Program-made: the position numbers and the translations under genes | Notes under the pieces: model-generated | Seen by the model: the letters and a program-made list of their open reading frames with translations, nothing else | Told to the model about the DNA's origin: nothing | The model's database searches: none | In this document: positions 1 through 64,000 of the stretch, in pieces | Layout of the letters: the number at the start of each line of letters is the position of its first letter | Position numbering within the stretch: position 1 is the first letter of the stretch | NCBI GenBank assembly: GCA_012522185.1 | Contig: JAAYKY010000041.1 | Location: 1 to 64,000 of the forward strand | Origin: Flavobacteriaceae bacterium | Lineage (GTDB): Bacteria > Bacteroidota > Bacteroidia > Flavobacteriales > Weeksellaceae | Length of the DNA: 64,000 nt | Direction: 5' to 3'

Positions 1-412
1 GATTCTCCTCTAATATTTTCAGTTGATTAGTTCTTGGGTCTTTGGAATAACTAAGCCTCACATTTCCAAGGTGGTCGGTGTAATTGAATACGTAATTAAA
101 CGCATAATTAGTATTAAGCCTGTCGATTGGTGTTACTTTTACATAACCTTCCGCGTGCGGGAAGAATTGCAATATATTTCCTGCGTACTGAAACCCATCT
201 AAGTAATCCACTATCTTGATACTGTCACTGTACACCACCGTTTTCTTTAGTTTTTGTCCAACCGAATTATAAAGATAAGTAATTTTATTATTTGTTCCTT
301 CAAATTCTATCTGCGTAGGCAAGTTCAGGTGGTTGTACCTGATGTTGGAAATTCCTTTGTTGCGGTCTTTGATCATATTTCCGTTTGGCATGCACGATTT
401 CTTACGCATCAT
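1..412 (-). pseudogene. Truncated RHS/YD-repeat protein fragment (runs off left edge)
   Basis: The minus strand is open from about 412 to the window edge. It reads, in order, a PNGNMIKDRNKGI segment, RYNHLNLP and TDHLGNVRLSY, which are hallmarks of the RHS repeat-associated core region in Bacteroidota surface or toxin-delivery proteins. RHS similarity begins abruptly near 391; the sequence 5' of it is AT-rich repeat debris rather than the thousands of bases of YD repeats expected upstream. Possible starts are ATG 410-412, 407-409 or 389-391, none with a clear promoter. I infer a 5'-truncated remnant or displaced RHS tip whose 3' end lies outside the window. A functional orphan tip cassette is possible but less likely. 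Confidence 0.6.
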
Positions 413-818
413 AGTTTTTTCTTTACTGTAAACTGTATATTGTATTCTTGTAGAATGTATTTTTACGAGCTTCGAGCTCCTTGTCACTCAGAGCATTTGA
501 TATTAAGAGAAAAATCTTCCAGTGGAAGATTGGAAAAGCGAAGCGAAGAGTCTCAGGTTTTTTTGCTGTAGAATGTAGATTGCATTCTTGTATATTGTAT
601 TTTGAGCTGAATTCTCTTAATGCCTTAATGGTTAAAAAAAAACACTGCGCCCTTAGTGAAAAACCTTCGTGTCCTTTGTGGTTAATAAAACACACAACTC
701 TTCTTTCTAATTTCTGACTTCTAATTTCTAAAAAAATCTTCACCCATTTGTGACCACAAAAAAATTCAGCAAAAATTAGTGTTATCTAGAAAGCCCGCCT
801 AAGAAGCAACCAACTTCA
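413..818. other. Non-coding spacer with repeat debris
   Basis: Between the RHS fragment and cmk I find no convincing gene. The stretch contains short related words in both orientations (TGTAGAATGTA near 450 and 564; TTGTATATTGTATT-like strings near 433 and 588) and a dispersed-repeat type sequence at 611-685. The open frames here are low-complexity and contain no domain signal. Confidence 0.55.
611..685 (-). repeat. Dispersed intergenic repeat of the AACCACAAAGGACAC type
   Basis: On the minus strand this reads AACCACAAAGGACACGAAGG at 664-683, then a purine-rich linker, then AACCATTAAGGCATTAAG, i.e. two related blocks with a rough 10-base period. From memory, sequences of this form recur between genes in many unrelated bacterial genomes and are often mis-annotated as short proteins containing NHKGHEG; that identification is recollection, not a search. 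A partial copy (AACCACAAAG) lies near 1607 on the plus strand, on the other side of cmk. Confidence 0.5.
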
Positions 819-1508
819 TCAAGCTCCAAATCGCTCCCGGATGATTTGCAAAACCGTTTCCAGAGTTTGTTGCGGCGTCATTTGTCCATTATCGACCTCG
901 ACAGCGTCCTCTGCTTTTTTAAGTGGCGACACCTCCCTCGTGGAATCCATTAAATCTCTTTCCGATATATTTCGAAAGACCTCTTCATAAGTAGCCGGAT
1001 GTTCGGTTTTGAGCAATTCTTCATAGCGACGGATGGCCCTCGCCTCGGCCGAAGCACTTAGGTAAATCTTCAAATCAGCATTTGGAAAGACAGTAGTCCC
1101 GATGTCGCGACCGTCCATCACAATGCCACTTTTTTCACCCAACTTTCTTTGCATCTGAACGGCATAGTCCCGGATTTCAGGAACTTTAGCAATGATGCTC
1201 ACTTTGGATGAAACCTCCATTTCCCGAATTCGTTCTTCCACATTCTCACCGTTGAGATAGATTTCGTTTTTCCCAGTTTGGGGATTGAATTCAAAATGAA
1301 TATCAAGGAAATCAAGCTGCGGAATTAATTCAAATTCATTGACTTCACTACCACGCAACATCCCATTTTCAATAGCATAAAGCGTGATGGCCCGATACAT
1401 AGCACCGCTGTCAATATGAATGTACCCGAGTTCTTTGGCCAATAATTTGGCGAGTGTACTTTTGCCGGTAGATGAAAACCCATCGATGGCTATTGTTAAA
1501 TCACGCAT
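819..1508 (-). CDS. cmk: Cytidylate kinase
   Basis: This 229-residue protein phosphorylates CMP and dCMP with ATP in pyrimidine nucleotide metabolism in the cytoplasm. The P-loop GFSSTGKS is at residues 10-17, the nucleotide-binding DSGAMYR at 33-39 and MDGRDIGT at 131-138, in the order and spacing of bacterial CMP kinases, and the length is normal for the family. ATG at 1506-1508 is chosen because the protein begins directly with the P-loop strand and a TAAATTTG promoter box ends four bases upstream, so the mRNA may be leaderless. It stands alone, flanked on both sides by repeat-like spacer. Confidence 0.96.
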   Translation of the reverse strand: MRDLTIAIDGFSSTGKSTLAKLLAKELGYIHIDSGAMYRAITLYAIENGMLRGSEVNEFELIPQLDFLDIHFEFNPQTGKNEIYLNGENVEERIREMEVSSKVSIIAKVPEIRDYAVQMQRKLGEKSGIVMDGRDIGTTVFPNADLKIYLSASAEARAIRRYEELLKTEHPATYEEVFRNISERDLMDSTREVSPLKKAEDAVEVDNGQMTPQQTLETVLQIIRERFGA

Positions 1509-1512
1509 AGAG

Positions 1513-1520
1513 CAAATTTA
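1513..1520 (-). promoter_or_regulatory. cmk -7 promoter box TAAATTTG
   Basis: A perfect match to the Bacteroidota -7 consensus TAnnTTTG on the minus strand, four bases before the cmk ATG. No good -33 TTTG is apparent. The spacing predicts transcription starting at or next to the start codon. Confidence 0.5.
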
Positions 1521-1783
1521 GAGGTTTAATATGGAAACTTGAATGTTTGAAGGATTTTATTTTGGCTATGGACAAAGTTTTAATTGTTTAAATCCCGTTT
1601 TCATCTAACCACAAAGATTAGTTTTTAGCTGTTGTTTAAAATCCTAAAATTTGGATGTTTTTTTTATAATTTAGCAAATAGAAATTGACTCTGGCTTAGT
1701 TCGATCTGAAACGCGAAGTATTTCAAGCACGGACTTCAAAACATTGTACTGCATTTAAAAAAACATTATAAAATCGAAAAATT

Positions 1784-2137
1784 ATGGGAGAATTTGGATA
1801 CATGGATGACGCTATAAACGACATCGAAACTAGTGTTTTTACTTACTATTTGTATATGAGCAATGAATCTGACTCCTTACAAAAAAGAGCCAATGATATA
1901 TCTAAATATTTTCCAAACTTGACCACAGAAGAAATAGAAAAAATAATAACCCAATCAACAAATGAAAATTTGACAAAGAAAGATTTACCCAATTTTGACT
2001 ATTTGAATTCATTGTCCACCAAAGAATTGGATGGTTTGTATTCAGTTCTTGTTAGAAATCTTGGAAACAATAAAAAAATTCAGATGATTATTGATATTGA
2101 GAAAATTATAATGAACAGGACCTGTGAAAATGAATGA
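1784..2137 (+). CDS. Hypothetical protein, paired with GIY-YIG gene
   Basis: I do not recognise this 117-residue soluble protein. It is acidic to neutral, has no signal peptide or membrane segment, and appears helical, with a central TTEEIEKIITQ stretch and a C-terminal part rich in N, K and I. Its stop overlaps the beginning of the following GIY-YIG gene, suggesting one transcript and translational coupling. The two genes are more AT-rich than the housekeeping genes nearby and are surrounded by degraded genes, which suggests acquired DNA. It could be a partner or inhibitor of the GIY-YIG protein, but nothing in the sequence proves this. Confidence 0.6.
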   Translation: MGEFGYMDDAINDIETSVFTYYLYMSNESDSLQKRANDISKYFPNLTTEEIEKIITQSTNENLTKKDLPNFDYLNSLSTKELDGLYSVLVRNLGNNKKIQMIIDIEKIIMNRTCENE

Positions 2138-2585
2138 ATTTGAAAGCATAGCCGATGGAATTCTTAAGTTTAAAGAGAAGAGTGATATCGAAAAAGAATG
2201 GAACTCTTTCCATCTGGACTTTTCAACTCCTTTTGAATTTAAAAAAGATGTTTATAACAAAATCAATCAAGAAATAGGAAAAACAGCTGGACTTTACTCC
2301 ATTTTTGACGGCAAGGACTGCTTGTACATAGGAACAGGGAAAAATATTGCTGACAGAATTAAATCTCATTACAAAGCTGCACAAGGAAAAGACAATGCAA
2401 AAAGATGGAATGAGTTTTTCCGAGAAAACAATGGAATCAATACAATTTATTGGACTCAATTTAATATTGGACAAAATCAAAAACAATCTCATAAAATCAG
2501 AGAAATAATTGAAAATATTTTAGAAATTAAATACAAACCTAAATTTGAATATAAAAAGGACTCATTACCATTAGTGCAATACTGA
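2130..2585 (+). CDS. GIY-YIG domain protein
   Basis: The protein (151 residues from this start) carries GLYSIFDG followed by LYIGTGKNIADRIKSHY near residues 47-73, the GIY and YIG strands plus the conserved Arg and a following His/Tyr of the GIY-YIG nuclease fold. A later EIIENILEIKYKPKF segment fits the position of the metal-binding Glu and the family's KP motif, although the usual terminal Asn is missing. The first ~45 residues form a charged helical extension. ATG at 2130 is preferred over GTG at 2124 because AGGA at 2117-2120 is nine bases upstream of the ATG. It may be a DNA nuclease or a GIY-YIG-like sensor; no target can be inferred. Confidence 0.75.
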   Translation: MNEFESIADGILKFKEKSDIEKEWNSFHLDFSTPFEFKKDVYNKINQEIGKTAGLYSIFDGKDCLYIGTGKNIADRIKSHYKAAQGKDNAKRWNEFFRENNGINTIYWTQFNIGQNQKQSHKIREIIENILEIKYKPKFEYKKDSLPLVQY

Positions 2586-2650
2586 CGAATTGGGAAATTC
2601 CAACAAGCATTTCGCAATAATATCATTGTACGCAAACTAAAAAATAGAAA

Positions 2651-3202
2651 ATGAAAAAAACAACTTTCATATTATTATCGAGTATAATTGCGATACTTTG
2701 CTTATTAGCATCTATTTACATTTATATGTCTATTTCAGGTAAGGAACTTTCTTCCGCTTATGAACCCAAAAAAGTTCAAAGATTATCTTATGATTCAATT
2801 GAGATGAAGCAGAAAATAACTCCCTTTCTAACCTTTCAAAAAAACGATGCCGAAGAAGCAATGAACTTTTATATAAGTCTGTTTGATAACTCAAAAATTA
2901 TTGATATTCAGCGTTGGGGAAAGGATGGCCCCGGAAAAGAAGGCACAATTATGCACGCCACATTTCAATTGAACGGACAGCAATTTATGTGTAGCGACAG
3001 TCAGCCTGTACACAATTGGGATTTTACGCCAGCAGTTTCCAACTATGTGGAATGCGAAGACGAAGAAGAAATTGAAAGGCTCTTTTCGAAACTTTCCGAA
3101 AACGGAGAAGTGACCATGCCTCTTGATAATTACGGATTTAGTCAAAAGTTTGGTTGGATTATTGATCGCTTTGGAGTGTCCTGGCAATTGAATTTAAAAT
3201 AA
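2651..3202 (+). CDS. Membrane-anchored VOC/PhnB-like protein
   Basis: Residues 7-29 are a hydrophobic anchor or uncleaved signal. From residue 56 on, the protein matches the PhnB-like branch of the vicinal oxygen chelate fold: ITPFLTFQKNDAEEAMNFY, the GTIMHATFQLNGQQFMCSD strand pair, and a FGWIIDRFGVSWQLNL ending. PhnB-like proteins are usually soluble and of unsettled function (historically labelled 3-demethylubiquinone methyltransferase-like), so the N-terminal anchor is unusual and would place the domain in the periplasm. No catalytic assignment is possible. It begins a short run of small accessory genes. Confidence 0.75.
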   Translation: MKKTTFILLSSIIAILCLLASIYIYMSISGKELSSAYEPKKVQRLSYDSIEMKQKITPFLTFQKNDAEEAMNFYISLFDNSKIIDIQRWGKDGPGKEGTIMHATFQLNGQQFMCSDSQPVHNWDFTPAVSNYVECEDEEEIERLFSKLSENGEVTMPLDNYGFSQKFGWIIDRFGVSWQLNLK

Positions 3203-3219
3203 TCATATCAACAGAGAGT

Positions 3220-3600
3220 ATGGCTACAATAAATATAAAAACTGATTGTGGAAATGCGCCAAAAAAAGAATTCTTAAAACAGCTTCACATTGCTTTGGCC
3301 CAAGGTGACAGCGCCTTTGTAATAGAAAATATTGCAGATGATGTGCATTGGGAAATTATAGGAAACCATACGATTACAAACAAACAGGAACTTGAAAAAA
3401 GATTATCGGATAATCCCTTGTGGAATGTAACAGAGCTTAATTTGGACGCCATCATCACCCACGGAAACGAAGCTTCCGCCAATGGAAGCGTGGTTACTGC
3501 AGAGAATTTGAAATTTGCATTTTGTAATATGTATAAATTTCGAGGATTTAAGGGGCCAATCCTAAAGCATATAAAAACATATATCATTGAATTAAAATAA
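3220..3600 (+). CDS. SnoaL-like / NTF2-fold protein
   Basis: This 126-residue protein follows the VOC gene after 17 bases, probably in the same transcript. Features typical of SnoaL-like NTF2-fold proteins are the early amphipathic helix (KEFLKQLHIALAQGDSAFV), the IADDVHWEIIG strand, a short helix (KQELEKRL) and C-terminal beta strands ending KHIKTYIIEL. No catalytic dyad can be assigned, and such proteins include enzymes and stress-associated proteins of unknown role. Similar small genes (PhnB-like, SnoaL-like, YjbR-like) commonly travel together in this phylum, and a decayed YjbR gene follows here. Confidence 0.72.
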   Translation: MATINIKTDCGNAPKKEFLKQLHIALAQGDSAFVIENIADDVHWEIIGNHTITNKQELEKRLSDNPLWNVTELNLDAIITHGNEASANGSVVTAENLKFAFCNMYKFRGFKGPILKHIKTYIIELK

Positions 3601-3688
3601 GTTAATTCAAAATTATCATGTACCCGAAATGCTAATTAGTTGATAAAAAATCAGTGTTTTACGTATAAAATTCAAGTGGCTTCATTAG

Positions 3689-3893
3689 ACACACTTAGAA
3701 AATGGCGTTCTTTCATTTTCAGAAGTAACAGAAAATCCGCACTTTGAAAAATAGCTTCCAGAATGAAGAAAAAATCTTTACGAACTATGGTGACAAAAAC
3801 AAAAAAGCCTGTATAAAGTTATCCAAAATAGATCAAAATCTTTTTTCTTCTCCCGAATAAACAATTATTATCAACCCTGCTAAAACAATTCAA
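3689..3893 (+). pseudogene. Decayed MmcQ/YjbR-family gene
   Basis: The gap after the SnoaL-like gene still encodes recognisable pieces of the MmcQ/YjbR (DUF419) family. One frame reads VLSFSEVTENPHFEK (ending 3751) and the frame one base away continues NSFQNEEKIFTNYGDKN and then KACIKLSKIDQNLF, the same order as in intact members (PEVTE-PHFEKTSF-KIF-LKLS-DQ). A one-base loss in the A-run at 3747-3751 breaks the frame, a stop sits at 3858-3860, and a further TIIINPAKTI stretch resembles the TVIYPVPNKW region. No start codon remains in frame. I infer a dead gene. Confidence 0.65.
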
Positions 3894-3912
3894 TTAGTTA
3901 AATCAACTCTCC

Positions 3913-5190
3913 CTACCCAAACCGCTCAAAATGCGCTTTTTCCAGAGCTTCCCGATGATCCGGATGGGCTATGGAAATCAAAAGTTTCGATCGTTGCTCC
4001 AGGTTTTTTCCATACAAACTCACCACACCATATTCTGTGACAATGTAATGCGCATGACCTCGCGTCGTCACCACACCGGCGCCTTCTTTCAAAAACGGCG
4101 TAATCCGCGAAATTCCTTTATTGGTAACCGATGGAATCGCAATGATCGGTTTTCCGCCTTCGGAAAGTGCTGCACCCCGCATAAAATCCATCTGACCTCC
4201 GATTCCCGAATATTGATAAGTACCGATGGAATCCGAGCAGATTTGTCCGGTTAGATCCACTTCAATTGCACTATTGATTGCAACTACCCTCGGATTCTGA
4301 CGAATCGTACCCGAATCATTTACCAAAGAAACATTCATAAACGACATACTTGGATTATCATTCACAAAATCATAGACGCGCTTGGTTCCCGCCACAAAAG
4401 AAGTCACCGTTTTACCACGCAAAACATTTTTCTTTTCATTATTAATCACACCCGACTCGATGAGCGGCACCACGCCATCGGAAAACATTTCGGTATGAAT
4501 CCCCAAATCTTTGTGATTGCCCAGACAGCTCAAAACCGCATCGGGAATCGCACCAATTCCGGCTTGTAAAGTAGATCCGTCCTCAATCAATCCAGCCACA
4601 TTCTCCCCAATCTTCTGGATCGTATCATTGATTTTACTTCCATAATCCACCGCCGGCAGTTCGGTTTCATGCCAAACCATCGCATCGAATTTAGAACTAT
4701 GAACCGGCGAATCTCCCAAGGTTCTCGGCATTTTGGGATTGACTTGCGCAATCACCAATTTGGCGTGACGAACCGCCGCCCAGGCTGCGTCCACCGAAGT
4801 GCCCAAACTACAAAATCCCTGACTATCAGGTGGCGAAACATGAACGATGGCCACATCCAACGGAAGATAACCTCTGGAAAACAAAAGCGGAATTTCGCTC
4901 AGAAAAATAGGAACATATCGGCCACGGGAACTATTGGCCCATTCACGAATGTTGGTGGAAACAAACAAAGAATTCAAATAAAAACTATCCGTCACGCCCG
5001 GCTCCTTCCATTCAATGTCACCAAACATACTGATGGAAACCAGTTCTACGTCTTTAATTTCATCTTTTCTTTTCAATAAAGTATTCAAAACATGAAGCGG
5101 AGTCGCTGCGCTTCCATGAAGAAAAACACGGTCACCGGATTTTACCAATTTCACCGCTTCTTCAGCCGAAATGTAATTTATATTCTCCAT
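3913..5190 (-). CDS. Acetyl-CoA hydrolase / CoA-transferase family protein
   Basis: A cytoplasmic enzyme of the acetyl-CoA hydrolase/4-hydroxybutyrate CoA-transferase family, 425 residues from the chosen start, normal for the family. Diagnostic segments are SGDRVFLHGSAATP near the N terminus, VSPPDSQGFCSLGTSVD, LQAGIGAIPDAVL, HTEMFSDGV and the C-terminal GGQMDFMRGA followed by TRGHAHYIVTEYGV. Members transfer CoA between acyl-CoAs and acetate or other acids through a glutamyl-CoA intermediate; the substrate here cannot be read from sequence. The start is ATG 5188-5190: an upstream TTG at 5197-5199 lies inside the promoter's -7 box and cannot be transcribed. It diverges from thrS. Confidence 0.88.
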   Translation of the reverse strand: MENINYISAEEAVKLVKSGDRVFLHGSAATPLHVLNTLLKRKDEIKDVELVSISMFGDIEWKEPGVTDSFYLNSLFVSTNIREWANSSRGRYVPIFLSEIPLLFSRGYLPLDVAIVHVSPPDSQGFCSLGTSVDAAWAAVRHAKLVIAQVNPKMPRTLGDSPVHSSKFDAMVWHETELPAVDYGSKINDTIQKIGENVAGLIEDGSTLQAGIGAIPDAVLSCLGNHKDLGIHTEMFSDGVVPLIESGVINNEKKNVLRGKTVTSFVAGTKRVYDFVNDNPSMSFMNVSLVNDSGTIRQNPRVVAINSAIEVDLTGQICSDSIGTYQYSGIGGQMDFMRGAALSEGGKPIIAIPSVTNKGISRITPFLKEGAGVVTTRGHAHYIVTEYGVVSLYGKNLEQRSKLLISIAHPDHREALEKAHFERFG

Positions 5191-5196
5191 ATTTCT

Positions 5197-5204
5197 CAAA
5201 TTTA
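5197..5204 (-). promoter_or_regulatory. CoA-transferase gene -7 box TAAATTTG
   Basis: A perfect TAnnTTTG box six bases upstream of the ATG at 5190. Because the last three bases are also a TTG in frame with the gene, the box decides that translation starts at 5190 rather than 5199. Confidence 0.5.
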
Positions 5205-5255
5205 ACGAAGTTTATTAATTTGCTGAAATGAAATGATGAATCTCATTAAAACTCG

Positions 5256-5263
5256 TAAATTTG
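5256..5263 (+). promoter_or_regulatory. thrS operon -7 box TAAATTTG
   Basis: A perfect TAnnTTTG box with the thrS ATG 20 bases further on. It is the only strong promoter-like box before the translation operon and is followed by a short AT-rich leader with no obvious attenuator hairpin. Confidence 0.5.
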
Positions 5264-5283
5264 CACTTAAAAATTAATTAAAA

Positions 5284-7206
5284 ATGATCAACATTACACT
5301 TCCGGACGGGAGCATCAGGCAATATGAAAGCGGAATTAGTCCGATGGGAATTGCCCTGAGCATCAGCGAAGGATTGGCTCGAAATGTCATATCCGCATTG
5401 GTAAACGGCGAACAGGTAGAAACCACAACTCCTATCACCACCGACGCTACCGTTCAGCTTTTGACGTGGAATGATGATTTGGGAAAGAAAGCATTCTGGC
5501 ACTCTTCTGCCCACCTTTTGGCACAGGCAATTGTGGAATTCTATCCAAACGCCAAACTAACCATCGGGCCGGCAATCGAAAACGGATTCTATTATGACGT
5601 AGATTTCGGGGAAGAAAGTTTTCAGGAAAAAGATTTCGAGAAAATCGAAAAAAGGATACTGGAAAACGCACGAAAAAATTCTGAATTTAAATTGTATCCG
5701 GTTTCCAAAGCCGATGCTTTGAAAGAATACGCCGGAAACGAATACAAAACCGAACTGATTGAAAATCTTGAAGACGGAGAAATCACCTTCTGTTCGCATG
5801 ATAATTTCACCGATTTATGCCGTGGTGGACATATTCCAAGCACGGGAATTGTGAAAGCGGTGAAAATCCTAAATGCCGCCGGTGCTTATTGGCGTGGAGA
5901 CGAAAAAAACAAACAATTGGTGCGTGTGTACGGGATTTCTTTTCCGAAACAAAAAGATTTAACCGAATACCTGAATCTTTTGGAAGAAGCCAAAAAACGG
6001 GACCATAGAAAATTAGGAAAAGAACTTGGATTCTTTACTTTTTCTGAAAAAGTCGGACAAGGATTGCCACTTTGGCTGCCAAAAGGTACAGCTTTGAGAA
6101 AAAAACTGGAAAATTTCCTGATGAAAGCCCAGCAAAAAGCCGGATATGAAATGGTGATTTCACCGCACATCGGACACAAAGATCTGTATGTAACTTCCGG
6201 ACATTATGCAAAATACGGCGCCGACAGTTTCCAACCCATTCTTACGCCAAACGAAGGCGAAGAGTTTTTATTGAAACCGATGAACTGTCCACATCATTGT
6301 GAAATTTACAAAGCTGAGCAATGGTCTTATCGTGATTTGCCCAAGCGTTATGCAGAATTTGGAACAGTGTATCGATACGAACAAAGCGGTGAATTACATG
6401 GCTTAACTCGAGTTCGTGGATTTACACAAGATGACGCGCATTTGTTCTGTACGCCGGATCAACTTTTGGACGAATTCAAAAATGTGATTGATTTGGTATT
6501 ATATGTATTCAGCTCCCTTGGGTTTGAAGACTTTGTCACCCAGGTTTCTTTACGCGATCCGGACAATAAGGAAAAATACATCGGTTCCGATGAGAATTGG
6601 GAAAAAGCCGAAAATGCGATTATGCAGGCTGCCGAAGAAAAAGGATTAAAAACTGTCGTGGAATACGGTGAAGCAGCTTTTTATGGGCCAAAACTTGATT
6701 TCATGGTGAAAGATGCTTTGGGCAGGAAATGGCAATTGGGAACCATTCAAGTCGATTATAATTTACCTGAACGATTTGAATTAAGTTATATTGGCGCAGA
6801 CAATCAACCACATACGCCAGTGATGATTCACCGCGCGCCATTTGGTTCGATGGAGAGATTTGTGGCAATTTTGCTTGAGCATACCGGAGGTAATTTTCCG
6901 CTATGGTTAACTCCCGATGTCTTTATCATACTGCCAATCAGTGAGAAATACCAAGAATATGGCGAAAAACTTTCTAAATTCTTAGAAAATTCCGATATTC
7001 GCGGCCTGATTGATAATCGCAACGAAAAAACAGGTAAAAAAATCCGCGATGCAGAGATGAAAAAAATCCCTTATATGTTCATTGTAGGAGAAAAAGAGGC
7101 TGAAAATGGTACGGTTTCTGTGAGAAAACATGGAGGTGAAGATTTGGGAGAAATGACGATGGAAGAATTGAGAGAGCGGATTATCAAAGAATTAGAAGTT
7201 AATTAA
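5284..7206 (+). CDS. thrS: Threonine--tRNA ligase
   Basis: This 640-residue class II synthetase charges tRNA-Thr. An N-terminal TGS domain (residues 1-60) precedes the editing domain with HSSAH at 73-77 and [11 protein letters not shown] around 178-188, whose Cys and His remove mischarged serine. The catalytic core has the zinc Cys in MNCPHH (335), the zinc His in DDAHLF (385), the class II motif 2 region around RYEQSGE and motif 3 near [11 protein letters not shown]. The C-terminal anticodon-binding domain covers about 540-640. Length and order are standard. It is the first gene of a thrS-infC-rpmI-rplT operon found in many bacteria. Confidence 0.98.
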
Positions 7207-7219
7207 AATTATATAGACT

Positions 7220-7774
7220 ATCGCAATAAGAAGAAAAGGTGGGGGACGCCGTCCCGCACGAGTGATCAAAGAAGATCAGCACAAGATTAATCAGAAAATC
7301 ACCGTTCCCGAAGTTCGGGTGGTTGGTGAGGGCATTGAGCCCGGAATTTATCCGATTGCCAAAGCTTTGCAGATGGCAGAGGATGCAGGTTTGGATTTGG
7401 TAATGATTACCGAAAAAGCGGTTCCACCAGTGTGTCGTATTGTGGATTATAAAAAATTCCTCTACGAACAGAAAAAGAAGGAAAAGGAACTGAAAGCCAA
7501 GCAGCAAAAGGTTACGATTAAAGAAATTCGATTTGGACCTCAAACAGACGATCATGATTACGAATTCAAAAAGCGTCATGCAAGAAGTTTTCTGGAAGAA
7601 GGTTCCAAATTGAAAGCCTATGTGTTTTTCAAGGGTAGATCGATTATATTTAAAGACCAAGGCGAAATTCTATTGTTGAAACTCGCTCAGGAATTGGAAG
7701 ATGTAGGCAAAGTGGAACAACTCCCAAAATTAGAAGGAAAGCGGATGATCATGATGATGGCTCCGAAAAAATAA
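7220..7774 (+). CDS. infC: Translation initiation factor IF-3, ATC start
   Basis: IF-3 binds the 30S subunit and discriminates against non-standard start codons. The protein has the N-terminal domain ([23 protein letters not shown]), the Lys-rich linker with [13 protein letters not shown], and the C-terminal domain ([17 protein letters not shown]). An in-frame TAG at 7214-7216 bounds the gene. The first usable triplet is ATC at 7220, giving (M)[18 protein letters not shown], which matches the MAIR.. basic N terminus I recall for flavobacterial IF-3. Starting at GTG 7262 would remove that basic segment. Rare AUU/AUC starts in infC are known to allow IF-3 to repress its own synthesis. It follows thrS by 13 bases. 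Confidence 0.93.
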
Positions 7775-7840
7775 TACGAAACTCGAATTTCGACATTCGA
7801 ATTTCGCAAAAGGAACAAACGTTTTATAAAACATACAGTT

Positions 7841-8038
7841 ATGCCAAAATTAAAAACAAAATCTGGGGCTAAAAAGCGCTTCAAACTTACCGGAACAGGT
7901 AAGATCAAAAGAAAACACGCTTACAAAAGCCACATCCTTACAAAAAAGGAAACCAAACAAAAACGTAATTTGACTCAGACAGGATTAGTTCATCCTTCTG
8001 ACGAGAAAAGCGTGAAACAACAATTGAGATTAATCTAA
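7841..8038 (+). CDS. rpmI: 50S ribosomal protein L35
   Basis: A 65-residue highly basic protein with the L35 signature [15 protein letters not shown], the [14 protein letters not shown] core and the [11 protein letters not shown] segment. Length and composition are typical. It is the third gene of the translation operon; the 66-base gap after infC contains two copies of CGAATTTCG but no recognisable gene. Confidence 0.98.
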
Positions 8039-8153
8039 TTTAATCTCCGGTTTATTAATTAGTGAGAAGGAAGAATTTTTAGTCAGAAATTGCATGCAAA
8101 GAAGACTTTAAACTTTGAACTTCAAACTTGAAACAAATTAAATATTTAACCCT

Positions 8154-8193
8154 GTGTTGGCGCTCAATCAAGTGGCGATTATCGCCCGCCCAC
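8154..8193 (+). promoter_or_regulatory. Candidate structured leader of rplT
   Basis: The unusually long 174-base gap between rpmI and rplT holds the only GC-rich patch in the spacer. Here GGCGAT/ATCGCC form a tight stem (8174-8186), flanked by GTG..GGCG (8154-8162) that can pair with CGCCCAC (8187-8193) to make a second helix. It ends about 20 bases before the rplT start. L20 is known to repress its own operon by binding mRNA in other bacteria, so a binding site here is plausible, but I recognise no published family. Confidence 0.4.
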
Positions 8194-8212
8194 CACAAAA
8201 AAATTAAAAATT

Positions 8213-8557
8213 ATGCCAAGATCAGTAAATTCAGTAGCGTCAAGAGCGCGCAGAAAAAAGTTGATGAAGTTAGCCAAAGGTTACTTCGGACGCAGAAAAA
8301 ATGTATGGACCGTAGCTAAAAACGCGGTTGAAAAAGGATTGGTTTATGCTTACCGTGACCGTCGTCAGAAAAAGAGAAACTTCCGTGCTTTGTGGATTCA
8401 AAGAATCAACGCGGGAGCTAGACTTCACGGAATGTCTTATTCACAATTTATGGGTGCACTTAAAAAGTCAGACATCGAATTGAACCGTAAAGTTCTTGCC
8501 GATTTGGCTATGAATCACCCGGAAGCTTTCAAAGCAATTGTAGAAAAAGTAAAATAA
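8213..8557 (+). CDS. rplT: 50S ribosomal protein L20
   Basis: A 114-residue basic protein with the L20 signatures [48 protein letters not shown] and [17 protein letters not shown] in order. L20 is an early 23S rRNA-binding assembly protein and an autogenous regulator of infC-rpmI-rplT operons in other bacteria. It ends the operon and is followed by a strong terminator. Confidence 0.98.
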
Positions 8558-8580
8558 ATTAAATCACATAAAACGTTTGT

Positions 8581-8610
8581 AAATCCCGCCCGAAAGAGCG
8601 GGATTTTTTT
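8581..8610 (+). terminator. Intrinsic terminator of the thrS-rplT operon
   Basis: AAATCCCGC (8581-8589) pairs with GCGGGATTT (8599-8607) around a CCGAAAGA-type loop, followed by an unbroken T-run to 8610. It begins 23 bases after the rplT stop. Confidence 0.9.
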
Positions 8611-8620
8611 GAATTCTATA

Positions 8621-8716
8621 AGATTATAATCCATTAATTATATAAAATCAATAGATTACAATCCATTAATTACATAAAAATAGTAGATTATAATCTGGGT
8701 TTTTATACTTTAGCGG
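8621..8716 (+). promoter_or_regulatory. Three palindromes repeated at exactly 32 bp before an AAA ATPase gene
   Basis: The palindrome GATTATAATC occurs at 8622-8631 and 8686-8695, with a one-base variant GATTACAATC at 8654-8663; each starts exactly 32 bp after the previous one, about three helical turns. The first two 32-bp units also share most of their flanks (CCATTAATTA.ATAAAA), whereas the third runs into the promoter-like TATACTTTAG at 8705-8714 just before the ATG at 8728. Same-face spacing of dyad sites suggests a cooperative operator. Confidence 0.6.
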
Positions 8717-8727
8717 AAAGTCAAGGC

Positions 8728-9855
8728 ATGAGCATTCAAAGGAAATTAAGGAATCATCTCATATCCAAATGGGATTCCGGGAAAGTAATTTTGGTAACAG
8801 GTCCGCGGCAAGTAGGGAAAACTACTTTGATTCATTCGCTATGCAGAGAAAAGGGAAACTATCTGTTTTTGAATGGAGATGATCCGGAGGACAGAGTTTT
8901 ACTGGAAGATGCTGGAGAGAAAAAACTTCGACAAATCATCGGAGATCATACAGGAATTTTTATAGATGAAGCACAGCGCATCAAAAACATTGGAATTTTA
9001 CTTAAAATTATTCATGATCGAATTGACAATGTTAGCGTGCTGGCGAGTGGCTCTTCGGTGATTGGCTTAAATGAGGAAATAAATGAACCTTTAACCGGCA
9101 GGAAATGCGAATTTAATTTGTTCCCTTTTAGTTGGGAAGAAATGAATCAACATTTTGGGTATTTAGAAAATCAAAAAAACCTTTCATCTTATTTGATTTA
9201 CGGAATGTATCCGGAGGTCATAACGCATCCCAATGAAAAGGAAGACATCCTGAAAGAATTGAGCAAAAGTTATTTGTATAAAGATTTATTACAACATAAA
9301 GGGATTAGAAAACCGGAACTATTAGATAAAATTTTACTCGCTTTGGCTTTGCAGGTTGGGCAAGAAGTCAACTATAATGAATTGGCAAATTTAGTGCGTG
9401 CAGATCGTTCTACAGTAGAAGAATACATTTCTCTTTTGGAAAAAACCTATGTCATTTTCCGTTTACTTCCACTGAGCCGAAACATTCGGAATGAAATCAG
9501 CACTTCACGTAAAATTTATTTCTATGACAATGGAATTCGAAATGCAATCATAGGAGATTTCAAACCCCTTGAATTTCGGCAAGATATCGAGGCATTATGG
9601 GAGAACTTCATGGTTTCGGAGCGAATAAAGAAATTGCGATACGATGATTGGTCCGGAAGATATTATTTCTGGCGGACCTATCAGCAACAGGAAATTGACT
9701 GGATCGAAGAGTCGGATTCCAAATTCAATGCTTTTGAATTCAAATGGAATCCAAAAAAAGGGAAATCAAAATTTTCGAAGACCTTTTTGGCTAATTATCC
9801 GGTAGAATTGACTTCTGTTATTTCACCCAAAAACTTAGATGAATTTTTGCTGTAA
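8728..9855 (+). CDS. AAA+ ATPase with DUF4143 C-terminal domain
   Basis: A 375-residue protein of the AAA_14/DUF4143 type. Walker A GPRQVGKT is at 25-32, Walker B IFIDEAQ at 77-83, a sensor-like LASGSS at 105-110 and the Arg of LTGRKCEF follows. From about residue 200 it has a winged-helix-like part (NYNELANLVRADRSTVEEYI) and then the DUF4143 nuclease-like region with FYDNGIRNAI, EALWENFM and YYFWRTYQQQEIDWI, ending with an FEFKWNP Glu-x-Lys motif. The role of these ATPases is unclear; they are common, strain-variable genes. It is a single-gene unit behind the 32-bp palindromes. Autoregulation is my inference. Confidence 0.88.
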   Translation: MSIQRKLRNHLISKWDSGKVILVTGPRQVGKTTLIHSLCREKGNYLFLNGDDPEDRVLLEDAGEKKLRQIIGDHTGIFIDEAQRIKNIGILLKIIHDRIDNVSVLASGSSVIGLNEEINEPLTGRKCEFNLFPFSWEEMNQHFGYLENQKNLSSYLIYGMYPEVITHPNEKEDILKELSKSYLYKDLLQHKGIRKPELLDKILLALALQVGQEVNYNELANLVRADRSTVEEYISLLEKTYVIFRLLPLSRNIRNEISTSRKIYFYDNGIRNAIIGDFKPLEFRQDIEALWENFMVSERIKKLRYDDWSGRYYFWRTYQQQEIDWIEESDSKFNAFEFKWNPKKGKSKFSKTFLANYPVELTSVISPKNLDEFLL

Positions 9856-9857
9856 TC

Positions 9858-9888
9858 AACCTAACAGGGTTTAAAACACTGTTAGGTT
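9858..9888. terminator. Hairpin between convergent genes
   Basis: AACCTAACAG (9858-9867) pairs perfectly with CTGTTAGGTT (9879-9888) around an 11-base AT-rich loop. It sits between the stops of two convergent genes, as expected for a bidirectional terminator, but the following T-run is short. The same AACCTAACAGG-type sequence is, from memory, a frequent intergenic element in this phylum. Confidence 0.5.
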
Positions 9889-9901
9889 TCAATGAATGAA
9901 A

Positions 9902-11242
9902 TTATAAATGTTTATCCAATAAAGTTCGGATTTCAGGATCCGAAGGACGCGGCGCATCGGCCAACAATATATTTCCATTTTGATCAATCAAAATGAATCT
10001 CGGGATTCCTTTGATACCGTATTCACGGACAAATTCTGATTTCCAATCCTTATCTGAGAACAATTGAACACCTTCCAATTCGCGATCCTTTACCATTTTC
10101 TGCCATTTCCCAAAATCCTCTTTTGGGTCTATGGACATACTTACAAATTGAATGTTTTTATCGCTATAGTCGGTTTGTAATTCTTTCAATGAAGGTATTT
10201 CACGAAGGCAAGGCCCACACCAAGTCGCCCAAACATCTACATAGACCAAATTCCCTTTCAGGTCATCCAAGGAAATCATTTTACCGTTGATGTCCGGATA
10301 ATTAAATTTAGGAGAAGGACTTCCTGGCAATAATTTCTCTACTTCCGCAAAGATTTCTTCAGCAATCTCTATCAGCTCCTTATCATTGGAATTTTCACGA
10401 ATAAAATCCATATACGCACGCGAATCCGGATGCGCAGACTCCATTCGGTTCAATAGCCCCTCGCCCATCATCGCATCTTTAATTTTCCCTGAGTTAATCG
10501 ATTTATATAATTTTAAGGTTTCCTCAAGAGATTCCGACTCTCCCAAAAGATCCCCGTAGCTGTACTTTAAAAATTCGCGATACGCCGGAATAGCAAGGAA
10601 TTCCTCTTCATCATCCAAGTTTATAGTTTCGGTTTCATTCATGAAATCGGTCGGCAATTCAGGCTCTTTGCGATTAAAATATTTATAAGCCATCGGATAT
10701 TGAAGAAGCAAAATTTGCTGAAAATAGTAATTGTTCTTTTTTTCCAGGTTTTTAAATTCAGGATTAAGTTCTTCGACCTCTAGTTGTTGATCCAATTCCT
10801 CTTTAAATGCCAATAATTCTTTTTGGAAATCCGCTGGTTCTGAGGAATAAAGCTCACGCATATTGGATTGGAACTCATTCATTCTCAAGTTTTTTTGAGC
10901 TAAGAAATTATTTTCTTTTTCTGAGCTTCCTCCAAAAACAATGCTTTTTTCGAAATCATTCATATCCGCTGAAACAAATAAACTATCGCCTGGAGAAAGG
11001 AAAACTTGCGCTGTTCTTCTTCCAATATGAATTTCATAGAAACCTGATTCATTGATCTTCAGGGTGTCATTGAATTCTCCGAATTGAAGAACAAAAGTTT
11101 TTTCCTCTCCATTCCTCACCAAAAAGATACTGTCGATGCTCGAATTCTCGATTGTTCCTGCAAAACGAGCAAAATTCTTTTTATCACTACATGCCGTTAT
11201 GGTCATGAGGACAACAAAAGCCAAAATGAAATAATTTTTCAT
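9902..11242 (-). CDS. TlpA-family thioredoxin-like lipoprotein
   Basis: A 446-residue envelope protein. The signal peptide ends in a lipobox (TITAC, Cys18). Residues about 25-120 resemble the DUF4369 beta domain often found before thioredoxin domains in this phylum, a helical middle follows, and a TlpA/AhpC-type thioredoxin domain starts near 310 with the redox site WCGPC at 341-345 and the cis-Pro GIPRF near 409. Such proteins act as thiol-disulfide reductases on envelope proteins or cytochrome assembly; the substrate is unknown. It lies downstream of plsC and rnhA on the same strand with 40 bases between, so it may be read through from them. Confidence 0.88.
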
Positions 11243-11282
11243 GGAATTTATTTAATTTATTACCTATACAAATATTCTGCAT

Positions 11283-11768
11283 TTAAAATAAACCGGTGTT
11301 GGTTTCTTTTTCCTGATTTTCAAAACCTTGATCAATTTCCAGCTCCGAAGCGTTCGCCGCCGCTACTGCAAGTTCATCAGCTCTTTCGTTCAGAAGGTTT
11401 CCCGCATGGCCTTTTACCCACTGGAAATGAACAATGTGCCTTCGATACGCAATCAAAAACCTTCGCCATAAATCTTCATTCTTTTTCCCTTTAAAGGACT
11501 TTTTCTCCCATCCAAACAACCATTTTTTATCTACGGCATCACATACATAACGGGAGTCTGTATAAATCGTTATTTCGGATTTTGGTTTTTTCAACTTTTC
11601 CAAAGCTGAAATTACCGCCAAGAGCTCCATTCGGTTGTTGGTAGTCAATCGAAAACCGCGCGAGAACTCTTTTTTTACTTTCATTTCGGTTTCAATTAGA
11701 ACCACTCCGAAACCACCCGGTCCCGGGTTCCCAAGTGAAGAACCGTCTGTATATGCAATTATGGCCAA
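11283..11768 (-). CDS. rnhA: Ribonuclease HI
   Basis: A 161-residue enzyme that cuts the RNA strand of RNA-DNA hybrids. The catalytic carboxylates are all visible: Asp8 (YTDGSS), Glu48 (NRMELLAV), Asp71 (YTDSRYV) and Asp131 (ERADELA), with the active-site His121 (VKGHAGN). It follows plsC after only three bases, so both are translated from one mRNA; the shared promoter is the box at 12520-12527. Confidence 0.96.
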   Translation of the reverse strand: MAIIAYTDGSSLGNPGPGGFGVVLIETEMKVKKEFSRGFRLTTNNRMELLAVISALEKLKKPKSEITIYTDSRYVCDAVDKKWLFGWEKKSFKGKKNEDLWRRFLIAYRRHIVHFQWVKGHAGNLLNERADELAVAAANASELEIDQGFENQEKETNTGLF

Positions 11769-11771
11769 TAT

Positions 11772-12512
11772 TTATCCTTTAATTAATTCCTGAAAGATTT
11801 TTTGATGACAAATTTCTTTGATTCCATCTTTATCTTTCAAACTTAATTCTTTTGTGTGGATTATGTCCAATAATTCCACTTTGACTTTCCCTGGATAGCC
11901 TTCCGTCCATGAAAAAGGAAACATTTCATTCAAGCCTTTGATAGCATAAACCGCAATCGGTAAATCAGTTGAAATCGAAATCGTGAAAGCTCCGTCCTTG
12001 AATGGGTCTAAAACTTTATTTCGATCATCAGAAACGCCTCCTTCTGGGAAGATGACGATGCTGTTTCCTTCTTTTATCTTTTCTTTGGCAAGTTTTACAA
12101 CTCTTGTTTTACTTCGGGCATCTGAACGGTTAACCATTATACAGATTCTACGGTAAATAGTCCCAAAAATGGGTATTTTGGCTAACTCTTCCTTTCCGAC
12201 AAACACAATTGGATGCTGGGGATGAATGATTGCCATGACCATGATATCGAGAACAGAAGTATGATTGGAAATAAACATATAGGATGCCTCAGGATCCAGT
12301 TTTCCTTGTTGCGAATAATCCAATCGAAAACCAGAGCCATAGAAAATCAATAACGCCCAAAGTCGAATTCCCTTATAGGCGAGTGGAAAGGTTTTAGAGG
12401 AAAGTGAAAGTGGAAATGTCCAAAAAACCCCAATGGTTAGGACAAAGAAAGAAGTGAGAAACAAAAACCAAGATTTCCAAAGAATGGAAACAAATTTTCT
12501 GAATGCTTTCAT
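11772..12512 (-). CDS. plsC: 1-acyl-sn-glycerol-3-phosphate acyltransferase
   Basis: A 246-residue membrane acyltransferase that makes phosphatidic acid. An N-terminal hydrophobic region (about 12-33) precedes the acyltransferase motifs: NHTSVLD with His84 and Asp89 (HX4D), and FPEGGVS at 155-161 binding the glycerol phosphate. The length is normal. ATG 12510-12512 lies seven bases after a TAATTTTG promoter box, suggesting a very short or absent leader. It is the first gene of a plsC-rnhA unit. Confidence 0.93.
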   Translation of the reverse strand: MKAFRKFVSILWKSWFLFLTSFFVLTIGVFWTFPLSLSSKTFPLAYKGIRLWALLIFYGSGFRLDYSQQGKLDPEASYMFISNHTSVLDIMVMAIIHPQHPIVFVGKEELAKIPIFGTIYRRICIMVNRSDARSKTRVVKLAKEKIKEGNSIVIFPEGGVSDDRNKVLDPFKDGAFTISISTDLPIAVYAIKGLNEMFPFSWTEGYPGKVKVELLDIIHTKELSLKDKDGIKEICHQKIFQELIKG

Positions 12513-12519
12513 CGGGATA

Positions 12520-12527
12520 CAAAATTA
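12520..12527 (-). promoter_or_regulatory. plsC-rnhA -7 box TAATTTTG
   Basis: A perfect TAnnTTTG match on the minus strand, seven bases before the plsC ATG. It belongs to the group of start-proximal promoters in this window. Confidence 0.5.
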
Positions 12528-12551
12528 AACAATCTCTCGATTTCAGAAAAT

Positions 12552-12587
12552 AAAAAACCCTGTCTCAACTAAGTCGAGACAGGGTTT
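12552..12587 (-). terminator. Terminator of the Ala/Glu-rich lipoprotein gene
   Basis: AAACCCTGTCTC (12555-12566) pairs over twelve bases with GAGACAGGGTTT (12576-12587). Read on the minus strand it is followed by a T-run (12557-12552), placing it directly downstream of the lipoprotein gene ending at 12611 and upstream of the plsC promoter. Confidence 0.9.
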
Positions 12588-12610
12588 GCGTTTTATAAAG
12601 GTTTCGCTAA

Positions 12611-12889
12611 TTATTCAGCAATCTCTTCAGCAACAGCTTCTACTTCATCAGCAGCAGCTTCTACACCTTCAGCAGCATTGTCCAATGCCTCAGCACCAGC
12701 TTCTTCTCCTTCAGTGATAGCAGCGTCAACAGCGTCTTCTGCAGACTCAAGAGTTGCATCAGCGTTTTCTACAGCTTCATCAGCAGCAGCTTCGATTGTA
12801 GTGTCAGCTTTTTGCTCACAAGCGATGTTAGTGAAAGACAATCCTACTACAGCTAACAAAGCGAATCCTTTTACAAATACTTTTTTCAT
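12611..12889 (-). CDS. Small Ala/Glu-rich acidic lipoprotein
   Basis: A 92-residue protein whose signal peptide ends in TNIAC (Cys24), predicting lipidation and envelope location. The mature part is almost entirely A, E, D, V with T, G and N, and repeats hydrophobic positions every three to four residues, so it should form a long amphipathic helix, reminiscent of small coiled-coil lipoproteins. I do not recognise a family. ATG 12887-12889 is chosen because an upstream in-frame extension to 12925 covers the promoter box at 12923-12930 and would put residues before the signal peptide. The strong terminator suggests high expression. Confidence 0.85.
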   Translation of the reverse strand: MKKVFVKGFALLAVVGLSFTNIACEQKADTTIEAAADEAVENADATLESAEDAVDAAITEGEEAGAEALDNAAEGVEAAADEVEAVAEEIAE

Positions 12890-12922
12890 AATTAAAATTT
12901 TTTTAATGGTTTTTATTTGTGT

Positions 12923-12930
12923 CAAAAGTA
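12923..12930 (-). promoter_or_regulatory. Lipoprotein gene -7 box TACTTTTG
   Basis: A perfect TAnnTTTG on the minus strand, 33 bases before the ATG of the Ala/Glu-rich lipoprotein gene. It rules out the longer open frame starting at 12925. Confidence 0.5.
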
Positions 12931-12973
12931 CATTAGCTTTGCTTATACGCTTTGAAAATGCGTTGTAATGTCT

Positions 12974-12991
12974 TTGTAAATTAATTTACAA
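12974..12991. promoter_or_regulatory. 18-bp perfect palindrome in divergent intergenic region
   Basis: TTGTAAATT is followed directly by its reverse complement AATTTACAA, and a third TTTACAAAA follows at 12992-13000. The site lies between the lipoprotein gene (reading left) and the membrane-protein gene (reading right), about 45 bp behind the lipoprotein -7 box. It looks like a dimer-binding operator that could serve either gene. Confidence 0.45.
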
Positions 12992-13032
12992 TTTACAAAA
13001 CGCTACATATCAATTAATTAAACCTTAAATAA

Positions 13033-14046
13033 TTGAATAAATTATCTGAAATAGTTTTGTTTGATTTATTAAAAAAAGACGTTACGAAGCGTTTTTTCGA
13101 GTCAAATTCAGCAGCTTCACCTGAAATTTCCGATTGGAAAGGGCAAGACATCGTCAATTTTCAGGAAGATGTTTTTGCGAAAACTAAATCAACTCTCAGC
13201 GAAAAATGGTTTTATACATATTTTAAATCTGAATTTAAAAAGCTTCCTCGAATTGACATGCTCAATATCCTCGCCCAGTACGCCGGCTATTCGGGCTGGT
13301 CGGAATTTGTGCAACATCATCAGATGGAATCAACACCTGGCGAAGAAAAGGAAGTTAAGGTTGAACCTGAAATTCAGCCCGAAATTTCAGAACCGGTGCA
13401 GAAAGAAGAAGAGAAGCCTCAAAATCCACCTCCTAAAAAGAAATCCCGATTGGTTCCGGTTTTAATTTTCAGCCTTTTGGCCATCGGATTGCTCAGCACA
13501 GGAGCCTATTTTGCGTTTATTTATCAGAAAACTTATGCTTTTTGCTTTGTGGATTCCGACCGAAATTCCATGATTACCGAACCGATTGAAATCACAATTG
13601 CGCGTAAAAATTTTACGCCTCTTGAGCTTTTTACTGAAAAGGGTTGCATAGAATTTGCTTCTAAAGAAGACACCTTATTGATGACCGTCAAATCAACTTA
13701 TTATAAACAAGACACATTTAAAATTAACCTGCACCATTATCAGGGCATGGAAACCATCCGACTCGAACCCGATGATTACAAAGTGATGCTTCGGCATTAT
13801 TCCAAATCTTCGCAAAGCGTAAAGGAACGGATTAAAATGCTCGATGAGATGATTGCAGACGACGCATTGATTTATCAAGTATATGATAATGAGTACTTTG
13901 GGGTAGAGGTATTGAGCAAAAAGCAATACATCAATTTAGTATCCCTGCCTACAAGTTCGTTAAAGAATTTCACGCTAATTGAAGCGGAAAGGAAAAGCGG
14001 AAAAATTGTGAAAATTAAATTTAAAATCCACTCAGATGAAAGTTAA
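13033..14046 (+). CDS. Membrane protein of unknown function, first of an envelope gene pair
   Basis: A 337-residue protein starting at TTG. Residues 1-100 form a cytoplasmic helical domain (LFDLLKKDVTKRFFE, KWFYTYFKSEFKKLPRIDMLN, YSGWSEF) that I recall from flavobacterial proteins of unknown function. A Pro/Glu/Lys-rich linker (about 105-140) leads to one membrane helix at about 142-164. The remaining ~170 residues are periplasmic with a beta-rich region. This anti-sigma-like topology suggests signalling or scaffolding, but no known domain supports that. The next gene overlaps its 3' end by 11 bases. Confidence 0.72.
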   Translation: MNKLSEIVLFDLLKKDVTKRFFESNSAASPEISDWKGQDIVNFQEDVFAKTKSTLSEKWFYTYFKSEFKKLPRIDMLNILAQYAGYSGWSEFVQHHQMESTPGEEKEVKVEPEIQPEISEPVQKEEEKPQNPPPKKKSRLVPVLIFSLLAIGLLSTGAYFAFIYQKTYAFCFVDSDRNSMITEPIEITIARKNFTPLELFTEKGCIEFASKEDTLLMTVKSTYYKQDTFKINLHHYQGMETIRLEPDDYKVMLRHYSKSSQSVKERIKMLDEMIADDALIYQVYDNEYFGVEVLSKKQYINLVSLPTSSLKNFTLIEAERKSGKIVKIKFKIHSDES

Positions 14047-14626
14047 ACTCTTAATAATCCTAATTCTGGGCTTTGGTTTTTTCGTTAGTTCATGTAAAAA
14101 TGAAACGACTTTTCAGGGGAATCATGACCCTGAAGTCATTAAAACCTATAAAAATCAGTCCACAGCGGTATCCCGAATGGATTCACTGGCTTCTGTGAAT
14201 TTTATCACACGACAGAAATTGACAGAAGTATATGAGCTCAGTTCTTTGTACTCCTCCAATCCAAACGATAGTTTACTTAGAGAAATTCTTTATCCTCAGA
14301 TGCAGAGTTATTTCTTGAAGAATGATTCGGTGGAAATTCGGACTATTTTGAGTGAATTGGATTCTCTAAGAGTCCATTTTGTAGAAATTGGAAACCTTAG
14401 ACTCAACAAAAAAGATTCGCTACGCCCGGATTCAGTTAAATTAGTAGATTATAGTGTTCGCTATTTTTCTCAGGACAAAAAGCTCATTGACTCTCTTCAG
14501 AAAACGGCTCAATATATTTTGAAAAAGGAACCCAAAAAGTTCAAACATGAATTTATTTTCTACTTCAACGACCTTAGTACCCCTCAAGTAGAAAATGATA
14601 CAATTTCTTCAGGTGTCACGCAATAA
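14036..14626 (+). CDS. Putative lipoprotein, second of an envelope gene pair
   Basis: A 196-residue protein with a signal peptide ending in VSSC (Cys20), so probably a lipoprotein. The mature part is helical and rich in Ser, Asp and Leu (many DSL-type segments); I recognise no family. It overlaps the preceding membrane-protein gene by 11 bases, implying coupled translation and a shared job in the envelope. Its last 43 bases overlap, head-on, the end of the fthC-like gene on the opposite strand. Confidence 0.7.
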   Translation: MKVKLLIILILGFGFFVSSCKNETTFQGNHDPEVIKTYKNQSTAVSRMDSLASVNFITRQKLTEVYELSSLYSSNPNDSLLREILYPQMQSYFLKNDSVEIRTILSELDSLRVHFVEIGNLRLNKKDSLRPDSVKLVDYSVRYFSQDKKLIDSLQKTAQYILKKEPKKFKHEFIFYFNDLSTPQVENDTISSGVTQ

Positions 14627-15144
14627 TCCAATGGGACGTCCTGAGTGAAAATCTCAAATTCTTGATTTATGGGAGGAAAAAAGTTCAATCCCAGTTTCAA
14701 AATCGGATAATTTATATCGCCCAAAAACCGATCATAATAGCCGCCTCCGTACCCAATCCGGTTTCCGGAAAGATCACAAACAAGCATTGGCATGAGAATT
14801 ACATCAATAGGCAAATCTGTTTTGAGGCATTCCAAAGGCTCAGGCACATTGAACTTCCCAATTGTCCATTCCGCATCAGCATTTATCAAGCAAGAATGCA
14901 TTTTTTCTCCTTCAACTTTGGGCACGAGGACTGTTTTTCCGTGCTCATGAAGATATTCGATAATAGGAAAAGTATTGACTTCGTGGTTCTGCACAATTGG
15001 AACAAATACATGAAAAACGGATTTCTCCCAAATCGGCATTGATATCAGCTTCTGAAGAATTTTTTGGCTGAATTCCTGTATTTCAACTTCAGAAAGCCGA
15101 ATTCTTTTGGATTTATAAAGCGCTCTGAGTTGGGATTTATTCAT
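14584..15144 (-). CDS. 5-formyltetrahydrofolate cyclo-ligase
   Basis: A 186-residue cytoplasmic enzyme that uses ATP to convert 5-formyl-THF to 5,10-methenyl-THF. The family's phosphate- and folate-binding motif GYGGGYYDRF is at 131-140, the basic N terminus (QLRALYKSKR) and the MPMLVCDLSGNRI strand are present, and the length is normal. ATG 15142-15144 overlaps the stop of the upstream ferredoxin gene in an ATGA, which fixes the start and implies translational coupling; a longer in-frame start at 15177 would lie inside the ferredoxin gene. Confidence 0.93.
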   Translation of the reverse strand: MNKSQLRALYKSKRIRLSEVEIQEFSQKILQKLISMPIWEKSVFHVFVPIVQNHEVNTFPIIEYLHEHGKTVLVPKVEGEKMHSCLINADAEWTIGKFNVPEPLECLKTDLPIDVILMPMLVCDLSGNRIGYGGGYYDRFLGDINYPILKLGLNFFPPINQEFEIFTQDVPLDYCVTPEEIVSFST

Positions 15145-15371
15145 GTTTCCTTCACCGAAATTATGTTTACCGGACAAGCTTTGGCGGCGCGTTCACAATC
15201 CTCGAAGATACTGTGGTCGGGATCCTTTAAAGTGTAAAAGCCTTTCTTATCAACCGATCTCAACAAAACGGATTTACCGTCTTTCTTGGACATACGGAAT
15301 TTCTCCGGTGCCAGCTCAGCGCAATAATTGCAGCCAATACATTTGTCCCTTTGTAAAGTTATGATAACCAT
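15141..15371 (-). CDS. 4Fe-4S ferredoxin
   Basis: A 76-residue protein with a single 4Fe-4S binding set, CxxCxxC at Cys11, Cys14 and Cys17 plus Cys66 in ACPV; Cys59 may form a disulfide or be free. This is the pattern of low-potential monocluster ferredoxins that serve as electron donors. It overlaps the fthC-like gene by four bases and lies just downstream of the U32 gene, whose product probably carries an Fe-S cluster; I infer it may donate electrons to that protein. ATG 15369-15371 is preferred over ATG 15378 because MVIITLQRDKCIGC fits the usual short N terminus. Confidence 0.9.
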   Translation of the reverse strand: MVIITLQRDKCIGCNYCAELAPEKFRMSKKDGKSVLLRSVDKKGFYTLKDPDHSIFEDCERAAKACPVNIISVKET

Positions 15372-15456
15372 TAAGTGCAAAGTTTAAAGCTTCTGGTTTA
15401 AGGCATCAAGTTTTTTCATTCTAACTAACACTCAAACCCTTTACTTTCCTTCTATT

Positions 15457-16713
15457 TTACGCTTCCGCAAATTCAGTTTTGACTAATTTATATAATTTAT
15501 CGGAAGGGCGAATTCTAAAATCAATCGGAATGGTAATATTATCTCCTTTTGTAGCCGAATCTGAAACCAAGTCTTCGACCATCATAGAAGAAATTATAGT
15601 TTCTTTAGCGCCGGTTGTTGGCCCTGTGACAAGGATTTTATCGCCCACTTTCAAATCATACGCCTCAATCTGGAACTGTCCAATACTGGTTTTGGGAAAG
15701 AAATGTTTTCCTTTTCCTATGTAAACTTTCTTTTGAGTGGCCATAGAGCCATTGGCAGGCGACCATTCGCCTAATTTTTGTCCCAGATAATATCCATTCC
15801 AGAAACCTCGATTGTAAACGGTTTGAAGTAAATTCATCCAGTAATCTGTTTTTTCTTTGGAATAAGTTCCATCAGCGATAGAGTCGATAGCTTCTCGGTA
15901 ACAGCGGATGACGGTGGCTACGTATTCCGGCGCACGGCCACGCCCTTCGATTTTCAGCACTTTGATACCAGCATCTACTATTTGATCTAGAAAATCAATG
16001 GTACAAAGATCTTTCGGTGACATCATGTATTCGTTGTCCAATTCAATTTCAAATCCAGATTCCTGATCGATAACTGTATATTTCTTTCTGCAGTTTTGTT
16101 TACAAGCACCTCGGTTAGCTGATGAATTATGTGAGTGCAAACTCAAATAACATTTCCCGGAAACTGCCATACAAAGTGCACCGTGCCCAAAAATTTCTAT
16201 TTCCACCAAATTTCCGGAAGGGCCACAAATATTTTCTTTTTTAATTAAATCTGTTATTTTTTTGACTTGGCTCAAACTCAATTCCCGACTTAAAACAATG
16301 GTATCGGCAAACATCGCATAGAAACGAACTGTTTCAATGTTTGTCACGTTGATTTGAGTAGAAATATGAACCTCCATTCCGATTTGACGCGCATAAGCTA
16401 TCACTGCTTGATCCATCGCAATCACAGCTGTGATTTCCGCTTCCTTGGCCTTATCCATCAGAGTTTTGATGACAGAAAGGTCATGGTCATAAATAATGGT
16501 ATTCAACGTCAAATAAGTTCTAACGTCTAATTCTTTACAACGTCTGGAAATTTCGGGAAGGTCATCTATGGTAAAGTTGATGGAAGCACGTGCTCGCATA
16601 TTCAATTGCTCCACTCCAAAATAAACCGAATCCGCTCCATTGTCAAGGGCCGCCTGAAGCGATTCAAAATTCCCCGCGGGTGCCATCAATTCCATTTTTC
16701 CGTCTTTTGTCAT
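15457..16713 (-). CDS. U32-family protein, TrhP-like tRNA hydroxylation protein
   Basis: A 418-residue protein of the peptidase U32 family. A TIM-barrel-like N-terminal half (MELMAPAGNFESLQ, STQINVTN) is followed by the signature FGHGALCMAVSGKCYLS with Cys181 and Cys188, then NRGACKQNCR with Cys204 and Cys208, four Cys likely to hold an Fe-S cluster. The C-terminal third is the U32 beta domain. Characterised relatives (TrhP/YegQ) hydroxylate U34 of tRNAs using prephenate, while RlhA modifies 23S rRNA; length and the tail favour TrhP-like. No protease residues are evident. Its neighbour is a ferredoxin. Confidence 0.85.
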   Translation of the reverse strand: MTKDGKMELMAPAGNFESLQAALDNGADSVYFGVEQLNMRARASINFTIDDLPEISRRCKELDVRTYLTLNTIIYDHDLSVIKTLMDKAKEAEITAVIAMDQAVIAYARQIGMEVHISTQINVTNIETVRFYAMFADTIVLSRELSLSQVKKITDLIKKENICGPSGNLVEIEIFGHGALCMAVSGKCYLSLHSHNSSANRGACKQNCRKKYTVIDQESGFEIELDNEYMMSPKDLCTIDFLDQIVDAGIKVLKIEGRGRAPEYVATVIRCYREAIDSIADGTYSKEKTDYWMNLLQTVYNRGFWNGYYLGQKLGEWSPANGSMATQKKVYIGKGKHFFPKTSIGQFQIEAYDLKVGDKILVTGPTTGAKETIISSMMVEDLVSDSATKGDNITIPIDFRIRPSDKLYKLVKTEFAEA

Positions 16714-16732
16714 ATCCTTTTTATTGAATCTG

Positions 16733-16740
16733 CAAAATTA
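16733..16740 (-). promoter_or_regulatory. U32 gene -7 box TAATTTTG
   Basis: A perfect TAnnTTTG on the minus strand, 19 bases before the ATG at 16713. No other strong box is seen between the U32, ferredoxin and fthC genes, so all three may be co-transcribed. Confidence 0.45.
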
Positions 16741-16803
16741 CGAAAAAACCTCATTAGGAAATAATTATTTATAAATCAGCTCAAAACATTCATTTGGATT
16801 TCA

Positions 16804-18027
16804 TTATTCCATATCGGACTCGTTTTGTTTATCGCCCAACATCCAAGGAATCGTGTAATAAAACCCAATCGCCGTAAGGGTCAAAAGCACACCTGTTCCC
16901 ATCCACAAAGCGGAAAAACCGAATTCCTGTGCAATATAAGTTCCCAAAGGTGGAGTAATAATAAAGGCCAATGAAAATCCAATTCCCAAAAGCCCCATAT
17001 AAGCTCCTTTGTTGTTGGCACCAGAACGCAGTGCTGTAACTGTGGACATAAAAGGCAAAGTCCAGATTTCGCCTACACATAAAATCGTCATCGAAATAAA
17101 CAATACGATGAGCTGTGTGCTAAATCCAAGTAGTGCGAAGGAGATTCCACAAAGAAAAGTTCCGAGGAAAACCGTAAAACGTAGTCTGAACTTTTTATCA
17201 GCTATCTGAACCAATAGCATTTCCATAATAACGATAATCAGTCCGCTATAGCCCAAAATGTAGCCTATTGTTTTTTGCGACAAACCGGCTGCTTCTTTAT
17301 AAAACAATGGAAGTGTGTTGAGAAGTTGAAAGAAACAAACCGAGAAAATCAGACAGAAAAAGGAAAATAGTATAAATTTCCTATCCCGATAAGGCGAAAG
17401 GGATAGGATTTCGGGCTCTTGGCTTGGTATTTCTTTGTTTCGATGTTCTCTATTTCGAAAAAACCAGATATAGGTAATTCCGGCAATAAGTGCCGCGAGT
17501 GCATTGGAAAAGAATAAAAAATTATAGGAAATCGCCGAAAGAATTCCACCGAGTGCCGGCCCGATTGAAAACCCCAAATTTACCGCCATCCGATTCAGCG
17601 AAAAAGAACGTGTGATATTTCCTTTTTTGGCATAACGCGTAATTGCCACCGAGTTGGCCGGACGAAAAGCTTCGCTTATGGTACTTTGAAGCAGAATGAT
17701 TAGAGCCAAACTTGCTTCGGATTTGAAAATTGGAATAATACAAAACAAAGGAACGCTCAGAAGCAAGGCTGCCGATTGGACTTTAAACTCTCCGATTTTA
17801 TCGGTAATCATCCCTCCGAGCCAAGATCCGAGAACCGATCCAATTCCATAAAAGCTCAATACCAAACCCGTATTTTTGAGACTAAATCCCAGATGATCGG
17901 TCATGTAAATGCCAAGAAAAGGAAGCACCATGGAGCCCGAGCGGTTGATCAGCATCACCACTGCCAACATCCAACTTTCGGCTGAAAGTCCTTTGAATGA
18001 GTCGGTATAGATTTTTATTAGTCTCAT
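16804..18027 (-). CDS. MFS transporter
   Basis: A 407-residue integral membrane protein with about twelve hydrophobic segments. The family's loop 2-3 motif appears as GSWLGGMITDKIGEFK (near 68-84), and the TM4-5 region has NSVAITRYAKKGNITRSFSLNRMAVNLG-like sequence typical of the multidrug-resistance (MdtH/YttB-like) branch of the major facilitator superfamily. A cytoplasmic central loop divides the two halves. The substrate cannot be inferred. The gene stands between the U32 gene and the pyrophosphatase terminator. Confidence 0.9.
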   Translation of the reverse strand: MRLIKIYTDSFKGLSAESWMLAVVMLINRSGSMVLPFLGIYMTDHLGFSLKNTGLVLSFYGIGSVLGSWLGGMITDKIGEFKVQSAALLLSVPLFCIIPIFKSEASLALIILLQSTISEAFRPANSVAITRYAKKGNITRSFSLNRMAVNLGFSIGPALGGILSAISYNFLFFSNALAALIAGITYIWFFRNREHRNKEIPSQEPEILSLSPYRDRKFILFSFFCLIFSVCFFQLLNTLPLFYKEAAGLSQKTIGYILGYSGLIIVIMEMLLVQIADKKFRLRFTVFLGTFLCGISFALLGFSTQLIVLFISMTILCVGEIWTLPFMSTVTALRSGANNKGAYMGLLGIGFSLAFIITPPLGTYIAQEFGFSALWMGTGVLLTLTAIGFYYTIPWMLGDKQNESDME

Positions 18028-18064
18028 TTGTGATTTTCCACGTCGATAATTACAGGTTTAAGCC

Positions 18065-18093
18065 AAAAAAGCAGCCCTTTTTGGACTGCTTTT
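18065..18093 (-). terminator. Terminator of the pyrophosphatase gene
   Basis: AAAAGCAGCCC (18067-18077) pairs with GGACTGCTTTT (18083-18093) with one G-U pair and a five-base loop. On the minus strand it is followed by a T-run, 22 bases after the stop of the gene ending at 18115. Confidence 0.85.
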
Positions 18094-18114
18094 GTTTATT
18101 TTGAAGTTTCCTGA

Positions 18115-20832
18115 TTATTGGGAAACTACTTTAATGTCCACTCTTCGGTTTTTAGCTTTGCAAATATCGGTATCGTTGGCTTCACAAACGAAATGTTGTG
18201 CGCCATAGCCTTCGGCCTGCATTCTGCTTTCCTCAACTCCCAATTTAGAAAGAGCTGATTTCACCATGTTTGCACGCTCGGTCGATACATTAAGATTTAC
18301 TTCTTCTGCACCGGTATTGTCGGTATATCCTCCAATTTTAATTTTGGCATCTGGAAATTCCGCCATCATGGTAGCGATATTTGACAATTGTTCTTTTGAT
18401 TCGTCCAATAAATCAGAAGAATTGGTTTTGAAATGAACTCTGTCGAGCGAAACCCATCTATCGACTTTTGCATTGGCTGAATTTGAAATAAATCGGAACA
18501 ATTTAGATTCGCTTGAATAAGAACCTACATTCAAAATCAGACCTGATGGCAATGTAATTTCTGTAGTTTCTCCTAAATTATAAATGAAATTCCCTTCTGC
18601 ATCCAAAGCTTCTACATATACATTTCCAGAAGTTTCCTCTACTTCCGTTTGCACCAAAGCATCTGAATTTCCTGAAGTATGTCCACCCAAAATCGGAGCG
18701 ATTACCAATCCAATCAAACAAGTCAATTTGATCAGAATATTCATGGATGGTCCTGAAGTGTCTTTGAATGGATCTCCTACAGTATCACCGGTTACTGCTG
18801 CTTTATGAGCTTCAGAACCTTTGTATGTCATTTCCCCGTTGATTTCCACTCCAGCTTCGAAAGATTTTTTCGCATTGTCCCAAGCACCTCCGGCGTTGTT
18901 TTGGAAGATGGCCCAAAGTACACCCGAAACGGTAACTCCAGCCATATAGGCACCTAAGGCCTCGGCTCCCATCACAAATCCGATGATAATGGGTGTAATA
19001 ATGGTCAAAGCACCGGGCAACATCATTTCTCTTAAGGCTGCTTTGGTTGAAATTTCCACACATTTACCATATTCCGGTGTTCCGGTTCCTTCCATAATTC
19101 CGGGAATTTCTCGGAACTGACGACGAACTTCTTCCACCATCGCCATCGCTGCTTTCCCAACGGATTGCATCGCCAATGCGGAGAATACTACAGGGATCAT
19201 ACCCCCGATGAACAAAGCGGCCAATGTTTTGGCTTTGAAAATATTGATTCCATCGATTCCAGTAAAGGTTACATAAGCTGCAAACAATGCAAGTGCAGTC
19301 AAAGCTGCAGAAGCAATTGCAAATCCTTTTCCTACTGCAGCTGTTGTGTTTCCAACTGAGTCAAGGATATCTGTTTTCTCACGAACTTCTTTTGGAAGCT
19401 CACTCATTTCTGCGATTCCTCCTGCGTTATCTGCAATCGGTCCGAAAGCATCAATTGCCAATTGCATCGCAGTAGTTGCCATCATCGCAGAAGCTGCTAT
19501 AGCCACTCCGTAGAAACCTGCCAATTCATAAGATCCCCAAATTGCAAATGCAAATAAAAGTACAGATGAAAAAGTTGAAATCATTCCGGTAGCTAATCCT
19601 GCAATGATATTGGTAGCGGCTCCAGTGGATGAATTTTTCACAATATTTAAAACTGGCTTTTTACCTAATCCAGTATAGTATTCAGTAAATGCAGAAATCA
19701 AACCTCCCACGGCAAGACCAATCAAAGTCGCATAGAATATATTCATTCTGGAAACTTCTCTAATTCCCTCCCCAAAGAAATCCATGTACAATGTTTCTGG
19801 AAGCATCCAATTGATGAGAAAGAAACCGGCAATAGCTGTTAAAATAATCGCTGACCAGTTTCCTAAATTCAAGGCTGCCTGAACTTTATTTTCTTTCGCA
19901 TCTTCTGATTTTACTTTTACAAGGAAAGTACCAATGATCGATGCGATGATTCCTACCCCAGCTATCATAACTGGAAGCACGATAGGCCCCATACCCCCAA
20001 ATTCATCGGTAAATGCAGTACCATTTGCTGTTACATAATCTTTAATAATGTAATTACCCAAAACCATGGATGCCAATACAGTTGCTACATAAGAACCAAA
20101 TAAGTCAGCTCCCATTCCGGCCACATCTCCTACGTTATCTCCTACGTTGTCTGCAATTGTCGCAGGGTTTCTTGGATCGTCTTCCGGAATTCCTGCTTCA
20201 ACTTTCCCCACTAAGTCCGCTCCCACGTCGGCTGCTTTGGTATAAATACCTCCACCCACACGGGCAAAAAGTGCAATTGACTCAGCCCCAAGAGAGAATC
20301 CGGCAAGTGCTTCGAGCGCAATGGTCATTTCTTCGTAAAAAGGTCTTCCACCTGTTACGAAATGATTTACAAAAAAGATAAAAAACAAAGAAAGACCCAA
20401 TACGGCCAATCCTGCAACTCCAAGTCCCATCACGGTTCCTCCCGAAAAAGATACGTTAAGGGCTTTTGGTAAACTTGTTCGAGCCGCCTGAGTAGTTCTT
20501 ACGTTTGCTGCAGTCGCTACTCTCATCCCGATGTTACCCGCAAAAGCTGAGAAAATCGCACCGATGATAAAAGCCGGAACAATCAACCAACTTGTGGTAT
20601 CTACAATCGTAGAAATACCAAACAAAGCTGCAGATGCAACGATTACGAAAATTAGCAATAAACGATATTCAGCCGACAAGAAAGCCAATGCTCCTTCCTG
20701 AATGTTCTTTGCAAGTCCTTGCATTCTTTCATTCCCCGCATCCTGCTTTTTTACCCACATGAATTTGGATACCATCATCAATAATCCTACAATAGCGAGA
20801 ATTACCGGAATCCATAAAGAGAGTTGTTCCAT
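18115..20832 (-). CDS. hppA: Membrane pyrophosphatase fused to an OmpA-like domain
   Basis: A 905-residue fusion. Residues 1 to about 705 are a membrane-integral pyrophosphatase that couples PPi hydrolysis to ion export, with DVGADLVGK at 202-210 and [19 protein letters not shown] following. GNTTAA has Ala at the position that is Lys in K+-independent enzymes, suggesting K+ dependence. The gate residue aligned with Thermotoga Glu246 is Gly246, while position 184 is Glu instead of Ser; this pattern is reported for Flavobacterium-type H+ pumps, so H+ pumping is inferred. A ~95-residue linker leads to an OmpA-like domain (800-905) with peptidoglycan-binding Asp838 and Arg853 and a Cys883/Cys891 pair. 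Both termini of these pumps face the periplasm, so the domain should reach the cell wall. Usual length is 660-770. Confidence 0.95.
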
Positions 20833-20877
20833 CTGTATAATTTTAATTGTTTTTAATTGTTAGATAATGTCTTAACT

Positions 20878-20885
20878 CAAATTTA
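20878..20885 (-). promoter_or_regulatory. hppA -7 box TAAATTTG
   Basis: A perfect TAnnTTTG on the minus strand, 45 bases before the ATG at 20832. The rest of the 209-base gap to the DUF5686 gene is AT-rich and shows no gene. Confidence 0.45.
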
Positions 20886-21041
20886 AATTCATAGACATTA
20901 TGCATTTTATAAAAATTTTAACAATCAGCAAATATAGCATATTCCGTTTATTTGAAAAGAAATTTGATTTTTATCTTTCATTAAGTCAATGGAATTCTTT
21001 GATTTCTTCTCGAAATCTGTTTCCAATTGATTTGAATTAAT

Positions 21042-23582
21042 TTAAAATGAAAGTCCCATCCCAACCGTAACGCCGAATTTTCGCGCATCGGGCAGTTCCA
21101 GATAATTTCCACGCCAGTTAAAATCAATTCGGAACGGACGGAAATTCCCGATTCCGATGTTCTCGATCCCAAATCCGTATTCGAAATAAATTTTATCATT
21201 TGGCGCCAAATATTCAATGTCCGAACGGTTCATCTCCAAACTTTCCTTTGAGATATCGCCCCAAGCCGCTCTGATAAATCCTATTTCTCTGATTTTCAAC
21301 TTCTTGATTAAAGGGATTTTATTGAAAATCCATCCGTTGAAATGATGATCGAGAATAAAAGTCGCATAGGAATCGGTGACGAATTCATAATAATCCAATT
21401 GAGAAAAGATGCCAGGAATCTGCCCATAGCTTTCATTTCCGGGAATTACACTTAGCAAAGAAAGCGGTACACCTTGAAAGATTTTTCCCGCTTCGACCGT
21501 CAAATCACTTCTACCCAAAGAACCAATCAGAATAGGTTTGCTGAATAAAAACTGGAGTTTGTCGTAATTGAACTGACTGTTAAATAGTCCGCTGAAACCT
21601 TTGGTATAGCGCAACATAATGGTCGGCGCCAAAGTGCTGTGTTCGTAGCGATCGATTCCGTATCGGGAAAATTTAGCACCGGGGCGGGCAATCAATGACA
21701 GACTTAGATGGGTATCGATTAGATGTTCTTCACGGTAGCCTTTTTCGTTGATGTAACCGATGTTGAACAAGGCCGGATCGCCGGCGCGTGTGGTCTGATA
21801 ATTTCCATCAATCCGCACGGTGAAATTTTTCCAAGGATCAATCGAAGTGTAAATATTCGTCTTGTTGATATGGCTGAGTTTGTCATTGCTTCCTTGTCCG
21901 ATGATCGAGGAAGATGCAAAACTTCTGGTCATAATCCCGTCGGAAGTGGTGAGTTGAACGCCCAATTGTTCAATATCGCGTTTGGTTCCAATTCCAATTT
22001 GGAAGCGGTTGAATTTATTGAACATAAACCTTGCTTCAGCACCGTATTTAAACTGATGATCCCTGAATCCGTAAGCAAGATATCCGGCAATTCGCCACAT
22101 ATCGTTTTGTGAAAAATAAGTTCGTGCGCCGGCACGTAAACGGAAACCTTCAATATCGTTGTATCCAAATGAAGAATATAAATTTCCAATGTCGATGGCA
22201 TTCCAAACTTGCCAATAACCCGAGCCGAGAATTTCTACCGATTTCACAATTCGCTTGAAACGAGGCACTTGCTGAAGACTGTCGAGCATTTCATAAATCC
22301 CATCTTCGTTTCGGGAAAGTCTTTCGTGGCGGGCGTTTGCCCAATACAAATCATTTTTCTCAAAAGCGCCCGAAGTATAAGGATCGTGATTTCTTTCGTT
22401 GTAAAATTCGTCCGGATGCGGTTTTTCAAAATTGAAATCTTTGTAAGAAACCGTTCGGTGCGCAAACAAACCTTTTGAACTTTCTTTCTTATTCAAAAGA
22501 CTCATATCCAATAAAATATATTCGCGTTTCAATAAGAAAACCGAATCGTTTTTCACGTCAAATTGTTGGCTCACAAAGATATCCCGCACAAAATTCACAT
22601 CGATGTTTTTGGTGCTTTGCATATCGATTTCCTTCACGGCGTATTCTTTCATACTGATGTAAAAATCGCCTTTGAACGTATGTCCGCCGTCTCTTTTTGG
22701 ATAGTATTTAATTCGGTAACAATCAATTCCGTCGATGTTGATAGTGTCGGAAAGTTCGTATTCATAAACCGAAAATCCGTCGCGTGCAATGGGACTTACG
22801 AAATTGATATTGAAGAAATTAAGTCGATTGTCGTAAATATTGAATTCTTTGTAAAGATTTTTCAGGGTTTGGCCTACGATTTCGTTGTCATCAAATCCGG
22901 AACTTTTATTGGCTAATAAATCTTTTCTTTCCTTCTTTGTGGGTAAATTTTTACCATACACTTTGTAAATGGATTCGTTGAAAAATGCCGGGAGATAGGC
23001 TTTTCCGGTGATTTCGGAAGTATCGATTTTCTCAAAAATAAATTCCATATCCTTGAAAATCCGATTTTTTGTGAGGGCGCTGTCCACATTGTTCAGGTCG
23101 AACTGCAATTTTTCGTATTCCTCGTATTCATATTGGGGAACGTTTCTTAGTCCGTTGTTTCTTTTTCTCGCCCAGACTTCGAGCATGATGGCATACGCCG
23201 GATTTTCTTTTTTGGTTTTATACTTCTTTGTTCGTGCTGTAAGTGTAGCTTCGTTCAATGAAACGGTAGAGTTTTCGCTTAAATCAAGGGGGGTAAGATT
23301 GATATTTAAATTATAATTAATCCTTTGCCTTAATTCCAGTTCTATAAATTCATATCCATTGGCAGAAATTTCGAGAATGGAGTCCTGAATTTCGGATTCC
23401 AGATAAAAACTTCCATCGGTGTTAGAAGTGGTGAAGATTTGCGCATTTGGCAAATACAAATCAGCGTAAGCAATAGGTCTTTGCGTTTCAGCATCGGTGA
23501 GCTTGCCCGAAACCTTTACTTGCGCTACCAAAGATCCACAAATCAATGGTAAAAGATAAATAATAAGCCGGTTGATAGTCAT
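21042..23582 (-). CDS. DUF5686 outer-membrane protein with carboxypeptidase-like regulatory domain
   Basis: An 846-residue exported protein. A signal peptide (IIYLLPLICGSLVAQ) is followed by a CarboxypepD_reg-like beta-sandwich (VKVSGKLTDAETQRPIAYADLYLPN to about 110), then the long DUF5686 region; the last ~350 residues show alternating strands and end in VTVGMGLSF, a typical beta-barrel C-terminal strand with terminal Phe. DUF5686 proteins are outer-membrane proteins of unknown function, widespread in this phylum. ATG 23580-23582 starts the signal peptide directly; the longer frame to 23606 would run into the pdhB terminator hairpin. Confidence 0.88.
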   Translation of the reverse strand: MTINRLIIYLLPLICGSLVAQVKVSGKLTDAETQRPIAYADLYLPNAQIFTTSNTDGSFYLESEIQDSILEISANGYEFIELELRQRINYNLNINLTPLDLSENSTVSLNEATLTARTKKYKTKKENPAYAIMLEVWARKRNNGLRNVPQYEYEEYEKLQFDLNNVDSALTKNRIFKDMEFIFEKIDTSEITGKAYLPAFFNESIYKVYGKNLPTKKERKDLLANKSSGFDDNEIVGQTLKNLYKEFNIYDNRLNFFNINFVSPIARDGFSVYEYELSDTINIDGIDCYRIKYYPKRDGGHTFKGDFYISMKEYAVKEIDMQSTKNIDVNFVRDIFVSQQFDVKNDSVFLLKREYILLDMSLLNKKESSKGLFAHRTVSYKDFNFEKPHPDEFYNERNHDPYTSGAFEKNDLYWANARHERLSRNEDGIYEMLDSLQQVPRFKRIVKSVEILGSGYWQVWNAIDIGNLYSSFGYNDIEGFRLRAGARTYFSQNDMWRIAGYLAYGFRDHQFKYGAEARFMFNKFNRFQIGIGTKRDIEQLGVQLTTSDGIMTRSFASSSIIGQGSNDKLSHINKTNIYTSIDPWKNFTVRIDGNYQTTRAGDPALFNIGYINEKGYREEHLIDTHLSLSLIARPGAKFSRYGIDRYEHSTLAPTIMLRYTKGFSGLFNSQFNYDKLQFLFSKPILIGSLGRSDLTVEAGKIFQGVPLSLLSVIPGNESYGQIPGIFSQLDYYEFVTDSYATFILDHHFNGWIFNKIPLIKKLKIREIGFIRAAWGDISKESLEMNRSDIEYLAPNDKIYFEYGFGIENIGIGNFRPFRIDFNWRGNYLELPDARKFGVTVGMGLSF

Positions 23583-23602
23583 AAAATATTTAGCAAATAT
23601 CC

Positions 23603-23633
23603 ACAAAAAAACCTTCCGAATTCAGGAAGGTTT
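23603..23633 (-). terminator. Terminator of pdhB
   Basis: AAACCTTCC (23609-23617) pairs with GGAAGGTTT (23625-23633) around GAATTCA; on the minus strand a T-run follows. It separates pdhB from the DUF5686 gene. Confidence 0.88.
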
Positions 23634-23656
23634 CTATGTTTAACATATTTAATTGT

Positions 23657-24637
23657 TTATTTTTTGTAAGCGACCGATTTTGCTGCGTCCACCACTTCGT
23701 CCACACTCGGAAACCATTCTTTGAAAAGTTCAGCCGAATAAGGCGCTGAAATATCGGGAGCAGTGATTCTTTTGATTGGTGCATCTAAGTAATCAAAAGC
23801 TTTTTGTTGAACCATATAGGAAATTTCCGTCGAAATAGAGCCATAAGGCCATGATTCTTCTAAAATTACCAATCGGTTGGTTTTCTTTACCGAATTGATA
23901 ATGGTGTCATAATCCAACGGACGCAAAGTTCTCAGGTCGATGACTTCTGCGCTGATGCCTTCTTTCTCCAATTGTTCGGCAGCTGCCAAAGCATTTTTCA
24001 TGATTTTCCCATAGGAAACAATGGTCAAATCGGTTCCATCTTTTTTGATGTCCGCCACCCCGATTGGGATTAAATATTCATCTTCTGGGATTTCCATTTT
24101 ATCTCCATACATCTGTTCGGATTCCATAAAAATCACGGGATCGTTGTCACGAATTGCGGATTTCAATAATCCTTTTGCGTCATAGGGATTGGATGGAACT
24201 ACCACTTTGAGTCCGGGTGTATTGGCGTACCAATTATCAAAAGATTGGGAGTGCGTTGCACCCAATTGTCCTGCCGAACCAGTTGGTCCGCGGAAGACGA
24301 TGGGAACATTCCATTGCCCGCCCGACATTTGATACATTTTTGCGGCATTGTTAATGATTTGGTCAATGGCCACAAGCGAGAAGTTAAATGTCATGTACTC
24401 GACAATCGGGCGACAGCCGTTCATTGCTGAGCCTACTGCGATACCAGAAAATCCACCTTCGGCAATCGGTGTATCAATTACGCGTTCCGGTCCGAATTCG
24501 TCCAGCATACCTTTGGAAGCTTTGTACGCTCCGTTGTATTCCGCCACTTCTTCACCCATCAGATAAACTGAAGGGTCTCTTCTCATTTCTTCACTCATTG
24601 CTTCTGCAATGACTTCTCTGAATGTTTTTTCTGCCAT
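23657..24637 (-). CDS. pdhB: Pyruvate dehydrogenase E1 component, beta subunit
   Basis: A 326-residue transketolase-like subunit. Together with the alpha subunit it forms the thiamine diphosphate site that decarboxylates pyruvate and passes the acetyl group to the lipoyl domain of E2. Visible family segments are the thiamine-activating Glu region YLMGEEVAEYNGAYK, DTPIAEGGFSGIAVG, GATHSQSF and the C-terminal VIDLRTLRPLD and LEESWPYGS. Length is normal. Branched-chain E1 beta is a close relative but the motifs favour PdhB. No alpha subunit gene is in the window. ATG 24635-24637 is chosen over a start at 24658, which overlaps the promoter box. Confidence 0.93.
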   Translation of the reverse strand: MAEKTFREVIAEAMSEEMRRDPSVYLMGEEVAEYNGAYKASKGMLDEFGPERVIDTPIAEGGFSGIAVGSAMNGCRPIVEYMTFNFSLVAIDQIINNAAKMYQMSGGQWNVPIVFRGPTGSAGQLGATHSQSFDNWYANTPGLKVVVPSNPYDAKGLLKSAIRDNDPVIFMESEQMYGDKMEIPEDEYLIPIGVADIKKDGTDLTIVSYGKIMKNALAAAEQLEKEGISAEVIDLRTLRPLDYDTIINSVKKTNRLVILEESWPYGSISTEISYMVQQKAFDYLDAPIKRITAPDISAPYSAELFKEWFPSVDEVVDAAKSVAYKK

Positions 24638-24655
24638 AACTAAATCGTCAAGGAG

Positions 24656-24663
24656 CAAATTTA
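24656..24663 (-). promoter_or_regulatory. pdhB -7 box TAAATTTG
   Basis: A perfect TAnnTTTG on the minus strand 18 bases before the pdhB ATG at 24637. It overlaps the alternative upstream start at 24658, which can therefore be excluded. Confidence 0.5.
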
Positions 24664-24709
24664 AAAACTATTTTTGAATTTTTGCGCTTTGTGCTGGGAG
24701 TATTCTAAA

Positions 24710-27505
24710 TCAATCCCAAACTCTCATGCGCGAACCTCTACCCTGCCGTCTATCACTTCCTCCAAACTTGTCAAGTTTGAATCCTAAAGAGAACATGACG
24801 TATCGTTTGAGTACATCGTTTTGAACATCGGAAATATATGTATCCGCAACGGTTCTCCTATCGCCTGTATTCTGATTGAGGATATCGTAAACTTTGACTT
24901 TGAAATTTAGTTGATCGTTCAGGAAATTATACCCCAGACTGGTATTCCAAAGAAAGAAATCTTTTTTAAATCCGTCTGCGATGTTGGAGTTGTATGTGTA
25001 ACTAAAATCGTTTCCGAAGACAAAGTTTTTCGGCCAATAATTCGTTGTGGTCAACTTGAAAGTATGTACGACATTGGTAGAACTGTTCACTCGGTAATTT
25101 TCATAATCAGAAAACTGATACCTCAGATTATAACTTGGATTGACTGTCAAAACAGTTCCAAGTTCCCAATTGAAATTCACGCGTGGTGAAATGCTGTAAA
25201 TTTTAGAAAAATACTCTTCTCCGTCCACGAAACCTTTGTTGGCTGAATGGTTGATGCCAATTCCCCCGCTCAAACGGAATTTACTGATGCCTTTGGTAAA
25301 GGATTTATTTCCATTAATACCTGCCCAAAGATTGTAGTTCCCGTTTACATTTCGGTAGGTAGAAGTCGTCACAAAGTCTTCACTGATTTCTCGGTATCCC
25401 GTAATTCCGGTTTCTGTGAAATTCCCTCCGAAATAGATATTATACCCCGTTCGTGCTTGGAAGTTAAAATTATTGAATCCAAAATAAATATTATGCGTTC
25501 GAATTGGTTTCAAATCCGGGTTTCCAACGAAAATATTCAAAGGGTCGGAAAGGTTTTCAATGGGTAGAAGCTGTTGCGCCGAAGGCGTATTGACTTGATA
25601 ATTATAATTTACATAAATGGATTTACCTCGAGCAAAACGATAGTTGGCATTGGCTGAAACCGAAGGCAAAATAAACTCTTGTTTGAGGAAATAATCGTCT
25701 GATAGATAATGTCCTCTGTTTTTTTGAGAAAGGAAATTCACTCCTCCGGTGAGGGAAATATTAAATTTGTTTTTACGGATTTTATAAATAGCATAAGGAT
25801 TTACATTATCGAACTCGGAGGAAATCTCAAAACTCAGAATTTCATTTAGCAAAGCATAGTCTTGATGAAATTCATCGTAATCATAGGTATGCGTCAGGTC
25901 TTCTTTGTTTCTTAGGGTATAATCTACTCCAATTCCGAGATTGGCCGAATCCAAGATGGGGATTTCATATTCGAGATTAAAACTGAATTCGTCTTCTTTG
26001 TTTCGGTCTTTTTTGTATTGATTTCTTATGTCGTCTGCCTCTCCAGATTGATAAAAATAGGTGTTTGAAACATTTTGTCCATCTGCTTTATCTCTTGAGC
26101 TTCGGTTGGAAAACTCGAGATTTAATCTTGATTTATTTGCAAAGGATTTGAAATAATTAATGCTATTGCTGAAACTTTGTTTTACTTGTTCATCCTGGGT
26201 TGTTCCATTGCTTTCATTGAGAAGTTCTCCCAATTCGTTGGTAGAGAATTGATCAAAAACCCGTTCCGATTTGGTTTTATTGTAAGCGAAAGTCGGTTCC
26301 ACCCAAACTCTGGAAGTCGAATCAATTTTCACTTCGAAATTGGTATTGAAATTATGATTGAATGATTGATCGCGGGAGGTTGAATTCGATTCGGTCGTAA
26401 ATGTATTGTTGGGAAGTAAGTTTTGGCGAATCGTCCGATTATTGTTTCGGGTATCCGAGCCAGTATAAAAATAACTTCCATTGAATTCAATGTCCTCCTC
26501 TGCCCAAGAATCCGAATAATTCAGTCCGCCTACGTGCGATTGGGTAATCCCATTGCCCGACCCACCGAAATTAATTCCATTGATATTAAAAGACCCAGAA
26601 TCGCTCATGCGTACAGTTCTACTTCTGCCGCCCGACATATTATCAAAAATATCGTTCATCGAAAATCCAACCGAATTGATATTATTGGACGATCCCAAAA
26701 TACTCAGCCTTGAATTTCCTTTGAAATAATTGAGCATCATACTACTTTCATATCGCTCATCGGTCCCATAACCCGCCATGGCTTTGAGCATAAAACCCTT
26801 GTTTTTATCTTCATCAATCGTGAGGTTAATGCTCGCACTATTTCCGCTTGCTTTATCGCCAGATATTTCTTCTTTTTTGGTTTTGGTGTCGGTTACTTGA
26901 ACTTTGTTGATGATATTGGCCGGTAAATTCTGAAGTGCGATTTTACCATCTTTATCAAAAAAAGGTTTCCCGTTGACAAGAATCTGATTCACTTCTTTAC
27001 CATTGACAGTGATTTTTCCTTCTTCATCCACCTCCACGCCTGGCAGTTGTTTTAGAAGTCCTTCCACATTGGCATCTGGACGAACTTTAAACGAAGAAGC
27101 GTTGAATTCGAGTGTATCGGTTTTGATTCGAATCGGCGGAGCTCCCGTGATGACAACTCCCTCTAAATCAACTCTGTTTATCAATTGTATTTCGCCTAAA
27201 TCCAAATCCTCGGTAAGAGATTCAAATTCACGAGTAAATTCACCATTCAACTCATCTGAAACAATAAAAAACACAGGTTCGTTGATTTTTCTGACTTGAA
27301 GGTTAAAGTTTCCTTCTAAATCAGTAAGCGAATAATCCACAACGGTTGAATCTTTTTTCAAGGAAAGATAAACCGTCGCTTCTTCGACCGGCAATTGGAG
27401 AATTTCATCAACAGCCGTTCCTTTAATATTGATTCTATCTTGTGCAAAAATTGAAATTGAGAGCAAAAAGCTAAATAAAAAAAGCCACAGTTGGTTGAAT
27501 TTCAT
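24710..27505 (-). CDS. Outer-membrane beta-barrel family protein (TonB receptor-like)
   Basis: A 931-residue exported protein. The signal peptide ends at SIFAQ; residues about 25-105 are a CarboxypepD_reg-like domain. A plug-like region follows with LKQLPGVEVDEEGKITVNGK and VNGKPFFDKDGKIALQNLPA, hallmarks of the OMP_b-brl_3 family. The rest is a large barrel with many aromatic-rich strands, and a final RQGRGSRMRVWD tail that is basic and lacks the usual terminal aromatic, so that end is unusual. These proteins resemble TonB-dependent receptors without a clear TonB box; ligands are unknown. ATG 27503-27505 begins the signal peptide. Confidence 0.88.
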   Translation of the reverse strand: MKFNQLWLFLFSFLLSISIFAQDRINIKGTAVDEILQLPVEEATVYLSLKKDSTVVDYSLTDLEGNFNLQVRKINEPVFFIVSDELNGEFTREFESLTEDLDLGEIQLINRVDLEGVVITGAPPIRIKTDTLEFNASSFKVRPDANVEGLLKQLPGVEVDEEGKITVNGKEVNQILVNGKPFFDKDGKIALQNLPANIINKVQVTDTKTKKEEISGDKASGNSASINLTIDEDKNKGFMLKAMAGYGTDERYESSMMLNYFKGNSRLSILGSSNNINSVGFSMNDIFDNMSGGRSRTVRMSDSGSFNINGINFGGSGNGITQSHVGGLNYSDSWAEEDIEFNGSYFYTGSDTRNNNRTIRQNLLPNNTFTTESNSTSRDQSFNHNFNTNFEVKIDSTSRVWVEPTFAYNKTKSERVFDQFSTNELGELLNESNGTTQDEQVKQSFSNSINYFKSFANKSRLNLEFSNRSSRDKADGQNVSNTYFYQSGEADDIRNQYKKDRNKEDEFSFNLEYEIPILDSANLGIGVDYTLRNKEDLTHTYDYDEFHQDYALLNEILSFEISSEFDNVNPYAIYKIRKNKFNISLTGGVNFLSQKNRGHYLSDDYFLKQEFILPSVSANANYRFARGKSIYVNYNYQVNTPSAQQLLPIENLSDPLNIFVGNPDLKPIRTHNIYFGFNNFNFQARTGYNIYFGGNFTETGITGYREISEDFVTTSTYRNVNGNYNLWAGINGNKSFTKGISKFRLSGGIGINHSANKGFVDGEEYFSKIYSISPRVNFNWELGTVLTVNPSYNLRYQFSDYENYRVNSSTNVVHTFKLTTTNYWPKNFVFGNDFSYTYNSNIADGFKKDFFLWNTSLGYNFLNDQLNFKVKVYDILNQNTGDRRTVADTYISDVQNDVLKRYVMFSLGFKLDKFGGSDRRQGRGSRMRVWD

Positions 27506-27658
27506 TGTTAAAAAGTTTCGGTGCAATTTTAAAAAAATTAAATGCTGATTTTCGTTAATGAAAGGTTAATCAAGGAAATCTTTAGTAAATAGAAATGAAT
27601 TTAGAATTTAATACTGAAATATCATGGCAAAAATCATTTACAGACTTTGCGGAAATAA

Positions 27659-28771
27659 TTATTCTTCTAAATCTTTTATAATCAACTCTGCCGTACGCTC
27701 CGAAGCGCCTTCTCCGCCTAACTTTTCGCGCAAATCATTGTAATCCTTCAAAATTTCAGAGCGTTTCGGTTCTTTCAGAATTTTTGAAAGTTCGGATTTC
27801 AGATTTTTTGTATTTAATTCGCTTTGAATCAATTCCTTGACAACTTCTCTATTCATAATTAAATTGACCAAAGAAATATAATCGATGTATTTCACTACTC
27901 TTTTGCCGATTTCGTAAGAAATCCGGCTTCCTTTGTAGCAAACCACTTCGGGTGTATTGAGCAAAGCCGTTTCCAAAGTTGCAGTTCCCGATGTCACCAA
28001 AGCGGCTTCGGCACTTCGCAACAAATCATAGGTCTTGCCGAAAACGATTTTCAGATCCTTGCCGGCGATTTCGCGATAAAAACTTTCTTCCTGCGAAGGA
28101 GCGCCTGCCACGACAAACTGGTATTCGGGAAAATCTTTCGCAACCGAAAGCATAATCGGAAGTTTCACCTTGATTTCCTGTTTACGGCTTCCGGGAAGAA
28201 TCGCGATGATTTTTCGGTCGTCCAGATTGTTTTCAGATTTGAATTTTTCGGTGGTAAACTCAGGTAAATCCTTCAAAGCATCGAGCAAAGGATGTCCCAC
28301 AAAATCGACTTCGTAATCGTATTTCGCATAAAAATCCTTCTCAAAAGGAAGGATCACAAACATCTGATCCACAAATTTTTTGATGGTGTGCACACGCCCG
28401 GTTTTCCAAGCCCAGATTTGAGGTGAGATATAATAATACACCTTTATGCCTAGGTTTTTGACGAATTCGGCGACTCTTAAATTAAATCCCGGATAATCAA
28501 TCAAAATCACAGCGTCGGGTTTAAACTCCTGAATGTCTTTTTTGCAGAATTTGATGTTTCCCAAAATGGTGCGAAGGTTCATAATCACTTCGGCAAAGCC
28601 CATAAAAGCCAGATCGCGATAGTGTTTGACCAGTTTTCCGCCCTGCTCCTGCATGAGATCGCCGCCCCAGAAACGGAATTCTGCCTGCGCATCTTTCTTT
28701 TTCAGTTCTTTCATCAGATTGGAACCGTGGAGATCGCCTGAGGCTTCACCTGCTATGATGTAGTATTTCAT
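27659..28771 (-). CDS. lpxB: Lipid-A-disaccharide synthase
   Basis: A 370-residue family GT19 glycosyltransferase that joins UDP-diacylglucosamine to lipid X at the inner membrane in lipid A synthesis. Diagnostic segments are the N-terminal GEASGDLHG (8-16), AFMGFAEV, DYPGFNLR, YYISPQIWAWK and the donor-binding LPGSRKQEI plus TSGTATLETAL. Length is normal. It is preceded by its own promoter and, unlike in many proteobacteria, is not next to lpxA/lpxD. Confidence 0.96.
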   Translation of the reverse strand: MKYYIIAGEASGDLHGSNLMKELKKKDAQAEFRFWGGDLMQEQGGKLVKHYRDLAFMGFAEVIMNLRTILGNIKFCKKDIQEFKPDAVILIDYPGFNLRVAEFVKNLGIKVYYYISPQIWAWKTGRVHTIKKFVDQMFVILPFEKDFYAKYDYEVDFVGHPLLDALKDLPEFTTEKFKSENNLDDRKIIAILPGSRKQEIKVKLPIMLSVAKDFPEYQFVVAGAPSQEESFYREIAGKDLKIVFGKTYDLLRSAEAALVTSGTATLETALLNTPEVVCYKGSRISYEIGKRVVKYIDYISLVNLIMNREVVKELIQSELNTKNLKSELSKILKEPKRSEILKDYNDLREKLGGEGASERTAELIIKDLEE

Positions 28772-28809
28772 TTATTTTTCTCAAAAAATCAGCGCAAAGC
28801 TGACCGAAA

Positions 28810-28817
28810 CAAAGATA
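28810..28817 (-). promoter_or_regulatory. lpxB -7 box TATCTTTG
   Basis: A perfect TAnnTTTG on the minus strand, 38 bases before the lpxB ATG, located just after the terminator of the preceding gene. Confidence 0.45.
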
Positions 28818-28835
28818 ATGCCTTTGACTGAAAAA

Positions 28836-28862
28836 TAAAAAGGCAACCCACAAGAGGTTGCC
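28836..28862 (-). terminator. Terminator of the Asp-box protein gene
   Basis: GGCAACC (28842-28848) pairs with GGTTGCC (28856-28862) around a seven-base loop; on the minus strand it is followed by a T-rich run. It lies 31 bases after the stop at 28894. Confidence 0.8.
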
Positions 28863-28893
28863 ACAATATACACTTAACATACTAATTAACACA

Positions 28894-31200
28894 TTATTTT
28901 TTAATTAGCTTTTTTATTTCGGTCTTGCCGTCGATGAGTTTTATATGAATTAAATAAACTCCTTTTGGAAGGTAAGACAGATCTATTTTAGAGGATTTCC
29001 CATCCTTGATTTTCTTTCCATTCAGGTCGAAAATCATAAGATTTTCAACTTCCTTTTCGGACTGAATGTTTAAAATTCCTGAAGTCGGATTTGGATAAAT
29101 CACTACGTCTGAAAGATTTGTTTCAGGATTGGAGATCCCCATTGTACTTAGATCCAATGTGTATTGAACCAATCCCAAATCAGGAACCAAGAAATAAGTA
29201 TCGGCCGAATTTTCATCGTTGAAAATAATTTCCGTCGAAATGGTTCTCATATATCCTAATTCTTCGGTAGAAATTTCCGTCCAGCTTTGACCAGCATCAT
29301 TGGAAAAAACGGTTTTGGAATGAGAAGCCGGATAAAAACTTCCGTCTTCAAATCTGGCTGAAGCCACGATTTTCCCTTCTACAAAAGGAGAGAATTCCAC
29401 GCGGTTCATCGGTCCGTTATCATAAATCTGAGTCCAGTTGTCAGAATTATCATTTGAAATAAAAATTCCTTTTGAAGTCGCTATAGCCAATTGATCAGAA
29501 TTTAAAGGATTTCTTTTTAAATCATAAATGAAGTCATCATTGGTAAGGTTTTCAAGTCCAGAAGAGACATCTGTCCAGTTTTGTCCGCCATCTTCGGTTT
29601 TATATACTTTGTTTTCTTGAACGATGAAAAAGGTGTTTTCATCTCCATCATACAGCATAACTTCCACATAACCGAAGGATGGAAGCATTAATTCCTCACT
29701 CAAAGGATTTGCGGAATCTGTCAAATCCATTTTTACCAGCATTTCACCGAAGGAAATCAGGGTTTTATCGGGATTTGAAGGCAAACTTGCTTGTGCAATC
29801 AGGAAAAGGTAACTTCCGGAATAAACAATGGAAAAGTTTTCGCCATTGTCATCGCTCATAAATAAAGAAGAATTCCCCATCATGGCCGTATTGGAAAAAA
29901 ACAAGCGTCCGGCTTTGTGCGCATCGGCATAAGCACCGCTTCGGTTCATATTGGACATTTGCCCAAGCGGAAGCAGACCGATCGCATTTTCTTCACCGGT
30001 TTCTAAATTCAGATGAACAATTCCATTTCGCAATCCGTAATAAAGATGCTTTTCATCGTTTTGATGAATGTCCATTCGTAGCGAAGCGTTCAGGAAAGGT
30101 GATTTAAACTTCTCCAATGTCAATCCGCCATCATTGGAAATGAACGGATAATAATTAGCACTGATGATCACCTGATTTTCATCAAAAGGATTGAAAGAAG
30201 CCGAAATTCCATAGTAATAGTCGGCTTCATAATCGGTTCCGGTATAAACATGATTTTCCCAGGTTTGACCGCCGTCGTTTGAAATTACGATTTCATTTTC
30301 TTCCAGAATTAAAATATTTTCATAGTCGGAAGGATTGTAAACGATGGAATGAATGCTGTTGGTGGAACCATCTGTCCAACTGAAGGGAATTGCCGACCAG
30401 GTTTCGCCTGCATCTGTGGATTTGTAAAGATTTTGTTCTTGTTCATATCCGAGATAATAAGTTCCCAGGTAAATTTCATTTTCATTTTCGGGATGAAAAG
30501 CAATCGCTGAAAAGTTGGTATTCGGGATTTTTTCCGTCCAGCTTTGTCCGCCGTTCTCCGAAATCAAAAGGCCGCCTTCCACCGAATTCGGTGATGCGCC
30601 ACGCATAATGAATAATTTTTCTGAATCATAAGGCGAAATTGCAACATTGTTTACATTGATATCGCCGTTATCCGGGCCATAATAAACTGAATGCCAAATA
30701 CTACCACCGTCGGTGGTATAGAAAATTTCAGTAACCAGTCCCCAGTCGATGATTTTGGTGGTGTGAAACAATGCGATGTCTGTATTGTCTTTGGCAAGCG
30801 AATAAGATTGCAATAAACTTCCCGGCGCCGGACCAATGGGTGAAACAATTTCTTTCTCGACCTCTTCTGTGGCAAGATTTAAAATTTCAACCCGGTTGTA
30901 AATGGTACCCTCCGCTAAGCAAATGTAGGAAAGCGAAGTCCCATCGCTCGTCAATCGCAAATCTTTTATTGTGATGTACCAATTTTCTTGCGGAACCGAA
31001 TGAATGACTTCCCAGGATTCACCCAAATCGGTTGATTTGACAATATGGTTGGTAACTGTTCTTCCATAAACGGTATTTTCCTGAGTGGGATGATAAGTTA
31101 CATCCAGAATCTGTCCGTATTCATAAGAACCAGCAAGTTGAAACTGGGCCTGAACGTTTATCAGAAGCCCAAGTAAAAAGCAAATAAATATTTTCTTCAT
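28894..31200 (-). CDS. T9SS-exported Asp-box (BNR/sortilin-like) propeller protein
   Basis: A 768-residue exported protein. The signal peptide (FICFLLGLLINVQAQ) is followed by about ten Asp-box repeats of the form S.D.G..W (for example STDLGESW, SENGGQSW, STDAGETW, SNDGGQTW, TEDGGQNW, SNDAGQSW), which build beta-propellers as in sialidases and VPS10/sortilin-like proteins. The last ~80 residues, from VVIYPNPTSGILNIQ to KGVYLIHIKL..KLIKK, are a type A T9SS sorting domain, so the protein is secreted or surface-anchored. No sialidase catalytic residues are evident; a glycosidase or binding role cannot be decided. ATG 31198-31200 starts the signal peptide; an upstream frame adds 36 non-signal residues. 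Confidence 0.9.
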   Translation of the reverse strand: MKKIFICFLLGLLINVQAQFQLAGSYEYGQILDVTYHPTQENTVYGRTVTNHIVKSTDLGESWEVIHSVPQENWYITIKDLRLTSDGTSLSYICLAEGTIYNRVEILNLATEEVEKEIVSPIGPAPGSLLQSYSLAKDNTDIALFHTTKIIDWGLVTEIFYTTDGGSIWHSVYYGPDNGDINVNNVAISPYDSEKLFIMRGASPNSVEGGLLISENGGQSWTEKIPNTNFSAIAFHPENENEIYLGTYYLGYEQEQNLYKSTDAGETWSAIPFSWTDGSTNSIHSIVYNPSDYENILILEENEIVISNDGGQTWENHVYTGTDYEADYYYGISASFNPFDENQVIISANYYPFISNDGGLTLEKFKSPFLNASLRMDIHQNDEKHLYYGLRNGIVHLNLETGEENAIGLLPLGQMSNMNRSGAYADAHKAGRLFFSNTAMMGNSSLFMSDDNGENFSIVYSGSYLFLIAQASLPSNPDKTLISFGEMLVKMDLTDSANPLSEELMLPSFGYVEVMLYDGDENTFFIVQENKVYKTEDGGQNWTDVSSGLENLTNDDFIYDLKRNPLNSDQLAIATSKGIFISNDNSDNWTQIYDNGPMNRVEFSPFVEGKIVASARFEDGSFYPASHSKTVFSNDAGQSWTEISTEELGYMRTISTEIIFNDENSADTYFLVPDLGLVQYTLDLSTMGISNPETNLSDVVIYPNPTSGILNIQSEKEVENLMIFDLNGKKIKDGKSSKIDLSYLPKGVYLIHIKLIDGKTEIKKLIKK

Positions 31201-31252
31201 GTTGTTAAAAATTAAATCAATGTAAATTTCCAAATTCGGAATTTGAATTGAA

Positions 31253-31300
31253 GAAAAATACTTGCGACATTTTGTGACAAAACAAGTCCTCCCTTGTGAC
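31253..31300 (-). promoter_or_regulatory. Promoter region with three helically phased TTGYGAC boxes
   Basis: TTGCGAC at 31262-31268, TTGTGAC at 31272-31278 and TTGTGAC at 31294-31300 (plus strand) start 10 and 22 bases apart, i.e. on one DNA face. On the minus strand a -7-like TATTTTTC (31260-31253) directly follows the first box and a TTTTG lies 17 bases further upstream, fitting a -33/-7 pair for the Asp-box gene. The adjacent TPR-LuxR protein is the obvious candidate regulator; this is inference. Confidence 0.4.
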
Positions 31301-31307
31301 TTTAACA

Positions 31308-32933
31308 CTAAACACCTGATAAATAGCCAAATAAGTTTTCGCCATCGGGTAGGTCTAATTTTTTGGTAAGTCGCTCTTTTCGCTTGCGTGTAGATTGCGG
31401 TGTGATGTTGAGTAGGGAAGCAATTTCTTTGTTGTTTAGGTTCATATACACATAGGTAATAAATCTAATTTCACCCGGAATGAGGTCGGGGTGTTTGGCT
31501 TTGAGCCGGTTGAGAAATCCGGGATTGGCTTCTTCGAAATGCGTGAAAAAAGACTCCAATTGATTATCGTTTTTCAACTGCATTTTGAGTTCTTGGAGAT
31601 ATTTTTTTAAAAAGTCAATGTTTGCAGTTTGAGGATGGGAGGAAATCTGTTGGATGACTTCTTCAATGAATTCGTTTTTACTCGACAGATGCAAAGCGCG
31701 TGTCGCAAGCTTTCGGTTTTTCTTTTCGAGTTCGTTTTTGAGTTTTTCATTTTCAAGCAAAGCCAATGCTTCCTGTTCTTTTAATTGTTTTTCGAGTAAG
31801 AGGTTTTCATTTCTTTCTTTTTCCAGTTCCAATTCGGCAATCTTTTCCTTTTGCTTGTGTTTGATATGGTTGTTCCGAAAGGCAAAACCAATTAAAATAA
31901 TTATACAAAAACCTGATATTAAAATAGTTAAAAGTAAGCTTCGGCTTGATTCGAGTTTTCGCTGACTTTCTCTGAGTTCGTATTGGTAATTCTGAATTTC
32001 AAATTTAATTTTACCGTTTTCATACAAAGTTGAATTTCGGATGTTGTTGAGCGAGTCTTTGGTGAGAATGACCGAGTCTTTGTATAAAAGCGATTTCCCG
32101 TATTCTTTTTGTTCTGCATAAATTCGTGACAAAAACTGATAAACCTCTAATTTATCTTGCACATTTGCGGTTTCTTTTCGTGCTAGGTTTAAGTAAGAAA
32201 TTGCTTTCTCATGATCTTTCATCTTTTCGTAAACCTGTGCCAATACGAGGTAGATAAAAATCCGGTTTTCAAGCTGACGTTCTCCGTTTAAATGCGGCAA
32301 AATTTCCAATGCTTGCTGTTCGGCCAAAGAAAGATTTTTTGCAAACAAATTATTTTCTGCCGTAGCCATTTGGGTCATTTGGAAGAAATCCGACTCGGGC
32401 GGAATTAGTTTTTTGGCTTCCGAAATAAATTTTTCTGCTTCGTCCAATTCTCCTAATTTATTTAGCACCAATCCTAAGTTTAAGGCATAAAAACCTTTTT
32501 TATCGATTTTGTTTAATTGGTTGGCAAGCTCATAGGCTTTGAGGAAATATTCGTGTGCTTTTTCGTAATTTCTTTCCTGAAAATAAAGAATGGCGATATT
32601 GTTTAAAACGGTCATGATGTTTTGAGTATCTTCTGACCTTTCAGCAATTTCGTAGGCTTCTAAGTAATATTTCAGTGCTTCTCCGAAGTCGAGCATCATA
32701 TAATAATTGGCTCCAATGTTATTGGTCGCTCTAAAATTTTCTTGAATCCAACCCTGATCTTCAGAGGCTGATTTTGCTTGCACCAATAGTTCAAGTGAAT
32801 TGGCGTGTTGTTTTTGATACATTTTTTCAATTCCCTCGTCGATTAAAACAGTCGCTTCCTTTTGATTTCTGGGTTGTGCCAGACTCAATTGAGAAATGTA
32901 TAAAAGAAGAAATATCGTTTGTATTATTTTCAA
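31308..32933 (-). CDS. TPR-transmembrane-LuxR-type HTH regulator
   Basis: A 541-residue one-component regulator starting at TTG. A signal peptide (FLLLYISQLSLAQ) is followed by TPR-like helical repeats (about 25-300: GEALKYYLEAYEIAE, YEKAHEYFLKAYELA and others) in the periplasm, one membrane helix near 330-352, a long coiled coil rich in E, K and L, and a C-terminal helix-turn-helix (about 470-541: LIPGEIRFITYVYMNLNNKEIASLL followed by TPQSTRKRKERL) of the LuxR/CHU type. The architecture suggests envelope-to-DNA signalling. The next gene on the strand encodes the T9SS Asp-box protein. Confidence 0.85.
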   Translation of the reverse strand: MKIIQTIFLLLYISQLSLAQPRNQKEATVLIDEGIEKMYQKQHANSLELLVQAKSASEDQGWIQENFRATNNIGANYYMMLDFGEALKYYLEAYEIAERSEDTQNIMTVLNNIAILYFQERNYEKAHEYFLKAYELANQLNKIDKKGFYALNLGLVLNKLGELDEAEKFISEAKKLIPPESDFFQMTQMATAENNLFAKNLSLAEQQALEILPHLNGERQLENRIFIYLVLAQVYEKMKDHEKAISYLNLARKETANVQDKLEVYQFLSRIYAEQKEYGKSLLYKDSVILTKDSLNNIRNSTLYENGKIKFEIQNYQYELRESQRKLESSRSLLLTILISGFCIIILIGFAFRNNHIKHKQKEKIAELELEKERNENLLLEKQLKEQEALALLENEKLKNELEKKNRKLATRALHLSSKNEFIEEVIQQISSHPQTANIDFLKKYLQELKMQLKNDNQLESFFTHFEEANPGFLNRLKAKHPDLIPGEIRFITYVYMNLNNKEIASLLNITPQSTRKRKERLTKKLDLPDGENLFGYLSGV

Positions 32934-32986
32934 AACCGGATGTGAATTAATTTTTCAAGGATTCTTTCGTAACTTTACAATCCGAA

Positions 32987-32994
32987 CAAATATA
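32987..32994 (-). promoter_or_regulatory. TPR-LuxR gene -7 box TATATTTG
   Basis: A perfect TAnnTTTG on the minus strand, 53 bases before the TTG start at 32933. On the opposite strand a near match TAACTTTA (32970-32977) could serve the DUF2480 gene, so the two promoters overlap back to back. Confidence 0.4.
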
Positions 32995-33007
32995 GAGATT
33001 TTTGAAA

Positions 33008-33511
33008 ATGGGAGAGATAGTAAATCGTGTTGCCAAAAGCCCTTTGGTAACCATTGATTTGGAAGATTATTATCCGGAAGGTCGCAGAATGGTCTTTGAC
33101 TTGAAGGATTTTTTATACGAAGAACTGATTTTGAAAGAAAAAGACTTCCGCGAGTCTTTGAAAAATCACGATTGGTCGCAGTATCAGGATGCTTATGTGG
33201 CGATGGATTGTTCGACGGATGCGATCATTCCGTCTTGGGCATTTTTATTGGTTGCCACCTATTTACAGCCTTATGCGAAGAAGATTGTGAAGGGAAATTT
33301 AGTGAATTTGGAAACTTCGGTTTATCAGGAAATCATTCAGAATTTGGATGTTTCGCAGTGGGAAGGAAAGAAAATCATCGTGAAAGGATGCAGTCGAAAA
33401 CCCGTTCCGGATGCAGCTTACATTCAATTGATCGAAAAAATTCAACCAGAAATTCAATCGCTGATGTACGGTGAAGCATGTAGTACAGTTCCTTTGTTGA
33501 AGAAGAAATAA
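33008..33511 (+). CDS. DUF2480 family protein
   Basis: A 167-residue soluble protein matching the Bacteroidota-restricted DUF2480 family: EIVNRVAKSPLVTIDLEDYYP at the start, DLKDFLYEELILKEKDFRE, the central DCSTDAIIPSWAFLL, and the C-terminal KGCSRKPVPDAAYIQL. The invariant Cys residues (DCS, GCS, EACS) might bind metal or act as thiols; that is speculation. Function is unknown although the family is highly conserved in the class. ATG 33008 is preferred over an in-frame TTG six bases upstream. Confidence 0.88.
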   Translation: MGEIVNRVAKSPLVTIDLEDYYPEGRRMVFDLKDFLYEELILKEKDFRESLKNHDWSQYQDAYVAMDCSTDAIIPSWAFLLVATYLQPYAKKIVKGNLVNLETSVYQEIIQNLDVSQWEGKKIIVKGCSRKPVPDAAYIQLIEKIQPEIQSLMYGEACSTVPLLKKK

Positions 33512-33523
33512 GCCCCACCCTGA

Positions 33524-33542
33524 CCCTCCCCAAAAGGGAGGG
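33524..33542. terminator. GC-rich hairpin between convergent genes
   Basis: CCCTCCC (33524-33530) pairs with GGGAGGG (33536-33542) around CAAAA. It sits between the stops of the DUF2480 and EEP genes and could stop transcription both ways, though no T-run follows. The surrounding CCCCACCCTGACCCTCCCC is of a type I recall as a common intergenic element in Bacteroidota. Confidence 0.5.
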
Positions 33543-33558
33543 AATCAATTGGAGGTAA

Positions 33559-34767
33559 TTAGTTTGCCTGTCTCAAAAGTACCGTGTAAACCGGGAAGTG
33601 GTCACTGTATCCGTTGGCTCGGAAGGTGTCGCCTGAGAACATTCTATAAGGATATCCTTTGTATTGGCCATCGGGTTGAACCAAATAATCAGGTGAATAA
33701 ATCTCTGTTTTATAAACTTTGTAAGATTCATACTTCTTGTCGGATTCAATCATTGTACCCGTAACGATGATTTGATCAAAAAGATTCCAAGAATCGCGGT
33801 AGGCGAGTGTACCCATTCCACCTCGAAACATATTGTACATTAAATTCACCACATCTGAATCTTTGATTTTCCCTTTGTTTGGAATTGCTTTCATCACCTT
33901 GTCCAAACTTGGACTTACGGGATCGTCGTTGAAGTCACCCATAGAAAGGATTTTCGCTTTTGGGTTTTCTGCACGGATCTCCTCAAAGATAGATTTCATC
34001 ACTTCGGCTGCTTTTTGTCTTCTCGGACGGCTTCTCGCTTCACCCCCACTTCTTGAGGGCCAATGACTTACTAAAAAGGTAATTTCTTCTCCGTCCAATA
34101 AACCTGTTACACGTAGTATATCACGGGTATAATCTCTTTTACCATCACTTCCATAAATTTCAATCACATAAGGTTTGGCCTTGGTTACTTCAAATCGACT
34201 TTTTTGGTAGATCAAAGCAACGTCCACGCCTCGTGCATCAAAGGAGTTGAAATGTACGACGCCATAATCGTATCTTTTTAATGCCGGTTGATTAATAAGG
34301 TCTTCTACATTTTGGCGATTTTCGATTTCACAAAGCCCCACGATCACCGGAGCAGTTTGGGTTTCGGCTTTACCAAGTTCCGCAATCACTTCGGAAAGGT
34401 TTTTCAGTTTTTGGTTGTATTTATCTTCGTTCCAAACTTTTCTACCGCCTGGAGAAAACTCCTCTCGTTGTAAAATCAATGGTCGGATTACCTTTTTTCC
34501 TTCTAGATTTTCGTAGTTAAATTCGCCGTCGAAAGGTTCGGTTTCATAATTAGAAATTTCATCAACGGAGATTGAAATATGATACAAAGAATCATTTGGG
34601 CTTCTTGTACCGTCTATATAACCCACAGAGACTTCTGTATCAAAAAGGTTTTCCACATTGTAAAAACCTACGGTTGCTGCCTGATAATTTTCCTGTCCAT
34701 ATAAGGACATTGAAAAGAATAGGGCAATAATGCTGAAAATCGTTAAAGATTTATTAATTTTAGTCAT
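33559..34767 (-). CDS. Exported endonuclease/exonuclease/phosphatase-family protein
   Basis: A 402-residue EEP-fold protein with a signal peptide ending around LYGQ. All core motifs are present in order: FYNVENLFD (metal-contacting Asn), GLCEIEN (metal Glu), RGVDVALIY, SHWPSRSGG (His), GDFNDDP (Asp/Asn) and YSDHFPV (catalytic His). EEP enzymes hydrolyse phosphodiesters in DNA, RNA, inositol phosphates or lipids; export suggests an extracellular or periplasmic nuclease or phosphodiesterase. It has no T9SS domain. It diverges from a TonB-dependent receptor and DUF5689 lipoprotein across an 87-base gap, suggesting a shared uptake function. Confidence 0.9.
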   Translation of the reverse strand: MTKINKSLTIFSIIALFFSMSLYGQENYQAATVGFYNVENLFDTEVSVGYIDGTRSPNDSLYHISISVDEISNYETEPFDGEFNYENLEGKKVIRPLILQREEFSPGGRKVWNEDKYNQKLKNLSEVIAELGKAETQTAPVIVGLCEIENRQNVEDLINQPALKRYDYGVVHFNSFDARGVDVALIYQKSRFEVTKAKPYVIEIYGSDGKRDYTRDILRVTGLLDGEEITFLVSHWPSRSGGEARSRPRRQKAAEVMKSIFEEIRAENPKAKILSMGDFNDDPVSPSLDKVMKAIPNKGKIKDSDVVNLMYNMFRGGMGTLAYRDSWNLFDQIIVTGTMIESDKKYESYKVYKTEIYSPDYLVQPDGQYKGYPYRMFSGDTFRANGYSDHFPVYTVLLRQAN

Positions 34768-34779
34768 GATATATTTTAT

Positions 34780-34787
34780 TACTTTTG
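34780..34787 (+). promoter_or_regulatory. TonB receptor gene -7 box TACTTTTG
   Basis: A perfect TAnnTTTG 67 bases before the receptor ATG. The leader also contains an inverted repeat CTCAAATT (34792-34799) and AATTTGAG (34817-34824) with a 17-base spacer, possibly an operator or RNA hairpin. Confidence 0.45.
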
Positions 34788-34854
34788 TTGCCTCAAATTT
34801 CTTGGGTAAGACAATTAATTTGAGAGCGCTAAATTAAAGATAAAAATTCTTTGA

Positions 34855-37641
34855 ATGAATAAATTATTATTAAGTATGATTTTCAGTGTGATTTTTGGAA
34901 TCGCGCTGATGGGTCAAACAAGAATTTCTGGAGTCGTGAAGGACTCCTCAACAGAAAAGGAGATATACAACCTTGCGGTAACCATTGTGGAAACCGGTGA
35001 GGAAGTAAGGACAGACCGGATTGGTTATTTCCAGTTCGTGGATGTTACGTCAGGTATTTATACCATTAGAGTTACGGGAGTTGGTTATCAACCCTTTGAG
35101 AGAGAAGTGGTGGTAAACAACGAACCTCGAATTGATTTAGGTGATTTGATGGTGGTTTTCAACCCCAGAAGTGTAGAAATCGGAATTATCACGCTGACCG
35201 AAGATGAATTATCGGCCGATGAGTCTTCTTCTCAGTCAGCGGCAGGTTTGCTTCAATCCTCTCAGGATGTTTTTGCAAGTACTGCTTCTTATGAATTAGG
35301 GGCTTATTGGTTCAAAGTTCGTGGGTATGATAACAAATACAACGATGTGTTTTTCAATGGAGTTCGTATGAACAAGATCTACAATGATCGTGTGAATTTT
35401 GGTAACTGGGGTGGACTAAACGATGTAACGCGTCGTCCAGCTGAGCAAACCATCGGGATTGAACCTTCTGATTATGCTTTTGGAGATGTGGGAGGAGTAA
35501 CTTATTACGATACTCGCCCTTCCACACTTCGCAAAGGAACCAGTTTGGCTTATTCTTTCACGAATCGTTCGTATAATCAGCGTGTTTTAGCCACTTACAA
35601 CACTGGTTTGATGGACAATGGATGGGCTTTTATGGGTTCTGCTGCGAGAAGATGGGCAGAAGAAGGAGCCATCGAAGGTACTTTCTATGATTCATGGGCG
35701 TACTTCTTTGCGGCTGAAAAAAAATTCAACGAAAAACATAGTATTGTGTTGAGTGGATTTGGAGCTCCTACTCGTCGTTCGACCAATAGCCCGAATACAC
35801 AGGAAGTATATGATTTGATGGGCAAAGATTATAATGCGTACTGGGGATGGCAAGACGGTGAGAAAAGAAGTGAAAGAATTCGTAATTTCCACGAACCTCT
35901 AATTACTCTTACTCACCATTGGAATCTTTCTCCCAAGTCAAAACTTTTGACTTCGGTGGGCTATCAGTTCGGAAAAGACAGCAGAAGCCGTCTGGATTGG
36001 TTCAAAGCCAATAACCCTTCGCCGATTTATTACCGAAATCTTCCAAGCTACTATGCAACTGTAGATGGAACCACTCCGGAGCAAATCGAAGAAGTTATCC
36101 GTATGTGGCAAAATGATCAAAACTATTCACAGTTGGATTGGACCGATATTTACAATCAAAACTACAACCGAGGAACGGGAGCTGCTGCTTATGTTTTGGC
36201 CGCTGACGTGAACGAAGATCAAATTATGACCTTCTCAACTCGTTTCCAATCCCAAATCTTGAGTAATTTCAATTTCATTGCCGGATTTAATTATCAGAAC
36301 ACCCAATCTGAGCAATACAGAGAAGTTTTGGATTTATTGGGTGGAGATCATTTCGTGAACTATAATGCTTTCCAAAAATCTTTCTACAACGTAGATGAAG
36401 ATCCTAACCGCAAAGTCTATGTGGGAGACAAATACCAATACCACTATAACATCAGTCATCAAAGAGGAGATCTTTTTGTTCAGGGAAAACTGGCTTTGAA
36501 CAAATTTGATATCACATTGGGAATGAAAGCTGGTTATACTTCGGTTTTCAGAGATGGAAAATACCGTCACGAACAATACTTGGACAATTCAAAAGGAAAG
36601 AGCAAAACTTATAATTTCTTTGATTTTGGAACAAAAGCACAGGTGCTTTATAAGTTAAATGGTAGAAACTTCTTCCAATTAAACGCATTGTATGCTTCCA
36701 ATGCTCCAACAATTGATGAGATCTTTCCAAATGCAAGATCCAACGATTACACCATCGATGAGAACAATTATTTGCAAAACGGAAACAATTTGACGAGTTC
36801 AAAAATTCTTTCTACAGATTTGAGCTATATCCTGAGAGCTCCACGAGTGAAGGGACGTTTGACGGGTTATTATACCAAATTCTACGATGAGTATGAGAAA
36901 AATTTCGGGTACATCGACACCGGTTCTGGAAATGCTAACTTATTTGGAGCTGAATTTATGTACAATGTGGACAAACTATTCTTTGGAGGAGAAATCGCAG
37001 CTGAAGTTCAGTTGACCACTACATTGACTTTATCAGCAGTTGCTTCCGTAGGACAATTCACTTACGACAACAACCCAACTTATCAGCGATTCTCTGACAG
37101 CTATGCTACTGCATTGGTTGAGGGAAGCGATATGCTGCTTACGGTTGGAGCTGAAGCACCTCAGACTACTTATCTGAAAGATTACCGAGTGGCAACCGGA
37201 CCTCAACAAGGTTATTCCTTAGGACTTGAATACCGCGACCCGAACTATTGGTGGATTGGCGCAACCGGAAACTATATGGCAAGCAATTACCTAGATCCGG
37301 CTCCTTACCGAAGAACTTCAGGGGTCTGGGGAAGTCAGCCTTGGAATTATACAGACGATATGGTGAGAGATTTTCTACAACAAGAAAGATTCTCAGATGA
37401 ATTTATGCTGAACCTTAACGCAGGTAAAACCTTCCGCTTTGGAAAATACTTCATGGGAATCAGTGCAAACGTAAACAACGTACTCAACAACCGTCAATAT
37501 GTAACCGGAGGATTTGAGCAAGTGCGTATCGGAAACCTCGACGTATTGGCAAACCGCCCCGGATATGACAAAGTTTTCGCACCAAGGTATTGGTACGACA
37601 GAGGACGTTCTTATTTCATCAATGTTTTCTTCAGATTTTAA
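34855..37641 (+). CDS. TonB-dependent receptor
   Basis: A 928-residue outer-membrane receptor. The signal peptide ends at ALMGQ; residues 21-105 are a CarboxypepD_reg-like domain (TRISGVVKDSSTEKEIYNL..GVGYQPFEREV). A plug follows with GAYWFKVRGYDNKYNDVFFNG VRM-type sequence near 145-175, and then a 22-strand-type barrel ending in RSYFINVFFRF with a terminal Phe for outer-membrane insertion. There is no STN domain. It is the first gene of a unit with the DUF5689 lipoprotein, which occupies the position SusD has beside SusC. Substrate unknown; the divergent EEP gene hints at nucleic acid or phosphate-ester breakdown products. Confidence 0.92.
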   Translation: MNKLLLSMIFSVIFGIALMGQTRISGVVKDSSTEKEIYNLAVTIVETGEEVRTDRIGYFQFVDVTSGIYTIRVTGVGYQPFEREVVVNNEPRIDLGDLMVVFNPRSVEIGIITLTEDELSADESSSQSAAGLLQSSQDVFASTASYELGAYWFKVRGYDNKYNDVFFNGVRMNKIYNDRVNFGNWGGLNDVTRRPAEQTIGIEPSDYAFGDVGGVTYYDTRPSTLRKGTSLAYSFTNRSYNQRVLATYNTGLMDNGWAFMGSAARRWAEEGAIEGTFYDSWAYFFAAEKKFNEKHSIVLSGFGAPTRRSTNSPNTQEVYDLMGKDYNAYWGWQDGEKRSERIRNFHEPLITLTHHWNLSPKSKLLTSVGYQFGKDSRSRLDWFKANNPSPIYYRNLPSYYATVDGTTPEQIEEVIRMWQNDQNYSQLDWTDIYNQNYNRGTGAAAYVLAADVNEDQIMTFSTRFQSQILSNFNFIAGFNYQNTQSEQYREVLDLLGGDHFVNYNAFQKSFYNVDEDPNRKVYVGDKYQYHYNISHQRGDLFVQGKLALNKFDITLGMKAGYTSVFRDGKYRHEQYLDNSKGKSKTYNFFDFGTKAQVLYKLNGRNFFQLNALYASNAPTIDEIFPNARSNDYTIDENNYLQNGNNLTSSKILSTDLSYILRAPRVKGRLTGYYTKFYDEYEKNFGYIDTGSGNANLFGAEFMYNVDKLFFGGEIAAEVQLTTTLTLSAVASVGQFTYDNNPTYQRFSDSYATALVEGSDMLLTVGAEAPQTTYLKDYRVATGPQQGYSLGLEYRDPNYWWIGATGNYMASNYLDPAPYRRTSGVWGSQPWNYTDDMVRDFLQQERFSDEFMLNLNAGKTFRFGKYFMGISANVNNVLNNRQYVTGGFEQVRIGNLDVLANRPGYDKVFAPRYWYDRGRSYFINVFFRF

Positions 37642-37668
37642 TTTAACAACGACATAATTTTACATAAA

Positions 37669-39660
37669 ATGAATACAATTAAGCAAATCAAATTTATAGT
37701 CCTTGCCATGGTCGGTCTTTTGACGCTCAACTCATGTGTACAGGATGACGATTTCGCACTGCCGCCGGTAGTGTGTAATGACACTTGGACGGCCAATCTA
37801 ACGATTGCTGAACTAATGACTCAAGCCGAAAATTCAGATGATATCTTATTTTTCACTTCAGATGAAATCGTAGAAGGCTATGTAGTATCAAGCGACTTAA
37901 CTGGAAATTTCTTTAAAACAATTTCCATTCAAGATAGTCCATTCAGCCCTAACCGTGCTTTGCAAGTAGAAATGGACCGAACCAATCTGTTCAATAATTT
38001 CCCTTTAGGCTCAAAAGTAAAAGTAAACTTAAACGGTTTGAACGTAGGATTTGACCGTGGAACACTTAAAATCGGAGAAACTTATCAAGACGCAAACGGA
38101 AATATCCGTGTAGGAAGAATGGCAGAAAACAAAATTGACAGCCACGTAAAATTGGCTTGTGACCCTGTTGCAGACCTACAACCCGTTGTTTACGCATCGA
38201 TTGCTGATGCGATTTCAGCAGTAGGAGCTTCCGATCGTATCAACACTTTGGTAACCATCCAAAATGTTCAATTCCAAGATGTAGGAGTTACCTATGCAGA
38301 TGCAACCAACCAAACCACAGTAAACCTTAACTTGGTAGGAGCTACTGAAACAACAAACAACCAAAAAGTAGTATTGAGAACGAGTGGATTTGCTGATTTT
38401 GCAGGTGAAACAGTTCCATCTGGAAGCGGAAGCATCACGGCTGTGTTAAGCGCATACGACTCAAACAACAACGGATCTATCACTGCGAGCGAATACCAAT
38501 TGTTCATCAGAGATACAAATGACGTTCAGTTCAACAATCCAAGATACGGTGAAGGCGGAGGAACCCCAGGAGAATTCGAATTCCTTGCTTGTTTAGACGA
38601 AGATTTCTCTTCCTACAACGTGGACAATGAGTCTTTCCCAAACTATGAAAACATCTCTGTTCAGGGAACTCGCAAATGGAGAGTAAGAGAATTCAGTGCA
38701 AACCAATACATCGAGGTAAGCGCATTCCAAACCACTGGAGCAGTAGTTACACATTTCGTAGTACCTGTTAACTTCAGCGAAGCGGACAGTTTCTCTTTCA
38801 AAACCAAAGACGGACACAATAATGGAGATCCATTGAGAGTATATTATTCAACCAACTATACTCCCGGCGGTGACAATACAGGAGCAACTCTTGTAAACAT
38901 CACTTCTTCTTTCAATATCGCAACAGGTACAACCAATGGTTATGCAGATAACTTCACAGAATCCGGAAGCTATAGCTTTGATTCATTGAGCGGTCAAGGA
39001 GTAATCATCTTTGCTTACGAAGGTGGAAATGGAGTTACGACAACCATCCAGATTGATGACATTCAGATTGTGGACAATGATGACCCGAACTGTTCATCTG
39101 GCGACGGAGGTGGTGGTGACGCTCCCAACCCACCGGCAGCAGATGCAATTCCATTGTTTGCAGGACATGATTTTGAAAACTGGGATAACTTCATCGCAGG
39201 TTTAAATTCTTTTGGAATTAAATCCTATGCTACACAGAGCGCCGGAACCGGAATGAACGGAACTGCTTCTTTGGCTATCCAGACAGACCCTACAACTACC
39301 AACGGAAACGACTACGTTTTCACTACGGTAGCACCTGCAGGATTACCTTCTAACTATAGCCGAATTACTTTCTATGTAAAAGGTACCTCCGATAAATCTG
39401 TTTCCCTAAATGTTTACAAAACAGACGGAACTTATTATGTTTTCAACTTAGGCGATTTAACCTCTAGCTCAACCATTGAGATGGCAGGAAACAACCAATA
39501 CGGCGGAAACATCAATACCGGAGGAGACTGGGTTTTGGTAGCTCTTGATTTAAGTCAAATCACAGACCTGAACGTAGGACCGGGCGGAGATTCATTCGCT
39601 TTGAAAATCGGTAAAAACGCAAACTATGATTTGCATTTTGATAATTTCACAATCGAATAA
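37669..39660 (+). CDS. DUF5689 surface lipoprotein
   Basis: A 663-residue lipoprotein with lipobox LNSC (Cys23). Residues about 45-285 are a DUF5689 domain (IVEGYVVSSDLTGNFFKTISIQD, GSKVKVNLNGLNVG), an OB-fold-like region. Residues about 300-470 resemble a choice-of-anchor J jelly roll (CLDEDFSSYN to TIQIDDIQIVDND), a Gly/Pro linker follows (DGGGGDAPNPP), and a third beta-sandwich (495-663) ends in YDLHFDNFTIE, like a carbohydrate-binding module. It starts 27 bases after the receptor gene and is followed by a terminator, so the two form an operon. I infer an outer-leaflet partner for substrate capture. Confidence 0.85.
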   Translation: MNTIKQIKFIVLAMVGLLTLNSCVQDDDFALPPVVCNDTWTANLTIAELMTQAENSDDILFFTSDEIVEGYVVSSDLTGNFFKTISIQDSPFSPNRALQVEMDRTNLFNNFPLGSKVKVNLNGLNVGFDRGTLKIGETYQDANGNIRVGRMAENKIDSHVKLACDPVADLQPVVYASIADAISAVGASDRINTLVTIQNVQFQDVGVTYADATNQTTVNLNLVGATETTNNQKVVLRTSGFADFAGETVPSGSGSITAVLSAYDSNNNGSITASEYQLFIRDTNDVQFNNPRYGEGGGTPGEFEFLACLDEDFSSYNVDNESFPNYENISVQGTRKWRVREFSANQYIEVSAFQTTGAVVTHFVVPVNFSEADSFSFKTKDGHNNGDPLRVYYSTNYTPGGDNTGATLVNITSSFNIATGTTNGYADNFTESGSYSFDSLSGQGVIIFAYEGGNGVTTTIQIDDIQIVDNDDPNCSSGDGGGGDAPNPPAADAIPLFAGHDFENWDNFIAGLNSFGIKSYATQSAGTGMNGTASLAIQTDPTTTNGNDYVFTTVAPAGLPSNYSRITFYVKGTSDKSVSLNVYKTDGTYYVFNLGDLTSSSTIEMAGNNQYGGNINTGGDWVLVALDLSQITDLNVGPGGDSFALKIGKNANYDLHFDNFTIE

Positions 39661-39679
39661 TTGATTGGAATAAATTTAA

Positions 39680-39709
39680 AAAAACCTCGCTCTATGCGGG
39701 GTTTTTTTA
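39680..39709 (+). terminator. Terminator of the receptor-DUF5689 operon
   Basis: AAACCTCGC (39682-39690) pairs with GCGGGGTTT (39696-39704), one G-U pair, five-base loop, followed by a T-run. It begins 20 bases after the DUF5689 stop. Confidence 0.9.
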
Positions 39710-39755
39710 TGCATTTTAATTCTTAGAAAATTAGTTTTCATCCCGTTCTAAATCC

Positions 39756-39763
39756 TAAATTTG
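39756..39763 (+). promoter_or_regulatory. folC -7 box TAAATTTG
   Basis: A perfect TAnnTTTG 26 bases before the folC ATG, immediately after the upstream operon's terminator. Confidence 0.5.
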
Positions 39764-39789
39764 AAGTTTCTTTTGCAACTGATTATTTT

Positions 39790-41013
39790 ATGAATTTAAA
39801 CTACGAAGAAACCGTCGAGTGGCTTTACAGCAAACTGCCCATGTTTCAACGAACCGGATCCTCAGCCTACAAAAAAGATTTAGGAAACATCCGCGCCCTG
39901 ATGGAACATTTAGGAAATCCACATCGGGATTTTAAAACCATTCACGTAGCAGGAACCAATGGCAAAGGCAGCTGTTCCCATATGCTTGCATCTATTTTGC
40001 AGGAATACGGTTACAAAACCGGGCTGACGACTTCACCTCATTTAAAAGATTTTCGGGAAAGAGTTCGTGTCAATGGAGAAATTTGTCCGGAAAGCTTTGT
40101 AATCAAATTTGTAAAAGAAAATGCAAATTTCATTGAAGAACTAAATGCATCCTTTTTTGAAGTATCAGTCGCAATGGCTTTTGCTTATTTCTCAAAAGAG
40201 AAATTGGATATTGCCATCATTGAAACCGGACTTGGAGGTCGTTTGGACTCTACCAACATCATCCATCCAGACCTATCGCTCATTACCAATATCGGATTGG
40301 ATCACACCGAAATTTTAGGGAAAACGCTTGCCGAAATTGCTAAAGAAAAAGCAGGAATCATCAAACCAAATTCCCCGGTTGTAATTGGCGAAGCAGAAGA
40401 TGATTTAAAACAAATATTCATTGAAAAAGCAAAAGAAACTCAATCCGAAATTTATTTTGCTCAAAATTTTGAATTCCCCGAATACGAATCTGACCTCAAA
40501 GGAACTTATCAGCTCAAAAACAAACGTAGCGTTCTCACCGGAATTCAAGTTCTCAAAGAAAAAGGCTTTCAAATCAACGAAAAAGCCATCAAAAACGGTT
40601 TAAAAAACACAATTTCCAACACCGGATTGCGTGGTCGGTGGGAAGTTTTACAAGAAAATCCGCTTGTCGTGGCCGACACCGCTCATAATCCACATGGTCT
40701 TTCTGAAGTGAAAAAGCAAATCGAACAAACGCCGTACGAAAAACTACATCTGGTGCTTGGATTTGTAAATGATAAAGACGTGATTTCCATTCTTGAGTAT
40801 TTCCCTGTCAATGCCCAATATTATTTTTCGGAGCCCGATGTTCCAAGGAAGCTGAAAATTGAAGATTTGAAAATGATAGTTCCCGAAAATCTGAATGCAA
40901 ATTACTATCCTACCGTAAAAGGTGCGCTTCAAGATGCTTTGAAGAAGGCTCAATCCAAAGACTTTATTTATGTAGGAGGAAGTACTTTCGTGGTAGCAGA
41001 GGCGATTGATTAG
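39790..41013 (+). CDS. folC: Folylpolyglutamate synthase / dihydrofolate synthase
   Basis: A 407-residue Mur-ligase-family enzyme that adds glutamate to dihydropteroate and extends folate polyglutamate tails. The P-loop GTNGKGS is at 55-61, followed by TTSPHLKDFRERV (omega loop region), ETGLGGRLDSTN and ITNIGLDHTEILG with the metal-binding His, and DTAHNPHG in the C-terminal domain. Length is typical. It is expressed on its own from the box at 39756-39763. Confidence 0.96.
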   Translation: MNLNYEETVEWLYSKLPMFQRTGSSAYKKDLGNIRALMEHLGNPHRDFKTIHVAGTNGKGSCSHMLASILQEYGYKTGLTTSPHLKDFRERVRVNGEICPESFVIKFVKENANFIEELNASFFEVSVAMAFAYFSKEKLDIAIIETGLGGRLDSTNIIHPDLSLITNIGLDHTEILGKTLAEIAKEKAGIIKPNSPVVIGEAEDDLKQIFIEKAKETQSEIYFAQNFEFPEYESDLKGTYQLKNKRSVLTGIQVLKEKGFQINEKAIKNGLKNTISNTGLRGRWEVLQENPLVVADTAHNPHGLSEVKKQIEQTPYEKLHLVLGFVNDKDVISILEYFPVNAQYYFSEPDVPRKLKIEDLKMIVPENLNANYYPTVKGALQDALKKAQSKDFIYVGGSTFVVAEAID

Positions 41014-41028
41014 TCAAAATCAGGAATA

Positions 41029-41063
41029 AAAAAATACCATCACTCAAATGAGAATGATGGTAT
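41029..41063 (-). terminator. Terminator of the glycan-initiation operon
   Basis: ATACCATCA (41034-41042) pairs with TGATGGTAT (41055-41063); an inner CTC/GAG extends it. On the minus strand it is followed by a T-run (41034 downward), placing it after the three genes reading left from 43567. It may also slow transcription leaving folC. A further inverted repeat, CTAAATTTT/AAAATTTAG, lies at 41144-41170. Confidence 0.75.
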
Positions 41064-41186
41064 CTCCTAACCAACCTAATCCTAGAAAAGCTTTAAGCCT
41101 TTCTGTTGACAAAACTATGTGATTTTTCTCTAGTAGTCCATCCCTAAATTTTGGTATTTTGAAAATTTAGTATCTCAAAAGATATC

Positions 41187-41792
41187 TTAGTTTTCCGCTG
41201 AGTCCTTGTATTTGATGATTTTCCCAGGATTGCCAACGACAACGGCAAAGTCCGGAACATCCTTTATCACCACCGCACCGGCGCCGATCATCGCCCATTT
41301 CCCAATTTTTACACCTTGAATGACCGATGCGCCAATCCCAATTTGCGAGCCCTCACCTACTTTGACATTTCCGGCCAAAGCCGCATTGGGAGAAATGTGT
41401 ACAAAATCTTCAATCTGACAATCATGATCAATTGAGGAATTGGTATTTAAAATGCAATGTTGGCCAATTTTCACGTCTGCATTTACCGAAACACCCGCCA
41501 TCACAACCGAGCCATTTCCAATCTGTGCGCGAAGCGAAATTGCCGTCGAGGTATGAATGATCGTTTCAAAATTCAGATTCGAATACTTTTCTGCCATTTT
41601 TTTTCGGGTGAAATTATTTCCCACCGAAAGAAATAACTTATCGGTATTTTCAGGCATGGTTCTGAGTACGGGATATTCCCAAATATTCTTCAAATCCGGG
41701 TTGTCGTCGATAAAGCCTTTGATTTCCAATCCGCTTGCTTCCGCTGCTTCCGCCACCACTTTGCCATGTCCGCTTGCGCCAAATAAATACAT
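41187..41792 (-). CDS. PglD-like sugar O/N-acyltransferase
   Basis: A 201-residue NeuD/PglD-type transferase. An N-terminal Rossmann-like strand with GASGHGKVV (5-13) binds the sugar nucleotide, and a left-handed beta helix of hexapeptide repeats (about 85-185, e.g. IGNGSVVMAGVSVNADVKIG, VKVGEGSQIGIGASV) carries the acetyl-CoA site, with the catalytic His in SSIDHDCQI. Relatives acetylate UDP-4-amino sugars (PglD) or sialic acid (NeuD). It is the last gene of a three-gene operon with a PglC-like and a GT4 gene. The sugar is not determinable; no aminotransferase or dehydratase for making a 4-amino sugar is present here. Confidence 0.88.
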   Translation of the reverse strand: MYLFGASGHGKVVAEAAEASGLEIKGFIDDNPDLKNIWEYPVLRTMPENTDKLFLSVGNNFTRKKMAEKYSNLNFETIIHTSTAISLRAQIGNGSVVMAGVSVNADVKIGQHCILNTNSSIDHDCQIEDFVHISPNAALAGNVKVGEGSQIGIGASVIQGVKIGKWAMIGAGAVVIKDVPDFAVVVGNPGKIIKYKDSAEN

Positions 41793-41795
41793 ATT

Positions 41796-42401
41796 TTAAT
41801 TATTTCCTTTAAAAACTTCCATAGTTGCTTGTCCTTCCTGCGAAATTCCTTCGCGAATGAAAACCTTTTTCAAGGTCTGAAATATAATTTTCACATCCAG
41901 TAAAAAAGACAAATTTTCTACATACCAAACATCGAATTCAAACTTCTTTTCCCAAGAAATTGCATTTCGACCATTTACCTGAGCCCATCCTGTAATTCCG
42001 GGGCGAACCCGATGGCGTTTTTTTTGTTCTTCATCATACAAAGGCAGGTACTGCACCAAAAGCGGTCTCGGTCCAATCAAACTCATATCACCTTTGATTA
42101 CATTTAAAAGTTGAGGGATTTCATCCAAAGAAGTTTTCCTCACAAATGAACCCATAGCAGTCAATCGTTCAGCGTCAGAAAGTAGATTTCCTTCGAGGTT
42201 CTTTTTGTCATTCATGGTTTTGAACTTGATAATCTTGAAAATCTTTTCATTCTTTCCAGGTCGTTTCTGAAAAAAGAAAGGTTTTCCCCGATTGGCAATT
42301 GACAGCCCTATCATAACGACGAGAAAAATCGGACTCAAGAATAGAAAACCGAGTAGTGCTGCCGAGAAATCGATGATACGTTTGATGAAATCTTTGTACA
42401 T
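41796..42401 (-). CDS. PglC-like phosphoglycosyl transferase (bacterial sugar transferase)
   Basis: A 201-residue monotopic enzyme that moves a sugar-1-phosphate onto undecaprenyl phosphate, the first membrane step of glycan assembly. The N-terminal re-entrant helix ([25 protein letters not shown]) contains the usual Ser-Pro break, followed by [22 protein letters not shown], the catalytic Asp-Glu in [15 protein letters not shown] and [14 protein letters not shown]. The short length is that of PglC rather than the 450-residue WcaJ type. Two and three bases separate it from its neighbours. Confidence 0.93.
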
Positions 42402-42403
42402 AA

Positions 42404-43567
42404 TTAATTACCTAACAACGACTTATATTCGCTCAATAATTCATTCCAAATATAAGTTCTTTCGTAATTTTCCAAAATTTGATTTCGACTTATTTCCGCC
42501 CATTGATTTCTTTTTTGCGGATTTTCGATGATTTCTTTCATTGCCTCCAATAAACTTTCCCGATTTTTTGGAGGGACAATCCGACCGTTTTTACCGTCGC
42601 TGATGATTTCATTGCAACCGTTGATATTTGACACAATCGCTGGAAGCCCCATCGCACCGGCTTGCATCACTACATTGGGAAATCCTTCTCGGTAACTTGG
42701 AAATACCAGACAATCTGAAATCGCAAAATAAGGCCGAACATCCTCTTGAAATCCCAAGCTCTGAATTTGCGGATGGCTCTGAATTTTTTTCATGGTTTCA
42801 GGCAACAAAGGATCCAATTCTTCTTCCAAAGGCCCCACTAAAACCAATTTCGGAGTTTTCTTGAGATTCAATTTCGACAATTCACTAAAAGCAGAAACCA
42901 ATTCATTCATCCCTTTATCGCCTACAAGACGTCCTACAAAAACGAAAACAAAATCATTTTCATCCAAATTTAAACTTTGCTTTCGTTTGATTTTTTCTTC
43001 ATCTGAAATTTGATTGGGATCAAAAAATGAAGTATCAATCCCGTTGGAACTTCCTTTTCCTATGACTTTGAGTTTATCAGCGGTCGTAAATCCATTTTCG
43101 AGAATGATTTCATAAAGCCCTTGAGAATTGGGGTAAACTTTCGTCGCCGATGCATACGTCATTTTCTCGACTGCATTTAGAAGTTTTCTTTTTTTTCCTT
43201 TTGTTTCTAAAAGCGGCAAACCGGCCACCGTATGCAAACGATGAGGAACTCCGGCTAACTTAGCGGCTAAAATCCCGATTGTCCCGGCTTTGGGCGTGTG
43301 TGTATGAACGATTTGTGGTTTTTCTTTGCGAAGAAAAAGGTAAAGTCGAAACAGGGAAATCAAATCTTTTATAGGTGTGATCTGACGGGTCATTTCAATG
43401 GCTTCCACTCGTACGCTTTCTACTTTTTTTACAATTTCCAAATCTTCTCCCGGCGAGGAAACCGCTACCACATCGAAAAAGTCTGACATAAATTTCAGCT
43501 GTCCTTTCAGTAAAATCTTCAGAGAAAGCGGAACAGTTGTAATCCGAATGAGTTTTGGGTAATTCAT
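42404..43567 (-). CDS. Glycosyltransferase family 4
   Basis: A 387-residue GT-B glycosyltransferase. The N-terminal domain contains the [11 protein letters not shown] acceptor-side loop and the C-terminal GT1/GT4 domain has [25 protein letters not shown] and the EX7E nucleotide-sugar motif in [20 protein letters not shown]. It resembles PglA-like enzymes that add the second sugar after PglC. First gene of the operon: two bases separate it from the PglC-like gene. The operon may start a capsule, O-antigen or protein O-glycan. Confidence 0.92.
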
Positions 43568-43584
43568 TTAAGTAAAAAATCACT

Positions 43585-43592
43585 CAAAAATA
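43585..43592 (-). promoter_or_regulatory. Glycan operon -7 box TATTTTTG
   Basis: A perfect TAnnTTTG on the minus strand, 17 bases before the GT4 ATG at 43567. Confidence 0.45.
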
Positions 43593-43643
43593 GAGAAATA
43601 AGGTGGAATATGCTTAAATGAAACATTAAGATTAGGAATTGGC

Positions 43644-44180
43644 TTATTGTTTCGGATTGTTCATTAACTCCACCAAGGTTTCCATCATCGTCGGGTCGTC
43701 CGCGTGAATGGCGTAATAATGGGCAATCTTTCCTTCCGTATCGATCAATAAATACCGCGGAATCCAGTTCAATCCGATGTAATTTGTAAACTCATTTTTC
43801 CATTCTGTATTGAACCAATAATGTTCGCCTTGGATCTCAAATTTCTCGATTGCATTTTTCCAAGCTTCTTCTTTTCCAATCCGATCCAGAGAGAAAAACA
43901 AATAAACCAATTCGGGATATTGTCTTTGAACTTCTTTCAAAGCCGGCAGTCCTTTGATACAATCCGGACACCATGAGGCCCAAATATCGAGTAAAATAAT
44001 TTTTCCTTCGTTTTTTTTAAAAACTTCGCCTACGCTTAGTTGATTTCCGTCTAGGTCTTGAAGAGTTTGGCTTAATGAGATTTCGTCAAATTCGGTTTTC
44101 ACTTCCGTTGGAACTTCTTGAGCCTTTGAAATAGAGAGTAAAGCAAGAAATAATATCCCAAGAATTGTATTTTTCATCAT
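43644..44180 (-). CDS. TlpA-family disulfide reductase
   Basis: A 178-residue exported thioredoxin-like protein. A signal peptide (LGILFLALLSISKAQ) precedes a TlpA/ResA-type domain with the redox motif WCPDC at about 71-75 and the cis-Pro WIPRYLL near 140. The WCPDC variant occurs in Bacteroidota TlpA proteins. Unlike the larger relative at 9902-11242 it lacks the N-terminal beta domain and lipobox. Probable role: reducing disulfides in periplasmic proteins; the partner is unknown. Confidence 0.88.
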   Translation of the reverse strand: MMKNTILGILFLALLSISKAQEVPTEVKTEFDEISLSQTLQDLDGNQLSVGEVFKKNEGKIILLDIWASWCPDCIKGLPALKEVQRQYPELVYLFFSLDRIGKEEAWKNAIEKFEIQGEHYWFNTEWKNEFTNYIGLNWIPRYLLIDTEGKIAHYYAIHADDPTMMETLVELMNNPKQ

Positions 44181-44286
44181 ATTCTAAATTAAAAACGGAA
44201 TGAATTTACAAAAACTTAGCCAAATTGATGGATTAAGGTTTTAGGTTTGAAGTTTCTAGTTAGTATCTTCGCAAAAAAATTTCAGA

Positions 44287-45795
44287 ATGTCAGAAGTCAG
44301 AGTTCGATTTGCCCCCAGTCCGACCGGTCCGCTCCACATTGGCGGTGTGCGTACGGCTTTGTTTAATTATTTATTTGCTAAACACCATGGCGGTAAATTT
44401 TTGTTGAGAATTGAAGATACAGATCAGAATCGTTTCGTACCTGGAGCCGAAGACTACATCATCGAGTCCCTGAAATGGCTCGGTTTGGAACCCGACGAAG
44501 GCGTCGGTTATGGCGGCTCACACGCTCCTTATCGCCAATCCGAACGAAAAGAAATCTATGCGAAATACGCCACTCAACTCATTGAGTCCGGCAGTGGATA
44601 TTATGCATTTGATACGTCAGAGGAGTTGGATCAACTTCGTTCCAAAGCAGAAGCGCAAGGCAAAACTTTTACTTATAATTCAGAAAATAGAAATCGTTTG
44701 AATAATTCTCTGAATTTAAGTTCGGAAGAAGTTGAGGCGAAAATAAATTCAGGCGTGCCTTATGTCATTCGATTTAAAATTCCAGAGAACCAAACGGTTT
44801 TACTGGACGATAAGATTCGTGGCAAAATTTCGATTGACTCCAACACACTGGATGATAAAGTTTTATACAAATCAGACGGTATGCCGACTTATCATCTGGC
44901 GAATATCGTGGACGATCATTTGATGGAAATTACGCACGTCATTCGTGGTGAGGAATGGTTGCCCTCTTTGGCTTTGCATGAACTTCTTTACAAAGCATTG
45001 GGTTGGTCGGCGCCTCAATTTGCACATTTGCCTTTGATTTTAAAACCTGAAGGAAAAGGAAAGCTCAGCAAACGTGACGGTGATAAGCATGGATTCCCGG
45101 TTTTCCCATTGGAATGGTCGGCCGAAGAAGGAATTTCCAAAGGCTATCGAGAAGAAGGTTATCTTCCAGATGCTTTGGTCAATATGCTTGCACTTTTGGG
45201 TTGGAACCCGGGGACTGAACAGGAAATTTTCAGTTTAGATGAATTGATTTCAGAATTCAGTTTAGAGAAAGTAAGTAAATCCGGTGCGCGATTCAATCCT
45301 GAGAAAACCATTTGGTTCAATCATCAATATATTCAACAAAAAACGGCCGAAGAAATCCTTCCGGAATATGAAAAAATATTGGAGAAAGATGGCGTAACCG
45401 CTGATAAAGAATTCAATTTGAAATTGATTAAATTGCTAAAGGAGCGAGCCAATTTCATACGGGATATTTATCAGCAAGGAAAATTCTTTTACACCGCGCC
45501 TGATTCTTATGATGAAAAAGCGGTATCGAAAGCTTGGAAAGAAGATACGGCTGAATTATTGAAAGAATTCTCTTCGGAATTGGAAAATATTTCGGTATTC
45601 TCTTCGGAAAAAATCCATGAAATGGTTCAGGGTTTTGTTCAATCAAAATCCATTGGTTTTGGTAAACTGATGATGCCGGTTCGTTTGGCGATGGTCGGGA
45701 GTTTGCAGGGGCCTGACGTACCCGTTCTGATGGAATTATTGGGCAAAGAGGAAGTTCTGAAAAGGTTGGAACAAATTGGAAATCAATTGAGTTAA
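44287..45795 (+). CDS. gltX: Glutamate--tRNA ligase
   Basis: A 502-residue class I synthetase. The HIGH motif appears as HIGG at 17-20 within APSPTGPLHIGGVRTALF, the GluRS-type IEDTDQNRF follows, and the KMSKS loop is KLSKRDG near 258. The C-terminal anticodon-binding region covers about 330-502. Length fits the bacterial enzyme. Whether it is discriminating (Glu only) or also charges tRNA-Gln cannot be decided here. Preceded by a near-consensus box TATCTTCG (44264-44271). Confidence 0.97.
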   Translation: MSEVRVRFAPSPTGPLHIGGVRTALFNYLFAKHHGGKFLLRIEDTDQNRFVPGAEDYIIESLKWLGLEPDEGVGYGGSHAPYRQSERKEIYAKYATQLIESGSGYYAFDTSEELDQLRSKAEAQGKTFTYNSENRNRLNNSLNLSSEEVEAKINSGVPYVIRFKIPENQTVLLDDKIRGKISIDSNTLDDKVLYKSDGMPTYHLANIVDDHLMEITHVIRGEEWLPSLALHELLYKALGWSAPQFAHLPLILKPEGKGKLSKRDGDKHGFPVFPLEWSAEEGISKGYREEGYLPDALVNMLALLGWNPGTEQEIFSLDELISEFSLEKVSKSGARFNPEKTIWFNHQYIQQKTAEEILPEYEKILEKDGVTADKEFNLKLIKLLKERANFIRDIYQQGKFFYTAPDSYDEKAVSKAWKEDTAELLKEFSSELENISVFSSEKIHEMVQGFVQSKSIGFGKLMMPVRLAMVGSLQGPDVPVLMELLGKEEVLKRLEQIGNQLS

Positions 45796-45813
45796 GTAAT
45801 AATTATAGTAAAC

Positions 45814-45852
45814 AAAAATCCGTCTTGGCTCGGCCGAGACGGATTTTATTTT
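45814..45852. terminator. Strong bidirectional terminator after gltX
   Basis: A 15-base stem (45815-45829 with 45833-45847, one G-U pair) with loop TCG; the sequence CCGTCTTGGC/GCCGAGACGG makes the core and T-runs flank it on both strands. It ends gltX and can also stop the convergent T9SS gene. Confidence 0.92.
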
Positions 45853-45957
45853 TGCAGTTGATTCGGTATTTAGGAAACCGATTTACTGCGTGGATTTAAT
45901 AGAAAAAAAAGGAAAGAACCTGATTATCTACTTCAGATTCTTTCTTGATATTTTGAA

Positions 45958-46965
45958 TTATTTAAGAATTTTTCGTGTCAATACTTCACCGTTTTCCAGA
46001 GTTGATTTTACTACATAAACTCCTTTTGATAGTCGGCTTCCTTCGATTCGGATTTCGCGATTTGTATCGTTTAGACTTGTCACCAATTTCCCGCTCAAGT
46101 CGTAGATTTCTACTTTTTGAATGTTTTGGGCTGATGATTTTACTACGAAATCATTTCCATCTTTGTAAACTTTCAGACTTGCTTTGTCCAAATCATTTGT
46201 TGCAAGATCTGGTATGGGCGTTCCACGAACGATGATATCGTCCACTATGAATCCACCTCCTGTCCCGTATCCTTCATCTATAACCATACGGAATGCAATT
46301 CGGAAATTGGGTTGATTGGCTCTGTTTTCTGGCAAAGTCAAAACGGCTGTTTGTACGCCTTCATTGTTATAATAGAGTCCACCAGGAAAAGTTCCGTGTT
46401 CACTTGTTGTTCCTGCCAATCCCCCTGTTTGATCCATTGCCCAAGTTGCGCCACCATCAATTGAAGTATTTACCGTTCCGTAATCATACACAATTCCTCC
46501 AGAAATCTCTCCGGCACATCTCCATTTGAATTCTACGGTGATATTCTCGTATCCTTCGGTTGAAAACCCTACATGCGCCCATCTTGTGGTATAGAATGGA
46601 GCATCAGCAGGATCTGCTGCATAGTAGTGGAAAGGCTCATTGGGAACCCATGGGTCATTTCCTTCATAGAAACCCATTCCAAGAGATTTCCCTGAAATAG
46701 GCATCGTGATAGGGTTGGCTCCAGCTGTCACATCAGAGAAATTCCACATATGACGATAGATACCTCCATATTGTGGCTCAGTTGAACTTGCGAGCCACCC
46801 GTTGGTCGCTGTATTTTGAGAAACAATTGTATTGGTAAAATTACCATTGTTTCCATCAAAATTTTGCTGATAAATAATTTCCTGACCTTGAACAAAAGAC
46901 ACGGCTGCTAAGCAAGTTGTTAATAAAAGATTTCTTGTGCTTTTAACTAGTCCCGATTTTTTCAT
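45958..46965 (-). CDS. T9SS-exported beta-sandwich protein
   Basis: A 335-residue secreted protein. The signal peptide ends at VQGQ; residues about 26-255 resemble a choice-of-anchor/jelly-roll domain (IIYQQNFDGNNGNF, WAHVGFSTEGYENITVEFKWRC, GGFIVDDIIVRG). The last ~75 residues (LKVYKDGNDFVVKSSAQ, VEIYDLSGKLV, LSKGVYVVKST..TRKILK) form a type A T9SS sorting domain. No enzymatic motif is seen; it may bind glycans or matrix. It diverges from the TPR-AraC regulator gene. Confidence 0.85.
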   Translation of the reverse strand: MKKSGLVKSTRNLLLTTCLAAVSFVQGQEIIYQQNFDGNNGNFTNTIVSQNTATNGWLASSTEPQYGGIYRHMWNFSDVTAGANPITMPISGKSLGMGFYEGNDPWVPNEPFHYYAADPADAPFYTTRWAHVGFSTEGYENITVEFKWRCAGEISGGIVYDYGTVNTSIDGGATWAMDQTGGLAGTTSEHGTFPGGLYYNNEGVQTAVLTLPENRANQPNFRIAFRMVIDEGYGTGGGFIVDDIIVRGTPIPDLATNDLDKASLKVYKDGNDFVVKSSAQNIQKVEIYDLSGKLVTSLNDTNREIRIEGSRLSKGVYVVKSTLENGEVLTRKILK

Positions 46966-47420
46966 AAATGATGTTTTGAGTTTTTCTTGTTACTTGATTG
47001 TTTTTAAGTTTTAATTTACCATTCGATTGAACTTCCCTGATTTAATCAGCTCCTTCGCTCAAACTCGAGTATTGAAATTATGTGGCAATTAAGCAAGATT
47101 TGAATACATATAAAAGATTTAGAATATCTGTTTTCTGTAATTTGAACATAATTAAAATTTTAAACAATTGATTATCAATATTCTAATTTTCATTAAAAAA
47201 GACGTGGATTGTCGCTCTTCATAGCTTATTAAAAAGAAATCTTAAAGTTTAGATTTGTTTTTCTATATTTGTTAACCCTTAATTCCTCTTAACAAGATGA
47301 TTTTTTTCAGAATGTTTAGAAAAAACTTAAGCTTCCCAAAAACCCTTTACCTGAGAAAAATGTATTCGTTATTTCTCATTAGATGGATGAGTTAAAATGC
47401 GGGAAATTGGAAAGATTTAA
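46966..47420. other. Divergent 455-base intergenic region
   Basis: AT-rich spacer between the T9SS gene and the TPR-AraC gene. It contains a perfect -7 box TATATTTG at 47264-47271 pointing at the regulator, about 150 bases before its ATG. I find no gene, no clear hairpin and no perfect box toward the T9SS gene. The length suits a regulated promoter. Confidence 0.55.
47264..47271 (+). promoter_or_regulatory. Candidate -7 box TATATTTG of the TPR-AraC gene
   Basis: A perfect TAnnTTTG on the plus strand, but about 150 bases before the ATG, which would give a longer leader than others in the window. Lower confidence for that reason. Confidence 0.3.
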
Positions 47421-49070
47421 ATGAAAATTTATTTTAAAATCACTAAGGGTTTACGTAATTCTTTAGAAAGACCTTCGGGTTATTTTTTGGTCTTTTGGCT
47501 ATTGTTTTTTGCAATAAACAGCTCAGCTCAATCGCAGATTTCGATTGAGAATATTCATCAGAAATTTGATGAAGCAGCTCGGCTTATCGACGCTGCAAAT
47601 CCCGAAAAAGCAGTTGCGCTTTTAGAAGAAATTGAAGAAAACTCACGTTTGATTGGTTATAATTCAGGTATTACAAGAGTTGGTTACAACCTTGCAATTA
47701 TCTATTTCAACTCAACCGATTACAACAAAGTCATTCATCTGGACGATGATTATTTAGAGATTGGCAGGCAAATTAAAGATTATGAGAGTGTTTCGCATCT
47801 TCATCGTTTGATGGGTTGCGCTTATTCGGAACTCGGACTTTTGAGCAAAGGAAGCGAAGAATATGATTTAGCGCTTGAATACGCCGGAAAAATGAGTCCG
47901 GGCAACAACAAACAAAATGCGCTTAGTTTGATTTATAGTAATCTTGCCAATTACAAGATGAAGTCAGGTGCATCGCAAGCCGAAGTACTAAACTACGTTC
48001 ATAAGTGCATAGAAGAAGCAGATAAAATTCAAGAAACAGACTCGGCCAACAGCTACCGAAAATACAGCCTTATCGCTTATTCCTATATCATTATGGCCAA
48101 CGAATATGAAAAGGCAAAAGAGCTGGATTTGGCCGAAGATTATTATTTGAGAGCACTTGAAATTCATAATCAGAAAACCGTTCCGCTTGTGGAGAGAGTG
48201 GTTTTACTCAATCAACTTGGCTATTTTTATTTGGGTCAGAAAGAATACGATAAAGCAGTTGAATACGCTGAAAAAGGACTTTCCATTGAAAGAAAAGCCA
48301 GCATTCCGCAACTTCGGCGAGATCTTTTTGAAGTTTTGTCGAAATCCTATATGGAGTTGCATGAAACCGAAAAGTCAAAAAATTATTTAAGTCAATTTAC
48401 AGCTCTCAATGACAGCTTACTAAACATCAATCGAATTGCAGTAGATACTGCGTTGAACAATACCATTTCCAAACAAAAAGAACTTCGCCAAAACAATAGT
48501 AGCAAACAAATAATCATTTACACACTGATTGGAATTGTTTTGCTGGTTTTGGGAATTGCGCTTTTTCTGTATTACAAAAAGCAAAAACAAATCAAAAAAA
48601 TTGAAACGGCCTTGGAGCAATTTAAAGCCAAACAAATTCAAAACGAAAAACTTAGATCTCCGAAACTAAATAAGGTCAAAGAAGTTGAAAAAGAAAAAAG
48701 CACACCTATTATGCCAGCGGAAGCTGAAGAAAAACTTCTTGAAAAGCTTCATAAATTCGAGGAAAAACAACTTTTCTTGGAACGGAAAGTTTCCCTACCC
48801 TATGTGGCTGCCGAAATTGAAACCAACACCAAATACCTATCCTATATTATCAAAAAACACAAAGAGAAAGATTTCAACGAATACATCAATGACCTGAGGA
48901 TCAACTACATCATTCAGAAAATAACCGATAACCCGATTTATCGTCAATACAAAATTAATGCATTGGCAGAAGAATCTGGTTTTTCATCTCATTCCAAATT
49001 TGCGACTGTTTTCAAAGCATCCGTAGGTGTTTCTCCTTCTGAATTCATCAAATATTTTCAACAGAAATAA
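47421..49070 (+). CDS. TPR-transmembrane-AraC-type regulator
   Basis: A 549-residue membrane regulator. An N-terminal signal/anchor (FLVFWLLFFAINSSAQ) leads to periplasmic TPR-like repeats (about 45-330, e.g. AEDYYLRALEIHNQ, YDKAVEYAEKGLSIE), one membrane helix at about 366-386 and a cytoplasmic coiled coil. The C-terminal ~100 residues are an AraC-type double HTH: VSLPYVAAEIETNTKYLSYIIKKH and YKINALAEESGFSSHSKFATVFK with GVSPSEFIKYF. This architecture is common in Flavobacteria. It diverges from a T9SS gene, its likely target or one of several. Confidence 0.88.
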   Translation: MKIYFKITKGLRNSLERPSGYFLVFWLLFFAINSSAQSQISIENIHQKFDEAARLIDAANPEKAVALLEEIEENSRLIGYNSGITRVGYNLAIIYFNSTDYNKVIHLDDDYLEIGRQIKDYESVSHLHRLMGCAYSELGLLSKGSEEYDLALEYAGKMSPGNNKQNALSLIYSNLANYKMKSGASQAEVLNYVHKCIEEADKIQETDSANSYRKYSLIAYSYIIMANEYEKAKELDLAEDYYLRALEIHNQKTVPLVERVVLLNQLGYFYLGQKEYDKAVEYAEKGLSIERKASIPQLRRDLFEVLSKSYMELHETEKSKNYLSQFTALNDSLLNINRIAVDTALNNTISKQKELRQNNSSKQIIIYTLIGIVLLVLGIALFLYYKKQKQIKKIETALEQFKAKQIQNEKLRSPKLNKVKEVEKEKSTPIMPAEAEEKLLEKLHKFEEKQLFLERKVSLPYVAAEIETNTKYLSYIIKKHKEKDFNEYINDLRINYIIQKITDNPIYRQYKINALAEESGFSSHSKFATVFKASVGVSPSEFIKYFQQK

Positions 49071-49171
49071 ATATAAACCGAGCTATTAAGTTGATGCTTA
49101 ATGGAAACATATTTTCAAATTTCACTCTTTTTTAAAGTAGAAATCTTATATCTTTATTGAAAATACCTAAG

Positions 49172-50320
49172 ATGCAACAGACCAAAGACCGAAGCATCCG
49201 TAACTCAGCCCGATTGCTGATGTTGGTGCTGATTGTACTCATTTGCTATATGCTTCAAAGCATCATAGTTCCCATTATATTTTCCGTTATTTTATCGGTA
49301 TTGCTTCATCCCCTTTCGGATCGATTTGAAAAATGGGGTTTCAACCGTGCTTTTTCTTCACTGACTTCGCTTTTGATTGCGATTTTGGTGCTTGCTGGAA
49401 TTGGTTACCTCATTGTCTCTCAAACCATCAACATCGGTCAAGATGCGACCGATATCGTTTACAAAATCAAATCCTTGTTCATGCGGATTTTAGAATGGGT
49501 TTCAGATAAATTCAATATGTCCACAAATGACCTAATCCAACGTCTTGAATCAGAAATGGGCAACAGCGCCGCAAGCATCGGTGGCTATGCTACTTCCATC
49601 ATAAATTCCATCGGAAATTCACTCGCATACGGTCTATTGGTTCCCATTATGATTTTCTTCTTTCTGTATTATCGCGAATTTTTCAGGGAATTTTTCTTTC
49701 GTGTTTTTTCTCAAACTCCCCAAGAAAAAGTTGAAGAAGTGCTTAGCAAAATATATGAAGTATTGCAAAATTATCTGGTCGGATTGATCTCTGTAATGGG
49801 AATTGTAGCAGTCCTGAATACCGTTGGTTTGATGATTTTGGGAATTGAATACGCTTGGTTTTTTGGGATTTTAGCAGCGATGCTTACGATTTTTCCTTAC
49901 ATCGGGATTTTCATCGGATCCCTTATTCCTGCTTTGTTTGCCTTGGCGACGAAGGACAGCGCTTGGTATGCTTTGGGTGTGGTTTTATGGTTTCAATTGG
50001 TTCAAACGCTCGAAGGGAATTTCATCACTCCCAAAATTGTGGGCGGAAAGGCCAGTTTAAATCCGCTCGTATCTCTTCTCTCTTTTTTTCTGGGTGGAAT
50101 GCTCTTTGGGATTGCGGGAATGATTCTCGCTCTGCCCTTATTGGCAATGCTCAAAATTATCTTTGACTCCATGCCACAGACCGCTCCTTATGGTTTCTTG
50201 TTGAGCGAACCGGATGATTCTTATATTTTAACCGAAAAGCAAACTAAAAAAAGAAAATTAAATGAGAATAAAAAAAACCAGAAGGAATCAGAAAAGGATT
50301 CCACCGATGAAATTGATTAA
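49172..50320 (+). CDS. AI-2E transporter family (PerM-like) membrane protein
   Basis: A 382-residue membrane protein with about seven to eight hydrophobic segments in the pattern of the AI-2E/PerM family: SIIVPIIFSVILSVLLHPL near the N terminus, a cytoplasmic/periplasmic amphipathic middle, then LVGLISVMGIVAVLNTVGL and NFITPKIVGGKASLNPL. The name comes from E. coli TqsA; most members are of unknown substrate. The C-terminal tail (about 345-382) is extremely Lys/Glu-rich. ATG 49172 is preferred over TTG 49157, which lies next to a promoter-like TATCTTTA (49149-49156). A DUF6973-like gene follows after nine bases. Confidence 0.88.
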   Translation: MQQTKDRSIRNSARLLMLVLIVLICYMLQSIIVPIIFSVILSVLLHPLSDRFEKWGFNRAFSSLTSLLIAILVLAGIGYLIVSQTINIGQDATDIVYKIKSLFMRILEWVSDKFNMSTNDLIQRLESEMGNSAASIGGYATSIINSIGNSLAYGLLVPIMIFFFLYYREFFREFFFRVFSQTPQEKVEEVLSKIYEVLQNYLVGLISVMGIVAVLNTVGLMILGIEYAWFFGILAAMLTIFPYIGIFIGSLIPALFALATKDSAWYALGVVLWFQLVQTLEGNFITPKIVGGKASLNPLVSLLSFFLGGMLFGIAGMILALPLLAMLKIIFDSMPQTAPYGFLLSEPDDSYILTEKQTKKRKLNENKKNQKESEKDSTDEID

Positions 50321-50329
50321 ATTTGGAAG

Positions 50330-50830
50330 GTGAAAAAATCGCTTCAAACCCTCCGAAAATTATCGGTTAGTTTTACTTGGAAAATGTTCCGTGGTTTGAT
50401 TTCCCGGCCTCTGCTTTTGATCCCCACTGTTTGGGCAACCGTTGAGTCGATCTTGTTTTCCGAAGTAAATTTTCAAGAATCTCATAGCGGTGATGGGGTT
50501 GCTAATGCCTTTCGGCATGCTGCCTGGAATTTATTGATTGCTAAAAACTGTTCGATTTTCACTTCGAATGAAAAAGCCGTCCAATGGGCCAAGTTCATCA
50601 CTGATTTGCACGAAGAATGTTTCCCTAACGAAGCTTTTGACCATGAAATGGATTTGCACAATAACCGAATTGGGCGTGAAGTGTTTGAGAAATTATCCAT
50701 TCATAAATTATCCAAAAAAGAAATGATTTCGGAATTAATTGACAAATCGGAATCGGCAGTCGGTCTAACTGACGAAAAGGAATTTTCAAACCACCCAAAT
50801 GAAATGGTTTATTTTGAGAAATCTTTATAA
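50330..50830 (+). CDS. DUF6973-like protein
   Basis: A 166-residue protein starting at GTG nine bases after the AI-2E gene, probably co-translated. The core has a conserved polar pattern: GDGVANAFRHAAWN, DLHEECFP and DHEMDLHNNRIGRE, resembling DUF6973 domains, which are found alone or at toxin C termini; the His/Asp/Glu/Asn cluster looks like a metal or catalytic site. The N terminus is basic and moderately hydrophobic without a cleavable signal. The assignment is from pattern memory. Function unknown. Confidence 0.65.
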   Translation: MKKSLQTLRKLSVSFTWKMFRGLISRPLLLIPTVWATVESILFSEVNFQESHSGDGVANAFRHAAWNLLIAKNCSIFTSNEKAVQWAKFITDLHEECFPNEAFDHEMDLHNNRIGREVFEKLSIHKLSKKEMISELIDKSESAVGLTDEKEFSNHPNEMVYFEKSL

Positions 50831-50839
50831 ATTTACTTT

Positions 50840-50926
50840 ATGAACCTCTTTACTCTTTTATTGACAATTATTGTTCTTTTTATTTGGGGGCTAATTGTAA
50901 AAAAACCAGGACAAAAATGGTTTTGA
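50840..50926 (+). CDS. Candidate 28-residue membrane protein
   Basis: An ATG-started frame of 28 codons ten bases after the DUF6973-like gene encodes one hydrophobic helix (MNLFTLLLTIIVLFIWGLIV) followed by a basic tail (KKPGQKWF). It would be the third gene of the AI-2E unit. Its stop touches the end of the convergent ABC-F gene. The clean helix-plus-basic-tail design is like known small membrane proteins, but a frame this short can arise by chance. Confidence 0.4.
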   Translation: MNLFTLLLTIIVLFIWGLIVKKPGQKWF

Positions 50927-52828
50927 TTAAATCTTTTCCATCCATTCTTCCCATTCCTGCATTTTGTCTTCGAGCGAAAGTTTTAACTCGTCGTATTTTT
51001 TCAAATCCTCGTCTGAATGTGAAGTTTCAAATTTCTTTTCCAAGGAAGCAATTTCCGATTCAAACCCAGCAATTTCATCTTCCAGTTTTGTAATTCTGTT
51101 CTTGATCCGTCTTTGTTCTTTAATTTCTTCTTGGGATAATTCATTTTCTTTTTTCACCTCCACGTCCAAATTTTCTCCGTCTTTTGGTTGGTTGGAAGAG
51201 GCTTCAATTTCTCGGAATCCTTGTGCTTTACGCTCGACAAGGTATTCGTTGATTCCACCAAGGAATTCTTTAACTTTTCCATCCCGAAACTCAAATACTT
51301 TATTGGCAAGTCCATCTAAAAACTCACGGTCGTGCGAAACCAGAATCAAAGTTCCATCAAATTTTTTCAGCGCTTGTTTTAAAATTTCTTTGGATTGAAT
51401 GTCGAGATGGTTTGTGGGTTCGTCCATGACCAAAACGTTGAAAGGTTTGAGCAGTAATTTGGCAAGCGCCAGACGATTTCTTTCCCCACCCGAAAGAACC
51501 GACACTTTCTTTTCTACTGCTTCTCCGCTGAATAAAAAGGCTCCCAAAACATCTCGAACTTGTTTTCGTGTTTCTTCGGTCGAGGCATATTCGGCTTCTT
51601 CCAAAACGGTCCATTTTTCGTTTAGAACTTCAGCTTGATTTTGCGCGAAATATCCGACTTCCACATTGTGTCCAAGTTTGATGCTTCCGGTATGATTCAG
51701 TCCATCGACCATCGCCCGCGCCAAAGTGGTTTTTCCTTGTCCGTTTTGTCCGACGAAAGCGATTTTTTCGCCGCGATTGACAAAGAAACTTACATTGTCA
51801 AAGATTTGTTTTTCGCCATAAGCTTTTCCTACATTTTCAAGTTCAAAAATGATTTTTCCGGGCGTTACGGCCGAAGCAAAACGGATGTTCATCTTGTGAA
51901 CATCTTCGTTTTCAACTTCAATCCGGTCGATTTTATCTAATTTTTTTATCAATGATTGTGCGGTAGCCGCTTTGGAAGCTTTTGCCCGGAACTTTTCGAT
52001 TAATTGTTGGGTATGTTTGATGTATTGTTCCTGATTTTTCTGTGCCTGTTCCATTTTTTCACGTCTTTCTTGACGTAGTTCGATGTATTTGGAATAATTG
52101 GCTTTGTAATCATGAACTTGTTTGTTGGCAATTTCCAGTGTGCGATTGGTCACATTGTCCAGAAATTGTTTGTCGTGCGAAACCAAAACGACTGCACCCG
52201 GATAATCCTGCAGAAATTCTTCCAGCCATAGAATCGAATCGATGTCCAAGTGGTTGGTCGGCTCATCCAGAAGCAAAACATCGTGTTTTTGGAGTAGTAA
52301 TTTGGCCAGTTCAATCCGCATGCGCCATCCGCCGGAGAATTCGTCGGTTTGCCGATGGAAGTCTTCGGCTTTGAACCCTAGTCCAAAGAGTATTTTTTCC
52401 ATTTCTGCGTCTTTGGTATATCCGCCCAAAATAGAAAACCGATCGGTAAGCACTGTGATGTCTTCAATCAATTTGGTGTATTCCTCGCTTTCATAATCGG
52501 TGCGCGTGGTTAATTGTTCATTGGTATAATCAATTTTTTTCTGGATTTCATTGAGCTGTTCAAAGGCTCTTCCGGCTTCTTCCCAAACGGTTCTTCCGCG
52601 TTCGAAATCGATATCCTGTGTCAGGAATCCCACGCTGACTTCGCCTTCGTGCACGACATCGCCTTCGTCAGAATCCTGTTGCTTGGCGAGGATTTTTAAA
52701 AGCGTTGATTTTCCGGCGCCGTTTTTTCCGGCGAGACCTACCCGATTTCCTTTGTTGACACGAAAGGAAACATTGTCAAATAAATAATTTCCTGCGAAAT
52801 GAACACCTAAATTCTGAACTAATAACAT
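50927..52828 (-). CDS. ABC-F family ATPase
   Basis: A 633-residue soluble protein with two ABC ATPase domains and no membrane segments, typical of ABC-F translation factors that act at the ribosomal E site. Walker A GKNGAGKST is at 34-42, the first signature FSGGWRMR and Walker B LLLDEPTNHLD follow; the second set is GQNGQGKTT, LSGGERNR and VMDEPTNHLD. A charged inter-domain linker (about 240-310) and a C-terminal coiled coil (about 560-633) are present, as in Uup/EttA-like proteins; an antibiotic-resistance subtype is not indicated. ATG 52826-52828 lies four bases after a promoter box. Confidence 0.95.
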   Translation of the reverse strand: MLLVQNLGVHFAGNYLFDNVSFRVNKGNRVGLAGKNGAGKSTLLKILAKQQDSDEGDVVHEGEVSVGFLTQDIDFERGRTVWEEAGRAFEQLNEIQKKIDYTNEQLTTRTDYESEEYTKLIEDITVLTDRFSILGGYTKDAEMEKILFGLGFKAEDFHRQTDEFSGGWRMRIELAKLLLQKHDVLLLDEPTNHLDIDSILWLEEFLQDYPGAVVLVSHDKQFLDNVTNRTLEIANKQVHDYKANYSKYIELRQERREKMEQAQKNQEQYIKHTQQLIEKFRAKASKAATAQSLIKKLDKIDRIEVENEDVHKMNIRFASAVTPGKIIFELENVGKAYGEKQIFDNVSFFVNRGEKIAFVGQNGQGKTTLARAMVDGLNHTGSIKLGHNVEVGYFAQNQAEVLNEKWTVLEEAEYASTEETRKQVRDVLGAFLFSGEAVEKKVSVLSGGERNRLALAKLLLKPFNVLVMDEPTNHLDIQSKEILKQALKKFDGTLILVSHDREFLDGLANKVFEFRDGKVKEFLGGINEYLVERKAQGFREIEASSNQPKDGENLDVEVKKENELSQEEIKEQRRIKNRITKLEDEIAGFESEIASLEKKFETSHSDEDLKKYDELKLSLEDKMQEWEEWMEKI

Positions 52829-52832
52829 TTTG

Positions 52833-52840
52833 CAAAAATA
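52833..52840 (-). promoter_or_regulatory. ABC-F gene -7 box TATTTTTG
   Basis: A perfect TAnnTTTG on the minus strand, four bases before the ABC-F ATG, predicting a leaderless or nearly leaderless mRNA. Confidence 0.45.
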
Positions 52841-52868
52841 AGGGATTTGGAAGAGATTATTATAAATG

Positions 52869-52897
52869 AAAAAAGGAAGAAATTAATTCCTTCCTTT
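52869..52897 (-). terminator. Orphan minus-strand terminator upstream of the ABC-F gene
   Basis: On the minus strand AAAGGAAGGAA (52897-52887) pairs with TTTCTTCCTTT (52882-52872) over eleven positions with one G-U pair and loop TTAA, followed by a T-run (52874-52869). No minus-strand gene lies upstream, and the ABC-F promoter is downstream, so it either insulates that promoter or ends an unannotated transcript. Confidence 0.55.
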
Positions 52898-53317
52898 CAA
52901 ACAATCTTATAATAATGTTATGAAAAAATCAGTTTAAATATTTATGAGGACTATTAATTAACACTTAATTTACTGATTCATTTCGTATGCAAATAAATTT
53001 CAAATTTGTGGTAAGAAATAATTTCGGATTACTTATAAAATACTCAATGGGATTTTCTGCTAAAAATTTGATTGATTGGGGTTCTGTTCTTTCAGATTAA
53101 TTTAAGAATAATTTTAACATTCAGAAACAGGCGATTTTTTTTAAAATAAATTTACCTTACTTTATATCAGGCAATTAGAATTCAAATGAGTACTAAGTAA
53201 GTAGGTGCACAGAATCAACTTAACTATTACTCAATTTACATTTCCTTGACAATTGTACAAAGGATTCCGGGAATTCTTTTATTGATTTGTAGCCTAAATT
53301 TTTAAACAAAAAGTAAA

Positions 53318-56300
53318 ATGAGGAGAAATGTGTTATTAAGTTTTCTCTTTTTATTTGCGCTCTTTCAGTTTGTGGATGCGCAGGTAAAAGGGACAGTCAA
53401 TGACCAGGATGGATTTGGCGTTGGAGATGCCGAAGTTACAGTTATGGGAACCGATGTTTCAACTTTCACCGATATGGATGGAAACTTTGAGATTGATGCC
53501 CAAGTAGGAGATGTTCTGGTTGTGACAGATATGCTGGGAATATCCAGTGAATTTAATGTGACGGGTACAAATTTAGGTATTTTGACCGTTGGAGCAGAAG
53601 TTTTGACCGAAGCTGTTATTTTGGGTTATGGAATTACTGAGTCTGACGAGCAAAAAACCGGATCTTATGTCACCGTCAAATCTGATGATATTGAAAAGAT
53701 AGGTTCTGTTTCTTTTGATCAGGCGTTGCAGGGTCAGGTTGCCGGTGTGAGCATCGGTGCGGGAAGCGGACAGCCGGGTGCACATACACCGATTTTTGTT
53801 CGTGGGATTACTTCGCTTACAGGAAATACAATGCCACTTGTGGTTGTAAACGGTGTGCCTGTGACTACGGATCAGATGTCAGGTATTGCGGCTACTTCTA
53901 ACCCGCTTGCCAATATTGACCCTTCCACCATCGAAAATGTAACGGTTTTGAAAGATGCTGTTGCTACTTCACTTTATGGTTCGAGAGGTGCGAACGGAGT
54001 TATTTTGGTTACATTGAAAAAAGGGAGAAACAACACCAACCGATTTATGTTCAACACTGAATTCGGAACGGGTGATGTGGCTTTCGAAAAGAAAGACTGG
54101 CTAGATGCACAAGGTCATGCGAATTTCTTTACTCAGGCTTATGCCAATGCGACCGGGAATAGTTTTGATGATGTGTATCCTATGATTGTAAACGAATTAG
54201 GGTGGGACGGTGTTTCCAATTATGATTGGAGAAAAGCGGTTCGTCAGAATTCTGTAAGTTCACAGAAATATGTATTTAACTATTCGGGAGGATCTGATGC
54301 GTTCAGATTGTTTACTTCTTTGAGCTATAATGATCAGGATGGTATCTCAAGAGATGCAAGTTTCAACCGTATTTCGGGGTATTTAGGAGCGGATTGGATG
54401 GTTAATGACCGTTTGAACTTAAACTTCGATGTGAGCGTGAGTAGAGCGAAGCAAACGGGCCCAACGGATGGTTCTTCATTTTCGAACCCAGTTTTTGCGG
54501 GAACTGTGATGTCACCAACTCAGCCTTTCTTCAATGCTGATGGTTCACACAATTTAGATTTGTATTTCTTGAACGCTGAGTTTAACCCATTGGCGCTTCA
54601 AGAAGCGAATAAAACCTTATCGGATTTTTACAAAGCTTTGATCAATTTGGGTGGGGATTACGATATCACCAAGAACTTGAATTTCGAAACACGTTTCGGA
54701 GTTGATTATAACTTCTACGATGAGTTGTTGTACTGGAATCCTGACTTTGGGGATGGTAACAACGGAGATCCATTAGGAAACGGATATGGATATGCTTCTC
54801 AAAGAAATTTCAACACTTGGAACTGGAGTAATGCATTGCGTTACAACACTCGTATTGCAGATCGTCATAACTTGACTTTGACAGCAGGTACGGAAGCTAT
54901 TGAATATGCATACAGCGTGACTTCAGCAGAGAGAAGAGGATTTCCAGCAGGAAATACCAAACCGACTTTGGACAATGCTGCTAACCCTTCAGGTGCTTTT
55001 TCAGGTAAAGACAATTACTCTTTCTTGAGTTATTTCGGGCGATTTGCTTATGATTTTGATGGTTATTTCTCGATCAACGGTAACATCCGTAGAGACGGTT
55101 CTTCTCGTTTTGGTCCTGACAGCAAATGGGGAACTTTCTGGGGTGTTGGTGCTGCTTTGAACATTCACAACTTTATTAATTCAAACAAAATCAACGATTT
55201 GAAACTTAGAGGATCTTATGGTACTGTAGGTAATGCAGAAATCGGAAACGATAAATTTATGACCAAATACGGTGCTGCTGCGGGGAACTATCTTGGAGCT
55301 GCCGGTGGATACATTACAGAACCTGGAGATGCTAGTTTGAAATGGGAAACCACAAAGCAATTGAACCTTGGTTTGGATATGGGCTTCTTCGAAAACAGAT
55401 TGAGAGCTTCTGTGGATGTGTACAACAAACAAGTAGAAGACTTACTTTATACTGTACCGGTTAACCAGTCTGGTTCACTTGGGTTCGGATCTCTATGGTC
55501 GAACAATGGAGAATTGGAGAGTAAAGGTATCGAAACAAGCTTGACTGTTGTGCCTGTACGAACTGATAACTTCGAATGGACTTTAACCGGAAACTATGCT
55601 TACAACGATTCTAAAATTGTTGACATCAACAATGGTGAAGTAGCTGTAAGAAACGGATTGAAAGCATGGCAAAACGGACATAATCCAACAGAGTTCTATA
55701 CAAGACTTTGGGCGGGTGTTGATCAGTCCAATGGATTGCCACTTTGGTACACGGACGAAACCAGAACTACTACAACATCTGATGTAGCTCAGGCTAAACA
55801 AGTATTTACAGGAAAACAAGCACTTCCAGTTCATACAGCCGGACTTTCAACTTCTTTGAATTATAAAGGATTTGTATTGAGCTCACAGTTTACTTACCAA
55901 GGAGGTCACTCTGTTTATGACCGTTGGGGAATTGTTTACAACAGTGACGGTGGTTACGCCTACTTGAACACAAGAGAAGACTGGGTTGAAGGTGCATGGA
56001 CACCCGAAAACGCAGGTAGCGCGACTTCTCCACAAATTATTTACGGAGGAAACAACGCAAGTAGTACGAACTCTACAAGATACCTTTACGATGCCGACAA
56101 TATCCGTTGGAGATCTGCTGAATTCGGGTACCGATTTGGGAAAGATATCTTGGGAGAAAAAACCGGATTGGACAACATCTATGTGTATGTGAAAGGTTAC
56201 AACCTTTTCGTTTGGACATTTGATGATGATTTGTGGTTTGACCCAGAAACAGCTTCCAATACTTCTGATTACGCGTATGGAATCGAAAGAATGGGACTGT

Positions 56301-56359
56301 ATGACATGACACAACCCAACCTGAGACAATTCATCTTCGGGGTAAGATTGGATTTCTAA
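53318..56359 (+). CDS. SusC/RagA-family TonB-linked outer-membrane protein
   Basis: A 1013-residue nutrient-uptake receptor. The signal peptide ends at VDAQ; a CarboxypepD_reg domain (VKGTVNDQDGFGVGDAEVTVMG) spans about 22-95, followed by the SusC plug with LGYGITESDEQ, FDQALQGQVAGV, VRGITSLTGN, VVNGVPV and NVTVLKDAVATSLYGSRGANGVILV, the classic SusC signature. The barrel ends in NLRQFIFGVRLDF with a terminal Phe. It pairs with the SusD gene 21 bases downstream. Substrate (glycan or peptide) is not indicated: no glycoside hydrolase, peptidase or sulfatase gene is in the immediate operon. Confidence 0.96.
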   Translation: MRRNVLLSFLFLFALFQFVDAQVKGTVNDQDGFGVGDAEVTVMGTDVSTFTDMDGNFEIDAQVGDVLVVTDMLGISSEFNVTGTNLGILTVGAEVLTEAVILGYGITESDEQKTGSYVTVKSDDIEKIGSVSFDQALQGQVAGVSIGAGSGQPGAHTPIFVRGITSLTGNTMPLVVVNGVPVTTDQMSGIAATSNPLANIDPSTIENVTVLKDAVATSLYGSRGANGVILVTLKKGRNNTNRFMFNTEFGTGDVAFEKKDWLDAQGHANFFTQAYANATGNSFDDVYPMIVNELGWDGVSNYDWRKAVRQNSVSSQKYVFNYSGGSDAFRLFTSLSYNDQDGISRDASFNRISGYLGADWMVNDRLNLNFDVSVSRAKQTGPTDGSSFSNPVFAGTVMSPTQPFFNADGSHNLDLYFLNAEFNPLALQEANKTLSDFYKALINLGGDYDITKNLNFETRFGVDYNFYDELLYWNPDFGDGNNGDPLGNGYGYASQRNFNTWNWSNALRYNTRIADRHNLTLTAGTEAIEYAYSVTSAERRGFPAGNTKPTLDNAANPSGAFSGKDNYSFLSYFGRFAYDFDGYFSINGNIRRDGSSRFGPDSKWGTFWGVGAALNIHNFINSNKINDLKLRGSYGTVGNAEIGNDKFMTKYGAAAGNYLGAAGGYITEPGDASLKWETTKQLNLGLDMGFFENRLRASVDVYNKQVEDLLYTVPVNQSGSLGFGSLWSNNGELESKGIETSLTVVPVRTDNFEWTLTGNYAYNDSKIVDINNGEVAVRNGLKAWQNGHNPTEFYTRLWAGVDQSNGLPLWYTDETRTTTTSDVAQAKQVFTGKQALPVHTAGLSTSLNYKGFVLSSQFTYQGGHSVYDRWGIVYNSDGGYAYLNTREDWVEGAWTPENAGSATSPQIIYGGNNASSTNSTRYLYDADNIRWRSAEFGYRFGKDILGEKTGLDNIYVYVKGYNLFVWTFDDDLWFDPETASNTSDYAYGIERMGLYDMTQPNLRQFIFGVRLDF

Positions 56360-56380
56360 TAATTAAATCAAAAATTTAAA

Positions 56381-57751
56381 ATGAAAAAAATATTATTTAG
56401 CTTAAGTATAATCGGACTTCTTGGTCTTACTTCATGTCAGGACGACTTCATGGAGTTTGAGCCAAGTGGCGAACAAGATGCATCAACAGCTATCACCAAT
56501 GAAGGACAGCTTGAAGGTGCGCTATACGGAGTTTACGATGGTTTTCAAAGCAACTTCTTGTATGGGAATTATTATATTTCCGCCCAGGAATTGATGACTG
56601 ACAATGGTTTTGTTTTATTTGCAAATTCAAACCGATTTACAGATTTTTATCGCTACCAACATGCGATTTCTTCGGGAGGATCCATTTCCAACATGTGGAC
56701 AATGGCTTATAGAACCATTGGTAGAGCCAATTTCCTTTTGTCTTATGAAGGGCAAATTGAAGGCGCTTCAGTGAGCAATAATTTTGCAGAAGCAAGAGCG
56801 CTAAGAGCTTTGGTTCTTTTCAATCTTGTAAATTATTATGCAAGACCTTATGGTACGATCGACCAGGATTTGGGTATTCCAATTCCGGTTGAGCCCAACA
56901 TCGGGGAAGAATTACCAAGAAAATCCGTATCGGAAGTTTATGATGAAATCATTTCTCAACTTGAACTTGCAGCTCAGGATTTGACCAATACAAACAAGGC
57001 TCGAATCACAAAAGAGGCGGTTTACGGGCTTTTGTCAAGAGCTTATTTGTACAAACAAGACTATGCGCAAGCGGCTCAGTATGCTGATTTGGCTTTAGGA
57101 TCCGCAACTTTGTTGAATGGAGATCAGTTGAATTCTTATTATTTAGATCCATTGACTTCTGATGAAACTTTGTTTGGAATTGACTTTACAGCTTTGGACA
57201 ATCCAGGTGCGAACGATGCTTTGTATGCAACTTGGTCCATCGGTCGATACGAAGACACAGCGGCTACAACCGATTTCTATAACTTGATTTCAGATACAGA
57301 TGCGAGAAAAGGTCTGTATGAAGAGTGGGACACAACCGACAATCCAAAGCCTTATGGTGTTTTGAAATTTGGTGGTGTTGACAATGATGTAGTGGTGATT
57401 CGTGCAACTGAAGTTTTATTAAACAAAATTGAAGCACTTTATTACACCAATCCTTCAGAAGCTTTAACTGAATTAGTGAATTGGGTTCAGACGTATAGAG
57501 ATCCTGAATATAGCTTTAGCGGTTCAGGTCAGGCTTTGCTTGATGAGATTCTTTTGCAAAGAAGAATTGAACTTGCGTTTGAAGGGCATAGATACTTTGA
57601 CATGAACAGATATCAACTGGACATCCAGAAAAACGATAACTGTACAGTCAATTGCGAAATGCCATTTAGCGACTACAGAAGAGTTTTCCCTATTCCATTG
57701 AATGAAATGAATACGAACTCTTTGATGGTACAGAATCCGAATTACCAATAA
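56381..57751 (+). CDS. SusD/RagB-family nutrient-binding lipoprotein
   Basis: A 456-residue surface lipoprotein with lipobox LTSC (Cys19). SusD features are the QLEGALYGVYDG helix, MWTMAYRTIGRANFLL, the TPR-like EARALRALVLFNLVNYY, the DLGIPIPVEP loop and the C-terminal LLDEILLQRRIELAFEGHRYFDMNR and RVFPIPLNEMNTN. It caps the SusC pore and binds substrate. Operon with susC, ended by a strong terminator. Confidence 0.96.
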   Translation: MKKILFSLSIIGLLGLTSCQDDFMEFEPSGEQDASTAITNEGQLEGALYGVYDGFQSNFLYGNYYISAQELMTDNGFVLFANSNRFTDFYRYQHAISSGGSISNMWTMAYRTIGRANFLLSYEGQIEGASVSNNFAEARALRALVLFNLVNYYARPYGTIDQDLGIPIPVEPNIGEELPRKSVSEVYDEIISQLELAAQDLTNTNKARITKEAVYGLLSRAYLYKQDYAQAAQYADLALGSATLLNGDQLNSYYLDPLTSDETLFGIDFTALDNPGANDALYATWSIGRYEDTAATTDFYNLISDTDARKGLYEEWDTTDNPKPYGVLKFGGVDNDVVVIRATEVLLNKIEALYYTNPSEALTELVNWVQTYRDPEYSFSGSGQALLDEILLQRRIELAFEGHRYFDMNRYQLDIQKNDNCTVNCEMPFSDYRRVFPIPLNEMNTNSLMVQNPNYQ

Positions 57752-57773
57752 ATAAAGGATAAATTTAACGAAG

Positions 57774-57810
57774 AGAGCTGTTTCGGTTGAACTGAGACAG
57801 CTCTTTTTTT
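57774..57810. terminator. Terminator between susD and the TPR-LuxR gene
   Basis: AGAGCTGTTTC (57774-57784) pairs with GAGACAGCTCT (57794-57804) around GGTTGAACT, followed by a T-run to 57810. The stem reaches to within a few bases of the convergent LuxR gene's stop (57809) and is usable from both sides. Confidence 0.9.
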
Positions 57811-59275
57811 ATGCAATTGTCAGGGTTTCGACATGAAAATTCTGGATCCATTGATTCAAATTCTCTTCTGTTGTCAACCCAAATTTCTTTCGAAGTTTGT
57901 ATTTCCTATTTTGTACCGTTCGAAGCGAACTAAACGTCATTTCTGCAATTTCCTTGGTAGAAAAATCAAGCTTCATCAAAGCACATAACTTCAAATCTGC
58001 TGTCGTTAAATCGGGATAATCGTTGACTAGTTCACTATAAAATTCTGGATAAACCTCGATGAATCTCGAAAGAAAGTTCGGAGAATTGGCATTGGCCAAT
58101 TCCACCACTTCTTCAAAGGCATTGTTAAGTTTTTTCTTTAATTGAAGATTTTCTTTTTTTCCTTTTAGACTCTTTTTTCTTTGTTTTTTGGTAAAGAAAT
58201 ACACCCAAATCAAAACAGCTATAACCAGGATACCTGAACCTATAAAAACCAAAACTAAATAAGAGCTTGCTTTTTCGGCTTTCTTTTCACCATCCACTTG
58301 AGCCAACATCATAGGAACGCGGATATTGCCCTTACGCGCTTCTTCCAAACTATCTCGGATCGAAACATATTGAATCAAATAGGAATTTGAAATCTGCGCC
58401 TCTCCATTTTTCTGATAGGTTTCTGAGATTAATTTATAGAGTACTGCTCGCGGGCGATTGATTTTTTTGTTTAACTCAATCGCCGTTTCAAATGAATTTA
58501 TGGCCGATGTGAAATCCTCTTTCGCTAAATAGTATTTCCCGGAAATTTCTTCCAAGAGCGCTTTGGACAAATTCGTATTCATTTCTTTGGAAAACTGTTC
58601 AGCGTACTTCAAATAAATCCGCCCCGAATCCAATTGATTCTTTTCGATGTGCAATTCCGAAATGCTTATGGCACTCGTAAATTTGTTGTTGAGATTGGTT
58701 GTGGGCGAATAATAAGCGGATTTATAATAATAAAGCGCAGAATCTGACTCCTTTTTCAATTGATAAATATCCCCGATATTCACATAAGCACCGAAAATCT
58801 TATTCAGCCTATCCTCTTCATCTTCGATATTATGAGAAATTTCAATCGCATCTTTGTAACGATTTATGGCGTCATCATAAAGTCCAAGCGCATGATGATA
58901 CAATCCCTCCCAAAAATGGATGGTATAGCCGACTTTCGGATCGCTCGAAGCATAGGATTCCGCTTTAGCTTTCAATAAATAAGAAGTCGAAACATCTAAT
59001 TTTCCTTTCATAAAATAGACTCCTGAAAGTCCAAGATAGGAAAGTGTAAGGCCTTTCGAATAGTTTTTTTCTTGGGATAATTCTTTAGTTTCTCTATAGA
59101 TTTCCAAAGCATTATCAAAGCTTTCGTCCAAATAAAGCGAATCGGCTCGTTCAAGCAATTTGTCTATCTGGGGTTCTGAATTTTGTTGAGAAAAAATAAA
59201 TCCAAATCCAGCAAATACCGGAATTGAAATTAAAAATAAACTTAGTACTGTCAGCGATAATTTTGTCCTCTTCAT
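57809..59275 (-). CDS. TPR-transmembrane-LuxR-type HTH regulator next to susCD
   Basis: A 488-residue regulator. Signal/anchor LSLTVLSLFLISIPVFAGFGF is followed by periplasmic TPR-like repeats (about 45-300: FDNALEIYRETKELS, FTSAINSFETAIELN), a membrane helix near 325-345, a basic coiled coil (KKQRKKSLKGKKENLQLKKKL) and a C-terminal HTH (about 420-488: LTTADLKLCALMKLDFSTKEIAEMT followed by SLRTVQNRKYKLRKKFG). Same architecture as the gene at 31308-32933. It converges on susCD, so it may sense the same nutrient. ATG 59273-59275 is preferred over 59287. Confidence 0.86.
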   Translation of the reverse strand: MKRTKLSLTVLSLFLISIPVFAGFGFIFSQQNSEPQIDKLLERADSLYLDESFDNALEIYRETKELSQEKNYSKGLTLSYLGLSGVYFMKGKLDVSTSYLLKAKAESYASSDPKVGYTIHFWEGLYHHALGLYDDAINRYKDAIEISHNIEDEEDRLNKIFGAYVNIGDIYQLKKESDSALYYYKSAYYSPTTNLNNKFTSAISISELHIEKNQLDSGRIYLKYAEQFSKEMNTNLSKALLEEISGKYYLAKEDFTSAINSFETAIELNKKINRPRAVLYKLISETYQKNGEAQISNSYLIQYVSIRDSLEEARKGNIRVPMMLAQVDGEKKAEKASSYLVLVFIGSGILVIAVLIWVYFFTKKQRKKSLKGKKENLQLKKKLNNAFEEVVELANANSPNFLSRFIEVYPEFYSELVNDYPDLTTADLKLCALMKLDFSTKEIAEMTFSSLRTVQNRKYKLRKKFGLTTEENLNQWIQNFHVETLTIA

Positions 59276-59349
59276 TCTATCAATCATTGGTTAGAAGGAG
59301 TTTCACCAACTCTTTCGGAGGAGATTACCTATCAATCAGCGTACCATTT

Positions 59350-59357
59350 CAAATTTA
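59350..59357 (-). promoter_or_regulatory. TPR-LuxR (57809) gene -7 box TAAATTTG
   Basis: A perfect TAnnTTTG on the minus strand about 75 bases before the start at 59275, just downstream of the RDD gene's stop at 59364. Confidence 0.4.
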
Positions 59358-59363
59358 ATTTTG

Positions 59364-59840
59364 TTAAGAATTCGAGCCTATTTGTTCAATCGAGTTGAAT
59401 TTCAGTTGGTTTTCTTCAAATTCCTTTTTGATGACCACGCGGGTATTGGACCAGGAATCATGCCAACCCGTCGTTCCGAAAAACGAAAAAGCCTCAAAAG
59501 GAACACAACGAGAAATGCTTCGAACAAAGTATTCATTCATCGTCGGCTCCGAACCATCTTCCATTACCACTTGCGTTCCTGTAATTAATTTACCTAAACT
59601 TCTTCCTTTAAAAGCGGCCTCCTGAACCAGCATAAATACAAAATAGATAAATATCCCTACGATATTTCCAATGAATGGTTTATCAAAAACCTCTAAAAGC
59701 GAAGTCATATTCAAAATCGCCAGAACTACCCCGAACATAAACATGAGAACCAGCAAAAAAATGTAATCAATGATAAAGTTTGCAAAGCGAAGGCCTTTTG
59801 AAGCCAATGAATGATCCACAGGATCGCGAAATGAGTTCAT
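59364..59840 (-). CDS. RDD family membrane protein
   Basis: A 158-residue membrane protein with the RDD hallmark residues: the Arg in SKGLRFANFIIDYIF with its Asp, and the later KGRSLGKLITGTQVV motif. Hydrophobic segments lie at about 21-47 and 57-76, with a weaker one near the C-terminal third. RDD proteins include Na+/H+ antiporters and proteins of unknown role. It is 26 bases downstream of the FAD oxidoreductase gene on the same strand. Confidence 0.88.
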   Translation of the reverse strand: MNSFRDPVDHSLASKGLRFANFIIDYIFLLVLMFMFGVVLAILNMTSLLEVFDKPFIGNIVGIFIYFVFMLVQEAAFKGRSLGKLITGTQVVMEDGSEPTMNEYFVRSISRCVPFEAFSFFGTTGWHDSWSNTRVVIKKEFEENQLKFNSIEQIGSNS

Positions 59841-59866
59841 AGTAAAAAGTTTTTACAATTATAAAG

Positions 59867-60928
59867 CTAATCCCAGAATTTATCAAACCTTCGTACATCA
59901 GCCTCTTTGTCTATCTTAGCTGAGTTTTCGATGTGTTCGTACAAATATTCGGTCATTTGCGGTGCCAGAAGCGTTCCACGCGTTCCCATTCCGTTTAGGA
60001 CAAATAGATTTTGGTGCGCAGGATGGCTTCCAAGAATCGGACGTCTGTCCACAACTGTCGGGCGGATTCCGGCTTTTTGATCTGTAATTTTATAATTGCC
60101 TGTATAGATTTCCTCCAAATATTTCTGCATTTGTTTTCGTCCGTTTTCCGTTGGCTCGTAGGTCATATCTTCGCGATCGTAGGTGGAAGCGGTCAAAGCT
60201 GTTTTTGAATTTTCGGGCATCAAAAAGTTATGCGCCTTCCAGATGGCTTTTGGGATTTCCGATTCAGTTTCGATTTCCAAAACTTCTCCCTTCACGCCTA
60301 TCACCGGTAAATAATTGAAATAAGGATTTTCAAGCAGTTTATAACCTTCACAAAAAACGATTCTCCTTGCTTCTATACCTTTGTAAATGATTTTATCGGA
60401 TTGGATTTTTAATTCCGAATAATCAAAATCTTCGTGGCGATAATTATTTTTTTGTATCAAAAACTCTCGAAACAAACGCATGCATTTTTCCAATTGAATA
60501 CGGCCGGTGTGTTTCACTTCAGAAAAGCCCAAGGGCGCATGTATGTTTTGGTTTTTTGAAGTTTGAATTTCTTTGGATAGAAAATTTTCCAAAACTGGTA
60601 AATCCGATTTTTTCTTCCAGGTTTGGATTTCATCTTCACTTTTTAAAATCCGATAGGTAGGCAGTTTTTCGATGAAGTTTTCACCCAATAATTTTTCGAA
60701 ATCAGAAAAATAATGAAACATCCATTGGAGCTGCTGTTCCGCTTTCCAAATGAGCGAAAACCTTTTCAAAACAACCGGATTGTAAATTCCAACAGCAACC
60801 GATGAAGCTTTGTTTTGGTTTGAATCTATGATTTGAAAGGTTTTATTTTGATTAAAAAGCTTTAACGCAAAACAACTTCCAGCAACACCTTGACCTACAA
60901 TTAGATAGTCTAACACTTTATTTTTCAA
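59867..60928 (-). CDS. DAO-type FAD-dependent oxidoreductase
   Basis: A ~353-residue flavoprotein of the D-amino-acid oxidase/glycine oxidase superfamily. The dinucleotide-binding motif LIVGQGVAGSCFALKL lies at the N terminus, and the C-terminal FAD region has AGIRPTVVDRRPILG and LFVLNGMGTRGTLLAP, similar to ThiO and the MnmC oxidase domain; the substrate is unknown. The frame extends to a TTG at 60949, but that TTG lies within the -7 box at 60947-60954, so I choose the next TTG (60928), giving MKNKVLDYLIVG; a GTG at 60916 is also possible. Confidence 0.85.
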   Translation of the reverse strand: MKNKVLDYLIVGQGVAGSCFALKLFNQNKTFQIIDSNQNKASSVAVGIYNPVVLKRFSLIWKAEQQLQWMFHYFSDFEKLLGENFIEKLPTYRILKSEDEIQTWKKKSDLPVLENFLSKEIQTSKNQNIHAPLGFSEVKHTGRIQLEKCMRLFREFLIQKNNYRHEDFDYSELKIQSDKIIYKGIEARRIVFCEGYKLLENPYFNYLPVIGVKGEVLEIETESEIPKAIWKAHNFLMPENSKTALTASTYDREDMTYEPTENGRKQMQKYLEEIYTGNYKITDQKAGIRPTVVDRRPILGSHPAHQNLFVLNGMGTRGTLLAPQMTEYLYEHIENSAKIDKEADVRRFDKFWD

Positions 60929-60946
60929 TTGAATTTTAATCTTTTC

Positions 60947-60954
60947 CAAAATTA
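60947..60954 (-). promoter_or_regulatory. FAD oxidoreductase gene -7 box TAATTTTG
   Basis: A perfect TAnnTTTG on the minus strand. It overlaps the first in-frame TTG, which argues for a start at 60928. It is only two bases from the oppositely directed metalloprotease promoter. Confidence 0.4.
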
Positions 60955-60956
60955 AC

Positions 60957-60964
60957 TATATTTG
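60957..60964 (+). promoter_or_regulatory. Metalloprotease gene -7 box TATATTTG
   Basis: A perfect TAnnTTTG on the plus strand, 27 bases before the ATG at 60992. Back to back with the FAD oxidoreductase promoter, so the two cannot easily be occupied together. Confidence 0.45.
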
Positions 60965-60991
60965 GAATTAGTCTAAAATAATTCACACACA

Positions 60992-63157
60992 ATGAAAAAC
61001 TTTTATTTAGTCGCTTTGCTGATTCTTTGTCATTTAGCGATGGGTCAATCCCGTATGGTTGCCAAACAAATTGAAGATTTTAATTCCAAAAATCTAAAAT
61101 TTGAGAATTTTAATTTATTTACAAAAAGTGTAGACCAAAAATCTGCTAAATACCGATCTTCTGCATCGGATGTTAGCGTTTTGGACCTCAATGAATCTGA
61201 ACTGTTTGATTTGGTGAGACAAGCCCCGAATTTGATTCAAATATCTGTGCCTTATCAGGATGAAATCATCGAAGTGCAGCTTTATAAACAAAATGTTTTG
61301 ACTGATGACTTCAAAATTGTAGATGAAAGCGGAAATTATCATGATTATACACCCGGTAAATATTACCGTGGAATTGTTTCCGGTGATGAAACCTCGTTGG
61401 TGGCGCTGAGTTTTTTTAAGGATAATGTAATTGGGGTAATTTCCTCCAACGACAAGGGCAATGTAGTTGTCGGGAAGTCCACTGATAGAGAGGATTATAT
61501 TTCCTATTCCGATCGAAATTTGATGGGTGAAAATCCATTTGTTTGTGGAGTAGAGCATTTGGAATACAATCAAAATGCATTGGATGAAATCTCATTTGAT
61601 CCGTCTGACAACCGGGCTTCTGAAACAGATAATTGCGTAAGGCTTTACTATGAAATTGCTTACCAGCCCTATGTTCAAAACGATTCAAGTATTCCGGCAA
61701 CTTTGGACTGGATTACGGGAATTCAAAATAATATCGGAACGCTTTACGACAATGACGGGATTAATATTGCCATCAGCATGGTTAAAATCTGGACTTATGC
61801 GGATTCTTATAGTGGAAGCTACGAACAAATTCTAAATCAATTCATGAGCCATACCACTGAATTTGATGGAGATATCGCCCATTTAATCAATTGGCCGGAA
61901 GCCACCAGTGCTGCCTATGTAAACGCTTTATGTACCGACTGGAATTATGCCTACTCGGCCATCTCTAAATACTACGAAGAAGTTCCGACCTATTCTTGGA
62001 CGATAATGGTCATGTCGCATGAAATGGGGCATTCTTTTGGTTCTCCTCATACACACAATTGTAGTTGGAATGGCAATAATACAGCCATCGACGGTTGTGG
62101 GCCTTCTGCCGGTTATAGCGAAGGTTGTACCGGAGAAATTCCGGAGGAAGGAGGAACCATCATGAGCTATTGCCACCTTACATGGACCGGAATTAATCTA
62201 AATTTAGGTTTCGGTGATCAGCCTGCTGCTTTGATCCGAAATAATATCAACTCAAAACCCTGTCTTTCTTCTGATTGTGTAAGTGATTTTAACCATTGTT
62301 CCTTCTCAGTTGAAAGCCTTAGAACCGCTTCTCTTACCAATGATACATTTCAAATTGAAATCATTGACCAAGCTTCTCAACAATGGAAGTGCAGAGTCTA
62401 TCCTATGGGAGAAAATCCAAACGATGAATGGGTCTTTACGGATAGTAGCATCTTTACAATTGGTGATTTGACACCTCATCTCTATCATGAAATTGAAGTG
62501 GTTAATGTTTGTGACGAAGGAATCATTGGCAACAGTCGAAAAACTATATTGTTGCCTGGCGACTTCTGTGATGGAACGCTCTTTACCGATACAGGTGGTC
62601 AAAACGGAACTTATTCTGCTAATGAACATTTCATCAAAACTTTTTATCCTTCCTCACCGGGCGATTTCGTAACCTTGAGATTTGAAAAATATGGGATTCA
62701 ATCAAATGTTGACTTTTTGTACGTTTACGACGGAGACAGTACAGATGCAGAATTATTTGAAGGCGGAACAATTACCGGCACCCAAAGTACGGGACCGTCT
62801 TTTACATCAACACATCCCACAGGCGCCATAACTATCGAATTTATCTCAAATGCAACTTTGAACCTATATGGATGGGAGGCTTACATTGAATGCTCCGCAT
62901 TGGGAATCGAAGAAATGAGCGAATCTTTTGATGTTTCAGTTTATCCCAATCCAGCTTCCGACTTATTGAACATTCAGTCTCCTAAATCAAAAATCCAAAC
63001 CTTCTCCTTAACGGATGCTTCAGGTAGAGTGGTGATGAGCAAACAATTAGCAAACCACAGCGGTTCAATTCATATCGGACATCTCCCCAAAGGGGTTTAT
63101 ATTTTGACCCTGAAACTTGATAAACAAACTGTTACTAAAAAGATTGTCAAAAAATAA
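60992..63157 (+). CDS. T9SS-exported M12B-like zinc metalloprotease with CUB-like domain
   Basis: A 721-residue secreted protease. Signal peptide LVALLILCHLAMGQ; a propeptide-like region to about 205; a reprolysin-type catalytic domain (about 210-430) with the zinc site HEMGHSFGSPH at 343-353 and the Met-turn IMSYC; and a CUB-like beta-sandwich (about 525-635: VDFLYVYDGDS, TIEFISN). The last ~80 residues (VSVYPNPASDLLNIQS to KGVYILTLKL..KKIVKK) are a type A T9SS sorting domain. Cleavage of extracellular proteins is the expected role; specificity is unknown. Disulfide-forming Cys are plentiful, fitting secretion. Confidence 0.92.
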   Translation: MKNFYLVALLILCHLAMGQSRMVAKQIEDFNSKNLKFENFNLFTKSVDQKSAKYRSSASDVSVLDLNESELFDLVRQAPNLIQISVPYQDEIIEVQLYKQNVLTDDFKIVDESGNYHDYTPGKYYRGIVSGDETSLVALSFFKDNVIGVISSNDKGNVVVGKSTDREDYISYSDRNLMGENPFVCGVEHLEYNQNALDEISFDPSDNRASETDNCVRLYYEIAYQPYVQNDSSIPATLDWITGIQNNIGTLYDNDGINIAISMVKIWTYADSYSGSYEQILNQFMSHTTEFDGDIAHLINWPEATSAAYVNALCTDWNYAYSAISKYYEEVPTYSWTIMVMSHEMGHSFGSPHTHNCSWNGNNTAIDGCGPSAGYSEGCTGEIPEEGGTIMSYCHLTWTGINLNLGFGDQPAALIRNNINSKPCLSSDCVSDFNHCSFSVESLRTASLTNDTFQIEIIDQASQQWKCRVYPMGENPNDEWVFTDSSIFTIGDLTPHLYHEIEVVNVCDEGIIGNSRKTILLPGDFCDGTLFTDTGGQNGTYSANEHFIKTFYPSSPGDFVTLRFEKYGIQSNVDFLYVYDGDSTDAELFEGGTITGTQSTGPSFTSTHPTGAITIEFISNATLNLYGWEAYIECSALGIEEMSESFDVSVYPNPASDLLNIQSPKSKIQTFSLTDASGRVVMSKQLANHSGSIHIGHLPKGVYILTLKLDKQTVTKKIVKK

Positions 63158-63172
63158 AGTATAATTCAAATG

Positions 63173-63203
63173 AAAAATGCCGCAAGATTTGCGGCATTTT
63201 TTT
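63173..63203. terminator. Bidirectional terminator between convergent genes
   Basis: AAAAATGCCGCAA (63173-63185) pairs perfectly with TTGCGGCATTTTT (63189-63201) around GAT, with A- and T-runs on either side, so it can end both the metalloprotease and the GH3 genes. Confidence 0.93.
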
Positions 63204-64000
63204 ATCGATTCATTTCTAAAAGCGGATCCAAGAACTCTCTTGAATTGGCCAATCTCGGCACTTTATTCTGACCGCCGAGTTTCCCTCTTGATTTCATCCA
63301 ATCAAAAAATAAATTTTCACGGGCCAGATTTAATTTCAATCGGTTCAGCGTAATGTTTTTATACCGTTTTGCTTCATAATCAGAATTTAATTCCTGAAGC
63401 GAAACGTCCAAAACTTCGGCAAATTTTTCCAAATCCTCTGGCATTCTTTCAAATTCAATGACCCATTCGTGCGCTCCTTTTTCATTTCCTTCCATATAAA
63501 TCGGTCCAGCTGTGAATTCTTTTACAATCGCTCCAGTCGCCTGACATGCTTTTCTTAAGCCTTCTTCTGCATTTTCGATGATCAATTCTTCTCCAAACGC
63601 ATTGATGAAATGTTTGGTTCGCCCAGAAACCAAAATTCGAAAAGGATCTTTGGAAGTAAATTTTACCGTATCGCCAATGACATATCGCCACAAACCTCCA
63701 TTGGTCGTAATAACAATCGCATAATTTTTCCCAATTTCCACTTCTTGCAACTGAAGAACTCTTGGGTTGTCTGACTCAAAATCCTCCATCGGGATGAATT
63801 CATAGAAAACTCCATTATCCAAAAGTAAAAGCATTTCTTTTGAATCGCTTCGATCTTGAATTCCAAAAAATCCTTCCGAAGCATTATAAATTTCATAAAA
63901 ATTCAAGTTTTTATGTGTCAAATTCCGATAGTTTTCTTCGTAAGGCTTAAAGCTGATTCCGCCGTGAAAAAACACTTCTAACATTGGCCAAACCTCATCT
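63202..64000 (-). CDS. GH3-family adenylate-forming protein, 5' end beyond window
   Basis: The frame is open to the right edge, so the N terminus (roughly half of a ~500-residue protein) is missing. The visible part matches bacterial GH3 proteins, relatives of plant auxin-conjugating enzymes: VWPMLEVFFHGGISF, YNASEGFFGIQ (the adenylate-binding YxASE), LLLDNGVFYEFIP, GGLWRYVIGDTV, GRTKHFINAFGEELI and C-terminal LGGQNKVPRLANSREFLD. They likely link a carboxylate to an amine through an acyl-adenylate; substrate unknown. The ATG at 63984 is internal. Confidence 0.92.
   Translation of the reverse strand, partial: DEVWPMLEVFFHGGISFKPYEENYRNLTHKNLNFYEIYNASEGFFGIQDRSDSKEMLLLLDNGVFYEFIPMEDFESDNPRVLQLQEVEIGKNYAIVITTNGGLWRYVIGDTVKFTSKDPFRILVSGRTKHFINAFGEELIIENAEEGLRKACQATGAIVKEFTAGPIYMEGNEKGAHEWVIEFERMPEDLEKFAEVLDVSLQELNSDYEAKRYKNITLNRLKLNLARENLFFDWMKSRGKLGGQNKVPRLANSREFLDPLLEMNR

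What the first reader, a model, noticed from the sequence alone, without database searches (positions are those of the whole stretch)
8621..8716. Palindromes GATTATAATC iterated at exactly 32 bp upstream of an AAA/DUF4143 gene
Three dyad sites start at 8622, 8654 and 8686, an exact 32-bp period (about three helical turns). The flanks of the first two units are also conserved. Exact phasing of dyads is unlikely by chance and points to cooperative binding, possibly by the ATPase itself or a co-inherited regulator. The array is the only upstream sequence of this mobile-looking gene, so it may travel with it.
Basis: partly seen in the sequence, partly recalled or inferred. Interest (0 to 1): 0.6.

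Follow-up and report, generated by a model that had tools for sequence, protein, structure and literature searches.

The report
Mobile nuclease-ATPase reads its own promoter array
The repeats look like the gene's own control switch: this abundant, uncharacterised ATPase-nuclease family carries in front of its genes a 32-bp array that the encoded protein itself appears to read, three amino acids against three DNA letters, and array and gene seem to move between genomes as one unit.

Summary
The 32-bp array is real (score 28; best of 2000 shuffles 16), with one flaw: the middle dyad is GATTACAATC. It is unique in its genome, but the architecture is family-wide: 52 of 82 close relatives have 32 or 33 bp as best upstream repeat offset, against 6 of 209 control genes. 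The letters differ from gene to gene, yet share one half-site, T-A-w-T-C-[6][7][8]-AAA. Its variable letters covary with three adjacent residues at the start of the protein's winged-helix recognition helix: 226 with base 5, 228 with base 6, 227 with base 7. A code learned on 55 loci predicted bases 5 and 6 in 43 unseen loci at 86% and 85% (majority guess 50%, 46%). Arrays are in register with the promoter -7 box. Best explanation: the AAA_14/DUF4143 protein (PADLOC candidate PDC-S01) binds its own array and autoregulates, most likely represses, its gene. Array plus gene behave as one mobile cassette, flanked by direct duplications at 33 of 148 loci (controls 3 of 79). Binding, repression and cellular function are untested at the bench.

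The parts
8581..8606 (+). terminator of the upstream L20 gene; the cassette begins after it
   Evidence: terminator scan; L20 by Pfam
8621..8652 (.). array unit 1, dyad GATTATAATC at 8622-8631
8653..8684 (.). array unit 2, imperfect dyad GATTACAATC at 8654-8663
8685..8696 (.). partial unit 3, dyad GATTATAATC at 8686-8695
8707..8714 (+). putative promoter -7 box TACTTTAG (one mismatch to TAnnTTTG, consensus recalled), centre 20 bp after the last dyad centre
   Evidence: read; same register as the family phase
8728..9855 (+). AAA_14/DUF4143 ATPase-nuclease gene, 375 aa (PADLOC PDC-S01)
9313..9465 (+). codons of the winged-helix domain, about residues 196-246
   Evidence: AlphaFold secondary structure
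9403..9411 (+). codons of D226, R227, S228, the residues that covary with operator bases 5, 7 and 6
9697..9744 (+). codons 324-339, holding the PD-(D/E)XK-like residues D324, E337, K339
   Evidence: invariant in 80 sequences; assignment as catalytic motif by inspection
9858..9888 (.). palindrome after the gene, probable terminator; the cassette ends here or before 9902
   Evidence: read; comparison with congeners by eye

Best explanation
The array is the dedicated operator of the gene behind it, read by the gene's own product. Each 32-bp unit (three turns of DNA) holds a dyad; the half-site frame is T-A-w-T-C-[6][7][8]-AAA, with a second, weaker dyad 16 bp on. The winged helix (about residues 196-246) places the start of its recognition helix in the groove, so that residue 226 sets base 5, 228 sets base 6 and 227 sets base 7. 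Several copies can then line up on one face of the DNA over and next to the promoter -7 box and most likely shut the gene off (autorepression); ATP state or a signal would release them. The array travels with the gene, so each mobile copy brings its own matched switch. Shown by computation: array, family-wide period, residue-to-base code, promoter register, movement as a unit. Inferred: physical binding, repression rather than activation, cooperativity, the role of ATP. What the nuclease does for the cell is not settled here.
For: Best upstream repeat offset 32 or 33 in 52 of 82 close relatives against 6 of 209 upstream regions of other genes in the same loci; in a later set 43 of 51, 36 of them at p<=0.01. 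Covariation in 55 loci: the three top columns over bases 3 and 5-8 are S228 (z 17.6, base 6), D226 (8.4, base 5) and R227 (7.8, base 8; 7.7, base 7). Out of sample, 43 loci: accuracy 0.86 (majority 0.50), 0.85 (0.46), 0.72 (0.60) for bases 5, 6, 7; none of 5000 permutations as good. In 49 matched pairs of relatives D226, S228 and R227 rank first of 305 columns for bases 5, 6 and 7; Fisher p 2.7e-8, 1.4e-7, 0.0019. The -7 box nearest the start codon is phase-locked to the dyads in the 49 of 67 array loci that have an exact one (R 0.78, mean 3.7 mod 16; swap control at most 0.43 in 5000). The AlphaFold model (mean pLDDT 93.8) puts the three residues at the start of helix 227-239. No regulon: the nine other genomic sites lie in reading frames (8) or a spacer (1).
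Against: No binding or expression data. Base 8 is not predicted out of sample (0.40 against 0.42) nor by matched pairs (p 0.14). For base 7 in the first set S228 (z 8.3) stood above R227 (7.7). Residue Q28, a clade marker, scores as high as D226 for base 5 when both sets are pooled, though it is not among the six columns listed for matched pairs. The promoter register is weaker in the second set (23 loci, R 0.41 mod 16, 0.58 mod 32). The window lacks an exact TAnnTTTG. S228 occurs in the first set in the window alone, so its own base 6 (T) is not a test; only D226 to C is. Some close relatives show no significant array (37 of 82).
Confidence: 0.86

Rival explanations
1. The protein binds its array, but chiefly for a DNA-level job such as replication, excision or insertion (iteron-like or transposon-end-like); regulation is a by-product.
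For: The array lies on both sides of the gene in 6 of 148 loci (L091, L092, L152, L153, L168, L193), the copies being 63-70 bp, about two units. The cassette seems mobile, with direct duplications at 33 of 148 loci. Nuclease-type residues are invariant in 80 sequences. Origin initiators are among the structural matches.
Against: Most loci have one array only, on the promoter side and in register with the -7 box. Empty sites seen lack any array. Pfam shows no replication or recombinase domain.
Confidence: 0.15
2. The protein binds its array and activates rather than represses its promoter.
For: Most array units lie upstream of the -7 box, where activators also bind.
Against: The last dyad is about 20 bp before the -7 box centre, over the -33 region, and in several loci units run through the promoter to the start codon (L090, L101, L107, L120, L151), which suits blocking.
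Confidence: 0.12
3. The array is read by another, co-inherited or host regulator, not by the ATPase.
For: The ATPase fold is STAND-like, where the winged helix usually serves the nucleotide switch (recalled).
Against: Specificity letters follow residues 226-228 of the ATPase itself, also out of sample and in matched pairs; the inserted stretch of the window holds one gene.
Confidence: 0.03
4. A chance or slippage-made AT-rich tandem repeat without function.
For: Short, AT-rich, 2.3 copies.
Against: Shuffles, control genes, conservation of period with changed letters and the code.
Confidence: 0.01

Closest known systems
PDC-S01 (PADLOC defence candidate; AAA ATPase fused to a PD-(D/E)XK domain)
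   Same: The window protein matches model PDLC04789 end to end, E 2.4e-158. PMC12988326 (passages read) describes the family as ATPase plus PD-(D/E)XK, the fourth most common defence across prokaryotes, 29,494 in Bacteria and 9,986 in Archaea, with validation pending for most such candidates.
   Different: The passages seen say nothing of operators, arrays or sequence-specific DNA reading. Anti-phage activity of this protein is untested.
Archaeal STAND-type ATPases SSO1545 (2fna) and PABY2304 (2qen)
   Same: Best structural matches: Z 16.6 (rmsd 3.3, 255 aligned) and 17.3 (rmsd 3.3, 253 aligned), over residues 1-276. The STAND label is recalled.
   Different: Identity 17-20%; in our family the winged helix carries DNA specificity. 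I did not look for arrays around those genes.
Iterons and their Rep proteins on plasmids (recalled)
   Same: Direct repeats at whole helical turns just upstream of the gene of the winged-helix protein that reads them; distant DUF4143 genes show 22-23 bp periods.
   Different: No Rep domain in Pfam; period 32 in the close family; no evidence of replication.
Autoregulated restriction-modification units (C proteins; insertion with long target duplication; recalled, title of Nobusato et al. 2000 seen only in a reference list)
   Same: Mobile nuclease unit with its own operator and long direct duplications at insertion sites.

Membership tests
AAA_14 / DUF4143 proteins (Pfam PF13173, PF13635) | Both domains above the curated cut-off | tested here: met
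   136.5 bits against 28.1 and 96.5 against 27
PDC-S01 | Profile match over the full length | tested here: met
   PDLC04789, residues 1-374, E 2.4e-158
PDC-S01 | ATPase fused to a PD-(D/E)XK domain | tested here: met
   definition from passages of PMC12988326; motif read from invariant D324, E337, K339, activity not tested
PDC-S01 | Anti-phage activity | not testable with these tools
   No experiment; the family label is itself a candidate
STAND NTPases | AAA-type core followed by a winged helix, as in SSO1545 and NLRs | tested here: met
   VIA-align Z 17.3 to 2qen, 16.6 to 2fna, 15.0 to 7dfv
STAND NTPases | C-terminal repeat sensor such as LRR, TPR or WD40 | tested here: not met
   Pfam shows DUF4143 at 185-341 and no repeat family; not filed as a typical STAND protein
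STAND NTPases | Signal-induced oligomerisation | not testable with these tools
   Needs protein
Iteron plasmid replicon | Direct repeats upstream of the gene of the protein that reads them | tested here: met
   Repeats. Reading by the protein rests on covariation only:
Iteron plasmid replicon | Rep initiator domain | tested here: not met
   Pfam scan shows AAA-type and DUF4143 families only
CRISPR array | Identical repeats parted by unique spacers | tested here: not met
   The whole 32-bp unit is repeated at 84%, no spacers

The most novel reading that the evidence does not exclude
One of the commonest gene families labelled as phage defence is a class of single-gene mobile units whose nuclease-ATPase is held on its own array; residues 226-228 give a simple, portable recognition code that re-addresses the protein, and the same array acts as the self-address or end used when the unit moves (array-gene-array loci).
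Probability: 0.15. Interest if true: 0.92.

Novelty: new variant of a known kind. Interest (0 to 1): 0.77.

Why it matters
Tens of thousands of genes of this family are labelled only as defence candidates. A self-read operator with a predictive residue-to-base code gives them a first testable biochemical property: much of each protein's DNA target can be written down from its sequence, and the matched promoter tells how the gene may be induced or silenced. It also cautions that a mobile, self-regulating unit may be taken for defence because it sits among mobile genes. A three-residue code in a winged helix would be useful to people who study DNA-binding proteins.

Tried and rejected
GATTATAATC as a genome-wide motif: 11 places, the nine outside the array in reading frames (8) or a spacer between genes (1), so no regulon. 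Multi-copy repeat (REP-like): rejected, the array is unique. CRISPR-like array: rejected. Homing into pre-existing arrays: empty sites seen lack an array, so not supported, although six loci have array copies on both sides. Orthogonality of paralogues: of 45 within-genome pairs one shares the residue triplet, 2.74 expected, P 0.27, so not shown. Base 8 as part of the code: failed. Genus search for L183 (3 genomes): only 70% identity on one flank, no clean empty site. Plasmid sample of 14 genes: arrays significant in 3 (Treponema 32 bp, Asticcacaulis 23, Rhizobium 46), 11 not at p<=0.01. Solved structures by sequence: only weak AAA matches.

Literature: DUF4143 gives one paper, a table entry in a Thermus Argonaute study (passage); COG1373 seven, incidental as far as the listing shows; PDC-S01 three; searches joining these ATPases with operators, repeats or a recognition code gave none. 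The search by Pfam accession was useless because the underscore is ignored. The library holds open-licence papers only, so absence in print is not shown. The structure list is a second look at Foldseek's own ranking.

Full report
OBSERVATION. The three dyads are at 8622, 8654 and 8686, exactly 32 bp apart; the middle one is GATTACAATC. The array scores 28 for self-match at offset 32, the best of 2000 shuffles 16, and is the highest-scoring tandem repeat of the window. It lies between the terminator of ribosomal protein L20 (8581-8606) and a 375-aa AAA_14/DUF4143 gene at 8728-9855. The genome holds no second copy, but eight DUF4143 genes.

FAMILY. Upstream regions of homologues in other genera, and of paralogues in the same genome, also hold direct repeats, mostly of period 32 but of other sequence. 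In 200 bp upstream, 45 of 82 have a repeat at p<=0.01, 35 of them at offset 32 and 4 at 33; best offset regardless of p is 32 in 46 and 33 in 6. Controls: upstream of 209 other genes in the same loci, 17 at p<=0.01, best offset 32 in three and 33 in three; the one significant at 32 is itself a second DUF4143 gene. Downstream of the same genes, 8 of 79 at p<=0.01, three at 32: L138 is that second gene's array, and L092 and L168 carry a copy of their own array after the stop codon.

OPERATOR. Of 96 loci given to the phasing step (four of 100 left out: L171, L026, L055, L058), 67 have an array score of 10 or more. Their half-site, read outward from the dyad, is T1 A2 w3 T4 C5, then variable 6, 7, 8, then A9-A11; the variable letters are kept within a locus (mean 0.76-0.79 for bases 6-8) and differ between loci. 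A second dyad often lies 16 bp away. The -7 box TAnnTTTG (consensus recalled) nearest the start codon is present exactly in 49 of the 67 and phase-locked to the dyads, mean 3.7 modulo 16, R 0.78; swapping boxes between loci gave at most 0.43 in 5000. In the window a one-mismatch box, 8707-8714, has its centre 20 bp after the last dyad, the same register. In a second set the lock is weaker: 23 loci, R 0.41 modulo 16, 0.58 modulo 32 with mean 21.

WHO READS IT. I compared half-site letters with each column of the protein alignment in 55 loci (12 of the 67 dropped for a poor fit to the common half-site or a short protein). The three best columns of about 370, over bases 3 and 5-8, were S228 (z 17.6 with base 6), D226 (8.4, base 5) and R227 (7.8 with base 8, 7.7 with base 7, where S228 had 8.3). 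They are adjacent and, in an AlphaFold model of mean pLDDT 93.8, lie at the start of helix 227-239, the recognition helix of a winged-helix fold. The code in both sets together (98 loci): 226 D to C (0.92 of 68 loci), S to G (0.90 of 15); 228 N to A (0.91 of 34), K to C (0.87 of 19), E to G (0.88 of 8); 227 K to C at base 7 (0.83 of 51). The window has D-R-S and half-site TAATCTAT; its nearest relative in the sample, L109 (66% identical), has D-R-A and CAATCTTA.

OUT OF SAMPLE. From 296 genomes of the phylum and from earlier genomes I took 69 further loci; 68 gave a reading frame. 43 passed the filters (close family, array score 10 or more, under 90% identity to the first set). The frozen code gave accuracy 0.86 at base 5 (majority guess 0.50), 0.85 at base 6 (0.46), 0.72 at base 7 (0.60), none of 5000 permutations as good; base 8 failed, 0.40 against 0.42. 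Accuracy counts only loci whose residue was seen in training (42, 39, 40 and 40). Relatedness control: 49 disjoint nearest pairs. When the residue is the same the base agrees in 38 of 38 (226), 25 of 28 (228) and 26 of 31 (227); when it differs, in 2 of 11, 3 of 21 and 7 of 18. Each residue ranks first of 305 columns for its base. A clade marker, Q28, rivals D226 in the pooled z score for base 5 but is not among the six best columns shown for the matched pairs.

MOBILITY. In three congeners (G002, G003, G005) the L20 terminator is followed directly by a thioredoxin-like gene, as seen by eye, with neither array nor ATPase gene. Direct duplications flank the cassette in 33 of 148 loci, 16-246 bp long, against 3 of 79 control genes. 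For L204 an empty site exists in genome G366: left flank 1-417 and right flank 1808-2319 of the locus match one continuous stretch there with about 104 bp of overlap, at 80-83% identity. The insert is then array plus gene and short ends. In six of 148 loci (L091, L092, L152, L153, L168, L193) the duplicated stretch is the array itself, 63-70 bp, placed at or just after the end of the gene; I do not have an explanation that I trust.

WIDER FAMILY. Distant DUF4143 genes show arrays of 22, 23 or 33 bp; 7 of 15 distant loci in the second set are significant at p<=0.01, four of them with best offset 32 or 33. On plasmids a Treponema isolate has a 32-bp array (p 0.003), Asticcacaulis 23 (0.007) and Rhizobium 46 (0.003); 11 of 14 sampled are not significant at 0.01.

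WHAT IT IS. By profile the protein is PADLOC's PDC-S01, which PMC12988326 (passages) calls the fourth most common defence in prokaryotes, with validation pending for most such candidates. By fold its first 276 residues resemble archaeal STAND-type ATPases and NLR cores. The mechanism I commit to is self-binding and autoregulation, most likely repression, with the array inherited as part of the cassette. Binding rests on covariation and prediction, not on an experiment; repression rests on the position over the promoter; cooperativity on the phasing; cell function is open.

Noticed in passing
L091, L092, L152, L153, L168, L193 (at or just after the gene's stop codon): The gene is bracketed by two direct copies of its own array (63-70 bp); in L152 the copies are 70 of 70 identical and overlap the stop codon.
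   Followed up: partly
L204 and the genus of G249, query 317-373: The duplicated target holds a palindrome AGACCTGnCAGGT...; short matches to it occur on both strands at many places in the genus, a dispersed terminator-like repeat.
   Followed up: no
L138 4357-5485: Two DUF4143 genes in tandem, each with its own 32-bp array.
   Followed up: partly
upstream of the DUF4143-type genes in L029, L047, L059, L171, L276, L281: Distant family members have arrays of 22-23 bp (or multiples), two helical turns instead of three.
   Followed up: partly
window 7210-7774: The reading frame of the probable infC gene (named from recall and gene order) continues upstream of its first GTG at 7262 without an ATG, so it may start at a rare codon.
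   Followed up: no
window 9858-9888: A palindrome AACCTAACAGGG...CACTGTTAGGTT follows the gene, similar in form to the palindromes in duplicated targets of other loci.
   Followed up: no

Follow-up and report, generated by a model that had tools for sequence, protein, structure and literature searches.

How DNA passes the outer membrane and is converted to a single strand without type IV pilus secretins is an open question, and a small locus of a Flavobacteriaceae bacterium bears on it. An EEP-superfamily enzyme is encoded there divergently from a TonB-dependent-receptor-like protein, itself followed by a lipoprotein containing a DUF5689 domain. Does this set of genes serve the scavenging of nucleic acids or phosphate esters, as a sequence-only reading had proposed, or does it bring in DNA for another purpose? 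Based on the evidence presented below, we consider it likely that the locus is the outer-membrane DNA-uptake locus of flavobacterial (Riemerella-type) natural transformation, with the EEP enzyme acting on incoming DNA.

Organization and products of the locus

The window, i.e., the whole stretch of 64,000 nucleotides that was analysed, is contig C23 of a 2.55-Mb genome (G000) which is 99.6% complete. The three open reading frames reported by the sequence-only reading were all recovered at the same positions: the EEP gene on the minus strand (33559..34767), then the receptor gene (34855..37641) and the lipoprotein gene (37669..39660), both on the plus strand. The divergent intergenic region spans 87 bp (34768..34854) as described earlier and contains a TAnnTTTG element of the flavobacterial -7 type (34780-34787) oriented towards the receptor gene; most relatives have this element about 44-82 bp 5' of the start of the receptor gene. 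A CCTCA...TGAGG-like inverted repeat was also observed at 34788-34830 of the window and in the intergenic regions of two congeneric loci (L035 and L050). It lies directly 3' of the promoter-like element in congeners and could be an operator.

The EEP protein matches PF19580 (Exo_endo_phos_3) with a score of 344.6 bits (5.8e-103) for a cut-off of 27, and an alignment of 32 relatives shows that its seven catalytic residues, E146, E148, D277, N279, D330, D388 and H389, are invariant, which bears out the earlier claim that the catalytic motifs are present. Its AlphaFold model (pLDDT 88) adopts a DNase I-like fold and superimposes on TDP2 (Z 24.3, rmsd 3.0, 235 aligned residues), on the mannosyl-6-phosphatase BT3783 (Z 23.9) and on DNase I itself (Z 22.7, rmsd 2.7, 227 aligned residues), while searches of the PDB sequences with either the single sequence or a profile returned no relative. 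The EEP superfamily also comprises phosphatases and other phosphodiesterases, and DNA is consequently only a candidate substrate. The identity of an ExeM/NucH extracellular endonuclease (NF033681) was considered and rejected (25.7 bits for a curated cut-off of 300): the EEP catalytic domain is common to both, although the match is weak, and the N-terminal part of the NF033681 model is missing from the window enzyme.

All 32 EEP orthologues begin with a hydrophobic N-terminus ending in xAQ, xSQ or a similar motif. No lipobox was detected by eye in these 32 sequences, all of which stop at the catalytic domain with neither a T9SS domain nor a C-terminal tail. Based on these features, as read for this phylum, the enzyme is probably periplasmic and bears a Sec-type signal. 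Its earlier description as a secreted enzyme is thus retained for Sec export but not for export beyond the periplasm.

The receptor exhibits a CarbopepD_reg_2 match and a sub-threshold Plug match in Pfam, stands out as the one dominant match within its own genome and gave only weak, partial matches when compared with PDB sequences. The lipoprotein contains a DUF5689 domain (residues 41-286, 37789..38526 on the plus strand; PF18942, 1.1e-54), followed on the same strand by a choice-of-anchor J or MAM-like jelly-roll domain (residues 309-467, 38593..39069; NF038128, 7.8e-11) and by a third, CBM30-like jelly-roll domain (residues about 485-663, 39121..39657). Structurally, the second domain resembles the cleaved-adhesin domain of gingipain (VIA Z 14.0, rmsd 2.7, 148 aligned residues) and the third resembles 1wmx (VIA Z 11.1, rmsd 3.0, 146 aligned residues). 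Strand order in the model, together with a motif, suggests that the DUF5689 domain is possibly OB-like; the results of a fold search with the lipoprotein model were filled by jelly-roll domains, and neither the lipoprotein nor a DUF5689 profile retrieved a relative from the PDB.

The lipobox cysteine of this protein, Cys23, is followed by VQDDD (as read by eye), an acidic stretch kept in most relatives. Since surface lipoproteins of Bacteroidetes are exported by means of an acidic stretch right after the cysteine (PMC5080379), this segment resembles the published signal and is consistent with a surface-exposed lipoprotein. In relatives, the third domain (39121-39657) is found joined to DUF5689 or, at other loci, in separate frames of ~270 amino acids, and may represent an exchangeable binding module. 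The lipoproteins of five other loci (L066, L067, L069, L070 and L071) carry two tandem DUF5689 domains in place of DUF5689 and jelly-roll.

SusCD importers, too, combine a TonB-type receptor with a surface lipoprotein encoded after it, and the two proteins had been interpreted as a SusCD-like pair. However, neither of them matches a RagA/SusC or SusD family (Pfam E<=1, NCBIfam E<=0.1). The locus further differs from these importers in that its lipoprotein is made of DUF5689 and jelly-roll domains and in that it contains no glycan genes.

Relatedness to the Riemerella transformation genes

The gene order and orientations found in the window are those of RS04910, RS04915 and RS04920 in the duck bacterium Riemerella anatipestifer, and the homology is full-length. 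Compared with the proteins of R. anatipestifer CCUG25054 (L072), the window receptor exhibits 39% identity over its full length (649 bits), the lipoprotein 38% over residues 1-467 and the EEP enzyme 49%. The receptor and DUF5689 lipoprotein encoded side by side in the window are thus homologues of the R. anatipestifer pair and share its domains (CarboxypepD_reg in the one, DUF5689 with choice-of-anchor J in the other), although identities are 38-49% and the window lipoprotein carries an extra C-terminal jelly-roll domain, i.e., the third domain, which is absent from the Riemerella protein. The window lipoprotein aligns with positions 1-456 of the 457 of NF052645 (M949_1556 family) but scores 370.8 bits, below the curated cut-off of 475; both Riemerella lipoproteins score about 591 bits (590.8 for that of CCUG25054). 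Because the whole model is aligned but the score falls under the cut-off, membership in NF052645 was rejected and we regard the window protein as a syntenic orthologue. As cited in PMC12566107, M949_1556 was reported to affect the antigenicity and pathogenicity of R. anatipestifer.

In the searchable open literature, DUF5689 was found only in a study that used transposon insertions to examine how R. anatipestifer becomes naturally transformed (PMC8459023). RA0C_RS04915, the receptor, and RA0C_RS04920, which contains DUF5689 and choice-of-anchor J domains, were each required for natural transformation, markerless deletion of either gene bringing transformation under detection, and the authors proposed that DNA is bound by RS04920 and then passed through RS04915 (PMC8459023). 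Additionally, tonBA and tonBB mutants exhibit reduced transformation (PMC8383284). Because deletion of these syntenic genes abolishes transformation, we read the window locus as one of DNA uptake for transformation, and it is very likely that its receptor pair serves this function. Gene content is nonetheless no proof of competence, since Flavobacterium johnsoniae possesses all the homologues, yet attempts to transform it failed in the conditions used (PMC8459023).

What of the EEP gene in Riemerella? The gene order in CCUG25054 is comEC, two genes coding for proteins of 145 and 542 amino acids, EEP, receptor and DUF5689, and the same layout was seen with translations at a second Riemerella locus (L041). 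Order and gene count agree exactly with the numbering from RS04895 to RS04920, and RA0C_RS04910 should therefore be the EEP gene, the count having been made in CCUG25054, another strain than ATCC 11845. RA0C_RS04910 is named once in the transposon study, as an upstream gene whose transcription was unchanged, and is not among the genes deleted (PMC8459023). The model of the same study assigns the conversion of double-stranded to single-stranded DNA to 'an unidentified protein' (PMC8459023). The EEP gene was not reported among the 3,000 insertions of the screen, and RS04920 was likewise missed directly, being found through polarity (PMC8459023), which indicates that the screen was not saturated.

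CRISPR genes appear to follow the uptake locus in two Riemerella loci: by eye, Cas2-like and Cas1-like proteins were observed within a few kb after the uptake locus of L041 (12491-13718), and a 1400-amino-acid ORF, the size of Cas9, with an ORF of 299 amino acids after that of CCUG25054 (L072, 13664-18778).

Linkage and loss across genomes

The sequence-only reading had made conservation of the gene neighbourhood its test, and this conservation was found. Counts of linked loci are inflated by common descent and are treated here as a measure of conservation, not as independent trials. Within the 20-kb surroundings of 40 relatives, the EEP (minus strand), receptor and DUF5689 (both plus strand) genes occur together in 38 loci, and the other neighbours seen in the window are kept only within the genus. 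Among 80 further loci retrieved from genome contigs, 79 have the EEP gene, the sole exception beginning at a contig end. The EEP and DUF5689 genes lie no more than 15 kb apart in 86 of 100 family genomes (median gap 3.1 kb) and are divergent in all 86, which makes a chance origin of the triplet far too unlikely. Three of the 14 remaining genomes (G022, G045 and G079) lack both genes, and fragmentation or a contig end interrupts the locus in most others, while in G025 the EEP gene is truly unlinked, 145 kb away. Across the phylum, where shared ancestry confounds such associations, the receptor was detected in 18 of 118 genomes, all 18 of which have a strong EEP match (split into two pieces in four), adjacent and divergent to the receptor in 13. 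The four distant loci that were fetched all contain the full triplet, DUF5689 included. One phylum genome, G185, has an EEP gene without the receptor.

Genes for the later steps of DNA uptake, ComEC, DprA and an HHH protein, are present in both R. anatipestifer and the window genome. ComEC of the latter is intact (686 amino acids) and encoded on contig C6, away from the locus, whereas comEC adjoins the locus in R. anatipestifer; comEC was found linked to the locus in three genomes of genus g2, but not as a general rule. DprA is present, and the HHH gene appears split over two contig ends, its fragments at the end of C49 (L154) and the start of C45 (L153) exhibiting a layout like that of a 265-amino-acid congener gene and, more distantly, of a 445-amino-acid Riemerella gene. 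No secretin (PF00263) was detected in the 99.6% complete window genome. Type IV pilus and secretin competence systems have ComEC and DprA, the inner-membrane and cytosolic end, in common with it, but rely on a secretin at the outer membrane, where the window genome would use the TonB-type receptor.

Among well-assembled family genomes, ComEC is missing only from G022 and G045, both of genus g22. These two genomes also lack DprA, DUF5689 and the EEP orthologue, while EEP paralogues are still there, this co-loss representing a single event. HHH_3 has no match in G045, and no match resembling the multi-HHH protein was found in G022. Both genomes nevertheless retain a diverged, open receptor gene with 24-32% identity (L159 and L160), whose product may have another role; its retention does not fit the DNA-uptake reading neatly. 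In the reduced genome G007, the EEP frame is broken and the receptor gene contains internal stops, for which sequencing error is a possible cause.

Role of the EEP enzyme

In the pathway that we favour, the DUF5689 lipoprotein would capture double-stranded DNA at the cell surface and the TonB-coupled receptor would carry it through the outer membrane, the need for both proteins in transformation having been demonstrated by deletion in R. anatipestifer. The HHH DNA-binding protein and ComEC, for which genes were detected, would then move the DNA onward. In the periplasm, the EEP enzyme would act on the incoming DNA, most likely by nicking or degrading one strand to yield single-stranded DNA for ComEC or, alternatively, by clearing the discarded strand. 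We infer this processing from the fold of the enzyme, its likely location, its linkage and its co-loss. Transformation of R. columbina requires divalent cations (PMC7965970), a need that would fit a metal-dependent enzyme, and many other things too. On balance, it seems probable that the EEP enzyme belongs to the same pathway as the receptor pair. We propose more tentatively that it is the strand-processing nuclease of a pilus-independent competence machine, feeding single-stranded DNA to ComEC and unrelated to EndA.

Extracellular DNases limit transformation in Vibrio and, by analogy, the receptor and lipoprotein could take up DNA while the EEP enzyme restrains this uptake or recycles nucleotides. 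We consider this unlikely, yet a live alternative. The DNase I-like fold of the enzyme would suit such a role, its own promoter-like element and divergent orientation permit separate control, and the EEP gene is absent from the screen for lost transformation (PMC8459023); yet a gene that only counteracts uptake should disappear more readily than the receptor, whereas the EEP gene is kept even where it is unlinked. It is also doubtful that the EEP enzyme has nothing to do with the receptor pair, being a phosphodiesterase or phosphatase of the envelope whose linkage reflects nothing but a stable ancestral gene order. EEP folds do span many substrates, and a single loss event and shared ancestry restrict what can be deduced from the genomes, but the EEP gene stayed in place across genera and into other families while other neighbours were shuffled, and the orthologue was lost in genus g22 while the paralogues remain.

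Finally, nutrient scavenging, in which the receptor pair would import what the EEP enzyme releases from extracellular nucleic acids or phosphate esters, is quite improbable: a receptor, a surface lipoprotein and an exported hydrolase do resemble a utilisation locus, and R. columbina transforms ~2-fold better without phosphate, its authors suggesting DNA as food (PMC7965970), but deletion of the syntenic Riemerella genes abolishes transformation (PMC8459023), omission of phosphate lowers transformation in R. anatipestifer (PMC8383284), neither SusC nor SusD was matched, the enzyme is probably periplasmic, and the EEP gene is near-universally kept and was lost together with ComEC and DprA. R. 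columbina also transforms five-fold better without peptone (PMC7965970), and the use of DNA as a nutrient is possible as a side role. What stands of the sequence-only reading is therefore a TonB-type receptor with a surface lipoprotein, probably handling nucleic acids, and a linked phosphodiesterase-fold enzyme; its SusCD-like pair is not borne out by family models, and its nutrient role is improbable as the main function.

The receptor pair and its synteny have already been published, while the searchable literature does not treat the conserved EEP partner as part of the system, and this partner appears new; later papers on the RS04910, RS04915 and RS04920 genes were not found in the open literature, i.e., outside subscription journals. 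The pair was known in one species, and natural transformation by DNA uptake through it now comes with an EEP enzyme tied to the locus across the family and beyond. Consequently, RA0C_RS04910 becomes a named candidate for a step to which the published model assigned no protein.
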